Positions 1 through 32,395 of a DNA stretch of 32,395 nt are shown here, one piece after another (within the stretch, counting starts at the first letter, position 1; each line of letters begins with the position of its first letter). The notes below the pieces were generated by a model that ran no database searches, was not told the origin of the DNA, and saw only the letters and a program-made list of their open reading frames with translations. The stretch is from positions 1 to 32,395 of the forward strand of contig CAIOZU010000002.1 in NCBI GenBank assembly GCA_903862885.1, given 5' to 3'. A program made the position numbers and the translations under genes. The DNA comes from an uncultured Pseudomonadota bacterium. GTDB taxonomy: Bacteria; Pseudomonadota; Gammaproteobacteria; Steroidobacterales; Steroidobacteraceae.

Positions 1-1024
1 ACGTTGCCCATTTTTGACCCGGGCCAACCAAGCCGCCTGGTGGAATCGAGAGGGAACGACGCACCTCATCGAGTGGCTCGGCCAATAGCGACATCCAATC
101 CCATTGAGCATCATAAATGTTGATCTTTGTCTGTGCGCCACGCTCAGCGGCCCGGGCCATGATGGCGGGATCGAGGTGCGAGTGCACAGGATCAAATACG
201 CCGAGCTTGACCCCCTGATGCCACTGGAGCAGAACCACTGACAGCCAGCCGATACCGGCACGGGTGTTGCCGGCGTTAAATACTGCGGTATATACCTCGC
301 CCTGCGGAGAAATGTCGTAACCTGCGAGTACATGATGTACATCGTGCGAACCCAAAAATTCCACTGGTAACGGCGAGCCGGGCATGCCAGGAACCGGGAA
401 GCTGGCATCGCGATAGAAAGCGCGCATTTCTGCTCCCAGCGAACCTGCAGGCGCCGCTGCCATTAGCTGGTGATAATGGGCGATCAACTCTGGCCGGCTA
501 AGGGAGGCGAGATCGTGTCTCTCCATGTGGTTTTTTATCAGATCGCTGTCAACCGCGATCCGCTCGGACAGAAAGCGTCGGAATAAATCTGCCTTGGCGC
601 TTGCTGCGTTGTCATTGGCGATTCGTACCACACCGTCTAGGATGTCGTCATCGACACCGAGATCTCTTGCGATCGCGTGTGCGACATGCAGCGCCTCGGG
701 ATCTTGGTTGTCACCAAACATGGCTACCAGCAGCCCGGCATGCACCGCTTCTTCGCGATCCTTTGCAGTTTTTAGTTGCTGCTTCAGCAAATCGACCGCA
801 CGCTTCGGATGATCCCAGGGTGGAGAGCCATTTAAGATATCTGAGAAATCCAGTGCCTTGTCAAAACCATGGCAGCGTGGGCAGCCTTGTAGTGCAGCAA
901 ACTTACGAACGAGCTCCGCGGTGTCGCCCTCGAACGGGCGGCTGCCATTGACGGTTGCCACCATGCGCATAACCGCCACGTGAGCTCGACGTGCGTCGTG
1001 AGTTCCGAAGACCAGCAATGCCAT
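1..1024 (-). CDS. Coq4-family protein with N-terminal helical (TerB-like?) domain, 3' end outside window
   Basis: The reading frame is open for 341 codons from an ATG at 1024 to the left edge with no stop, so the C-terminus is missing. An AAAGGA ribosome site lies just upstream. The C-terminal half carries HDxxH followed by 11 residues and E (in HDVHHVLAGYDISPQGE), which is the metal-binding signature of the ubiquinone biosynthesis protein Coq4. Coq4 proteins bind metal and act in the quinone-synthesis complex. The N-terminal part has a CPRC pair near residue 48 and a helical segment, roughly residues 85-155, that resembles TerB-type tellurite-resistance domains; that part is tentative. It lies 19 bp behind the tehA-like gene on the same strand, so the two probably form an operon. 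Membership in the Coq4 fold family is well supported. A true role in ubiquinone synthesis is not shown, because stand-alone Coq4-like proteins occur in other contexts. Confidence 0.75.
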   Translation of the reverse strand, partial: MALLVFGTHDARRAHVAVMRMVATVNGSRPFEGDTAELVRKFAALQGCPRCHGFDKALDFSDILNGSPPWDHPKRAVDLLKQQLKTAKDREEAVHAGLLVAMFGDNQDPEALHVAHAIARDLGVDDDILDGVVRIANDNAASAKADLFRRFLSERIAVDSDLIKNHMERHDLASLSRPELIAHYHQLMAAAPAGSLGAEMRAFYRDASFPVPGMPGSPLPVEFLGSHDVHHVLAGYDISPQGEVYTAVFNAGNTRAGIGWLSVVLLQWHQGVKLGVFDPVHSHLDPAIMARAAERGAQTKINIYDAQWDWMSLLAEPLDEVRRSLSIPPGGLVGPGQKWAT

Positions 1025-1043
1025 GGGCAATCCTTTTGATAAA

Positions 1044-2012
1044 TTACACTTTAGACGGCATTGGCACTAATTTGCCTCGCAGCAAAAGGGCCAGTGTGCC
1101 GATCGCAAGAACGGCCATAACAATGTTCGCGAAGACGAACAGCACGATCGCCAATGGCTCAAAGAGACCGGTCAGGCCGCGCTGTACAAAGACGATCGAA
1201 TCGAACGCCAGTGCCGTCACGCCGAAGCTGAAGGCCCAATACGGAGCACCAAAGGGCTGCTTACAAATCCAAGGGAGGAGTCGTAGCAAAAGTAACAACT
1301 GCAGTAGTCCATAGCCCAGCAGGGCCTTAGCGACAAGATCAGGGGTGCCGCTGGTGATGAATAGATACGCCACGCAGCCGACCACAGGCGGTGCGAGCAT
1401 GATGCCCATTGTCGCGCGCAACGGCACAGGCAGCGTATCGTGGGCTACCAGTCGGTGCACGATCACTGACTCGATCGCAAGCCAACATAGCGCACCCGCA
1501 CCGAAGAACAGCACCGCCAGATCGTGGAAGCCCAGGTAACCGGCAACGAAGCCCGCGACGAAATTACCTGCCACGGTGGGCAAGTACAGTGCGCCGGTGG
1601 TGGTTGAGTGGTCACGCGGCTCGGCCCACGCGCGACCCATAAAGAACAGACCGTACGCGATATCTAACGCGGCACCGATCTGGAATAAGGTGACGGCAGC
1701 GGTGTGCGAGTACGGGCCGATGGCCACGGCGGCAAGCATGGTGGCGACGCTACCCAGACCAATAAAGCAGGACTGAACGGGATGACGCCATTCGGCCAGT
1801 GCGTTATCACGTGCCGTGAGCCATTTAAAGAGATACAGCGTGACGAGGATCGCCCAAGTAGCCACCGCGATCAGCATGACAATCTCGCCAATCACCTGCG
1901 GCACGCCCCACACTTTGTACGCGAAGCGCCAGCAGTCGCCGAGTCCTACAAGTCCAAGAACGATGCCAAAAAATGAGGCCGGAACCGATCTCAGCATGGA
2001 TGTTTCACTCAT
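1044..2012 (-). CDS. tehA: TehA/SLAC1-family anion channel or tellurite-resistance/dicarboxylate transporter
   Basis: This 322-residue protein is almost entirely hydrophobic, with about ten membrane segments. It opens with VPASFFGIVLGLVGLGDCWR, the characteristic first helix of TehA proteins. The length matches the family (about 310-330 residues). TehA-type proteins are inner-membrane channels of the SLAC1/Mae1 superfamily; plant SLAC1 conducts anions, and bacterial members were named for tellurite resistance when overexpressed. The ATG at 2012 is preceded by AAAGGGA. The gene is followed after 19 bp by the Coq4-family gene, so the two are likely co-transcribed. The natural substrate cannot be read from the sequence. 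Family assignment is secure; the gene symbol is used in the family sense. Confidence 0.87.
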   Translation of the reverse strand: MSETSMLRSVPASFFGIVLGLVGLGDCWRFAYKVWGVPQVIGEIVMLIAVATWAILVTLYLFKWLTARDNALAEWRHPVQSCFIGLGSVATMLAAVAIGPYSHTAAVTLFQIGAALDIAYGLFFMGRAWAEPRDHSTTTGALYLPTVAGNFVAGFVAGYLGFHDLAVLFFGAGALCWLAIESVIVHRLVAHDTLPVPLRATMGIMLAPPVVGCVAYLFITSGTPDLVAKALLGYGLLQLLLLLRLLPWICKQPFGAPYWAFSFGVTALAFDSIVFVQRGLTGLFEPLAIVLFVFANIVMAVLAIGTLALLLRGKLVPMPSKV

Positions 2013-2474
2013 TTTTATCCCTTTGTTTTATGCGCGTAGCTTTCTTGGACGTGAGGACCATAGTAACATCGATTTTTACAGTGAGATATAAGTGCAGGGG
2101 GTCGGGCTGCCTCGTGTCCAGAGTCATTAAGTACTTGGCTATATGGGGAAAAAGGCGAGTGGATCAGCGTGTTTTTCTATTAAGTAGCCGATAAGAGTTA
2201 AGCAGGCTTCATTTGAGATAAGCGGTGCTTGTTGTGCCTTACGCGGTTACCGTTGAGCCGGATTGAACCGGGCGGGAATCCTCGTTTAGGCTGTGGGGCG
2301 GGTCACTGTCGATCTGGATTTTTATGCTCTGTAGGCGATTGGTATCACTTTGCGAAGCAAGCTAAAGCGGCGTCCTTTAGTAGGCAGCCGGCTGACAGAT
2401 CAATAGGCGAAAGCGCTTATCGACTACCAAACGCCTGGAGCCCAAATACCCGTCTGTCAGTAGTGCGGCGCCCT
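2013..2474. other. Intergenic region with no recognisable gene
   Basis: Open frames here are short and unlike any family I know. The part next to tehA must hold its promoter; a TACTAT hexamer on the minus strand (2060-2065) could be a -10, but I find no convincing -35. The rest may be decayed sequence continuing from the PiT remnant. Confidence 0.4.
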
Positions 2475-3047
2475 ACAGGACCCACACGGCCCACACGGCC
2501 CACACGGCTAGCGTCAAAGTGCACACGAGCAGGACGTGTCGGATGGTCTCTTGATGGATGCTAGAACTCGCGTCCACCATGAGTCCGGCCATGCTAGAGG
2601 CCAGAATCTATGTTGTGCTCATCCGCAGGCCGAACCGATCTGCTACACCGATCGTGACACTCGCCGCCAGTTCGGCGGAAGCGTCCTTGCGTATACCGAG
2701 GGATCAGGTGCCTACGTGCCAAATAAGGGTAGAAAGTACCAGTGAAAACGACAGAGTAAAAAAAGCGTCGAGCCGACCCCGATCACAAGTTTCACAGGCA
2801 ATAGCGCAATCCTGCTGAACGCTACGGCACCACGGGATGAGAGCGCAGTGTCAGATTCCAAAGACCTGACCACGCCGCTGCCTCGCTAGGCATCAAGGTG
2901 TGCATGTAGATGACGGTAGCCACTGCGTTTGCGGTGTCATGAGAGCCGTTCACGCATTCGACACTGAGCGCGAGAAAAATAGCCAGACACAGCAACCGGG
3001 TAATACAGCATCAATTCCTAGGCGCGGAAACGTAGAAGATCCGTCAT
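2475..3047 (-). pseudogene. Remnant of a PiT-family inorganic phosphate transporter
   Basis: Two separated pieces of a PiT phosphate permease can be read on the minus strand. Near 2840-2995 one frame gives an N-terminal segment containing VNGSHDTANAVATVIYMHT, the hallmark first PiT signature. Near 2480-2700 another stretch gives AELAASVTIGVADRFGLRM followed by STT, an in-frame stop and then SSMAGLMVDAS, the second, C-terminal signature. A functional PiT has about 500 residues; here both signatures lie within about 570 bp, so most of the middle is deleted. Frames are broken and stops occur inside the conserved motifs. A likely original start is the ATG at 3047, followed by a stop nine codons later. 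The gene is dead; the identity rests on both conserved motifs and is secure. Confidence 0.8.
2481..2507. repeat. Three tandem copies of a 9-bp unit (CCCACACGG)
   Basis: Three exact adjacent copies, at 2481-2489, 2490-2498 and 2499-2507. They lie in the C-terminal end of the decayed PiT gene, where the minus strand reads as repeated Ala-Val-Trp. Slippage expansion in a sequence no longer under selection is the simplest explanation. Confidence 0.85.
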
Positions 3048-3124
3048 AGGACTTAGCGTGAGATCTGGCCTGCGATTTCGAGGAATCACCCGATGCGCGA
3101 GGCTAGCAGTCGTTGAGCATCTGG

Positions 3125-5035
3125 TCATCGGGCGCTCTCTGGACTGTTTTTCTCACGCGAGTAGCGGCTGTCGCCGCGAATACTGACGGTCAATATGATG
3201 AGAGAAATGATGGCACCTAAACACAAGTAATAGGCAGGCGCCAAGACAAGCCCCGTACGTGACAGTAGAAAGCTGGCGACCAAGGGTAAGGTGCCACCAA
3301 AGAGACTGACCGACACGTTGTGGCTTAAGGACACGGCCGACACCCTGACTTCTCTTGGGAAAGATTCCACCATATAGGCGGAAAGACCTGATCGCAAAAA
3401 TGCATCAATCGTTGCAAGCCCGCAAGCGGCAAGTGTAATGAAGAGAAGTGATTGACCGGTCATGAGCCAAAATATCGGTAGAACACACAGAGTAAGAGCG
3501 ATGGATGCAACTAATAATGTGGGCTTTCGTCCGAATCGATCCGATACCCAACCAGCGAGGGGATTCATCGCAATTCCACAGCCAATCGCCAAACAGTTGA
3601 GAGCGAGACCGGTGGAGATCGCCACCCCCTGTGTCTGATACAGCCAGATGGGTAAATAGACGAGAAAGATATTAAAAACGATGCCGTTCGGAATGAGGAT
3701 TGCGATCATTTTAAGGATCGCAAGTCGCTCGGTCTTAAAGATTTGTACGATGGGCGCCGTCGATTCGGGATTTGGGAGGCTAATGGGCTCTTCGGCTGGT
3801 AGGCGACTGCGCAGGATGAGGACCACGATGCCTATGACGAGGCCTAACAGGAAAGCGAAGCGCCAACCCCACAGAGACACAGCGGTGTCCGGTAAGGACC
3901 AGCAGACGGCCGCACCGACTCCCGAGGCCAGTAGGGGACCGGCCAGTTGTCCTACCCCTGCGAAGCTGCCCACGAACCCACGTCGACTGGGTAATGCAGC
4001 TTCTACCATGAGGACGACTGAGCTTGTGAACTCACCGCCGACCGCAATACCCTGGGCAAATCGCAGCAGCACAAGCAAGAGAGGCGCCAGAACCCCAATC
4101 TGAGCATAGGTTGGCAGGAAAGCCATTAAGGTGGTCGCAGTTCCCATGAGTAGCACGGAGTGAATGGTCGCTCGACGCCGGCTGTGGCTGTCGCCCACAT
4201 AGCCAAGTAGAACGGCCCCTAGGGGCCGGCCAATGAAGCCAATGGCAAACACCCCAAGCGCCGCGAGCAAGGACGTGGCTGGATCCTCCGTGGGAAAAAA
4301 GAGTCGGCCCATGGTGGCGGCGAAATAGCCATAGATACCGAAGTCGTACCATTCCATTATGTTGCCGCTCAAGCCCGCGATAATGGTGTTGCGCTCAACG
4401 GTGCGAACCTCCGAATTGAGCGTTCGAGCGCTGCGCACGATTTGCGCTCCGATTAGATCCATCCCGCTGATCAGCTCAATGCGGCTGCGCACCTGTTCGA
4501 GCTGTTGTGGCTTAAAAAATCGATCAAATAACAGGCAGTCATCGGCGAGTGCAGTCAATACGACGTCCCGTGGGCTAGGAATATCGTTGCTGAGGAGAAC
4601 CGCAATCACTCGTCTCTTTGCCTCGACTTGTTCTTGTCCATCCGCTACCGGGTAGAGACGATCTTTCATTACCCATAGGAAACTGGAGTCAACTTGATGT
4701 AGGACCCCTTTATCGCACAGGGACGCCACGGCCGATTGCTGCATGGCATGGGCGCGTCGCGCCAGACGCTTAATCCAGAGCTTCGTGTCTAGCCTTCGGG
4801 TTTCGGCGGCTATGTCGGCCAGCACCTTATCTAGGATGGGGTGTCCTAGCGGGGTGGGATCGACCACCCAGAGCGCGTTGATATCGGAATCAATGCGCCC
4901 CTGGAGGGCTAAATCCATGAGTGCGGCGCCGGCGATGCCGCAGGCCATATGGACCTCCGGGATTTGCTCAAAGTGGCCACCTTCATCCTGAAGAGACAGC
5001 AGCACAAACTCTTCTAGGAGGGTGTACGAGGTCAT
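3125..5035 (-). CDS. GPP34 (GOLPH3-like) domain fused to an MHS-family MFS transporter
   Basis: This is a 636-residue two-part protein. Residues about 1-200 fit the GPP34/GOLPH3 domain: LLEEFVLLSLQDEGG at the start, then GIAGAALMDLALQGRI, VVDPTPLGHPILD, and a late RLYPVAD segment. Residues about 215-625 are a 12-helix major facilitator with the metabolite:H+ symporter signature (NIMEWYDFGIYGYFA) and the RFAQGIAVGGEF motif. In eukaryotes GOLPH3 binds phosphatidylinositol-4-phosphate at Golgi membranes; bacterial GPP34 proteins are mostly soluble and uncharacterised. MHS transporters move metabolites such as citrate, ketoglutarate, proline or betaine with protons. The loop after helix 2 has GDSHSRRRA in place of the usual GDxxGRR. 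The ATG is supported by GGAG six bases upstream. The gene stands alone; substrate and the role of the cytoplasmic domain are unknown. Confidence 0.85.
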   Translation of the reverse strand: MTSYTLLEEFVLLSLQDEGGHFEQIPEVHMACGIAGAALMDLALQGRIDSDINALWVVDPTPLGHPILDKVLADIAAETRRLDTKLWIKRLARRAHAMQQSAVASLCDKGVLHQVDSSFLWVMKDRLYPVADGQEQVEAKRRVIAVLLSNDIPSPRDVVLTALADDCLLFDRFFKPQQLEQVRSRIELISGMDLIGAQIVRSARTLNSEVRTVERNTIIAGLSGNIMEWYDFGIYGYFAATMGRLFFPTEDPATSLLAALGVFAIGFIGRPLGAVLLGYVGDSHSRRRATIHSVLLMGTATTLMAFLPTYAQIGVLAPLLLVLLRFAQGIAVGGEFTSSVVLMVEAALPSRRGFVGSFAGVGQLAGPLLASGVGAAVCWSLPDTAVSLWGWRFAFLLGLVIGIVVLILRSRLPAEEPISLPNPESTAPIVQIFKTERLAILKMIAILIPNGIVFNIFLVYLPIWLYQTQGVAISTGLALNCLAIGCGIAMNPLAGWVSDRFGRKPTLLVASIALTLCVLPIFWLMTGQSLLFITLAACGLATIDAFLRSGLSAYMVESFPREVRVSAVSLSHNVSVSLFGGTLPLVASFLLSRTGLVLAPAYYLCLGAIISLIILTVSIRGDSRYSREKNSPESAR

Positions 5036-5333
5036 GATCGACTCCAGAGATCACCGATGGCCCATGGACCTTAACACAATCCGCTGAGCCCCTAGCGCAG
5101 TCACGGGGGGCGGCCCTCGCTACGCGTTGTATGCGCATCACCTATCAATCATAAGCACTGGATTTGGGTCCACTGATGCTCTGCCAATCACCCCGTATGA
5201 ATGCGGAGTGGCCGCGGGGCGCAGGCTTCATAGGCTATCGGTGCTCTCTGGGTGTTTTTCGAGAGATAGGTTGTCAGCGGGTAGGCAAGTTAAGCTCGCT
5301 GGCACTGAGAGGTCGTCGCAGTGGCCAGCGGGA
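5036..5333. other. Intergenic region between divergent genes
   Basis: No coding potential is convincing. It must carry the start signals for the GPP34-MFS gene (leftward) and, further right, for the HTHP gene. An imperfect inverted repeat, CTCTC...GAGAG with CTAT/ATAG arms around 5237-5272, could be a regulatory site, but it matches no operator I know. Confidence 0.4.
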
Positions 5334-5362
5334 TTGCTTACGTGAACAGACCTAGGTAAATT
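5334..5362 (+). promoter_or_regulatory. Possible sigma-70 promoter for the HTHP gene
   Basis: TTGCTT (5334-5339) and TAAATT (5357-5362) are separated by 17 bp. Transcription would begin near 5369, leaving a leader of about 25 bases that includes the GGAG ribosome site at 5383-5386. Both hexamers are imperfect. Confidence 0.35.
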
Positions 5363-5393
5363 AGGTTTCACTAAAAACCATTGGAGTTAAGTC

Positions 5394-5648
5394 ATGAATG
5401 CTAACGCTGTCCCACCCGCGATTGAGTTGATTCCTGGTAACACTCTGATCACTAAAACACCGGAAGAAGGTAGGGCATTGGCGGTTAAGATCGCGCGGCT
5501 CATTGTCAAAAGCACACAAACCAATCCGGCGGTGCGTGAAAAGTTGCGTGCCGTCTATGAGCAGGATGCGGGGATGATTATTGCGCTGACGCAAACCGTC
5601 GCGATTGAATTCGCGACGATCGCCGCCGCGAATAATTACTGGAAGTAG
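5394..5648 (+). CDS. Hexameric tyrosine-coordinated heme protein (HTHP) family
   Basis: This 84-residue protein matches the HTHP family along its length: TPEEGRALAVKIARLIVK, then REKLRAVYEQDA, and a closing IAAANNYW. HTHP from a marine alphaproteobacterium forms a hexamer in which each subunit binds a heme through a tyrosine, and it shows weak peroxidase and catalase activity. The tyrosine expected to ligate heme is Tyr55, in RAVYEQDA. There is no signal peptide, so it should be cytoplasmic. The ATG has GGAG seven bases upstream. It is a single-gene unit between leftward neighbours. Family assignment is from remembered motifs and is strong; physiological role is unknown even for characterised members. 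Confidence 0.85.
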   Translation: MNANAVPPAIELIPGNTLITKTPEEGRALAVKIARLIVKSTQTNPAVREKLRAVYEQDAGMIIALTQTVAIEFATIAAANNYWK

Positions 5649-5694
5649 TCTGACCCTATGATTGGGCACACGCGGTGAGCGTCGGTGCTTTAAT

Positions 5695-5724
5695 GGCAGC
5701 CTTCTCTAGTCTAGGGCGGCTGCC
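5695..5724. terminator. Possible terminator hairpin between converging genes
   Basis: GGCAGCC (5695-5701) pairs with GGCTGCC (5718-5724) across a 16-base loop, between the end of the HTHP gene and the end of the leftward peptidase gene. There is no real T-tract, so it is weak as an intrinsic terminator. Confidence 0.3.
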
Positions 5725-5725
5725 C

Positions 5726-7450
5726 TTATTCGCTCGGCTGATTTTGTAGGCGGATGTCTCCTTTGGTCTTAAATTCAGAGCCATCCTTCCAGCGCGGTAC
5801 ATGATCCGCCTGTGCCACGTCATAACCGACCCGAAATAGTAGTGCTAGATCTTGCATCGCGCCGGATAGATCCCAGTCGGCTCGCACGATATCTGTAGGC
5901 TTGTGGTAATCATGCTCAGTGTAGTGATCGATGATTGCGCGACCATATCCGCTGGGTCTGCCCACAAAATCCATACCCGTACCTAAGAACAGAGAGGGGA
6001 TGCCGACTTTGGCGAATTCGAAGTGATCGGCACGGAAGAAGTGACCGTGTTCTGGCACTTGCTCTGGCACCATGACACGTCCCTGCCGCTGTGCCTCTTG
6101 TGAGAGCAGCTCTTCGAGGTCGGAGTTGCCATATCCGATCACTTCCAGGTCATGGGTGCGCCCATGCACGTTCATTCCGTCCATATTGATATCGGCCACG
6201 GTATGAGCGAGAGGGATGAGGGGGTGTGTCGCATAGTATTGCGCACCCAATAGACCTCTCTCTTCAGCGGTAGTGGCAATGAATAAAATTGAGCGGCGCG
6301 GGGGCGTTGGCAGCGCCCGGTAGGCGCGTGCCAGCTCAAGCAAAGCGGCAACGCCTGAGGCATTGTCGTGGGCGCCATGGAAGATTTGGTCGGTTTTCTT
6401 GCCGGGCAGCGACGGATTCCAACCAAAGTGATCCCAATGGGCGCTGTAGACCACGACCTCTTTTCGAAGTGATGGGTCAGAACCCTCTATTCGGCCGAGC
6501 ACATTATGCGAGGGGATATTCCGCCACGACTTGTCCACGGTCAGGTCAATGTTCGCTCCGAGTGATTGGGCATGAAAATCCCGCTTTAAAGCGGTCGCCT
6601 TGAGCGCGTCAAAGTCTTTGCCGGCGAGAGCGAAAATAGCGCGGGCGGTATCGGTCGTGATCCATGCGGGGACCTTGGGGAATCGGGGATTGTCACCGCC
6701 ATAGTCAATATCAAAGTTCTCATTGCTATTAGAATTAACAACCACTTCCCATGGATAAGCGGCGGTCTTAGTCTCATGCACGATGAGGACCGCAGCGGCG
6801 CCCATTGCCGCTGCCGTCTCGTACTTGTAAGTCCAACGACCGTAGTAGGTCATGGCCTTGCCCTTAAACAGCGTGTCATCGAGGCGCGTAGGGTCCTTGG
6901 GGTCAGGCACTTGGGGGTCGTTGATTAATACAATCAATGTCTTACCCTTCACATCAAGACCCTTAAAGTCATCCCATCCATACTCTGGAGCAATCACGCC
7001 GTAGCCTGCGAAGACAAGATCTGACTCTTTAATTTGCACGCGTTTGGATCGCTGATAGGACCAAGCGACGAAATCATCTCGAAAGTGGAGATCTAAAGAC
7101 CGGCCGCCGGCGTGAACACTCGCGGTAGGCGCACCGGTGTGCCCGGACAGTGGCACGGCCTGTAGGTAGCTGCCGTCCGGGTTTCCAGCGGTCAGTCCCA
7201 GCCGTTGAAACTCAGACACTAAGTACTGTTCCGTGACCTCACCGCCATGGGTGCCGACTGAGCGTCCCTCAAAGTCATCGGAGGACAGGACCTTGATATG
7301 GTGTAAGAAGGCGCTCGCCTTCATCTTTTGAATAGCCTGTGCCGTGGGTGTTTCTGCCGTCTGATCGGTGGCATGTACGCCCAGTGCGATACAAACGAGG
7401 CCTGCTGCGAGGATTGCGCGAGTGGAATGCAGAAAGGAGAAGTGCGCCAT
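5726..7450 (-). CDS. Secreted M28-family zinc aminopeptidase with PA domain
   Basis: The protein is 574 residues from the ATG at 7450. That start is chosen because it opens directly with a signal peptide (MAHFSFLHSTRAILAAGLV, then cleavage near HATD); the frame stays open 55 codons further up without a signal sequence. The M28 metal site is complete: His338 and Asp340 (SAHWDHFG), Asp362 (HDNASG), catalytic Glu396 and Glu397 (TAEERG), Asp424 (NMDG) and His516 (DYHKPTD). A protease-associated domain fits the insertion at about residues 130-290. Such enzymes remove N-terminal residues from peptides in the periplasm or outside the cell. It appears monocistronic; no strong ribosome site is visible. 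Confidence 0.88.
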   Translation of the reverse strand: MAHFSFLHSTRAILAAGLVCIALGVHATDQTAETPTAQAIQKMKASAFLHHIKVLSSDDFEGRSVGTHGGEVTEQYLVSEFQRLGLTAGNPDGSYLQAVPLSGHTGAPTASVHAGGRSLDLHFRDDFVAWSYQRSKRVQIKESDLVFAGYGVIAPEYGWDDFKGLDVKGKTLIVLINDPQVPDPKDPTRLDDTLFKGKAMTYYGRWTYKYETAAAMGAAAVLIVHETKTAAYPWEVVVNSNSNENFDIDYGGDNPRFPKVPAWITTDTARAIFALAGKDFDALKATALKRDFHAQSLGANIDLTVDKSWRNIPSHNVLGRIEGSDPSLRKEVVVYSAHWDHFGWNPSLPGKKTDQIFHGAHDNASGVAALLELARAYRALPTPPRRSILFIATTAEERGLLGAQYYATHPLIPLAHTVADINMDGMNVHGRTHDLEVIGYGNSDLEELLSQEAQRQGRVMVPEQVPEHGHFFRADHFEFAKVGIPSLFLGTGMDFVGRPSGYGRAIIDHYTEHDYHKPTDIVRADWDLSGAMQDLALLFRVGYDVAQADHVPRWKDGSEFKTKGDIRLQNQPSE

Positions 7451-7805
7451 AGGGAGGTCCGCCGAACTGGGTGGATTAACACGGGGGTCATTCAGTTTAG
7501 TCGAGTTATTACGACATAGGTACGGGCGCTGAGCAAGGGAGGGGTGCGCGTAGGCCAAGGGCGCCTCTGGCAAGCGTTGACATAATAGGGGGGCGGGGGC
7601 ATCGCATGTACCCATGCCGCTCTTTTAATTGGGCGGCGTATCGGGCCGAGGGCCATTTGACAGTGACCATCGGGTTTCGGAACGCGGTGTCCGACCGCGT
7701 AAGCACAAGCAATGACCGCCCCTGAGCTATGACTGGGGTCGAGTGGGTACATAGTGAACAGCCTCCTTGCGGGGGCTCGCTGATGACGATTCAAGGGAGC
7801 TCGCC

Positions 7806-8883
7806 GTGACCAGTAAATCCGACTTACCCAACCCATGGGCGCTTGAGTCTTGTGGTGATGGCTGCTAGGGGCGCGATTTTGGTTGGTTTGGGGCTCGCGC
7901 GTTTCGCTTTTGCTCCCCTACAACCCGCCTTAGTCGCGGTGGCTCGTTTAGCGGCCATGAATCGGCGCTGTTAGCGGCTGCGAACCTAAGCGGTTATCTC
8001 GCTGGCTCCCTCATGGCTAATCTGCTGGCGCGGCATGTATCGCCCGTCACTCTCCTGTGCGTGCTGATGTTGACCGTCGGACTTTCCTTCGTCGTCAGTG
8101 CAGATCAGGCGCTGCCCTTCGCGTGGTTCTTCCGTTCGCGCAGTGACATTGCTGGGTATCAGCGTCGTCATCGTCTTGGCTGGAGGGCTGGTACCACTAC
8201 TTCTTAGCTATCGCATCGCAACTACGTGGTCAGTGATCGGGATGGCCGCATGACGGACCACCGCGGTGACCTGGCGAATGTGGCCGGTCGCACCACGACC
8301 CGCGCCGAGTGCGGCTGAGGTGACGGTGAGGGCGCGACTGTTCTACGTTCAGTATGCATTGGCGGCTGTTGGTGTGGTGCCGCAGAGGGTTTTTTTGGTG
8401 GACTACATCGCGCGAGATTTAGATCGTGGTGTCACCGTTGGCTCGTCCTATTATCTGATCGACGGGGTGGGCACGCTCATAGCTCGGCTTTTATACGGCG
8501 CTACTTCAAAAATAATGGGTGCGCGAAGTCCGCTCAGAATGGCGTTACTCGTGCAGCTCGTAGCGGCACTATGATCCTTTGCTGCGACGTCGCATGCCGC
8601 TTTGGCCGTTGCCCGTGTGCTGGCGGGTTTTGGCATGCCAGGGCTCATCGCTACTTTTTTAGCGCGTAGCCAACACATTGCCAGCGGTGATGCGATCAAA
8701 GGTCGGATGGTGTGAGGTTTTGCAACGGCAGCGTGTGCATTGGGTCAAGCGCTCGGTGGTTTTGGTACAGCGCACTTGCTTAAAATTGACGGAGAGCAGG
8801 GTCTGGCCTATCCAGCGCTATTCGTCTCTTTGGCCGTTTCTCTGTTGATCGCTGGCATTTTAGACTTTCTTATTATGGCCTAG
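7806..8883 (+). pseudogene. Decayed YbfB/YjiJ-type MFS transporter
   Basis: Consecutive pieces of one MFS transporter run rightward in shifting frames. A GTG at 7806 preceded by AAGGGAG begins the protein, a shift near 7850 leads into GLGLARFAFAPLQPALVAVA, and another near 7955 into LLAAANLSGYLAGSLMANLL. A further shift near 8150 gives VVIVLAGGLVPLLLSYRIAT. From about 8266 a single frame covers the C-terminal half (FYVQYALAAVGVV, RLLYGATSKIMGARSP, GFGMPGLIATFLARS), but it is broken by TGA at 8572 and 8713 before the natural stop at 8881. The order of motifs matches the YbfB/YjiJ group of the major facilitator superfamily. With at least three frameshifts and two internal stops it cannot make a transporter. 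Confidence 0.82.
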
Positions 8884-8930
8884 TTTTATTGTAATCGCCT
8901 GAGACAGAGCGACCTTTAAAAAGCGTCTTT

Positions 8931-9749
8931 TTAGCCGTCATTGTTCTGCAACTGGCGTGCGCGTCGCAAGCGCCATGCGCCGTCAGGCTCGTCTTGATAG
9001 ACCTCTTCCAAGGTGGTGGTGGTTTCGCTTAAATGAGTATCCAGAGCGATGCGGTTGTCGAATACGAAACATTCACCTTCCCAGTCGCGTTCGGCATCAG
9101 TCAGTTGCTGAAAATAGTTCAGGATGCCGCCTTCCAGTTGATACACAGGGAGCTCGAATTCCCGCATCCAGGCGCTGGTTTTTTCGCAGCGAATACCGCC
9201 TGTGCAGTACATGGCGACTCGCTTCCCACTGGCCTTCCATTCATCGACATGTGCTTTCACATAGTCGGGGAAATCACGGAAGTGAGCGACACCAGGGTCT
9301 ATCGCATTTTTGAAGCGGCCGAGACGGTATTCAAAACTGTTGCGATTGTCGAGTAACACGACATCGTCCTGACGGATCAACTCTCGCCATTCCGCTGGCC
9401 TCACGTTAATGCCGGTGCCGCGGGTCGCATCGACCCCGGAGATGCCGAGGGGTACTATTTCGGGTTTCTCCCGCACCTTCATTTTGTAGAATGGGGTCGT
9501 CTTGCACGCGCTGTGCTTAAACGCGGTGCCTGAAAAAGCCGGGAGTGCGGTCAGAGCGGCCTCAAAAGCCTGCACGGCCGTGGCGCTGCCGGCGACCATG
9601 CCATTGAGACCCTCGGGCGCCAGAAGGATACTGCCGTGCAGATCGAGCGTCAGGTGTCGCAGTTGGCGCACGTAGGCGCTCACATCATCTAAGCGAGTGA
9701 ATTTATAAAAGGCACTGTGAATGAGTGCCTCTGAGGAGGGGAGGCTCAA
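8931..9749 (-). CDS. trhO: tRNA uridine(34) hydroxylase TrhO (YceA, rhodanese family)
   Basis: The protein has 272 residues. TrhO makes the 5-hydroxyuridine found at wobble position 34 of certain tRNAs, in an oxygen-dependent reaction. An N-terminal acylphosphatase-like domain (FYKFTRL... LAPEGLNGMVAG) is followed by a rhodanese domain with the active-site loop CTGGIRCEK; the catalytic cysteine is Cys182. Conserved LLDNRNSFEYRLGRF and LEGGILNYF segments confirm the family. It is shorter than the E. coli protein (350) and lacks the cysteine-rich C-terminal tail. The only available start in front of the conserved region is a TTG at 9749 with no clear ribosome site, so the exact start is uncertain. 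It stands alone, divergent from the EF-hand gene. Confidence 0.88.
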   Translation of the reverse strand: MSLPSSEALIHSAFYKFTRLDDVSAYVRQLRHLTLDLHGSILLAPEGLNGMVAGSATAVQAFEAALTALPAFSGTAFKHSACKTTPFYKMKVREKPEIVPLGISGVDATRGTGINVRPAEWRELIRQDDVVLLDNRNSFEYRLGRFKNAIDPGVAHFRDFPDYVKAHVDEWKASGKRVAMYCTGGIRCEKTSAWMREFELPVYQLEGGILNYFQQLTDAERDWEGECFVFDNRIALDTHLSETTTTLEEVYQDEPDGAWRLRRARQLQNNDG

Positions 9750-10164
9750 AAAAGGTGTTCGCTCGCTGGCCCAGAAGATGGCGTCAGTGTCGCATGCAGA
9801 CGCCCTGAGCGGCCAGCGATTGCAAGAGAGGCGTCTGCTGTCGGCCGTATTAGACTTAAGTCATTAGCAAAATCAATTACTTAATGCTGCCTATATCCTA
9901 TCATGGATTGGCCCACGCGCACCGCACTTCGCTCGCTGGCGCGTTGGGTAAATGCCGTCATGGGCCACCCGCTCTACCGACTGTGGCCGCACTGGCATGG
10001 CACCCGCCTCAGTGGCATGGTGTACGCTTTGCGCGTCACGGCGTATCCGCCACCTCGTTGGGCGGCAGTCGCCTAGCCGCTTTGCTTGAGAAGCGCCCTC
10101 ACGATGAGGGTGACAGGGGTGACGGGCGATTTTTCGACGTATGAGTGGGCGTATTGGAGAATTT
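9750..10164. other. Intergenic region with unsupported small reading frames
   Basis: Two overlapping small frames exist: 9884-10144 (86 residues) and 9903-10076 (57 residues, starting MDWPTRTALRSLARW). Neither has a ribosome site or a match I recognise. An AT-rich patch at 9850-9900 is the likely site of divergent promoters for trhO and the EF-hand gene, but no clear -35/-10 pair can be assigned. Confidence 0.4.
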
Positions 10165-12495
10165 ATGTCGGCGTATGAACCGGTCATCAGCAAAGCCGAC
10201 ATGGTCAATTTGCATGCCGCTTTTCGATTTTTTGATGTCGATCAGAATGAGCAGGTCACCGTCTCTGATCTCGAATCCTCAGTCGTTGATGCGCTCCACC
10301 AGAACCTCACGGACGGCCAGCTGCATGCCATGATTCAAGAGGTCAGTGCCGAGTCCGCGGAGGTGGGCTCGTTTGATGTGTACGACTTCATTAGCTACGC
10401 CCTGTCGAGGCGTGTGGACGGTTTAAATCGGTTGCAGACCGCTTTCAACTACTTTGACCACGACAAAGATGGTCGGATCACCCTGGCGGATATGCGTCGT
10501 GACAGCGCCAATAAGGAGCTATCAGACAAGGAACTAGCCGATATTTTTGCAGAAGCGGATGTGGGCGGCAATGGCTGGCTAGATTTCGACGCATTCTGTC
10601 GGCCTGTGCATCATTACTACAGCGCTACCCAGTTAGCCGATGCCGCGCCAGAGTCAGCAGCTCAGGTGCAGCAATCGGCTTTTGAAGGAACGCCAGAGGA
10701 CGCCGCAGAGACACCCGTCGCACTCAGTCATTCGGCGGCTCGTTCTGCCACAGCCGATGACATCAAGCAAAGAGGCTCGTCTTTACTGCAAGTGCAGATC
10801 GGTTTATTTCGGCTCATTCAAGGGGCTGCTTATCGGTGCTTCCGTGCGAGTTTTTCAGCGAATCATGCGACCCATCTGCCCGTTAAGGATTTGCCTTATC
10901 GTATTAGCGACTTCGTGCGGTTCGTCGACATTGCAATCTCGTTTTATAAAAGTCTAGGGGTCGTAAGTGCTGATTGCTACCCGCTTCTAGATGCGCTCCC
11001 TGAGTCGCTAAGGGCGGAGCAGAACCGCCTTGAGGAGCGCATACGCAATTGGCAAACGATCGACAAGTCGCCGGAAATGCTCTCCGCCTTCCATGCAGCC
11101 AGTGCTGCATCGACGCATGCGAGCGCCGCACGAGCAAAGTTTGTGAAAATGGTTGAGCAAGCGCTAGCTAAAAACAAGACGACCCTCGAGTTCATGGATC
11201 TCATCAATGAAGTCTTGATGCGTGGTGAAATGCATCGACTTCGCGAAGCCGAAGGGCGGGGCAGTGTTTCAAGTTCAACTCCGGTGAACGATACCGAGGC
11301 GCGCGCTTACCTGCGCACCTGGAACAAAGTCATCTTGCAGGACGCGCTGGAGACAGTCGATGGTGCGCTCATGCCGGTTGCGTATTGGTATGAAGATTTT
11401 ATGCCCAAATTATTGACCGCCTTCAGCGTGAGTAATGCCGCCGATATAGCTGACAATGTACAGCCCAACGAACGTGCGTTGTCTGACTGGGTAGTCGCCG
11501 CCGAAGCGGCGGGTGAGTTTGAGCGCTATGGATCCGCGATCCCGGCGGCGTTTAAAACGGCAACCGCTGACGAGAAGTTGCGCATACGCCAAGCGTGGCG
11601 TCTCACTCGACATTATCTTAATGGTATACAGAAGCGGCGGGAGCGTGCCGAAATGGGGCGGGATAGCGGCGCCTTGTCGCAATATGTAGCCTTCACTGAC
11701 GTCTATTTTGGTCAGAGTTTTGTGCGCGACGCGGATATGCGCGTCTCTTTTCCTTATTATGTGGGACCGGCTGTGTGGCGCTTCTTGCATACGGCCGCTG
11801 AGATTGCGGCATCCCAGCCGTTAGCTCAACAGGCTGCCGTGGTGGATGGCTTTAAAGAATTTTTTTCAGTGTTCGCCAAGCTGTATCCGTGTCCATATTG
11901 TCGACATCATCTAAACGCTTATGTTGTGCGAAATGTTGAGATTAATATGTACCCGCTCGAGTACATTCTTCTCGGTCGAAATCTGAGTGACTCGCGATTA
12001 CGTATGGATATTGCCGACAAATTAGCGACCGTGTTAGATGGCGCTAGCCTACGACTGTTTCTGTGGAAGCTGCATAACACGGTGTCTTCTTCCATATCGC
12101 GCTCTGAGGAATGGTATCAACAGAACGATGCCGCATTTTATACGACTCGCTTCTGGCCTAACATCGAATCAGAGCTGGCGCGCGCTCATCTATTTGGACA
12201 GGAGAGTATTAGTGCTGCGCGTACACGACAGATATTTGAAATCTTTAAGCCGCTGTCTAGGCTGTCATTTATTCGTAGCGAGTTGCACAAAATCTTAAGT
12301 ATCGGTGCTGATAACCGACTTAAAAAAGTCTTGACGGGTGCGGATCGACACATCGCTGATCTTGAATCGGCGGTCATTCAGGGTGCGTTTTTGCAAACGA
12401 CCTATCAGTTTGAGGCAGGGCTAGTTGATCCCGAGCCGTCATTTACAAAAGAAGACGAGCTGTTTGCGCGGCACGCAGCGTTTGTTGAGGGTTGA
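10165..12495 (+). CDS. EF-hand calcium-binding domain fused to an Erv/ALR-type sulfhydryl oxidase domain
   Basis: This is a 776-residue protein with no signal peptide. The start at 10165 is chosen over an in-frame ATG at 10141 because GGAG sits five bases upstream. Residues about 14-150 look like calmodulin: two clear EF-hand loops (24-35, DVDQNEQVTVSD; 98-109, DHDKDGRITLAD) and two degenerate ones (about 58-70, and 132-143 lacking the final acidic ligand). Residues about 150-520 are helical and unrecognised. Residues about 530-645 carry the Erv/ALR pattern: VWRFLH (Trp538, His542), YPCPYC (Cys576, Cys579) and KLHNTV (His637), matching the FAD-binding and redox-active positions of that family. 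Erv enzymes oxidise thiols to disulfides and pass electrons to oxygen. Only five cysteines are present (145, 225, 271, 576, 579), so no second CxxC shuttle exists. It is followed after 20 bp by acetolactate decarboxylase. Domain calls are strong; the biological role is unknown. Confidence 0.8.
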   Translation: MSAYEPVISKADMVNLHAAFRFFDVDQNEQVTVSDLESSVVDALHQNLTDGQLHAMIQEVSAESAEVGSFDVYDFISYALSRRVDGLNRLQTAFNYFDHDKDGRITLADMRRDSANKELSDKELADIFAEADVGGNGWLDFDAFCRPVHHYYSATQLADAAPESAAQVQQSAFEGTPEDAAETPVALSHSAARSATADDIKQRGSSLLQVQIGLFRLIQGAAYRCFRASFSANHATHLPVKDLPYRISDFVRFVDIAISFYKSLGVVSADCYPLLDALPESLRAEQNRLEERIRNWQTIDKSPEMLSAFHAASAASTHASAARAKFVKMVEQALAKNKTTLEFMDLINEVLMRGEMHRLREAEGRGSVSSSTPVNDTEARAYLRTWNKVILQDALETVDGALMPVAYWYEDFMPKLLTAFSVSNAADIADNVQPNERALSDWVVAAEAAGEFERYGSAIPAAFKTATADEKLRIRQAWRLTRHYLNGIQKRRERAEMGRDSGALSQYVAFTDVYFGQSFVRDADMRVSFPYYVGPAVWRFLHTAAEIAASQPLAQQAAVVDGFKEFFSVFAKLYPCPYCRHHLNAYVVRNVEINMYPLEYILLGRNLSDSRLRMDIADKLATVLDGASLRLFLWKLHNTVSSSISRSEEWYQQNDAAFYTTRFWPNIESELARAHLFGQESISAARTRQIFEIFKPLSRLSFIRSELHKILSIGADNRLKKVLTGADRHIADLESAVIQGAFLQTTYQFEAGLVDPEPSFTKEDELFARHAAFVEG

Positions 12496-12515
12496 GTGTC
12501 GTTTAAGGAGACGGC

Positions 12516-13340
12516 TTGTCTTTTTTTGCGGCTGAGGTAGGCCGTGTTGAGGTGATTGGCGATCGTAGCGGAGACCCGACAAATGATGGCGGTGGATGTG
12601 AGGTGAGCAGTCAAGACCACGGACCTATTTTTATGGTGAGTCCGATTAATGCTCTTTTGGAAGGTCTTTATGAGACCCCACTCACGCTGTTCGAACTCGC
12701 TAAGCACGGTGACTTTGGTATCGGCACCTTTAACGATCTTGATGGCGAGATGTTGCGGGTTGACGGGGTCACCTACCAATTAGATTTAGACGGTCAGGCG
12801 CATCAGCCGCCGCTGCACACCGGTACGCCATTTGCGGCTGTCTGCAAATTTAAGCCTTATGCGAGTGAGCCGCTGGCGGCGCTTAGCGGTCACGTCGCGC
12901 TCGAAGCGCATCTAGATCAATGTCTGCTCTCGCGCAATATGATGTTTGCAATCCGGGTGGATGCGCGATTCTCGTGGGTGCGCACCCGGTCAGTGCCAAA
13001 AACCCATAATTACACACCGTTAGTTGAGGCCACAGCTCTGCAGAAAGTCACGGATTTTAAAAATATCAGTGGAACGATGGTTGGCTTTTATACGCCTGCG
13101 TTCATGCCGAGTATTAATGTGCCCGGTTATCACTTTCATTTTATTTCACAGGACCGACTGCATGGCGGGCATCTTTTTGATTTTGAACTTATTGAGGGTC
13201 AGGTGTCCTTGCAGTTGTGTTCGCAACTCGTGCTTAACTTGCCAATGACTACCGACTATTTGGGCGCTGAATTTTTGAGAGACGCGCGTGCGGATATTGA
13301 GAAAGCATTCCGCGCGCCGGGGGTGGAATCGTCGGGATAA
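12516..13340 (+). CDS. budA: Alpha-acetolactate decarboxylase
   Basis: Alpha-acetolactate decarboxylase converts 2-acetolactate to acetoin, diverting pyruvate-derived carbon into a neutral overflow product. The 274-residue protein has the family opening SPINALLEGLYETPLTLFEL with HGDFGIGTFNDLDGEM, and the zinc site PGYHFHFISQDRLHGGH. His206, His208 and His219 have the same spacing as the zinc ligands of the Brevibacillus enzyme. The start is taken as TTG at 12516 because AAGGAG lies five bases upstream. An ATG about 39 codons later would begin right at the conserved domain but lacks such a site. It lies 20 bp after the EF-hand/Erv gene, so the two are probably co-transcribed. No acetolactate synthase or acetoin reductase gene is in the window. 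Confidence 0.92.
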   Translation: MSFFAAEVGRVEVIGDRSGDPTNDGGGCEVSSQDHGPIFMVSPINALLEGLYETPLTLFELAKHGDFGIGTFNDLDGEMLRVDGVTYQLDLDGQAHQPPLHTGTPFAAVCKFKPYASEPLAALSGHVALEAHLDQCLLSRNMMFAIRVDARFSWVRTRSVPKTHNYTPLVEATALQKVTDFKNISGTMVGFYTPAFMPSINVPGYHFHFISQDRLHGGHLFDFELIEGQVSLQLCSQLVLNLPMTTDYLGAEFLRDARADIEKAFRAPGVESSG

Positions 13341-13356
13341 CGCACCATCAGGTGCG
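13341..13356. repeat. Short hairpin after budA
   Basis: CGCACC and GGTGCG pair across a four-base loop directly after the budA stop codon, in the 70-bp gap between converging genes. There is no T-run, so termination here is possible but not supported. Confidence 0.45.
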
Positions 13357-13410
13357 ACAGAGCACGACTGTAGAGCGACGTGAGACTCGGTCGGATCCCA
13401 CAGGCTGTTG

Positions 13411-14448
13411 TCAATTTAGGGTGACTAAGTGTCCGTTTTCAACTGATATCTGTTGCAAGAATGCGGGTTGAGTCACTTCAAAGTTAACGAAGTTGACGCG
13501 GGAGTCTGGACCGATGCCAGTGACCGTGAATGGCGCGTAGTTCAGTGGTCTCCCCGCAAGGATCGCGTCGGGTTTCTTTAAAGGACGCACGAGCCAGGCA
13601 AAGCCAGGGCTGGTCACCCGTAAGTGGCCTATTCCGTCTGCATCAATTAACAGGGCTGCTCCCTGATCAATGCCTAGACCGACAATCTGCGTGTCATTTT
13701 CTTCTTGGATCAGTCGTGCGACAAACGTTACTAAGCGTCCGAGGCGGGCACGAACGCTGAAATGAGAGTCAGTGATCACGCGCTGCAAGAACGGTAAGTG
13801 CAGAAAATGGCGAACCAAGGTGATGCCTGGGCCGGTAGGCTGCGCCAGTGCGTCGCTTGAGACAACGCTGATCGAGTCTAGGCAGCCATACACATAGCCA
13901 CCGAGGATCGCGAGCCCCGCACTGGTGCCACCGACCGGCTTACCCGCGCGTGCATGCTCGTCAATGGAGTGTGCCAGAGGTGTGCCTTTCCACAGTCTGA
14001 CGTAATTGCTTTGGTCCCCGCCGCCAATAAAAATGCCATCGGCGTGGCGAATGACAGCGAGTACCGCGGGGTCACTAGCGGCTCGCTCGCCATGAATGAC
14101 TAAAGTCTCGACCGAGGTGATCTCTGGGATGTCTTGGTAGAAGTCCTCCTCTAGTTCACGCGTGCCAGAAGCACGCAGAATGACAATATGTCCATCACCC
14201 GCGTGGCCGACCAGCCAACGAAGTGCGCTCGGTGGCCAATCGCCGCCTCCGAACAGCGCAAGACCTGGTGCCACAGGGTGTGGGGTGGCCGCATTGACGT
14301 CGCCACGCGCGTAATAATCATAGTCAGGCCCGCTGCGATGGATGGGCGCAAGCGCTGCAATAGAGCACGCGCTGTAGGTGATAAAACAGCCTACTAACAG
14401 CGCATAGAGTGTGGTGTTTAGGTTTTGAGTCAATGGCGTTTTCTGCAT
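13411..14448 (-). CDS. Exported cyanophycinase-like peptidase (family S51)
   Basis: The protein has 345 residues. It has the class-I glutamine-amidotransferase-like fold of S51 peptidases: GLALFGGGDWP, then GIFIGGGDQSNYVRLW, the nucleophile elbow GGTSAG (Ser176), and DSHFSVRARLGRL, which closely matches a conserved histidine motif of cyanophycinases. Those enzymes cut the Asp-Arg polymer cyanophycin to beta-Asp-Arg dipeptides. The N-terminus has a hydrophobic stretch (LYALLVGCFITYSACSIAAL), so the protein is exported; LVGC could be a lipoprotein box, but a plain signal peptide is equally possible. Its ATG directly abuts the TAA of the upstream amidohydrolase gene, indicating translational coupling. 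Substrate is inferred; an S51 relative acting on other peptides is possible. Confidence 0.82.
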   Translation of the reverse strand: MQKTPLTQNLNTTLYALLVGCFITYSACSIAALAPIHRSGPDYDYYARGDVNAATPHPVAPGLALFGGGDWPPSALRWLVGHAGDGHIVILRASGTRELEEDFYQDIPEITSVETLVIHGERAASDPAVLAVIRHADGIFIGGGDQSNYVRLWKGTPLAHSIDEHARAGKPVGGTSAGLAILGGYVYGCLDSISVVSSDALAQPTGPGITLVRHFLHLPFLQRVITDSHFSVRARLGRLVTFVARLIQEENDTQIVGLGIDQGAALLIDADGIGHLRVTSPGFAWLVRPLKKPDAILAGRPLNYAPFTVTGIGPDSRVNFVNFEVTQPAFLQQISVENGHLVTLN

Positions 14449-15228
14449 TTAGAATTCTCTGAAAAAAGCCTGTTCGCATGCGACTAATGCGCGCGCAATA
14501 TGAACTGCCCACTGGGCCTGGTCGTCGGGCGTGCTAACAAGATCTTGGCGAATCTCGATCTCTACATGAGCTAAGCCACGTGCTTCGGCGTGTACCGGGA
14601 TGGTGTAGTCGGTGGCGTCACTGAGAAAATAGGGGGCGTTTTCAGCGATGACTAAGCCGGTATCGCGTTTTAAAAAATCGAGCATGTGACCTGCAAAGCG
14701 ACGGTCTCGATTGTAGAGAATGGCGGCATGCATGTCACGGCGCTCACCTTTATAGACATCGGTCATCGTATGTTGAGCGACTAGGATGCTGCGTAACCCC
14801 AACGCACAGCGCCGATCCAGCAGAGCGCGTATGTGCGCATGATAGGGATCAAATATTTCTTGTCGGCGTATCAATGCGTCTTGTTGGCTCAGCATGTGGT
14901 TGCCGGGTATCTGCGTGTATTCAGAGGTGGCAGTGATTGACGTATCGGCGGCCGGGTGGCGGTTACAATCAATGACCAAGCGCGAGTAATGTTGTGCAAT
15001 CAAAGTGGCATCGAGCGTGGTGGCGACGCGCTCGGCCACCGCCAACGCACCGATATCCCAAGTCACATGACGCCGCAGATCATCTGTTGATAGACCTAAT
15101 TGCTGGAGTCGTCGTGGAATGCGTGCGCTGGCGTGGTCTACGAGGATGATAAAAGGCGAATGGTCGCGTGCCCCGTGGGTGAGCACCGGAGCGGGTTCGT
15201 CGGCGTACAGAAGAGCAGAGCGGGTCAT
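14449..15228 (-). CDS. N-formylglutamate amidohydrolase family protein
   Basis: About 259 residues from the ATG at 15228; an in-frame ATG at 15261 would add 11 residues, and neither has a clear ribosome site. The protein matches the FGase/HutG family: LVDHASARIP near the N-terminus, TWDIGALAVAERVA, the core SRLVIDCNRHP, and EIFDPYHAHI. Family members are zinc-dependent amidohydrolases; the best known releases formate from N-formylglutamate in histidine breakdown, but many homologues act on other N-acyl amino acids. No hut genes are nearby. Its stop codon touches the start of the cyanophycinase-like gene, so the two are made together, which suggests a shared task in breaking down an amino-acid-derived substrate. 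Confidence 0.82.
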   Translation of the reverse strand: MTRSALLYADEPAPVLTHGARDHSPFIILVDHASARIPRRLQQLGLSTDDLRRHVTWDIGALAVAERVATTLDATLIAQHYSRLVIDCNRHPAADTSITATSEYTQIPGNHMLSQQDALIRRQEIFDPYHAHIRALLDRRCALGLRSILVAQHTMTDVYKGERRDMHAAILYNRDRRFAGHMLDFLKRDTGLVIAENAPYFLSDATDYTIPVHAEARGLAHVEIEIRQDLVSTPDDQAQWAVHIARALVACEQAFFREF

Positions 15229-15261
15229 CGGCCTATTAGCGCACGAGGCTATCCCTGACAT

Positions 15262-15628
15262 CCACCGGCGTTAACCGGGTGACAGCAACATGGCATGGGG
15301 GCGCTGTGGCTCGGCTTGGCGGATGCCCATGGCCGTTTATTATAATACCTTATATAAAACAATAGATTATGTCGTATTATTCTAAGTAATATTAAATAAC
15401 ACCCGGAACGATTGATCGCCGGGCGCGCGTAACGGGTGTGCGGTGTCATGCGCTGTCAGTGGGTGGGTGAGTCTGAGCACCGGGGGCGTTATTTGTGCGC
15501 GGGTCACGTGCCGGTGTGTGGTGACGAGTGCGCCTGGTAAAGCGGCAAAGTCGCTTGAGAACGTCATGATATTCTGCTCTGACAGCGTGTAGAGCTTGGC
15601 TTGTGATGCTAGTAAAACGGAATTCGCT
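15262..15628. other. Divergent intergenic region with an AT-rich core
   Basis: The stretch 15335-15400 is strikingly AT-rich in an otherwise GC-rich setting and contains TATAAT-like hexamers on both strands. It is the obvious place for the promoter of the leftward amidohydrolase/cyanophycinase pair, and perhaps for the rightward dehydrogenase. I could not pair any of these hexamers with a good -35. A 61-codon minus-strand frame at 15382-15567 has no recognisable homologue. Confidence 0.45.
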
Positions 15629-16399
15629 ATGAAGACGGCGGTAGTGACGGGTGCGGCGCAGGGTGTGGGCTTGGCAACAGCGATGCGACTGGCCGAACAG
15701 GGATACCGGGTTTGGTTGACTGATGCGCAAGCACTCGATGAGGTAGTAAACCGCTTGCGCCAGACCGGCCTTGACGTGCAGGGCGTGCGCGGCGATGTGT
15801 CTTCAGAAGACTTCGTGAAAGAACTCGCAGCGACGGTACAAGCCTCTCATGGCGCGGCCGATGTGCTGGTTAATAACGCGGGTATCAGTCTCATCGCGGC
15901 GGCAGAAGAGACCACGGCAGAACAGTGGCAGCGGGTTTTGGCAGTGAATTTATTAGGTCCGTTTTTGCTGTGTAAGTATTTTGGTATACAGATGCTGGCG
16001 CAACGCAGCGGCAGTATCGTCAATGTCGCCTCAGTCGCTGGATTGCGCGGCGTGATTCACCGCAGTGCCTATAACGCATCTAAGCATGGTCTGATCGGGC
16101 TCACTCGCACCTTGGCCGGTGAGTGGGGCGGGCGAGGGATTCGGGTGAACGCGGTGTGTCCGGGCTGGATTAAGACGGATATGGATATTGCTGATCAGGG
16201 CAGCGGCGCGTATTCGGATAGCGACATCATCAATCGGGTACCGATGGCGCGTTTTGCGCGCGCCGAAGATGTCGCCTCTGCGATTGCCTTTTTGGCGGAC
16301 AGTGAGCGCAACGGATTTATTAATGGCGTCACGCTGCCGGTCGATGGGGGTTGGACAGCCGATGCCAGTTGGGACAGCCTGCGAACTAAGACACGGTAA
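15629..16399 (+). CDS. Short-chain dehydrogenase/reductase (SDR)
   Basis: This 256-residue classical SDR has the cofactor motif TGAAQGVG at its start, the structural NNAG, and the catalytic residues in SVAGLRG and YNASKHG. It ends with the usual NGVTLPVDGGW. The start is the ATG at 15629, because it places the cofactor motif at the usual distance from the N-terminus; the frame extends 11 codons upstream to a TTG without support. The proline-glycine turn VCPGWIKTDM is also typical. Such enzymes use NAD(P)H to reduce carbonyls or oxidise alcohols. The substrate cannot be predicted: it resembles 3-oxoacyl-ACP reductases, but it is not next to fatty-acid genes. It ends before the terminators preceding rimP. 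Confidence 0.88.
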   Translation: MKTAVVTGAAQGVGLATAMRLAEQGYRVWLTDAQALDEVVNRLRQTGLDVQGVRGDVSSEDFVKELAATVQASHGAADVLVNNAGISLIAAAEETTAEQWQRVLAVNLLGPFLLCKYFGIQMLAQRSGSIVNVASVAGLRGVIHRSAYNASKHGLIGLTRTLAGEWGGRGIRVNAVCPGWIKTDMDIADQGSGAYSDSDIINRVPMARFARAEDVASAIAFLADSERNGFINGVTLPVDGGWTADASWDSLRTKTR

Positions 16400-16585
16400 T
16401 CTCTGGGTTGGCGGTTTGGGGTCAGCGCTGGCAGTGGGTGAGTGCCGATGGTTGGGGTGGGTTACACCGGGAGGGGCGCTCCATTTGGCCTTTGAGGGTG
16501 GCTTGGACTACCTTTTACGAGCGAACTGGCCTATACTTCGCCTGTTATCTGAGGTTGCCCTGGCAGGGTTGCCTGTACAAGAAGA
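16400..16585. other. Leader region upstream of the rimP operon
   Basis: No gene is visible. A TATACT hexamer at 16532-16537 could be a -10, but no -35 lies at normal spacing (TTGGAC at 16503 is too far). A tRNA, common at this place in enterobacteria, is absent. A transcript starting near 16545 would run about 60 bases to the hairpin at 16586. Confidence 0.35.
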
Positions 16586-16606
16586 AGCCCCCGAGGGGGC
16601 TTTTTC
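16586..16606 (+). terminator. Intrinsic terminator
   Basis: A perfect 7-bp stem, AGCCCCC (16586-16592) with GGGGGCT (16595-16601) around a GA turn, is followed by a run of T. This is a textbook rightward terminator. It lies about 120 bp before rimP, after the dehydrogenase gene. Confidence 0.85.
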
Positions 16607-16643
16607 GTTTGGGTCAGAGGTGTTTTTCGCCTTATGACCCCTG

Positions 16644-16670
16644 AAAATGGGCCATAGGCCCATTTTTTTG
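16644..16670. terminator. Second, bidirectional intrinsic terminator
   Basis: AAAATGGGCC (16644-16653) pairs perfectly with GGCCCATTTT (16657-16666) around a three-base loop and continues into a T-run, with an A-run on the other side. It could stop transcripts in both directions. It lies 38 bases after the first terminator and 58 before the rimP start. Confidence 0.8.
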
Positions 16671-16727
16671 GCCTTTTTTTTGGCGCTTCGGCCGATAGCG
16701 GCGGCGTCTGGTCTGAGGTGATGGGGT

Positions 16728-17186
16728 ATGGACGACGGGCTACTGAAGCTCATAGAGCCTGAGGTGACGGCGCTCGGCCTCGAGTTGGTTGATTTGGAGT
16801 TTCACCCGCAGGGTGGGGGTGGATTACTTCGAATTTACATTGATCGCCTCGGCGCCGAGACCGACGTATTGGGTGTGACAGTTGAGGATTGTGCGGGGGT
16901 CAGTCGACGGGTCAGTGATGTCTTAGACGTCGCCGATCCGATCCCGGGGGAATACACCTTAGAGGTGTCATCGCCAGGATCCGATCGACCATTGCGGACG
17001 CAGGCGCATTACGTGCGCTTCGTCGGCAGTCGCATCAAAGTAGAAAGTTTGGTGGCGCGCGAGGGCCGTCGTCGTTGGACGGGGCAGCTGGTGGCCGTTG
17101 AGGGATCGAAGATCACCGTTGAGGTGGACTATCAGTCGGTTGAATTTGAGCTCAAAGAAATTAAGTTGGCGCGGCTCGTGCCTTAA
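16728..17186 (+). CDS. rimP: Ribosome maturation factor RimP
   Basis: RimP is needed for late assembly of the 30S ribosomal subunit. The 152-residue protein has the family layout: an N-terminal domain with LGLELVDLEF and LLRIYIDR, the DCAGVSRRVSDVLD helix, and the central EYTLEVSSPGSDRPL motif, followed by the Sm-like C-terminal barrel. The ATG at 16728 has GAGGTGA six bases upstream. It is the first gene of the operon with nusA (27 bp gap), infB, rbfA and truB. Confidence 0.96.
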   Translation: MDDGLLKLIEPEVTALGLELVDLEFHPQGGGGLLRIYIDRLGAETDVLGVTVEDCAGVSRRVSDVLDVADPIPGEYTLEVSSPGSDRPLRTQAHYVRFVGSRIKVESLVAREGRRRWTGQLVAVEGSKITVEVDYQSVEFELKEIKLARLVP

Positions 17187-17213
17187 GCCGGCACGCGGCG
17201 GGAGTGAAATAAA

Positions 17214-18728
17214 ATGGCAAAGACCTCACTGAAAGAAATTGTCGACGCAGTTGAAAGCGTTGCGAATGAAAAGAGCATCGACAAGGAAATCATTTTTGAA
17301 GCCCTTGAAGCGGCGCTCGCTTCCACCACGCGTAAGCGGCTAGGTGAAGAGACTGACGCTCGGGTGTACATCAATCGTAAAAATGGCGATTACGAGGTAT
17401 TTCAGCGTTGGAAAGTGTTCGCTGATGATTCTCGTGAGCTCGAATTTCCACAGCGTGAATTGCGGTTAGAAGATGCGTTAGACGTCTCTGCTGACGCTGA
17501 GCCAGGTGGCTACGTCGAAGTGCCATTGCCAGCCGAAACCTTTGGCCGCATAGATGCACAAACCGCCAAGCAAGTGATCGTGCAGAAGGTCCGTGAGGCC
17601 GAGCGAGCGCAAGTGGTTGAGGCGTATCAAGACCGATTACTCACTTTGGTGAGCGGCATTGTTAAGCGAGTGGATCGTAACGGTGTGTATGTAGATCTTG
17701 GCTCAAACGCTGAAGGCTTTGTGCCGCGTGAGCACTTGATTCCACGTGAACCCATCCGAACGCAAGATCGTCTAAAAGCCATTCTGCGAGAGATCCGTTC
17801 CGAACCACGTGGCCCGCAGTTGTTCTTGTCGCGTACCGCACCGGAGTTCTTGATTGAGCTCTTTAAGCTGGAGGTACCTGAGGTCGGGCAAGGTCTTATT
17901 CAGATTTTAAGCGCCGCGCGCGATCCCGGCGTGCGAGCGAAAATTGCGGTCAAGAGTAATGATCCGCGGATTGATCCAGTGGGTGCGTGTGTGGGCATGC
18001 GCGGTAGTCGCGTGCAGGCAGTTTCTAATGAGATTGCCGGCGAACGCGTCGATATCATCCCATTTGAGGATAACGCAGCGCAGTTTGTGATCAATGCGAT
18101 GCAGCCGGCTGAGGTGACGTCAATCGTGGTCGACGAGGATCAGCACAGCATGGACATCGCCGTGGCTGAGGAGAAACTGTCGCAGGCCATTGGCCGGGGT
18201 GGACAGAATATCCGTCTGGCCTCCGAGTTGACTGGCTGGAAGCTCAATATCATGAGCGAGCAGCAGGCCGAGGAAAAGAGTGAGGCGGAAACCACCGGCC
18301 TGCGTGACACGTTCATGAAAGCCCTCGATGTGGATGCTGATGTGGCCACGATTTTGGTGCAGGAGGGCTTCTCGACAATTGAGGAGATCGCCTACGTGCC
18401 GACTAAAGAATTGCTCGCCATCGAAGAGTTCAATGACGACATCGTTCGTGAGCTAAGAAATCGTGCCCGGGATGTGTTGTTGACTCAAGCCATTGCCACT
18501 GAAGAAAGCGGTGATGGTGCGCCGGCCGCTGATTTGTTGGCCGTCGAGGGCATGGACGATGCGTTGGCCAAAGCGTTGGCGGCGCGCGGTATTTGTACTC
18601 GAGATGAACTAGCAGAGCAGTCGATAGAAGATCTGCAGGGTCTTGAGAATCTGGATGACGACCGGGCGGGCAAGCTCATTATGGCGGCCCGCGCCCATTG
18701 GTTTACTGACGGCTTAGCGTCAACTTGA
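17214..18728 (+). CDS. nusA: Transcription termination/antitermination protein NusA
   Basis: NusA binds RNA polymerase and modulates pausing, termination and antitermination. The 504-residue length and layout match the gammaproteobacterial form: an N-terminal polymerase-binding domain, an S1 domain (VSGIVKRVDRNGVYVDLG, near residues 140-160), two KH domains (VGACVGMRGSRVQAV and LSQAIGRGGQNIRLA), and two C-terminal acidic repeats after residue 360. GGGAG lies nine bases before the ATG. Its stop codon overlaps the ribosome site of infB, coupling the two genes. Confidence 0.97.
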   Translation: MAKTSLKEIVDAVESVANEKSIDKEIIFEALEAALASTTRKRLGEETDARVYINRKNGDYEVFQRWKVFADDSRELEFPQRELRLEDALDVSADAEPGGYVEVPLPAETFGRIDAQTAKQVIVQKVREAERAQVVEAYQDRLLTLVSGIVKRVDRNGVYVDLGSNAEGFVPREHLIPREPIRTQDRLKAILREIRSEPRGPQLFLSRTAPEFLIELFKLEVPEVGQGLIQILSAARDPGVRAKIAVKSNDPRIDPVGACVGMRGSRVQAVSNEIAGERVDIIPFEDNAAQFVINAMQPAEVTSIVVDEDQHSMDIAVAEEKLSQAIGRGGQNIRLASELTGWKLNIMSEQQAEEKSEAETTGLRDTFMKALDVDADVATILVQEGFSTIEEIAYVPTKELLAIEEFNDDIVRELRNRARDVLLTQAIATEESGDGAPAADLLAVEGMDDALAKALAARGICTRDELAEQSIEDLQGLENLDDDRAGKLIMAARAHWFTDGLAST

Positions 18729-18740
18729 GGAGCTTTCCCA

Positions 18741-21233
18741 ATGTCTGACGTGACGGTTTCGCAGTTTGCGGCGGTCCTTAAGGTCCCCGTTGATAAGTTA
18801 TTGAAGCAGCTGGAAGAGGCGGGTATCCGCGTGGCCGGCCCAGACGATCAAATCAGTGACGACGCTAAAACCGAGTTGTTGTCGCACTTGCGACGCACCC
18901 ACGGGCGTGAAACGCCGGAAGTGGCCACCGCGGGTCCACGCAAAATCACTTTGCAGCGTAAGACGCAAAGCGAGATCAAGGTTGGCGCTGCCCGTGGCAG
19001 TGCACGAACAGTCAGTGTTGAAGTGCGTGCAAAGCGCACTTATGTGAATCGCGGAATTCTCGAAGAAGAAGCGCGCGCTGCTCAAGAAGAGACAGACCGC
19101 GCACGTCAGGCCGAAGAAGCAGCACGGCTCGCGGTAGAAGAAGAGGCGCGGCGTAAAGCGGATGAGGAAGGTCGTAAGCGCAGCGAAGAAGAAAATCGTA
19201 AGCGGGCTGAGGAAGACTCACGCCGAGCGCTCGAAGAGGAACAGCGACGGCAAGTAGAGGCCCGAGACCGTGAAGAAGCTGAGCGCGCCCGTAAGGCCGC
19301 TGCAGCCGATCGCACCTCAAGGCCAACAGCGGAACGTGAGACGCGCTACGGCCGTCAGGAATTGCATGTCACTACGGACGTTAGCAATCGCTATAAGAAA
19401 AAGAAGCCGATGCGCGGTGGTCGACGCAGTGCGAGTACCAGCCCAGAGGGTCGCCATGGCTTTGAGATGCCAACCCAGCCGGTTAAGCATGATGTGTCGA
19501 TCCCAGAGACCATTACGGTTGCCGAATTAGCGCAGAAAATGGCGGTCAAAGGCAGTGAATTGATCAAGATACTCATGAACATGGGTGTCATGGCCACTAT
19601 CAACCAACCCTTAGATCAGGACACGGCGGTGCTGGTGGTTGAAGAGTTGGGGCATACGGCCAAGCCGATCAGTGCCAATGCATTGGAAGAGAGTCTTGTC
19701 ACGGCGGATGGTGCGGGCGTCGAGTTAATGGCTCGACCACCGGTCGTGACAATTATGGGCCATGTTGATCATGGCAAAACCTCCTTGTTGGATTACATCC
19801 GTCGTGCCAAGGTCGCGGCGGGTGAGGCCGGCGGTATTACTCAGCACATTGGTGCCTATCACGTGACGACGCCTAAGGGCATCGTGACCTTTATTGATAC
19901 GCCTGGTCATGCGGCCTTTACATCGATGCGTGCGCGTGGCGCCAAGGTTACTGACTTAGTGATCCTGGTGGTTGCGGCAGATGACGGTGTTATGCCGCAA
20001 ACGATCGAGGCCATTCAGCATGCGAAGGCGGCTGACGTGCCTTTGATTGTTGCTATGAATAAAATGGACAAGAGCGAAGCGGAACCGGAACGGGTCAAAA
20101 GCGAATTGGTGACCCAAGGTGTAATTCCAGAAGAATATGGCGGTGAGGTCATGTTCCTGCCGGTGTCTGCGCGCACCGGTGAGGGCGTCGACGCGTTGAT
20201 CGATGCCATCCTGTTGCAGGCCGAAGTGTTGGAGCTGAAAGTGGTGGCCAGTGGGCCGGCTGCGGGTGTTGTATTAGAAGCGAGCATGGAAAAAGGCCGA
20301 GGCGCGGTTGCTACGGTACTCGTTAAACGCGGCTCCTTGAAAACAGGCGATATTATTCTTGCGGGGCACGAGTTTGGTCGTGTGCGCGCTATGTTTGACG
20401 AAAACGGCCTGGCAGTTGAGTCAGTCAGTCCGTCGATTCCGGTGCAAGTGCTGGGCTTGTCTGGAGCGCCCAATGCCGGCGATGAATTGTTAGTCGTTGA
20501 GAGTGAGCGCAAAGCGCGTGAAGTCGCTTTGTATCGTCAGGGTAAGTTCCGTGACGTGAAATTAGCGCGCGCTACGACCAATATTGAAGATGTCTTCTCG
20601 CAGATGGATGAAGGCAAGACACAGACGGTGCAGATTGTCATTAAGGCAGACGTGATGGGTTCTGCCGAGGCACTGCGTGATTCGTTAGGTAAGTTGTCGA
20701 CCTCGGAAGTAGCCGTTAAGGTGATTTCTTCTGGTGTGGGTGGCATCACCGAGTCGGATGTCATGTTGGCTGCTGCTTCCAAGGCACGAATCATTGCGTT
20801 TAACGTGAGAGCCGATGCTGCAGCGCGTACGGCAGTAAAGGATCATGGCATTGACCTGCGCTATTACAGCGTTATTTATGAAGCTATAGACGATGTACGC
20901 GATGCGCTGTCGGGCATGCTCGCACCGGAGGTGCGCGATCAAATCGTTGGTCTCGCGCAGGTTCGGGATGTGTTCCGTTCCAGTAAATTCGGCCAGGTGG
21001 CCGGTTGCTTGGTATCCGAGGGACATGTGAAGCGCAACAATCCTATTCGCGTGTTGCGGAACAACGTGGTGATTTTTGAGGGCGCGCTAGAGTCATTGCG
21101 TCGCTTTAAGGATGACGTGGGCGAGGTGCGAGCGGGTACCGAGTGTGGCATCGCGGTGAAGGACTATAACGATGTCCAACCGGGTGACCAGATTGAGTGC
21201 TTCGAGCGCGTGACGGTCACGCGCACGCTCTGA
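18741..21233 (+). CDS. infB: Translation initiation factor IF-2
   Basis: IF-2 is the GTPase that delivers initiator tRNA to the ribosome. The protein has 830 residues. An N-terminal IF2N domain ([16 protein letters not shown]) is followed by a long highly charged Glu/Arg/Ala helix (residues about 100-210) and a second IF2N domain near 250. The G domain has GHVDHGKT (340-347), DTPGH, and NKMD (440-443), and is followed by the beta-barrel and C-terminal domains that bind formyl-Met-tRNA. AGGAG at 18728-18732 overlaps the nusA stop. Shorter internal start forms, known in E. coli, cannot be judged here. Confidence 0.98.
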
Positions 21234-21234
21234 C

Positions 21235-21672
21235 GTGCCGCGCGACTTTCAACGCAGCCGTCGGATTGAAGAGCAGATTCAACGTCTGCTCGTCGAGTTC
21301 ATACGGCGCGAGGTAAAGGATCCACGTGTGGGTCTGATTACGATCACGGCGGTTGAGGTCAGTCGAGATTTGGCGCATGCCAAAGTGTTCTTTTTGCCCT
21401 TTGATGCCACGCGTTCGGCTGCTGAGGTGGGTGCGGCACTGACCTCAGCAGCAGGGTTCTTGAGAGTCCACCTCAAAAAAGCGTTGGCGATGCGCCACGT
21501 ACCGGAGCTGCACTTCGCACCGGATACCACCATTGATCATGCGGTGCAGTTGTCGTCGCTGATCAATGCGGCCGTCGCGAGCGATGTGGAGCGGGCGAGT
21601 GCCGTTGGTCGGCAGGTGGGTGAGCCTTCTGCCCCCGAACCGACGGATGTCGTTGACCCTCTCCTCCCATGA
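21235..21672 (+). CDS. rbfA: 30S ribosome-binding factor RbfA
   Basis: RbfA is a cold-shock-linked assembly factor that binds the 30S subunit. The 145-residue protein starts at a GTG one base after the infB stop; the N-terminus (PRDFQRSRRIEEQIQRLL) matches the family exactly at this point, so translation must be coupled to infB. The KH-type core includes KDPRVGLITITAVEVSRDLAHAKV-like sequence and the LRMR-like helix near RHVPELHF. The ATG of truB overlaps its stop codon. Confidence 0.95.
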   Translation: MPRDFQRSRRIEEQIQRLLVEFIRREVKDPRVGLITITAVEVSRDLAHAKVFFLPFDATRSAAEVGAALTSAAGFLRVHLKKALAMRHVPELHFAPDTTIDHAVQLSSLINAAVASDVERASAVGRQVGEPSAPEPTDVVDPLLP

Positions 21673-22592
21673 GCGTGTACCCGGCGACGCCTCGCCCGGT
21701 CTGGCGAGCGGTCGATGGTATTTTGCTGCTGGATAAGCCGATCGGCTTAAGTTCAAATGACGCCCTGCAGCGTGTGCGGCGCGCACTCTCCGCAAAAAAA
21801 GCAGGACATACCGGTAGCTTGGATCCTCTCGCCAGTGGGCTTCTGCCGCTGTGCTTTGGGGAGGCGACTAAGGTGGCAGGCTTGCTGCTCGATGCCGATA
21901 AAACCTATCAGGCGACTGTGGCGCTTGGCACTCGGACCAACACGGGTGATGCCGAGGGTTCCGTGGTGGAAGAGGCGCCGGTACCCTTCTTGAATGCGAC
22001 GCTTGTCGAGCGCGCGATGACCTCTTTCATGGGCATGAGAACGCAAATCCCACCGATGTTCTCGGCGCTTAAGCGGGATGGGCAACCGCTTTATAAGTTG
22101 GCACGTCGCGGCATTGAGGTCGAGCGTGAAGCACGACCGATTCGCATTGACTCGCTTCGTTTGATTGGTTTGAGTGGCTCTCTGTTGTCTTTTGAAGTGG
22201 CGTGCTCAAAAGGTACTTATGTGCGTACTTTGGCTGAGGATCTTGCGGTCGCCTTAGGCACGGTGGGCCATCTGGTGGCCTTGCGTCGCACGGCCTTGGG
22301 TCGTGGGTTTGACGGACGAGTGATGCACACCTTGGAGGCGATTGAGGACGCAGCACGTGAGCCTGGGCGCTTGGAAAGCTGGTTAGTGGCGGCGGATGTC
22401 GCCTTGGTGAGTTGGCCGTCGGTGACGCTGGATGAATTTGAGACGCGCGCTTTTACGCAGGGTCAGGCAGTGAGTCTCGCCTGCCCGGCCGAGGCGCGCC
22501 TGCGGGTCTATGGGCCTGAGGAGCGCTTCCTAGGCCTTGGGCAGAGCGATCCGATGGGCCTTGAGGTACGGCCGGTACGCTTGTGGAAGTGA
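21669..22592 (+). CDS. truB: tRNA pseudouridine(55) synthase TruB
   Basis: TruB makes pseudouridine at position 55 in the T-loop of all elongator tRNAs. The 307-residue protein carries DGILLLDKPIGLSSN, the catalytic motif GHTGSLDPLASG (Asp52), and KTYQATVALG. RGIEVEREARP and SKGTYVRTLAEDL follow, with a C-terminal PUA-like domain. The ATG overlaps the rbfA stop (ATGA). In most gammaproteobacteria rpsO and pnp come next; here the operon ends. Confidence 0.97.
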   Translation: MSVYPATPRPVWRAVDGILLLDKPIGLSSNDALQRVRRALSAKKAGHTGSLDPLASGLLPLCFGEATKVAGLLLDADKTYQATVALGTRTNTGDAEGSVVEEAPVPFLNATLVERAMTSFMGMRTQIPPMFSALKRDGQPLYKLARRGIEVEREARPIRIDSLRLIGLSGSLLSFEVACSKGTYVRTLAEDLAVALGTVGHLVALRRTALGRGFDGRVMHTLEAIEDAAREPGRLESWLVAADVALVSWPSVTLDEFETRAFTQGQAVSLACPAEARLRVYGPEERFLGLGQSDPMGLEVRPVRLWK

Positions 22593-22640
22593 TATTAATT
22601 AATATATATTATTCAAGTATTTATAACTTATTTATAAGAA
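22592..22640. repeat. AT-rich palindromic patch after truB
   Basis: A 14-bp perfect palindrome, ATATTAATTAATAT (22592-22605), begins at the last base of the truB stop, and a small CTTAT/ATAAG inverted repeat follows near 22627. The patch contrasts sharply with the GC-rich surroundings and marks the junction between the translation operon and the polysaccharide genes. Confidence 0.6.
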
Positions 22641-22723
22641 TGATTCGATAGTACGCGTGGGTGCGATGCGGGGCGATCCGTCGCACCGCTCACGCCGCCG
22701 GCTGTATTTGGGGAAAGCGGCGA

Positions 22724-22751
22724 TTGTCTGCTTGCTGAGGGGGGCTACGAT
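22724..22751 (+). promoter_or_regulatory. Probable sigma-70 promoter for ugd-manC-manB
   Basis: TTGTCT (22724-22729) and TACGAT (22746-22751) are separated by 16 bp, each matching the consensus at four of six positions. Transcription would start near 22758, leaving a leader of about 45 bases before the ugd ATG. Confidence 0.4.
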
Positions 22752-22802
22752 CCTTACCCTTGGATGCCACTGTGTCTGGTTAAATTTTCAGAAGCGGGTG
22801 TT

Positions 22803-24140
22803 ATGCGAATCACCGTATTCGGTTCCGGTTATGTCGGTCTAGTGACCGGCGCCTGTTTGGCGGAGGCTGGCAACCACGTGCTGTGCGTGGACGTGGATCC
22901 GCGCAAGATCGACATGTTGAATCGTGGCGAAGTACCGATTCACGAACCAGGACTCGATCAGCTTATCGCGCGCAATCGCGCTAAGGGTCGCTTGACCTTT
23001 ACGCTGAATGCAGCGGAAGGCGTCGCGCATGGCCTATTCCAGATGATCGCCGTCGGTACGCCGCCGGATGAGGATGGTTCGGCTGATTTGCAATATGTGT
23101 TGTTAGTCGCGAAGACGGTCGCGCAACACATGACTGAACACAAAGTGGTGATCACCAAATCCACTGTGCCGGTGGGCACGGGGGATCGCATTCGTGAAGA
23201 GATACAACTGACCCTAGCAGCGCGTGGCCAGCAGGTTGCATTTGATGTGGTCTCGAACCCTGAGTTTTTGAAAGAGGGCGCGGCGATTAACGACTTTATG
23301 CGACCAGATCGCATTATTGTGGGTACTGATAATCCGCGGGTCACCGATCTGATGCGTGAGTTGTATGAACCCTTCACACGCAATCACGATCGCTTGATTG
23401 CCATGGATGTACGCTCGGCTGAGCTAACCAAGTACGCCGCGAACGCCATGTTGGCGACCAAAATTTCTTTCATGAATGAGATTGCTAATTTGGCTGAGCG
23501 TCTCGGAGCCGATGTGGAGAAAGTGCGCTTAGGCATCGGTTCCGATCCACGCATCGGCTACGGCTTCATTTATCCCGGTGTCGGTTACGGCGGATCGTGC
23601 TTTCCCAAAGACGTGCAAGCGCTTGAGCGCTCCGCGCGCAGTGTCGGCTATGAGTCGCTGATCCTAGACGCCGTTGAAGCGGTCAATGCGCGGCAAAAAC
23701 GCGTCCTATTTAACAAGATAGAGGCTCATTTTAAGGGCCAGCTTCGTGGTAAAACCTTTGCGGTGTGGGGCCTTGCCTTTAAGCCGCAAACAGATGACAT
23801 GCGCGAGGCGCCCAGCCGCGTGTTGCTAGAGGCGCTGTGGGCCGCCGGGGCAAAGGTGCGTGCCTATGATCCTGTGGCCATGCCCGAGGCGCTGCGAGTG
23901 ATCGGCGCACGCGCTGACATGGTCTACTGCAGCACGGCGGAGGAGGCTTTGATTGGGGCAGACGCTTTAAGTATTGTCACTGAGTGGAAAGAATTTCGTA
24001 GTCCAGATTTTGAAGCGATGCGCGCGTCATTACGTACCCCTGTTATTTTTGACGGTCGCAACTTGTACGACCCGGCCACCGTGTCGCGTTTTGGCTTTCA
24101 GTACTATGGCATTGGTCGTGGTGCGCGCGTCCCTGCTTAA
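22803..24140 (+). CDS. ugd: UDP-glucose 6-dehydrogenase
   Basis: This enzyme oxidises UDP-glucose to UDP-glucuronate with two NAD+, feeding capsule and exopolysaccharide synthesis. The 445-residue protein starts at the ATG at 22803, where [16 protein letters not shown] places the dinucleotide motif at the very N-terminus; an upstream in-frame ATG adds 13 unlikely residues. The catalytic cysteine is Cys266 in [27 protein letters not shown] in the C-terminal domain confirms the family. It is followed closely by manC, then manB, indicating one sugar-nucleotide operon. A GDP-mannose dehydrogenase is the main alternative, but the sequence fits Ugd better. Confidence 0.93.
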
Positions 24141-24176
24141 GGGTTGGTCGTTGTGGGCGACCGTAAGGATTTTCGT

Positions 24177-25601
24177 ATGCTAATACCCGTGATTCTGTCT
24201 GGCGGCTCAGGCACTCGTTTGTGGCCTTTGTCGCGTGAGCACCACCCCAAGCAATTCTTGCCCTTGGTCGGCGAAGAATCCTTGCTGCAAGACACGTTAA
24301 GGCGAGTGGCGAAGCTCGAGGTGGCCGGGCCTTTGGTGGTCTGTAACGAGCATCATCGTTTCATGGTTGCCGAGCAGCTGCGTCAGATGGATGTGACGCC
24401 CTCAGGTATTTTGCTGGAACCCGTTGGGCGCAATACTGCACCGGCGGTGGCGGTGGCCGCACTCGCTGCGCAACAGCTCGCTGGAGCGGGTGAGGAGGCG
24501 ATCATGCTGGTACTGCCAGCGGATCATATGATCACCGATGTGGCAGGCTTTCATCGCGCGGTGTCGGTCGGTCTCAAAGAAGCGCGTGCCGGCAAGCTGG
24601 TGACCTTCGGCGTGGTGCCTACTCAGGCGGAGGTGGGCTACGGCTATATTCGTCGCGGTCAGGGGGCGGGCCCGGGTTATCCGATCGCGGAATTTGTAGA
24701 AAAGCCGAACGCTGAGCGGGCAGCCCACTATGTCGCCTCCGGTGAATACCTGTGGAATAGCGGCATGTTCATGTTTTCAGCCACCCGTTATCTTGAGGAG
24801 CTCGCGGTGTTTGCGCCGGCGATGCGTGTGTGTTGTGAGGCGGCGTGGGCAGCGGCGCAGAAGGATTTGGATTTCACTCGCCTGCCGATTGATGAGTTTA
24901 GCGTGTGCCCGAGCGATTCGATCGACTACGCCGTGATGGAAAAAACCGCATCAGCGATCGTCGTGCCTTTAGATGCGGGTTGGAGCGATGTGGGTTCATG
25001 GTCTGCTCTGCACGATAGTTTACCGGCGGATGCGTTCGGTAATGTCTCGCGTGGTGACGTGGTCAGTGAGGACTCAGTGGGCTGTTATCTGTATTCAACG
25101 GGGCGTTTGGTCGCCACCGTGGGTCTGACGGATCATGTGGTTATTGAGACCAAGGATGCGGTGTTGGTAGCGCCTAAGGCGCGCGTACAAGATGTCAAGA
25201 ACCTAGTGACCACTCTAAAAAAACTGGGTCGATCAGAGCCATCGCTGCACCGCGAGGTGTTCAGGCCGTGGGGGAGCTATGACAGTATCGATGGCGGTGC
25301 GCGCTTTAAGGTGAAGCGGCTCACCGTCAATCCGGGTGCCAAGCTGTCCTTGCAGATGCATCATCATCGCGCCGAGCACTGGATTGTGGTGGAAGGGAAT
25401 GCGTTGGTGACCTGTAACGAGCGCGTGTTTTCTTTGTCTGAAAATGAGTCGACCTATATTCCCCAGGGCGCTACCCATCGCATTGAGAACCCAGGCGCGG
25501 TACCGCTACATATTATTGAGGTGCAGTCTGGATCTTATTTAGGTGAGGACGATATTGTTCGTTTCGAAGACACCTATGGGCGACAAGGCACTAACACGTG
25601 A
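24177..25601 (+). CDS. manC: Mannose-1-phosphate guanylyltransferase / mannose-6-phosphate isomerase
   Basis: This is a bifunctional enzyme of the ManC/AlgA/CpsB type. It makes GDP-mannose from mannose-1-phosphate and also converts fructose-6-phosphate to mannose-6-phosphate. The 474-residue protein starts with PVILSGGSGTRLWPLSR and HPKQFLPL, the nucleotide-binding and pyrophosphorylase motifs. It has FVEKPN and NSGMFMF in the transferase domain and ends with a cupin isomerase domain containing QMHHHRAEHW (His395-His397) and PQGATHRIENPG. TAAGGA lies seven bases before the ATG at 24177, which excludes an in-frame start 11 codons upstream. It lies 36 bp after ugd and 16 bp before manB. Confidence 0.95.
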   Translation: MLIPVILSGGSGTRLWPLSREHHPKQFLPLVGEESLLQDTLRRVAKLEVAGPLVVCNEHHRFMVAEQLRQMDVTPSGILLEPVGRNTAPAVAVAALAAQQLAGAGEEAIMLVLPADHMITDVAGFHRAVSVGLKEARAGKLVTFGVVPTQAEVGYGYIRRGQGAGPGYPIAEFVEKPNAERAAHYVASGEYLWNSGMFMFSATRYLEELAVFAPAMRVCCEAAWAAAQKDLDFTRLPIDEFSVCPSDSIDYAVMEKTASAIVVPLDAGWSDVGSWSALHDSLPADAFGNVSRGDVVSEDSVGCYLYSTGRLVATVGLTDHVVIETKDAVLVAPKARVQDVKNLVTTLKKLGRSEPSLHREVFRPWGSYDSIDGGARFKVKRLTVNPGAKLSLQMHHHRAEHWIVVEGNALVTCNERVFSLSENESTYIPQGATHRIENPGAVPLHIIEVQSGSYLGEDDIVRFEDTYGRQGTNT

Positions 25602-25617
25602 TGGCTAAGGATTATTC

Positions 25618-26991
25618 ATGACGAGTATTACCGCGTTTAAAGCCTATGACCTGCGGGGTCGAATACCAGATGAGCTGAACGCAGACATTGCTTATCGTGT
25701 GGCGCGCGCTTACGCGGCGTTTCTGAAGCCGAAGCGCGTCTGTGTGGGTCGGGACATCCGCTTGTCGAGTGCTGAACTGGCGACCGCCGTGATTCGTGGC
25801 TTGGTGGAGTCGGGTGTCGATGTGGTGGACATTGGTCTATGCGGCACCGAAGGTGTTTATTTTGCGACGTCTGACCTGAAAGTGGATGGCGGCATCATGG
25901 TGACCGCCAGTCATAATCCGCCAGACTATAATGGGATGAAGTTCGTGCGCGAAGGCTCGCGCCCGATATCTGCGGATACTGGTTTGAAAGACATTCGTCG
26001 TCTCGCAGAAGCGGGGAATTTTGCGCAAGTGACTCAGTGGGGGTCGGTGAGTGTCATTGATGGGACGACGCGCTATATCAATCATCTTTTGTCGTACGTG
26101 GATATCGCCAAGTTAAAGCCTTTAAAAATCGTCTGTGATGCGGGCAACGGAGGCGCGGGCCTGACGATCGATCAGCTAGAGCCGCATCTGCCTTTTACCT
26201 TCGTTAAGCTGCATCACGAGCCGGATGGCACTTTCCCGCATGGCGTACCCAATCCGATGTTGGAGGCGAATCGCGCGCCGATGATCGCTGCATTAAAGCG
26301 TGAGAAAGCGGCGATGGGGATCGCGTGGGATGGTGATTACGATCGCTGTTTCTTTTTTGATGAGAGCGGGGTATTTTTAGAAGGCTATTACATCGTCGGT
26401 CTGCTGGCCTCTGTGTTTTTACAGCGTGAGCCAGGTGCAAAAATTGTGCATGACCCACGCTTGACATGGAACACGCTGGATATCGTCACGTCGCGGGGTG
26501 GGACCCCGGTGTTGTGTAAGTCGGGTCATGCCTTTATCAAAGATGCGATGCGCAAAGTCGACGCGGCCTATGGCGGTGAAATGAGCGCCCATCATTATTT
26601 TAGAGATTTCGCCTACTGTGACAGCGGGATGATTCCGTGGTTAGTGTTGGCGCAGGTGCTCAGTGAAAGCGGGCAGAGTCTCTCGTCGTTGGTTGCCGAG
26701 CGCATGCGCTTGTTTCCTGCCAGTGGTGAGATCAATCGCCGTGTGCCCGATGCGCCTGCGGCGATCGCGGCCATCGAGGCCCGCTATCGTCCAGGGGCGG
26801 TGGCTGTTGACTTCACGGATGGTTTATCAATCGAGTTCGCGCAGTGGCGTTTCAACTTGCGCTCCTCGAACACGGAGCCACTGCTGCGGCTCAATGTAGA
26901 GAGTCGCGCAGATCAGGCGCTCATGGTCGCAAAGACCGATGAGATGCTCGCTTTCTTAGCCACCTTCGGTGCGGTGGTCGCCGACCAGTGA
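25618..26991 (+). CDS. manB: Phosphomannomutase (phosphomannomutase/phosphoglucomutase)
   Basis: This enzyme interconverts mannose-6-phosphate and mannose-1-phosphate, the step between the two activities of ManC. The 457-residue alpha-D-phosphohexomutase has all four signature loops: the phosphoserine loop TASHNPPDYNGMKF (Ser98), the metal-binding DGDYDRC (Asp238, Asp240, Asp242), the sugar-binding GEMSAHHYF, and the phosphate-binding RSSNTEPLL. AAGGA precedes the ATG by eight bases. Proteins of this group (CpsG, AlgC) often accept glucose phosphates as well, which would also supply UDP-glucose for Ugd. It ends the polysaccharide-precursor operon. Confidence 0.94.
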   Translation: MTSITAFKAYDLRGRIPDELNADIAYRVARAYAAFLKPKRVCVGRDIRLSSAELATAVIRGLVESGVDVVDIGLCGTEGVYFATSDLKVDGGIMVTASHNPPDYNGMKFVREGSRPISADTGLKDIRRLAEAGNFAQVTQWGSVSVIDGTTRYINHLLSYVDIAKLKPLKIVCDAGNGGAGLTIDQLEPHLPFTFVKLHHEPDGTFPHGVPNPMLEANRAPMIAALKREKAAMGIAWDGDYDRCFFFDESGVFLEGYYIVGLLASVFLQREPGAKIVHDPRLTWNTLDIVTSRGGTPVLCKSGHAFIKDAMRKVDAAYGGEMSAHHYFRDFAYCDSGMIPWLVLAQVLSESGQSLSSLVAERMRLFPASGEINRRVPDAPAAIAAIEARYRPGAVAVDFTDGLSIEFAQWRFNLRSSNTEPLLRLNVESRADQALMVAKTDEMLAFLATFGAVVADQ

Positions 26992-27035
26992 GGGCGGGGC
27001 GCTTCGGTGGCGTTAGGGATCGGTCGGGGTCCGCT

Positions 27036-27072
27036 GAATCAGAATGATTCGCAAATAAGACTGATTCTCGTT
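27036..27072 (+). promoter_or_regulatory. Fur-box-like operator upstream of feoA
   Basis: GAATCAGAATGATTC (27036-27050) is a perfect 6-3-6 inverted repeat, and an overlapping second set of Fur-like hexamers (AATAAG, GATTCTC) runs to about 27070. Fur, the iron-responsive repressor, binds arrays of NATWAT-like repeats of this kind. The position overlapping the feoA promoter fits iron repression. Confidence 0.7.
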
Positions 27073-27078
27073 TATAAT
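27073..27078 (+). promoter_or_regulatory. -10 element of the feoA promoter
   Basis: A perfect TATAAT ends only five bases before the feoA ATG. Initiation at the usual distance would fall on or next to the ATG, giving a leaderless message. The -35 is poor and lies within the Fur-box region. Confidence 0.65.
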
Positions 27079-27083
27079 GACCT

Positions 27084-27407
27084 ATGCGACCTCAATCTGA
27101 CCCTACGGTGCTGAGTCAGCCGACCCCTGACGACCCATCGATCGACTTGCTGCAGATGCCCTTGCGCCAGGAGGGCTATGTCGTGGGCATGACCGCGGGG
27201 GACGGTGTTCACGCGGATTTAGCGGGACGCTTGGGGGAGCTGGGTTTTCTGCCTGGGGAGCCTATTCAGGTGATCGCCAAGGCGTCTTTTGGGGGGCCAC
27301 TGGCGGTGCGGGTGGCGGGTGGTACGTTCGCCTTAAGGCAAGTGGAGGCCGCCACCGTTCGGGTGGTGCTCGGCCGCCAAGCGCCGTCCACGGCGGGGCT
27401 CGTGTGA
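27084..27407 (+). CDS. feoA: Ferrous iron transport protein FeoA
   Basis: FeoA is a small cytoplasmic SH3-like protein required for FeoB-dependent ferrous iron uptake. The 107-residue product has the FeoA core (GYVVGMTAGDGVHADLAGRLGELG-type segment, then FLPGEPIQVIAKASFGGPLAVRV and FALRQVEAATVRV). It has about 25 extra residues at the N-terminus compared with typical FeoA (75-85). An internal ATG at 27156 would give a standard-length protein but has no ribosome site; the ATG at 27084 has none either and abuts the -10. The stop overlaps the feoB GTG start. Confidence 0.92.
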   Translation: MRPQSDPTVLSQPTPDDPSIDLLQMPLRQEGYVVGMTAGDGVHADLAGRLGELGFLPGEPIQVIAKASFGGPLAVRVAGGTFALRQVEAATVRVVLGRQAPSTAGLV

Positions 27408-29302
27408 GCACTGACCAAGGCATTCCCTTGATCGCATTGGTGGGCAACCCCAACTGCGGCAAAAGTGCGCTCTTCAATTTGTTAACCGGCAGCCGTCAGA
27501 AGGTTGCTAACTACGCCGGCGTGACGGTTGAGCGCAAGGCGGGGCGTCTGGTCAACCCGCAGGGTCGGCCGATACAGGTGTTGGATTTACCCGGCACCTA
27601 CAGCCTTCATGCTCGGACACCCGATGAGCAGGTGACCTGTGATTATGTGTTGGGTCGTCTGCCTCACGAGCCACGGGCGAGCCTGCTGGTGGTGGTGGTC
27701 GACGCGACCCATCTCAAGCGTCAACTGCGTTTAGTGATGCAACTGAAGCGCACCGGCCATCGCTTAGTCGTGGCGCTCAATATGGTCGACTTGGCGCGAC
27801 GCCATGGACGGGTCATCGACCGCACGCAATTATCGGCAGCCTTAGGTGTGCCGGTGATTGAGACGGTCGGCATTCAGTCGGATGGCGCGGCGGCTTTGAT
27901 TCGCTATTTAACTGAAACGCTGGCAGCCCCTGAGTCAGCCGTTGAGGCGCCGGCGGCGCTTGGCCCGGTGGCGTCTGTGCGCATGGACATGGACAGCCAA
28001 ATCGTTGATCAACGAGCCGTGGATGCCCTATTGCAGTCCCTTGGCTACCCACGAGATAGCGGCGTGTCTGGCAGTGAGCGCATCGATCGAGTGGTGCTTC
28101 ATCCAATCGTCGGACCCTTGTTGTTATTGGCGATCTTATTTTTAGTATTTCAAGCCGTGTTCTCGTGGGCGCAGCCGTTCATGAGCGCGATCAGCAGTGC
28201 GATCGCCTGGGTCGCTGCCGGTGTGATGAGTGTGGTGCCACCCGGATTGTTTCGTAGCTTGCTAGTGGATGGCGTGGTCGCTGGCGCCGGCGCCGTACTG
28301 GTTTTTTTACCGCAAATCATCATCTTGTTTGCCTTTATCTTGTTGTTAGAAGACTCAGGCTACTTGCCGCGAGCAGCTTTCCTTCTCGATCGTATGATGG
28401 GCGGTGTGGGTTTGTCGGGTCGCTCGTTTATTCCGCTCTTATCGAGTTTCGCTTGTGCGGTGCCTGGGGTGATGGCTACGCGCACCATCCCTAATCCACG
28501 CGACCGACTGGTCACGATCTTGATTGCGCCGCTGATGACCTGCTCTGCGCGACTGCCGATTTATGCGCTGCTCATCGGTGCCTTTATCCCCAGTCACACG
28601 CTGGCTTTCGGTGTGGATTTACAGGGGGTTGTGTTGTTCCTTCTGTACTTATTAGGTGTCCTGAGTGCGTTTTTCGTCGCCTTGCTGTTAAAAGGCTTTC
28701 GCCGTCAGTCCGGTGCGGCGCCCTTGCAAATGGAACTGCCTAGCTATCACTGGCCAAGTGCGCGGCATTTGGTGCGAGGACTGTTGCAACGCGTCGAGAT
28801 TTTTTTAAAGCGGGTCGGCTCCATCATTGTGAGCTTGATGGTATTGCTGTGGTTTCTCAGTTCTGTGCCTTCGCCACCGGTCGGATATGTGGGGCCTGCG
28901 ATTCAGTGGAGTTACGCGGGTCGGCTGGGGGCGTGGCTATTACATGTGTTTGCTCCCATTGGCTTTAATTGGCAGATCTCGGTGGCACTGATACCGGGAT
29001 TGGCTGCGCGTGAGGTGGCCATTGGCGCATTGGGTACCGTGTATGCCTTAGGTGCAACCGGCAGTGATGTGGCAGGTCAGCTCGCGCCGCTCATACAGAG
29101 GGCTTGGACCCTGCCTACGGCGTTGTCATTGCTTGCTTGGTATGTATTTGCACCACAGTGCGTATCCACGTTGGCGGTGGTGCGACGCGAAACAAATTCT
29201 TGGTGGGTGCCTGCGACCATGGCCGGCTATCAATTTGCGATGGCTTATGGGGCGGCGTGGCTTACCTATCAGCTGAGCCGTTGGGCATTGGGTATTGCAT
29301 GA
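27404..29302 (+). CDS. feoB: Ferrous iron transporter FeoB
   Basis: FeoB is the inner-membrane Fe2+ transporter with an N-terminal GTPase. The 632-residue protein starts at a GTG overlapping the feoA stop. The G domain has GNPNCGKS (14-21), DLPG (61-64) and NMVD. The membrane part has two gate repeats, including LLEDSGYLPRAAFLLDRMM and SSFACAVPGVMATRTI. It is shorter than the 773-residue E. coli protein, mainly in loops and the region after the G domain. A small third gene overlaps its end (ATGA), so feoA-feoB and the small gene form one iron-regulated operon. Confidence 0.96.
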   Translation: MSTDQGIPLIALVGNPNCGKSALFNLLTGSRQKVANYAGVTVERKAGRLVNPQGRPIQVLDLPGTYSLHARTPDEQVTCDYVLGRLPHEPRASLLVVVVDATHLKRQLRLVMQLKRTGHRLVVALNMVDLARRHGRVIDRTQLSAALGVPVIETVGIQSDGAAALIRYLTETLAAPESAVEAPAALGPVASVRMDMDSQIVDQRAVDALLQSLGYPRDSGVSGSERIDRVVLHPIVGPLLLLAILFLVFQAVFSWAQPFMSAISSAIAWVAAGVMSVVPPGLFRSLLVDGVVAGAGAVLVFLPQIIILFAFILLLEDSGYLPRAAFLLDRMMGGVGLSGRSFIPLLSSFACAVPGVMATRTIPNPRDRLVTILIAPLMTCSARLPIYALLIGAFIPSHTLAFGVDLQGVVLFLLYLLGVLSAFFVALLLKGFRRQSGAAPLQMELPSYHWPSARHLVRGLLQRVEIFLKRVGSIIVSLMVLLWFLSSVPSPPVGYVGPAIQWSYAGRLGAWLLHVFAPIGFNWQISVALIPGLAAREVAIGALGTVYALGATGSDVAGQLAPLIQRAWTLPTALSLLAWYVFAPQCVSTLAVVRRETNSWWVPATMAGYQFAMAYGAAWLTYQLSRWALGIA

Positions 29303-29499
29303 GTCTGTGCGTGGAGCAGGGCGTGGTCGCGGCGCTGGTGCTGCTCAGTCTGCTGATTGTGCTAAAGACCTTATTGCCGTTCAGTTGGCGCGTGGGTTTA
29401 GCTCGGCGAATGGCGGGTAAGGTGCCGGACAGGCTGCGTATCTGGTTGGCGGGGCGCTCTGCGTGTGATGCCTGTGGTCGACGCAGTGGCTTAGGCTAA
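29299..29499 (+). CDS. Small membrane protein of the feo operon (DUF6587-like)
   Basis: The 66-residue product starts at an ATG overlapping the feoB stop. One membrane helix (GVVAALVLLSLLIVLKTLL) is followed by an Arg-rich cytoplasmic tail ending in ACDACGRRSG, a CxxC pair. Small proteins with this plan are found after feoB in Xanthomonadales and relatives, grouped as DUF6587 as far as I recall. It occupies the place of feoC but has no winged-helix domain. The CxxC might bind iron or a cluster or stabilise FeoB; that is inference. The overlap and shared strand make it a real gene. Confidence 0.72.
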   Translation: MSLCVEQGVVAALVLLSLLIVLKTLLPFSWRVGLARRMAGKVPDRLRIWLAGRSACDACGRRSGLG

Positions 29500-29529
29500 G
29501 CCGCTTCGACTGTGGTGAGCCAAAGGCCC

Positions 29530-30372
29530 TTAGCCGACCCATAGCACGACGAGTGCGGCGAACAAGCAGTAGCCGCCAAACAGGTGCCAGCGACCTTGTT
29601 CCAGCCAGCGGGACAGCCAACGCAGCGCCACAAGCCCCGCTAAGAAGCTCAGCAGCATGCCGACTAGGCTTGGGCTCAACAGCTGCAGCAGGGACTCTTT
29701 GGGGACCGTGGTGAGCGCGTCACGTGCTTTAAAAAAGCGGTGCAGTTCGCGCACGAGCACCACCGGGGTGAGCACCACGGCGAGCGCAAAGCTGAATTCC
29801 TCTGCTCTGCGTCGCGACACCCCTAACAGCAGACCGGCTGAGATCGTGGCCCCTGAACGCGAGAAACCACGAAACGGTAGGCACAAGCCTTGGATCGCAC
29901 CCACCCACAGCGCGCTACGAAGGTGCATCGTGCCGTTACGCTCCCGTAGTCGCGAGGACGTGATAATCAAGATGCCGGCCGTTGCCAGTGCCGCAGCCAT
30001 CAGTCGCGCGTTGCCAAACAGCGATTCAATCTCAAAGTGGCTGGCGTGCGGTGCGATCAGCCGCTGTATTAGCATTTGCAGACCCAGACCCACCAGACCG
30101 GTGAGGGCGGTCGCTGCGAGTAGGTGCGCGATGTGAGTTTGAAATGATCGCATCGATGAAAAATAGGTGGCGCGCCACGCGGCCCAAAAATAGACGATCA
30201 CCGCGCACATGGTGCCGGTGTGCAACATCACCAGCAGTAACGTCATCTCAGGCGTGGTCGGATCCAGTCCCAACAGTTTCTCAGTGACAATCACGTGCGC
30301 TGAACTGGACACTGGGAGCAGTTCGGCAGCACCTTGCACGATAGCCAACAGGATGAGGTGCAGTGGGTTCAT
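29530..30372 (-). CDS. uppP: Undecaprenyl-diphosphatase UppP (BacA)
   Basis: UppP removes a phosphate from undecaprenyl diphosphate, recycling the lipid carrier used for peptidoglycan and surface polysaccharide. The 280-residue membrane protein has the two catalytic regions: QGAAELLPVSSSAH (residues 13-26, with Glu17) and FRGFSRSGAT. The first motif departs from the usual GxTEFLPxSSSGH at the Thr, Phe and final Gly. Multi-helix topology and length fit the family. It is transcribed leftward, downstream of tRNA-Val with no clear terminator between, so it may share the tRNA promoter. It is placed tail to tail with the feo operon. Confidence 0.9.
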   Translation of the reverse strand: MNPLHLILLAIVQGAAELLPVSSSAHVIVTEKLLGLDPTTPEMTLLLVMLHTGTMCAVIVYFWAAWRATYFSSMRSFQTHIAHLLAATALTGLVGLGLQMLIQRLIAPHASHFEIESLFGNARLMAAALATAGILIITSSRLRERNGTMHLRSALWVGAIQGLCLPFRGFSRSGATISAGLLLGVSRRRAEEFSFALAVVLTPVVLVRELHRFFKARDALTTVPKESLLQLLSPSLVGMLLSFLAGLVALRWLSRWLEQGRWHLFGGYCLFAALVVLWVG

Positions 30373-30526
30373 GTCGGCTCCGTGGATGCCCTTGGACTCA
30401 AGTGACCGTTGTTGGAGGTCTTAATCGTCGGTCGATCGACACACCCGTCACGCGCCGCCTACGGATGATAGGCCGACCCGTTGCGTGTCAGTCGGTGGTG
30501 GCCGCCGCGGTAAGTCTTTGAATTAG

Positions 30527-30601
30527 TGGTGGGCGGTACAGGGCTTGAACCTGTGACCCCTGCCGTGTGAAAGCAGTGCTCTACCGCTGAGCTAACCGCC
30601 C
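30527..30601 (-). tRNA. tRNA-Val (anticodon CAC)
   Basis: On the minus strand a complete cloverleaf reads from GGGCGGT at 30601 to the matching ACCGCCC, discriminator A and an encoded CCA at 30527. The D arm is AGCTCAGCGGTAGAGC and the T arm contains GGTTCAAGCC. The anticodon stem CTGCT/GGCAG encloses the loop TTCACAC, giving anticodon CAC, which reads the valine codon GUG. Confidence 0.95.
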
Positions 30602-30612
30602 GCCGACTAATG

Positions 30613-30639
30613 CCCAAGCCCTCATTCTAAGGGCTTGGG
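30613..30639. repeat. Perfect 10-bp inverted repeat around the tRNA-Val -10 element
   Basis: CCCAAGCCCT (30613-30622) and AGGGCTTGGG (30630-30639) are exact inverted copies separated by seven bases. The seven-base centre contains the -10 hexamer of the tRNA-Val promoter. No T-run follows on either strand, so it is not a typical terminator. Confidence 0.85.
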
Positions 30640-30652
30640 AGCTGGCATTCAA
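30624..30652 (-). promoter_or_regulatory. Sigma-70 promoter for tRNA-Val
   Basis: On the minus strand, TTGAAT (30652-30647) and TAGAAT (30629-30624) are separated by exactly 17 bp. Transcription would begin near 30617, about 16 bases before the mature tRNA end. Confidence 0.65.
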
Positions 30653-30806
30653 TCAACATTCGCACGCTGTTATCGGCGAGCTGGATAAGTGGAGGTCAGC
30701 GGCAAAGGGGTGAAAGACCGGTGACGGGTGCTTTTCCAGCCCGCGCGCCGCCGGTGGGGGGTGTGTTCGCGTATCCTTGGCGCGGAGTGAGACAGACAGG
30801 TAATTT

Positions 30807-32216
30807 ATGACGATCCGCACGCGATTTGCACCGAGTCCGACGGGCATGCTCCATATTGGTGGCGTACGCACCGCGCTGTTCAGTTGGTTGGTCGCGCGCC
30901 GCGCGGGTGGCGTCTTTATTCTTCGGATCGAAGACACCGATCGGGAGCGTTCCACGCCTGAGGCGGTGCACGCGATCATTGAAGGCATGCAGTGGCTTGG
31001 TTTAACTGCCGATGAGGGGCCATTTTACCAGACCGATCGCTATCCGCGATATCACGAAGTCATCAACCAATTCCTGCAGTCGGGCCACGCTTACCGTTGC
31101 TATTGTTCTAAAGAGGAACTCGATGAGATGCGCGCAGCGCAGTCAGCGCGTAAGGAAAAGCCACGCTACGACGGGCGCTGCCGGCACGGCGCGATCGTCC
31201 GTGAGGGGGTCACCCCGGTGGTGCGTTTTGCTAACCCGCAAGAGGGGCAAGTGGTGGTTCGTGATCTAGTCCACGGGCCGATTGTTTTTCAAAATTCTGA
31301 ATTAGACGATTTGATTATTCTGCGCTCGGATGGCAATCCGACTTACAACTTTTGTGTGGCGGTGGATGATTGGGATATGCGCATCACGCACGTGGTGCGT
31401 GGCGATGATCACATTAACAACACGCCACGGCAGATCAACTTATTGATGGCGATGGGTGCAGAGCCGCCGATTTATGCGCATTTGCCAATGATTTTGGGCC
31501 CGGATGGAACCAAGTTATCTAAACGGCATGGGGCGGTGAGTGTGCTTGAGTACCGCGAAGCGGGCTTTTTGCCAGAGGCTTTATTAAATTATCTCGGTAG
31601 GCTCGGTTGGTCGCATGGCGATCAAGAGATCTTTTCTATTGAAGAAATGATTGCGTTGTTTGATTTAGCGGATGTGAATAAGTCGGCTTCTGCACTCAAC
31701 CCTGAAAAGATGGCTTGGACAAATCAGCAGCATATGATGCGCTCGCCGAGCGCTCATCTGACGGCGCCACTCGCGCTGCACTTGCAGGCTTTGGGGGTGA
31801 TTGATCCGAGTGCGCGCTCGCTTGAGGCGATCGTCGCTTCGCAACGCGAACGGGCTAAGACGCTGCGTGAGATGGCAGAGGCGAGCCTGTTTTTTTATCG
31901 CGCACCGACCGCTTATGAGAGCAAGGCGGCGGGCAAACACCTCAATGCGACCGCGCTGCCCTGGTTGCAGGTGGCCGAGGAGGCGCTCGGTGAGTTGCTT
32001 ACCTGGGGGGCGGTTGATATCCATCGCTCCCTAGAGACGTTGGCGGCAAGCCATGGGGTGTCACTTGGAAAAATCGCTCAACCGCTGCGCGTGGCGGTGG
32101 CGGGCGGTGGGGTTTCACCACCCATTGACCAGACGCTGGCGATTTTGGGGCGCACGGAGGTGTTAGCGCGCCTGGCCGCGGCGGTGGCGTATATTGCCGG
32201 TCAGCCAGCCGTTTAG
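30807..32216 (+). CDS. gltX: Glutamyl-tRNA synthetase
   Basis: GltX charges tRNA-Glu with glutamate. The 469-residue protein is the canonical class I enzyme: RFAPSPTGMLHIGG (the HIGH motif at 16-19), IEDTDRERS, and the KLSKRHG motif from Lys236. A zinc site is formed by Cys98, Cys100, Cys125 and His127, the same positions as in the E. coli enzyme, which points to the gammaproteobacterial discriminating type. Only a weak AGGT precedes the ATG at 30807. It is transcribed rightward, divergent from tRNA-Val, and is followed by a tRNA-Ala gene with its own promoter. Confidence 0.98.
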   Translation: MTIRTRFAPSPTGMLHIGGVRTALFSWLVARRAGGVFILRIEDTDRERSTPEAVHAIIEGMQWLGLTADEGPFYQTDRYPRYHEVINQFLQSGHAYRCYCSKEELDEMRAAQSARKEKPRYDGRCRHGAIVREGVTPVVRFANPQEGQVVVRDLVHGPIVFQNSELDDLIILRSDGNPTYNFCVAVDDWDMRITHVVRGDDHINNTPRQINLLMAMGAEPPIYAHLPMILGPDGTKLSKRHGAVSVLEYREAGFLPEALLNYLGRLGWSHGDQEIFSIEEMIALFDLADVNKSASALNPEKMAWTNQQHMMRSPSAHLTAPLALHLQALGVIDPSARSLEAIVASQRERAKTLREMAEASLFFYRAPTAYESKAAGKHLNATALPWLQVAEEALGELLTWGAVDIHRSLETLAASHGVSLGKIAQPLRVAVAGGGVSPPIDQTLAILGRTEVLARLAAAVAYIAGQPAV

Positions 32217-32232
32217 AGGCGCCTGAGCGCCT
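32217..32232. repeat. Hairpin directly after gltX
   Basis: AGGCGC and GCGCCT pair across a CTGA loop immediately after the gltX stop. No T-run follows, so a role in termination or in stabilising the mRNA end is only possible. Confidence 0.45.
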
Positions 32233-32282
32233 GTCCCGGGCTCTGGGCGTGGTCCGTGAGTCCACGTGGTTGGCTTTCATTG

Positions 32283-32311
32283 TTGACAGGTTGCACGTCA
32301 CCGCTTAATGT
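32283..32311 (+). promoter_or_regulatory. Strong sigma-70 promoter for tRNA-Ala
   Basis: A perfect -35 TTGACA (32283-32288) is followed after exactly 17 bp by TAATGT (32306-32311). The bases after the -10 are almost all G and C, the kind of discriminator seen at stringently controlled stable-RNA promoters. Transcription would start near 32318, about seven bases before the tRNA. Confidence 0.8.
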
Positions 32312-32324
32312 CCCGCCGCCGCGT

Positions 32325-32395
<71 letters not shown>

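Follow-up and report, generated by a model that had tools for sequence, protein, structure and literature searches.

Disulfide formation is normally kept away from the bacterial cytoplasm, and to our knowledge few effectors of bacterial calcium signalling have been defined. EF-hand-gated NADPH oxidases of the NOX5 type combine a calcium sensor with a flavin oxidase in the membrane. In bacteria, fusions of calmodulin-like EF-hands to redox domains are a known theme, and passages of PMC7016017 name thioredoxin, cytochrome, NADPH oxidase, NOS, heme oxygenase and other domains as partners; the main text of that paper, Figure 3E lying outside it, contains no mention of 'Erv' or 'sulfhydryl'. Sulfhydryl oxidases typically carry a second (shuttle) cysteine pair which, according to passages of PMC3509050, is not seen in viral Erv enzymes except R596, while QSOX is described in passages of PMC3616962 as combining a thioredoxin fold with a C-terminal Erv domain. 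The Erv family (PF04777) has been reported in Nostocales and Oscillatoriophycideae, in passages that give no architecture (PMC10598087). Among the literature matches listed, which comprised titles and abstract openings (figures, supplements and subscription papers lying outside), none describes a fusion of EF-hands to an Erv domain, and the family presented here is apparently unstudied. Its gene was found in a stretch of 32,395 nucleotides from an uncultured member of the Steroidobacteraceae; this whole stretch is the window referred to below.

Gene and domain layout

The reading frame is open on the forward strand from the ATG at 10141 to a stop ending at 12495. A GGAG at 10156-10159 is spaced five bases 5' of the ATG at 10165 and nothing comparable lies ahead of ATG 10141, which makes ATG 10165 the likelier start, in agreement with the earlier note on this DNA. 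From there the gene (10165-12495, +) encodes 776 amino acids comprising EF-hands, a central helical domain and an Erv domain, an extent supported by near-full-length homologues. Residue numbers are counted here from ATG 10141 and exceed those of the earlier note by 8. The proposal that EF-hands and an Erv domain share one open reading frame was confirmed, as both EF-hand_7 (54.8 bits against a cut-off of 30, E = 1.2e-14) and Evr1_Alr (PF04777; 39.6 bits against 27.6) exceed their curated Pfam cut-offs, and a profile search of the window's genome returned a single Erv1/Alr match, in this frame. The layout first proposed omitted a conserved central domain (about residues 210-530). The protein ends in a helical segment (12151-12492, +; residues 671-784) defined from the alignment and the AF2 model. 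Among the aligned members, 35 in all including two fragments that lack the N-terminus, none has a segment reaching 1.6 (Kyte-Doolittle, 19 residues); this is consistent with the absence of a signal peptide noted earlier, and the best reading is that the protein is soluble and, by prediction, cytoplasmic.

The Erv1/Alr domain occupies 11731-12150 (+; residues ~531-670, Pfam match 544-598), and the hallmarks previously picked out, VWRFLH (545-550), YPCPYC (582-587) and LHNTV (644-648), are all present. Searching PDB sequences with residues 501-700 (E<=5) gave 13 matches, every one an Erv/ALR enzyme (best E 2.6e-5). A 40-member profile of residues 204-784 gave 11 at E<=1, nine of which were Erv/ALR; two GTP pyrophosphokinases (E 0.22) matched another stretch and were treated as chance. 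The cysteines of the CPYC redox motif (C584 and C587; 11890-11901, +) are present in all 47 full-length members and kept in all nine divergent rows. W546, H550, H645, N646 and V648 are invariant in the main set, the first four also in the nine divergent rows. The W..H and HNxV positions (H645 and N646 being encoded at 12073-12078, +) line up in the alignment with solved Erv1 sequences, and we take W..H in helix 1 and HNxV in helix 4 to be the FAD-binding residues of the domain.

The cysteine count covers 46 full-length members plus the window protein, L003, L030, L032, L046 and L052 having been dropped as fragments or interrupted copies. C279 is as invariant as C584 and C587 in these 47 rows, C474 is found in 44 and C731 in 42, and the window protein carries neither C474 nor C731. 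C279 was considered as a universal catalytic partner and rejected, as five of the nine divergent rows lack it. Across the 47 rows and the nine divergent ones, we found neither a second CxxC nor a shuttle cysteine pair that is conserved.

AF2 (35 rows) predicted helices at 543-558, 561-581, 587-597 and 634-655, a succession that we take to be the order of an Erv core. Model confidence was moderate (mean pLDDT 69.9 at full length with 35 rows; 71.7, with pTM 0.79, for residues 204-784 with 40 rows), and pLDDT falls to 50-58 at the CxxC and immediately after it. Comparing the 204-784 model with the PDB using Foldseek gave a best E of 0.6, with no Erv structure in the best 50 of 59 matches. The structural match to Erv1/ALR that the earlier note proposed to look for was thus not obtained with this model. 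The Erv assignment is carried by sequence, and support for the fold consists of the predicted helix pattern and the sequence profiles.

Calmodulins align with residues 15-155 (best E 1.6e-14). EF-hand loop 3 (DHDKDGRITLAD; 10456-10491, +; residues 106-117) is canonical and matched by Pfam EF-hand_7, EF-hand_6 and EF-hand_1, while in loop 1 (DVDQNEQVTVSD; 10234-10269, +; residues 32-43) the sixth position holds Glu where Gly is usual; of the two loops earlier called clean, only loop 3 fully deserves the description. The two hands reported as degenerate could be located, EF-hand 2 at 10345-10386 (+; residues 69-82), which is canonical in most cyanobacterial members, and EF-hand 4 (DVGGNGWLDFDA; 10558-10593, +; residues 140-151). 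Rather than four canonical calcium loops, the window protein thus has two by a relaxed pattern and one by a strict pattern, the latter because loop 1 lacks the usual Gly at position 6. Four relaxed loops occur in 22 of 35 family rows and five in one row, where one of the five is probably chance; the window's EF module is among the more eroded copies in the family. Using the full-length model, the best 50 of 685 Foldseek matches in the PDB were EF-hand proteins, nearly all calmodulin. The fusion protein stays under the cut-off of every NCBIfam model; on the EF part of a Nostoc copy (L007) the XopAW effector model reaches 71.1 bits where its cut-off is 120, which was taken as general EF-hand likeness.

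Distribution and history of the family

The earlier note had suggested searching genomes for the same architecture, and one scan of species genomes recovered 51 loci, mainly from cyanobacteria, encoding a family of ~780 amino acids. By record title 46 are cyanobacterial (Nostoc, Microcoleus, Scytonema, Calothrix, Synechococcaceae and others) and five are proteobacterial (L003, L011, L037, L038 and L041); 46 are full length. At E<=0.01, all 35 aligned members have a Pfam match to Evr1_Alr and all but one a match to EF-hand_7; we infer that the exception is L032, a fragment cut short of the EF region. Judged from these sequences, the fusion is a conserved family and not a one-off. The earlier note's remark that no described protein is known to join the two domains agrees with the literature matches listed, none of which describes the fusion.

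An Erv match was found in 16 of 386 cyanobacterial genomes, one apiece. A Pfam scan of 14 of these (G061 and G066 lying outside it) placed EF-hands over the cut-off in 12, below it in G764 and nowhere in G782. In the window's class, 369 genomes yielded four with an Erv match at E<=0.001; the two that exceed the cut-off, the window's and that of L011, both belong to the fusion family. The matches in G258 and G274 were rejected as members, being below the cut-off (the L068 ORF matches the window protein at E 0.44, L069 gives no match), as was one in G036 (E 5.3e-4) that covers the EF-hand stretch only, residues 92-192. In a 398-genome draw of the phylum, a profile of the central and Erv domains matched the window's genome only; the draw did not show other known members. 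The family is sparse in cyanobacteria and in proteobacteria. Phages and two scans of viral contigs yielded no copies, and a DNA-motif scan match was discarded as a viral copy, being one stretch with only an eight-residue motif in common. A single plasmid copy was found, in Gemmobacter aquarius; it is divergent, annotated 'ERV1/ALR-related protein', and in the region L084 267-10121 it comes after same-strand glycogen/sugar genes for GlgX, an AGE epimerase and a sugar-phosphate nucleotidyltransferase, together with a DJ-1/PfpI gene.

A 56-row tree of residues ~214-784 was drawn with a midpoint root, leaving out L030, L046 and L052. L054, which is of the window's genus, groups with the window protein, L003 and L011 (support 100/100), and this clade of four is nested with seven cyanobacteria in a larger one of 11 rows (100/98). 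Among the four, L054 pairs with L011, whose genome is placed in a different family of the class. The window protein has a long branch (0.75); Gemmobacter and the alphaproteobacterial rows fall elsewhere in the tree, outside this clade. Because the clade sits within the cyanobacterial tree, the window's group most likely acquired the fusion laterally from cyanobacteria, with further transfer between proteobacteria. The distance matrices of the EF, central and Erv parts agree (33 rows, L003 and L032 left out; Mantel r 0.956, 0.876 and 0.907; none of 2000 permutations as high), and the modules therefore travelled together, as one old fusion would give. A C-terminal remnant of a second copy, about 55 residues long, lies on contig C63 of G000 (L002, 64-240), with 80% identity to L054 over 41 residues and 38% to the window gene. 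An NMT1-like gene of the ABC substrate-binding type comes next, and the first bases of the contig resemble, by their motif, the end of an IS3-type transposase.

Thiol oxidation and its possible control by calcium

We consider it fairly probable that the fusion is an FAD thiol oxidase using CPYC, whose activity would be tuned by calcium through the EF module in the four-loop cyanobacterial members. The CPYC pair beside the predicted FAD would accept electrons from a thiol and hand them on to oxygen, forming H2O2, or to another acceptor. As the family conserves no shuttle pair, a small thiol or a partner protein would probably meet the CPYC site directly as substrate, selected by the central domain. 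In the four-loop members, calcium would alter the contact of the EF module with the central/Erv part and so tune activity, the outcome being a calcium-to-redox switch. In the window copy, with about two loops left, such control is probably weaker or lost. We infer calcium gating from the domain layout.

The extent to which calcium matters can be judged from branches in which the loops decay. A deep divergent branch (G731, G697, G764, G782 and Gemmobacter) has at most one recognisable EF loop and has lost C279, and keeps the central and Erv domains with the CxxC, W, H and HN; calcium binding would therefore not be essential for the core function, and branches without the loops speak for calcium as at most a regulator and not part of catalysis. 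The same erosion, which proteobacteria also show with their Erv and central domains retained, fits an active Erv-type flavoenzyme whose EF-hands are structural or serve docking, binding calcium or magnesium constitutively or never, with no gating. So does the pace of change, as the EF part and the C-terminal tail are the fastest-changing (mean distances 0.43 and 0.425, against 0.318 for the central domain and 0.255 for Erv). However, most cyanobacterial members keep canonical ligands in all four loops (four loops in 22 of 35 rows), which a purely structural role would not need, and we regard ungated activity as rather doubtful.

The central helical domain (10768-11730, +; residues ~210-530, from the alignment and AF2 helices) spans ~320 residues with no Pfam match in the window protein or the 35 members, and it contains a number of the blocks that vary least across the family; FRLxQGAxYR, YWYEDFMPKLL and NGxQKRRER are invariant in the 35-member alignment. 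The basic QKRRER block was considered as an internal calmodulin target, an idea left unsupported because the block stays invariant where EF loops have decayed. Against predicted viral structures, Foldseek matched the 204-784 model to Yasminevirus A0A5K0UAY3 (E 8e-18, 722 columns, 20% identity) across the central and Erv parts, with a TM of 0.59 by query length and the next match at E 0.84. In genome G608, four EF-hands are joined directly to an Erv domain without the central domain (L130, 2931-3992, -); its C-terminus is in another frame and the gene is perhaps decaying.

The central domain could itself be the main enzyme, with Erv merely supplying or removing electrons or a disulfide for it. 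Its invariance and lack of a Pfam counterpart would suit such a role, as would the joint match of central and Erv parts to one giant-virus predicted structure and the fact that the sole copy seen without it also has a disrupted C-terminal frame, as though what remains were of little use on its own. Yet neither Pfam nor Foldseek allows a catalytic motif or a fold to be named for it, and Erv domains can bear unclassified extensions, as passages of PMC3509050 describe for mimivirus R596 and others, so that we think this division of labour unlikely.

At the start of the window lie a Coq4-like gene (2-1030, -; truncated by the contig start), which carries HDxxHx11E and an invariant CxxCH and scores 16.7 bits, below the Pfam cut-off of 22.9, and a SLAC1-family transporter gene identified using Pfam (1044-2012, -). 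Genes of both kinds occur within about 9 kb of the fusion in the window, L054 and L011, in three different arrangements. A comparison of 60 related genomes placed close copies of either gene in G000 and G010 alone, the two that carry the fusion. More distant matches were seen to the Coq4-like protein, one in G007 (29%) and one on a different contig of G000 (33%), and to the transporter in G059 (30%). The CxxCH common to the Coq4-like proteins of the window, L011 and L054 falls in an N-terminal region without Pfam family coverage. This proximity, the confinement to the same two genomes and the shared CxxCH would suit an acquired proteobacterial cassette of the three genes, with a role such as the redox chemistry of quinones or sulfur compounds. 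In cyanobacteria (n = 386), however, 31 genomes have a Coq4-like match, 16 have the fusion and one has both, where about 1.3 would be expected, and a partnership as a general rule was rejected. Moreover, a Coq4-like match occurs in 3 of 18 fusion genomes (12 cyanobacterial plus that of L004, and five proteobacterial), one being L011's own; proteobacterial fusion genomes G073, G074 and G076 have none and G075 has a distant one only. The genes are 8-9 kb from the fusion in the window, and the three cases may be mere co-transfer, which makes a functional cassette distinctly improbable.

Other neighbourhood leads were set aside. Gene order around the cyanobacterial copies is conserved among close relatives only and was not used for inference, and a defence-system role was rejected, PADLOC giving no match for the fusion, Coq4-like or transporter protein. 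A terminator-like hairpin (12498-12515, +) directly 3' of the stop, one of 7 such sites in the region against 3.8 expected from shuffles (a weak excess), suggests that the fusion is not co-transcribed with the downstream acetolactate decarboxylase gene. The latter has a TTG start and its only ATG within 60 codons is at 12633; given hairpin and start position, co-transcription was considered unlikely. No neighbour ORF at the other fusion loci compared matches this decarboxylase. Elsewhere in the window, at 3125-5035 (-), Pfam places GPP34 (Golgi phosphoprotein 3) and an MFS transporter in one 636-residue ORF, a pairing that looks unusual for a bacterium.

Finally, a flavin-free or dead, purely structural Erv-like domain would fit the unconserved shuttle cysteines and the lack of a fold match to solved Erv structures in the best 50 of 59 matches of the 204-784 model, but is highly improbable given a CxxC kept in 47 of 47 rows and the W, H and HN residues, which do not vary in the divergent rows either.

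Comparison with known systems

We tentatively propose, with less than even confidence, a new and cyanobacteria-centred class of cytoplasmic calcium-gated thiol oxidases, in which a calcium signal would lead to thiol oxidation and H2O2 through a previously unrecognised central helical domain that would also occur in one or more giant viruses. If true, a conserved soluble protein with a calmodulin-like sensor and a thiol oxidase would form a direct calcium-to-redox switch in cyanobacteria, and the family may let calcium control intracellular protein oxidation. The family also brings to light a conserved central domain not described before, whose history may be tied to that of giant-virus proteins. 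The Yasminevirus protein A0A5K0UAY3 has a predicted structure resembling the window's central and Erv model, although the comparison is by predicted structure alone and the viral protein, named 'Histidine kinase' in the database, is much longer at 1140 residues.

With the Erv1/ALR family (PF04777; yeast Erv1, ALR, Arabidopsis Erv1), the fusion shares the CxxC, W..H, HNxV and four predicted helices in order, and it differs in being bacterial and predicted cytoplasmic, in lacking a conserved shuttle pair and in carrying an EF-hand module and a large central domain. Mimivirus R596 and other viral Erv enzymes likewise fuse Erv to a helical domain of unclassified type; passages of PMC3509050 place the R596 extension after Erv, whereas that of the fusion comes before it, and mention no EF-hands for the viral enzymes. 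QSOX is also a multi-domain protein with Erv towards the C-terminus, but the fusion family has no thioredoxin domain match in Pfam and no second conserved CxxC.

The bacterial calmodulin-like fusions of cyanobacteria and proteobacteria covered in passages of PMC7016017 share with the present one the pairing of EF-hands, themselves in pairs, with redox domains; unlike here, Erv is not named among the partners in section 12 of that paper. As in the fusion, the calcium sensor of NOX5-type oxidases is attached to a flavin oxidase expected to generate reactive oxygen. They are, however, membrane NADPH oxidases with an unrelated flavin domain, whereas the fusion is a predicted soluble thiol oxidase.
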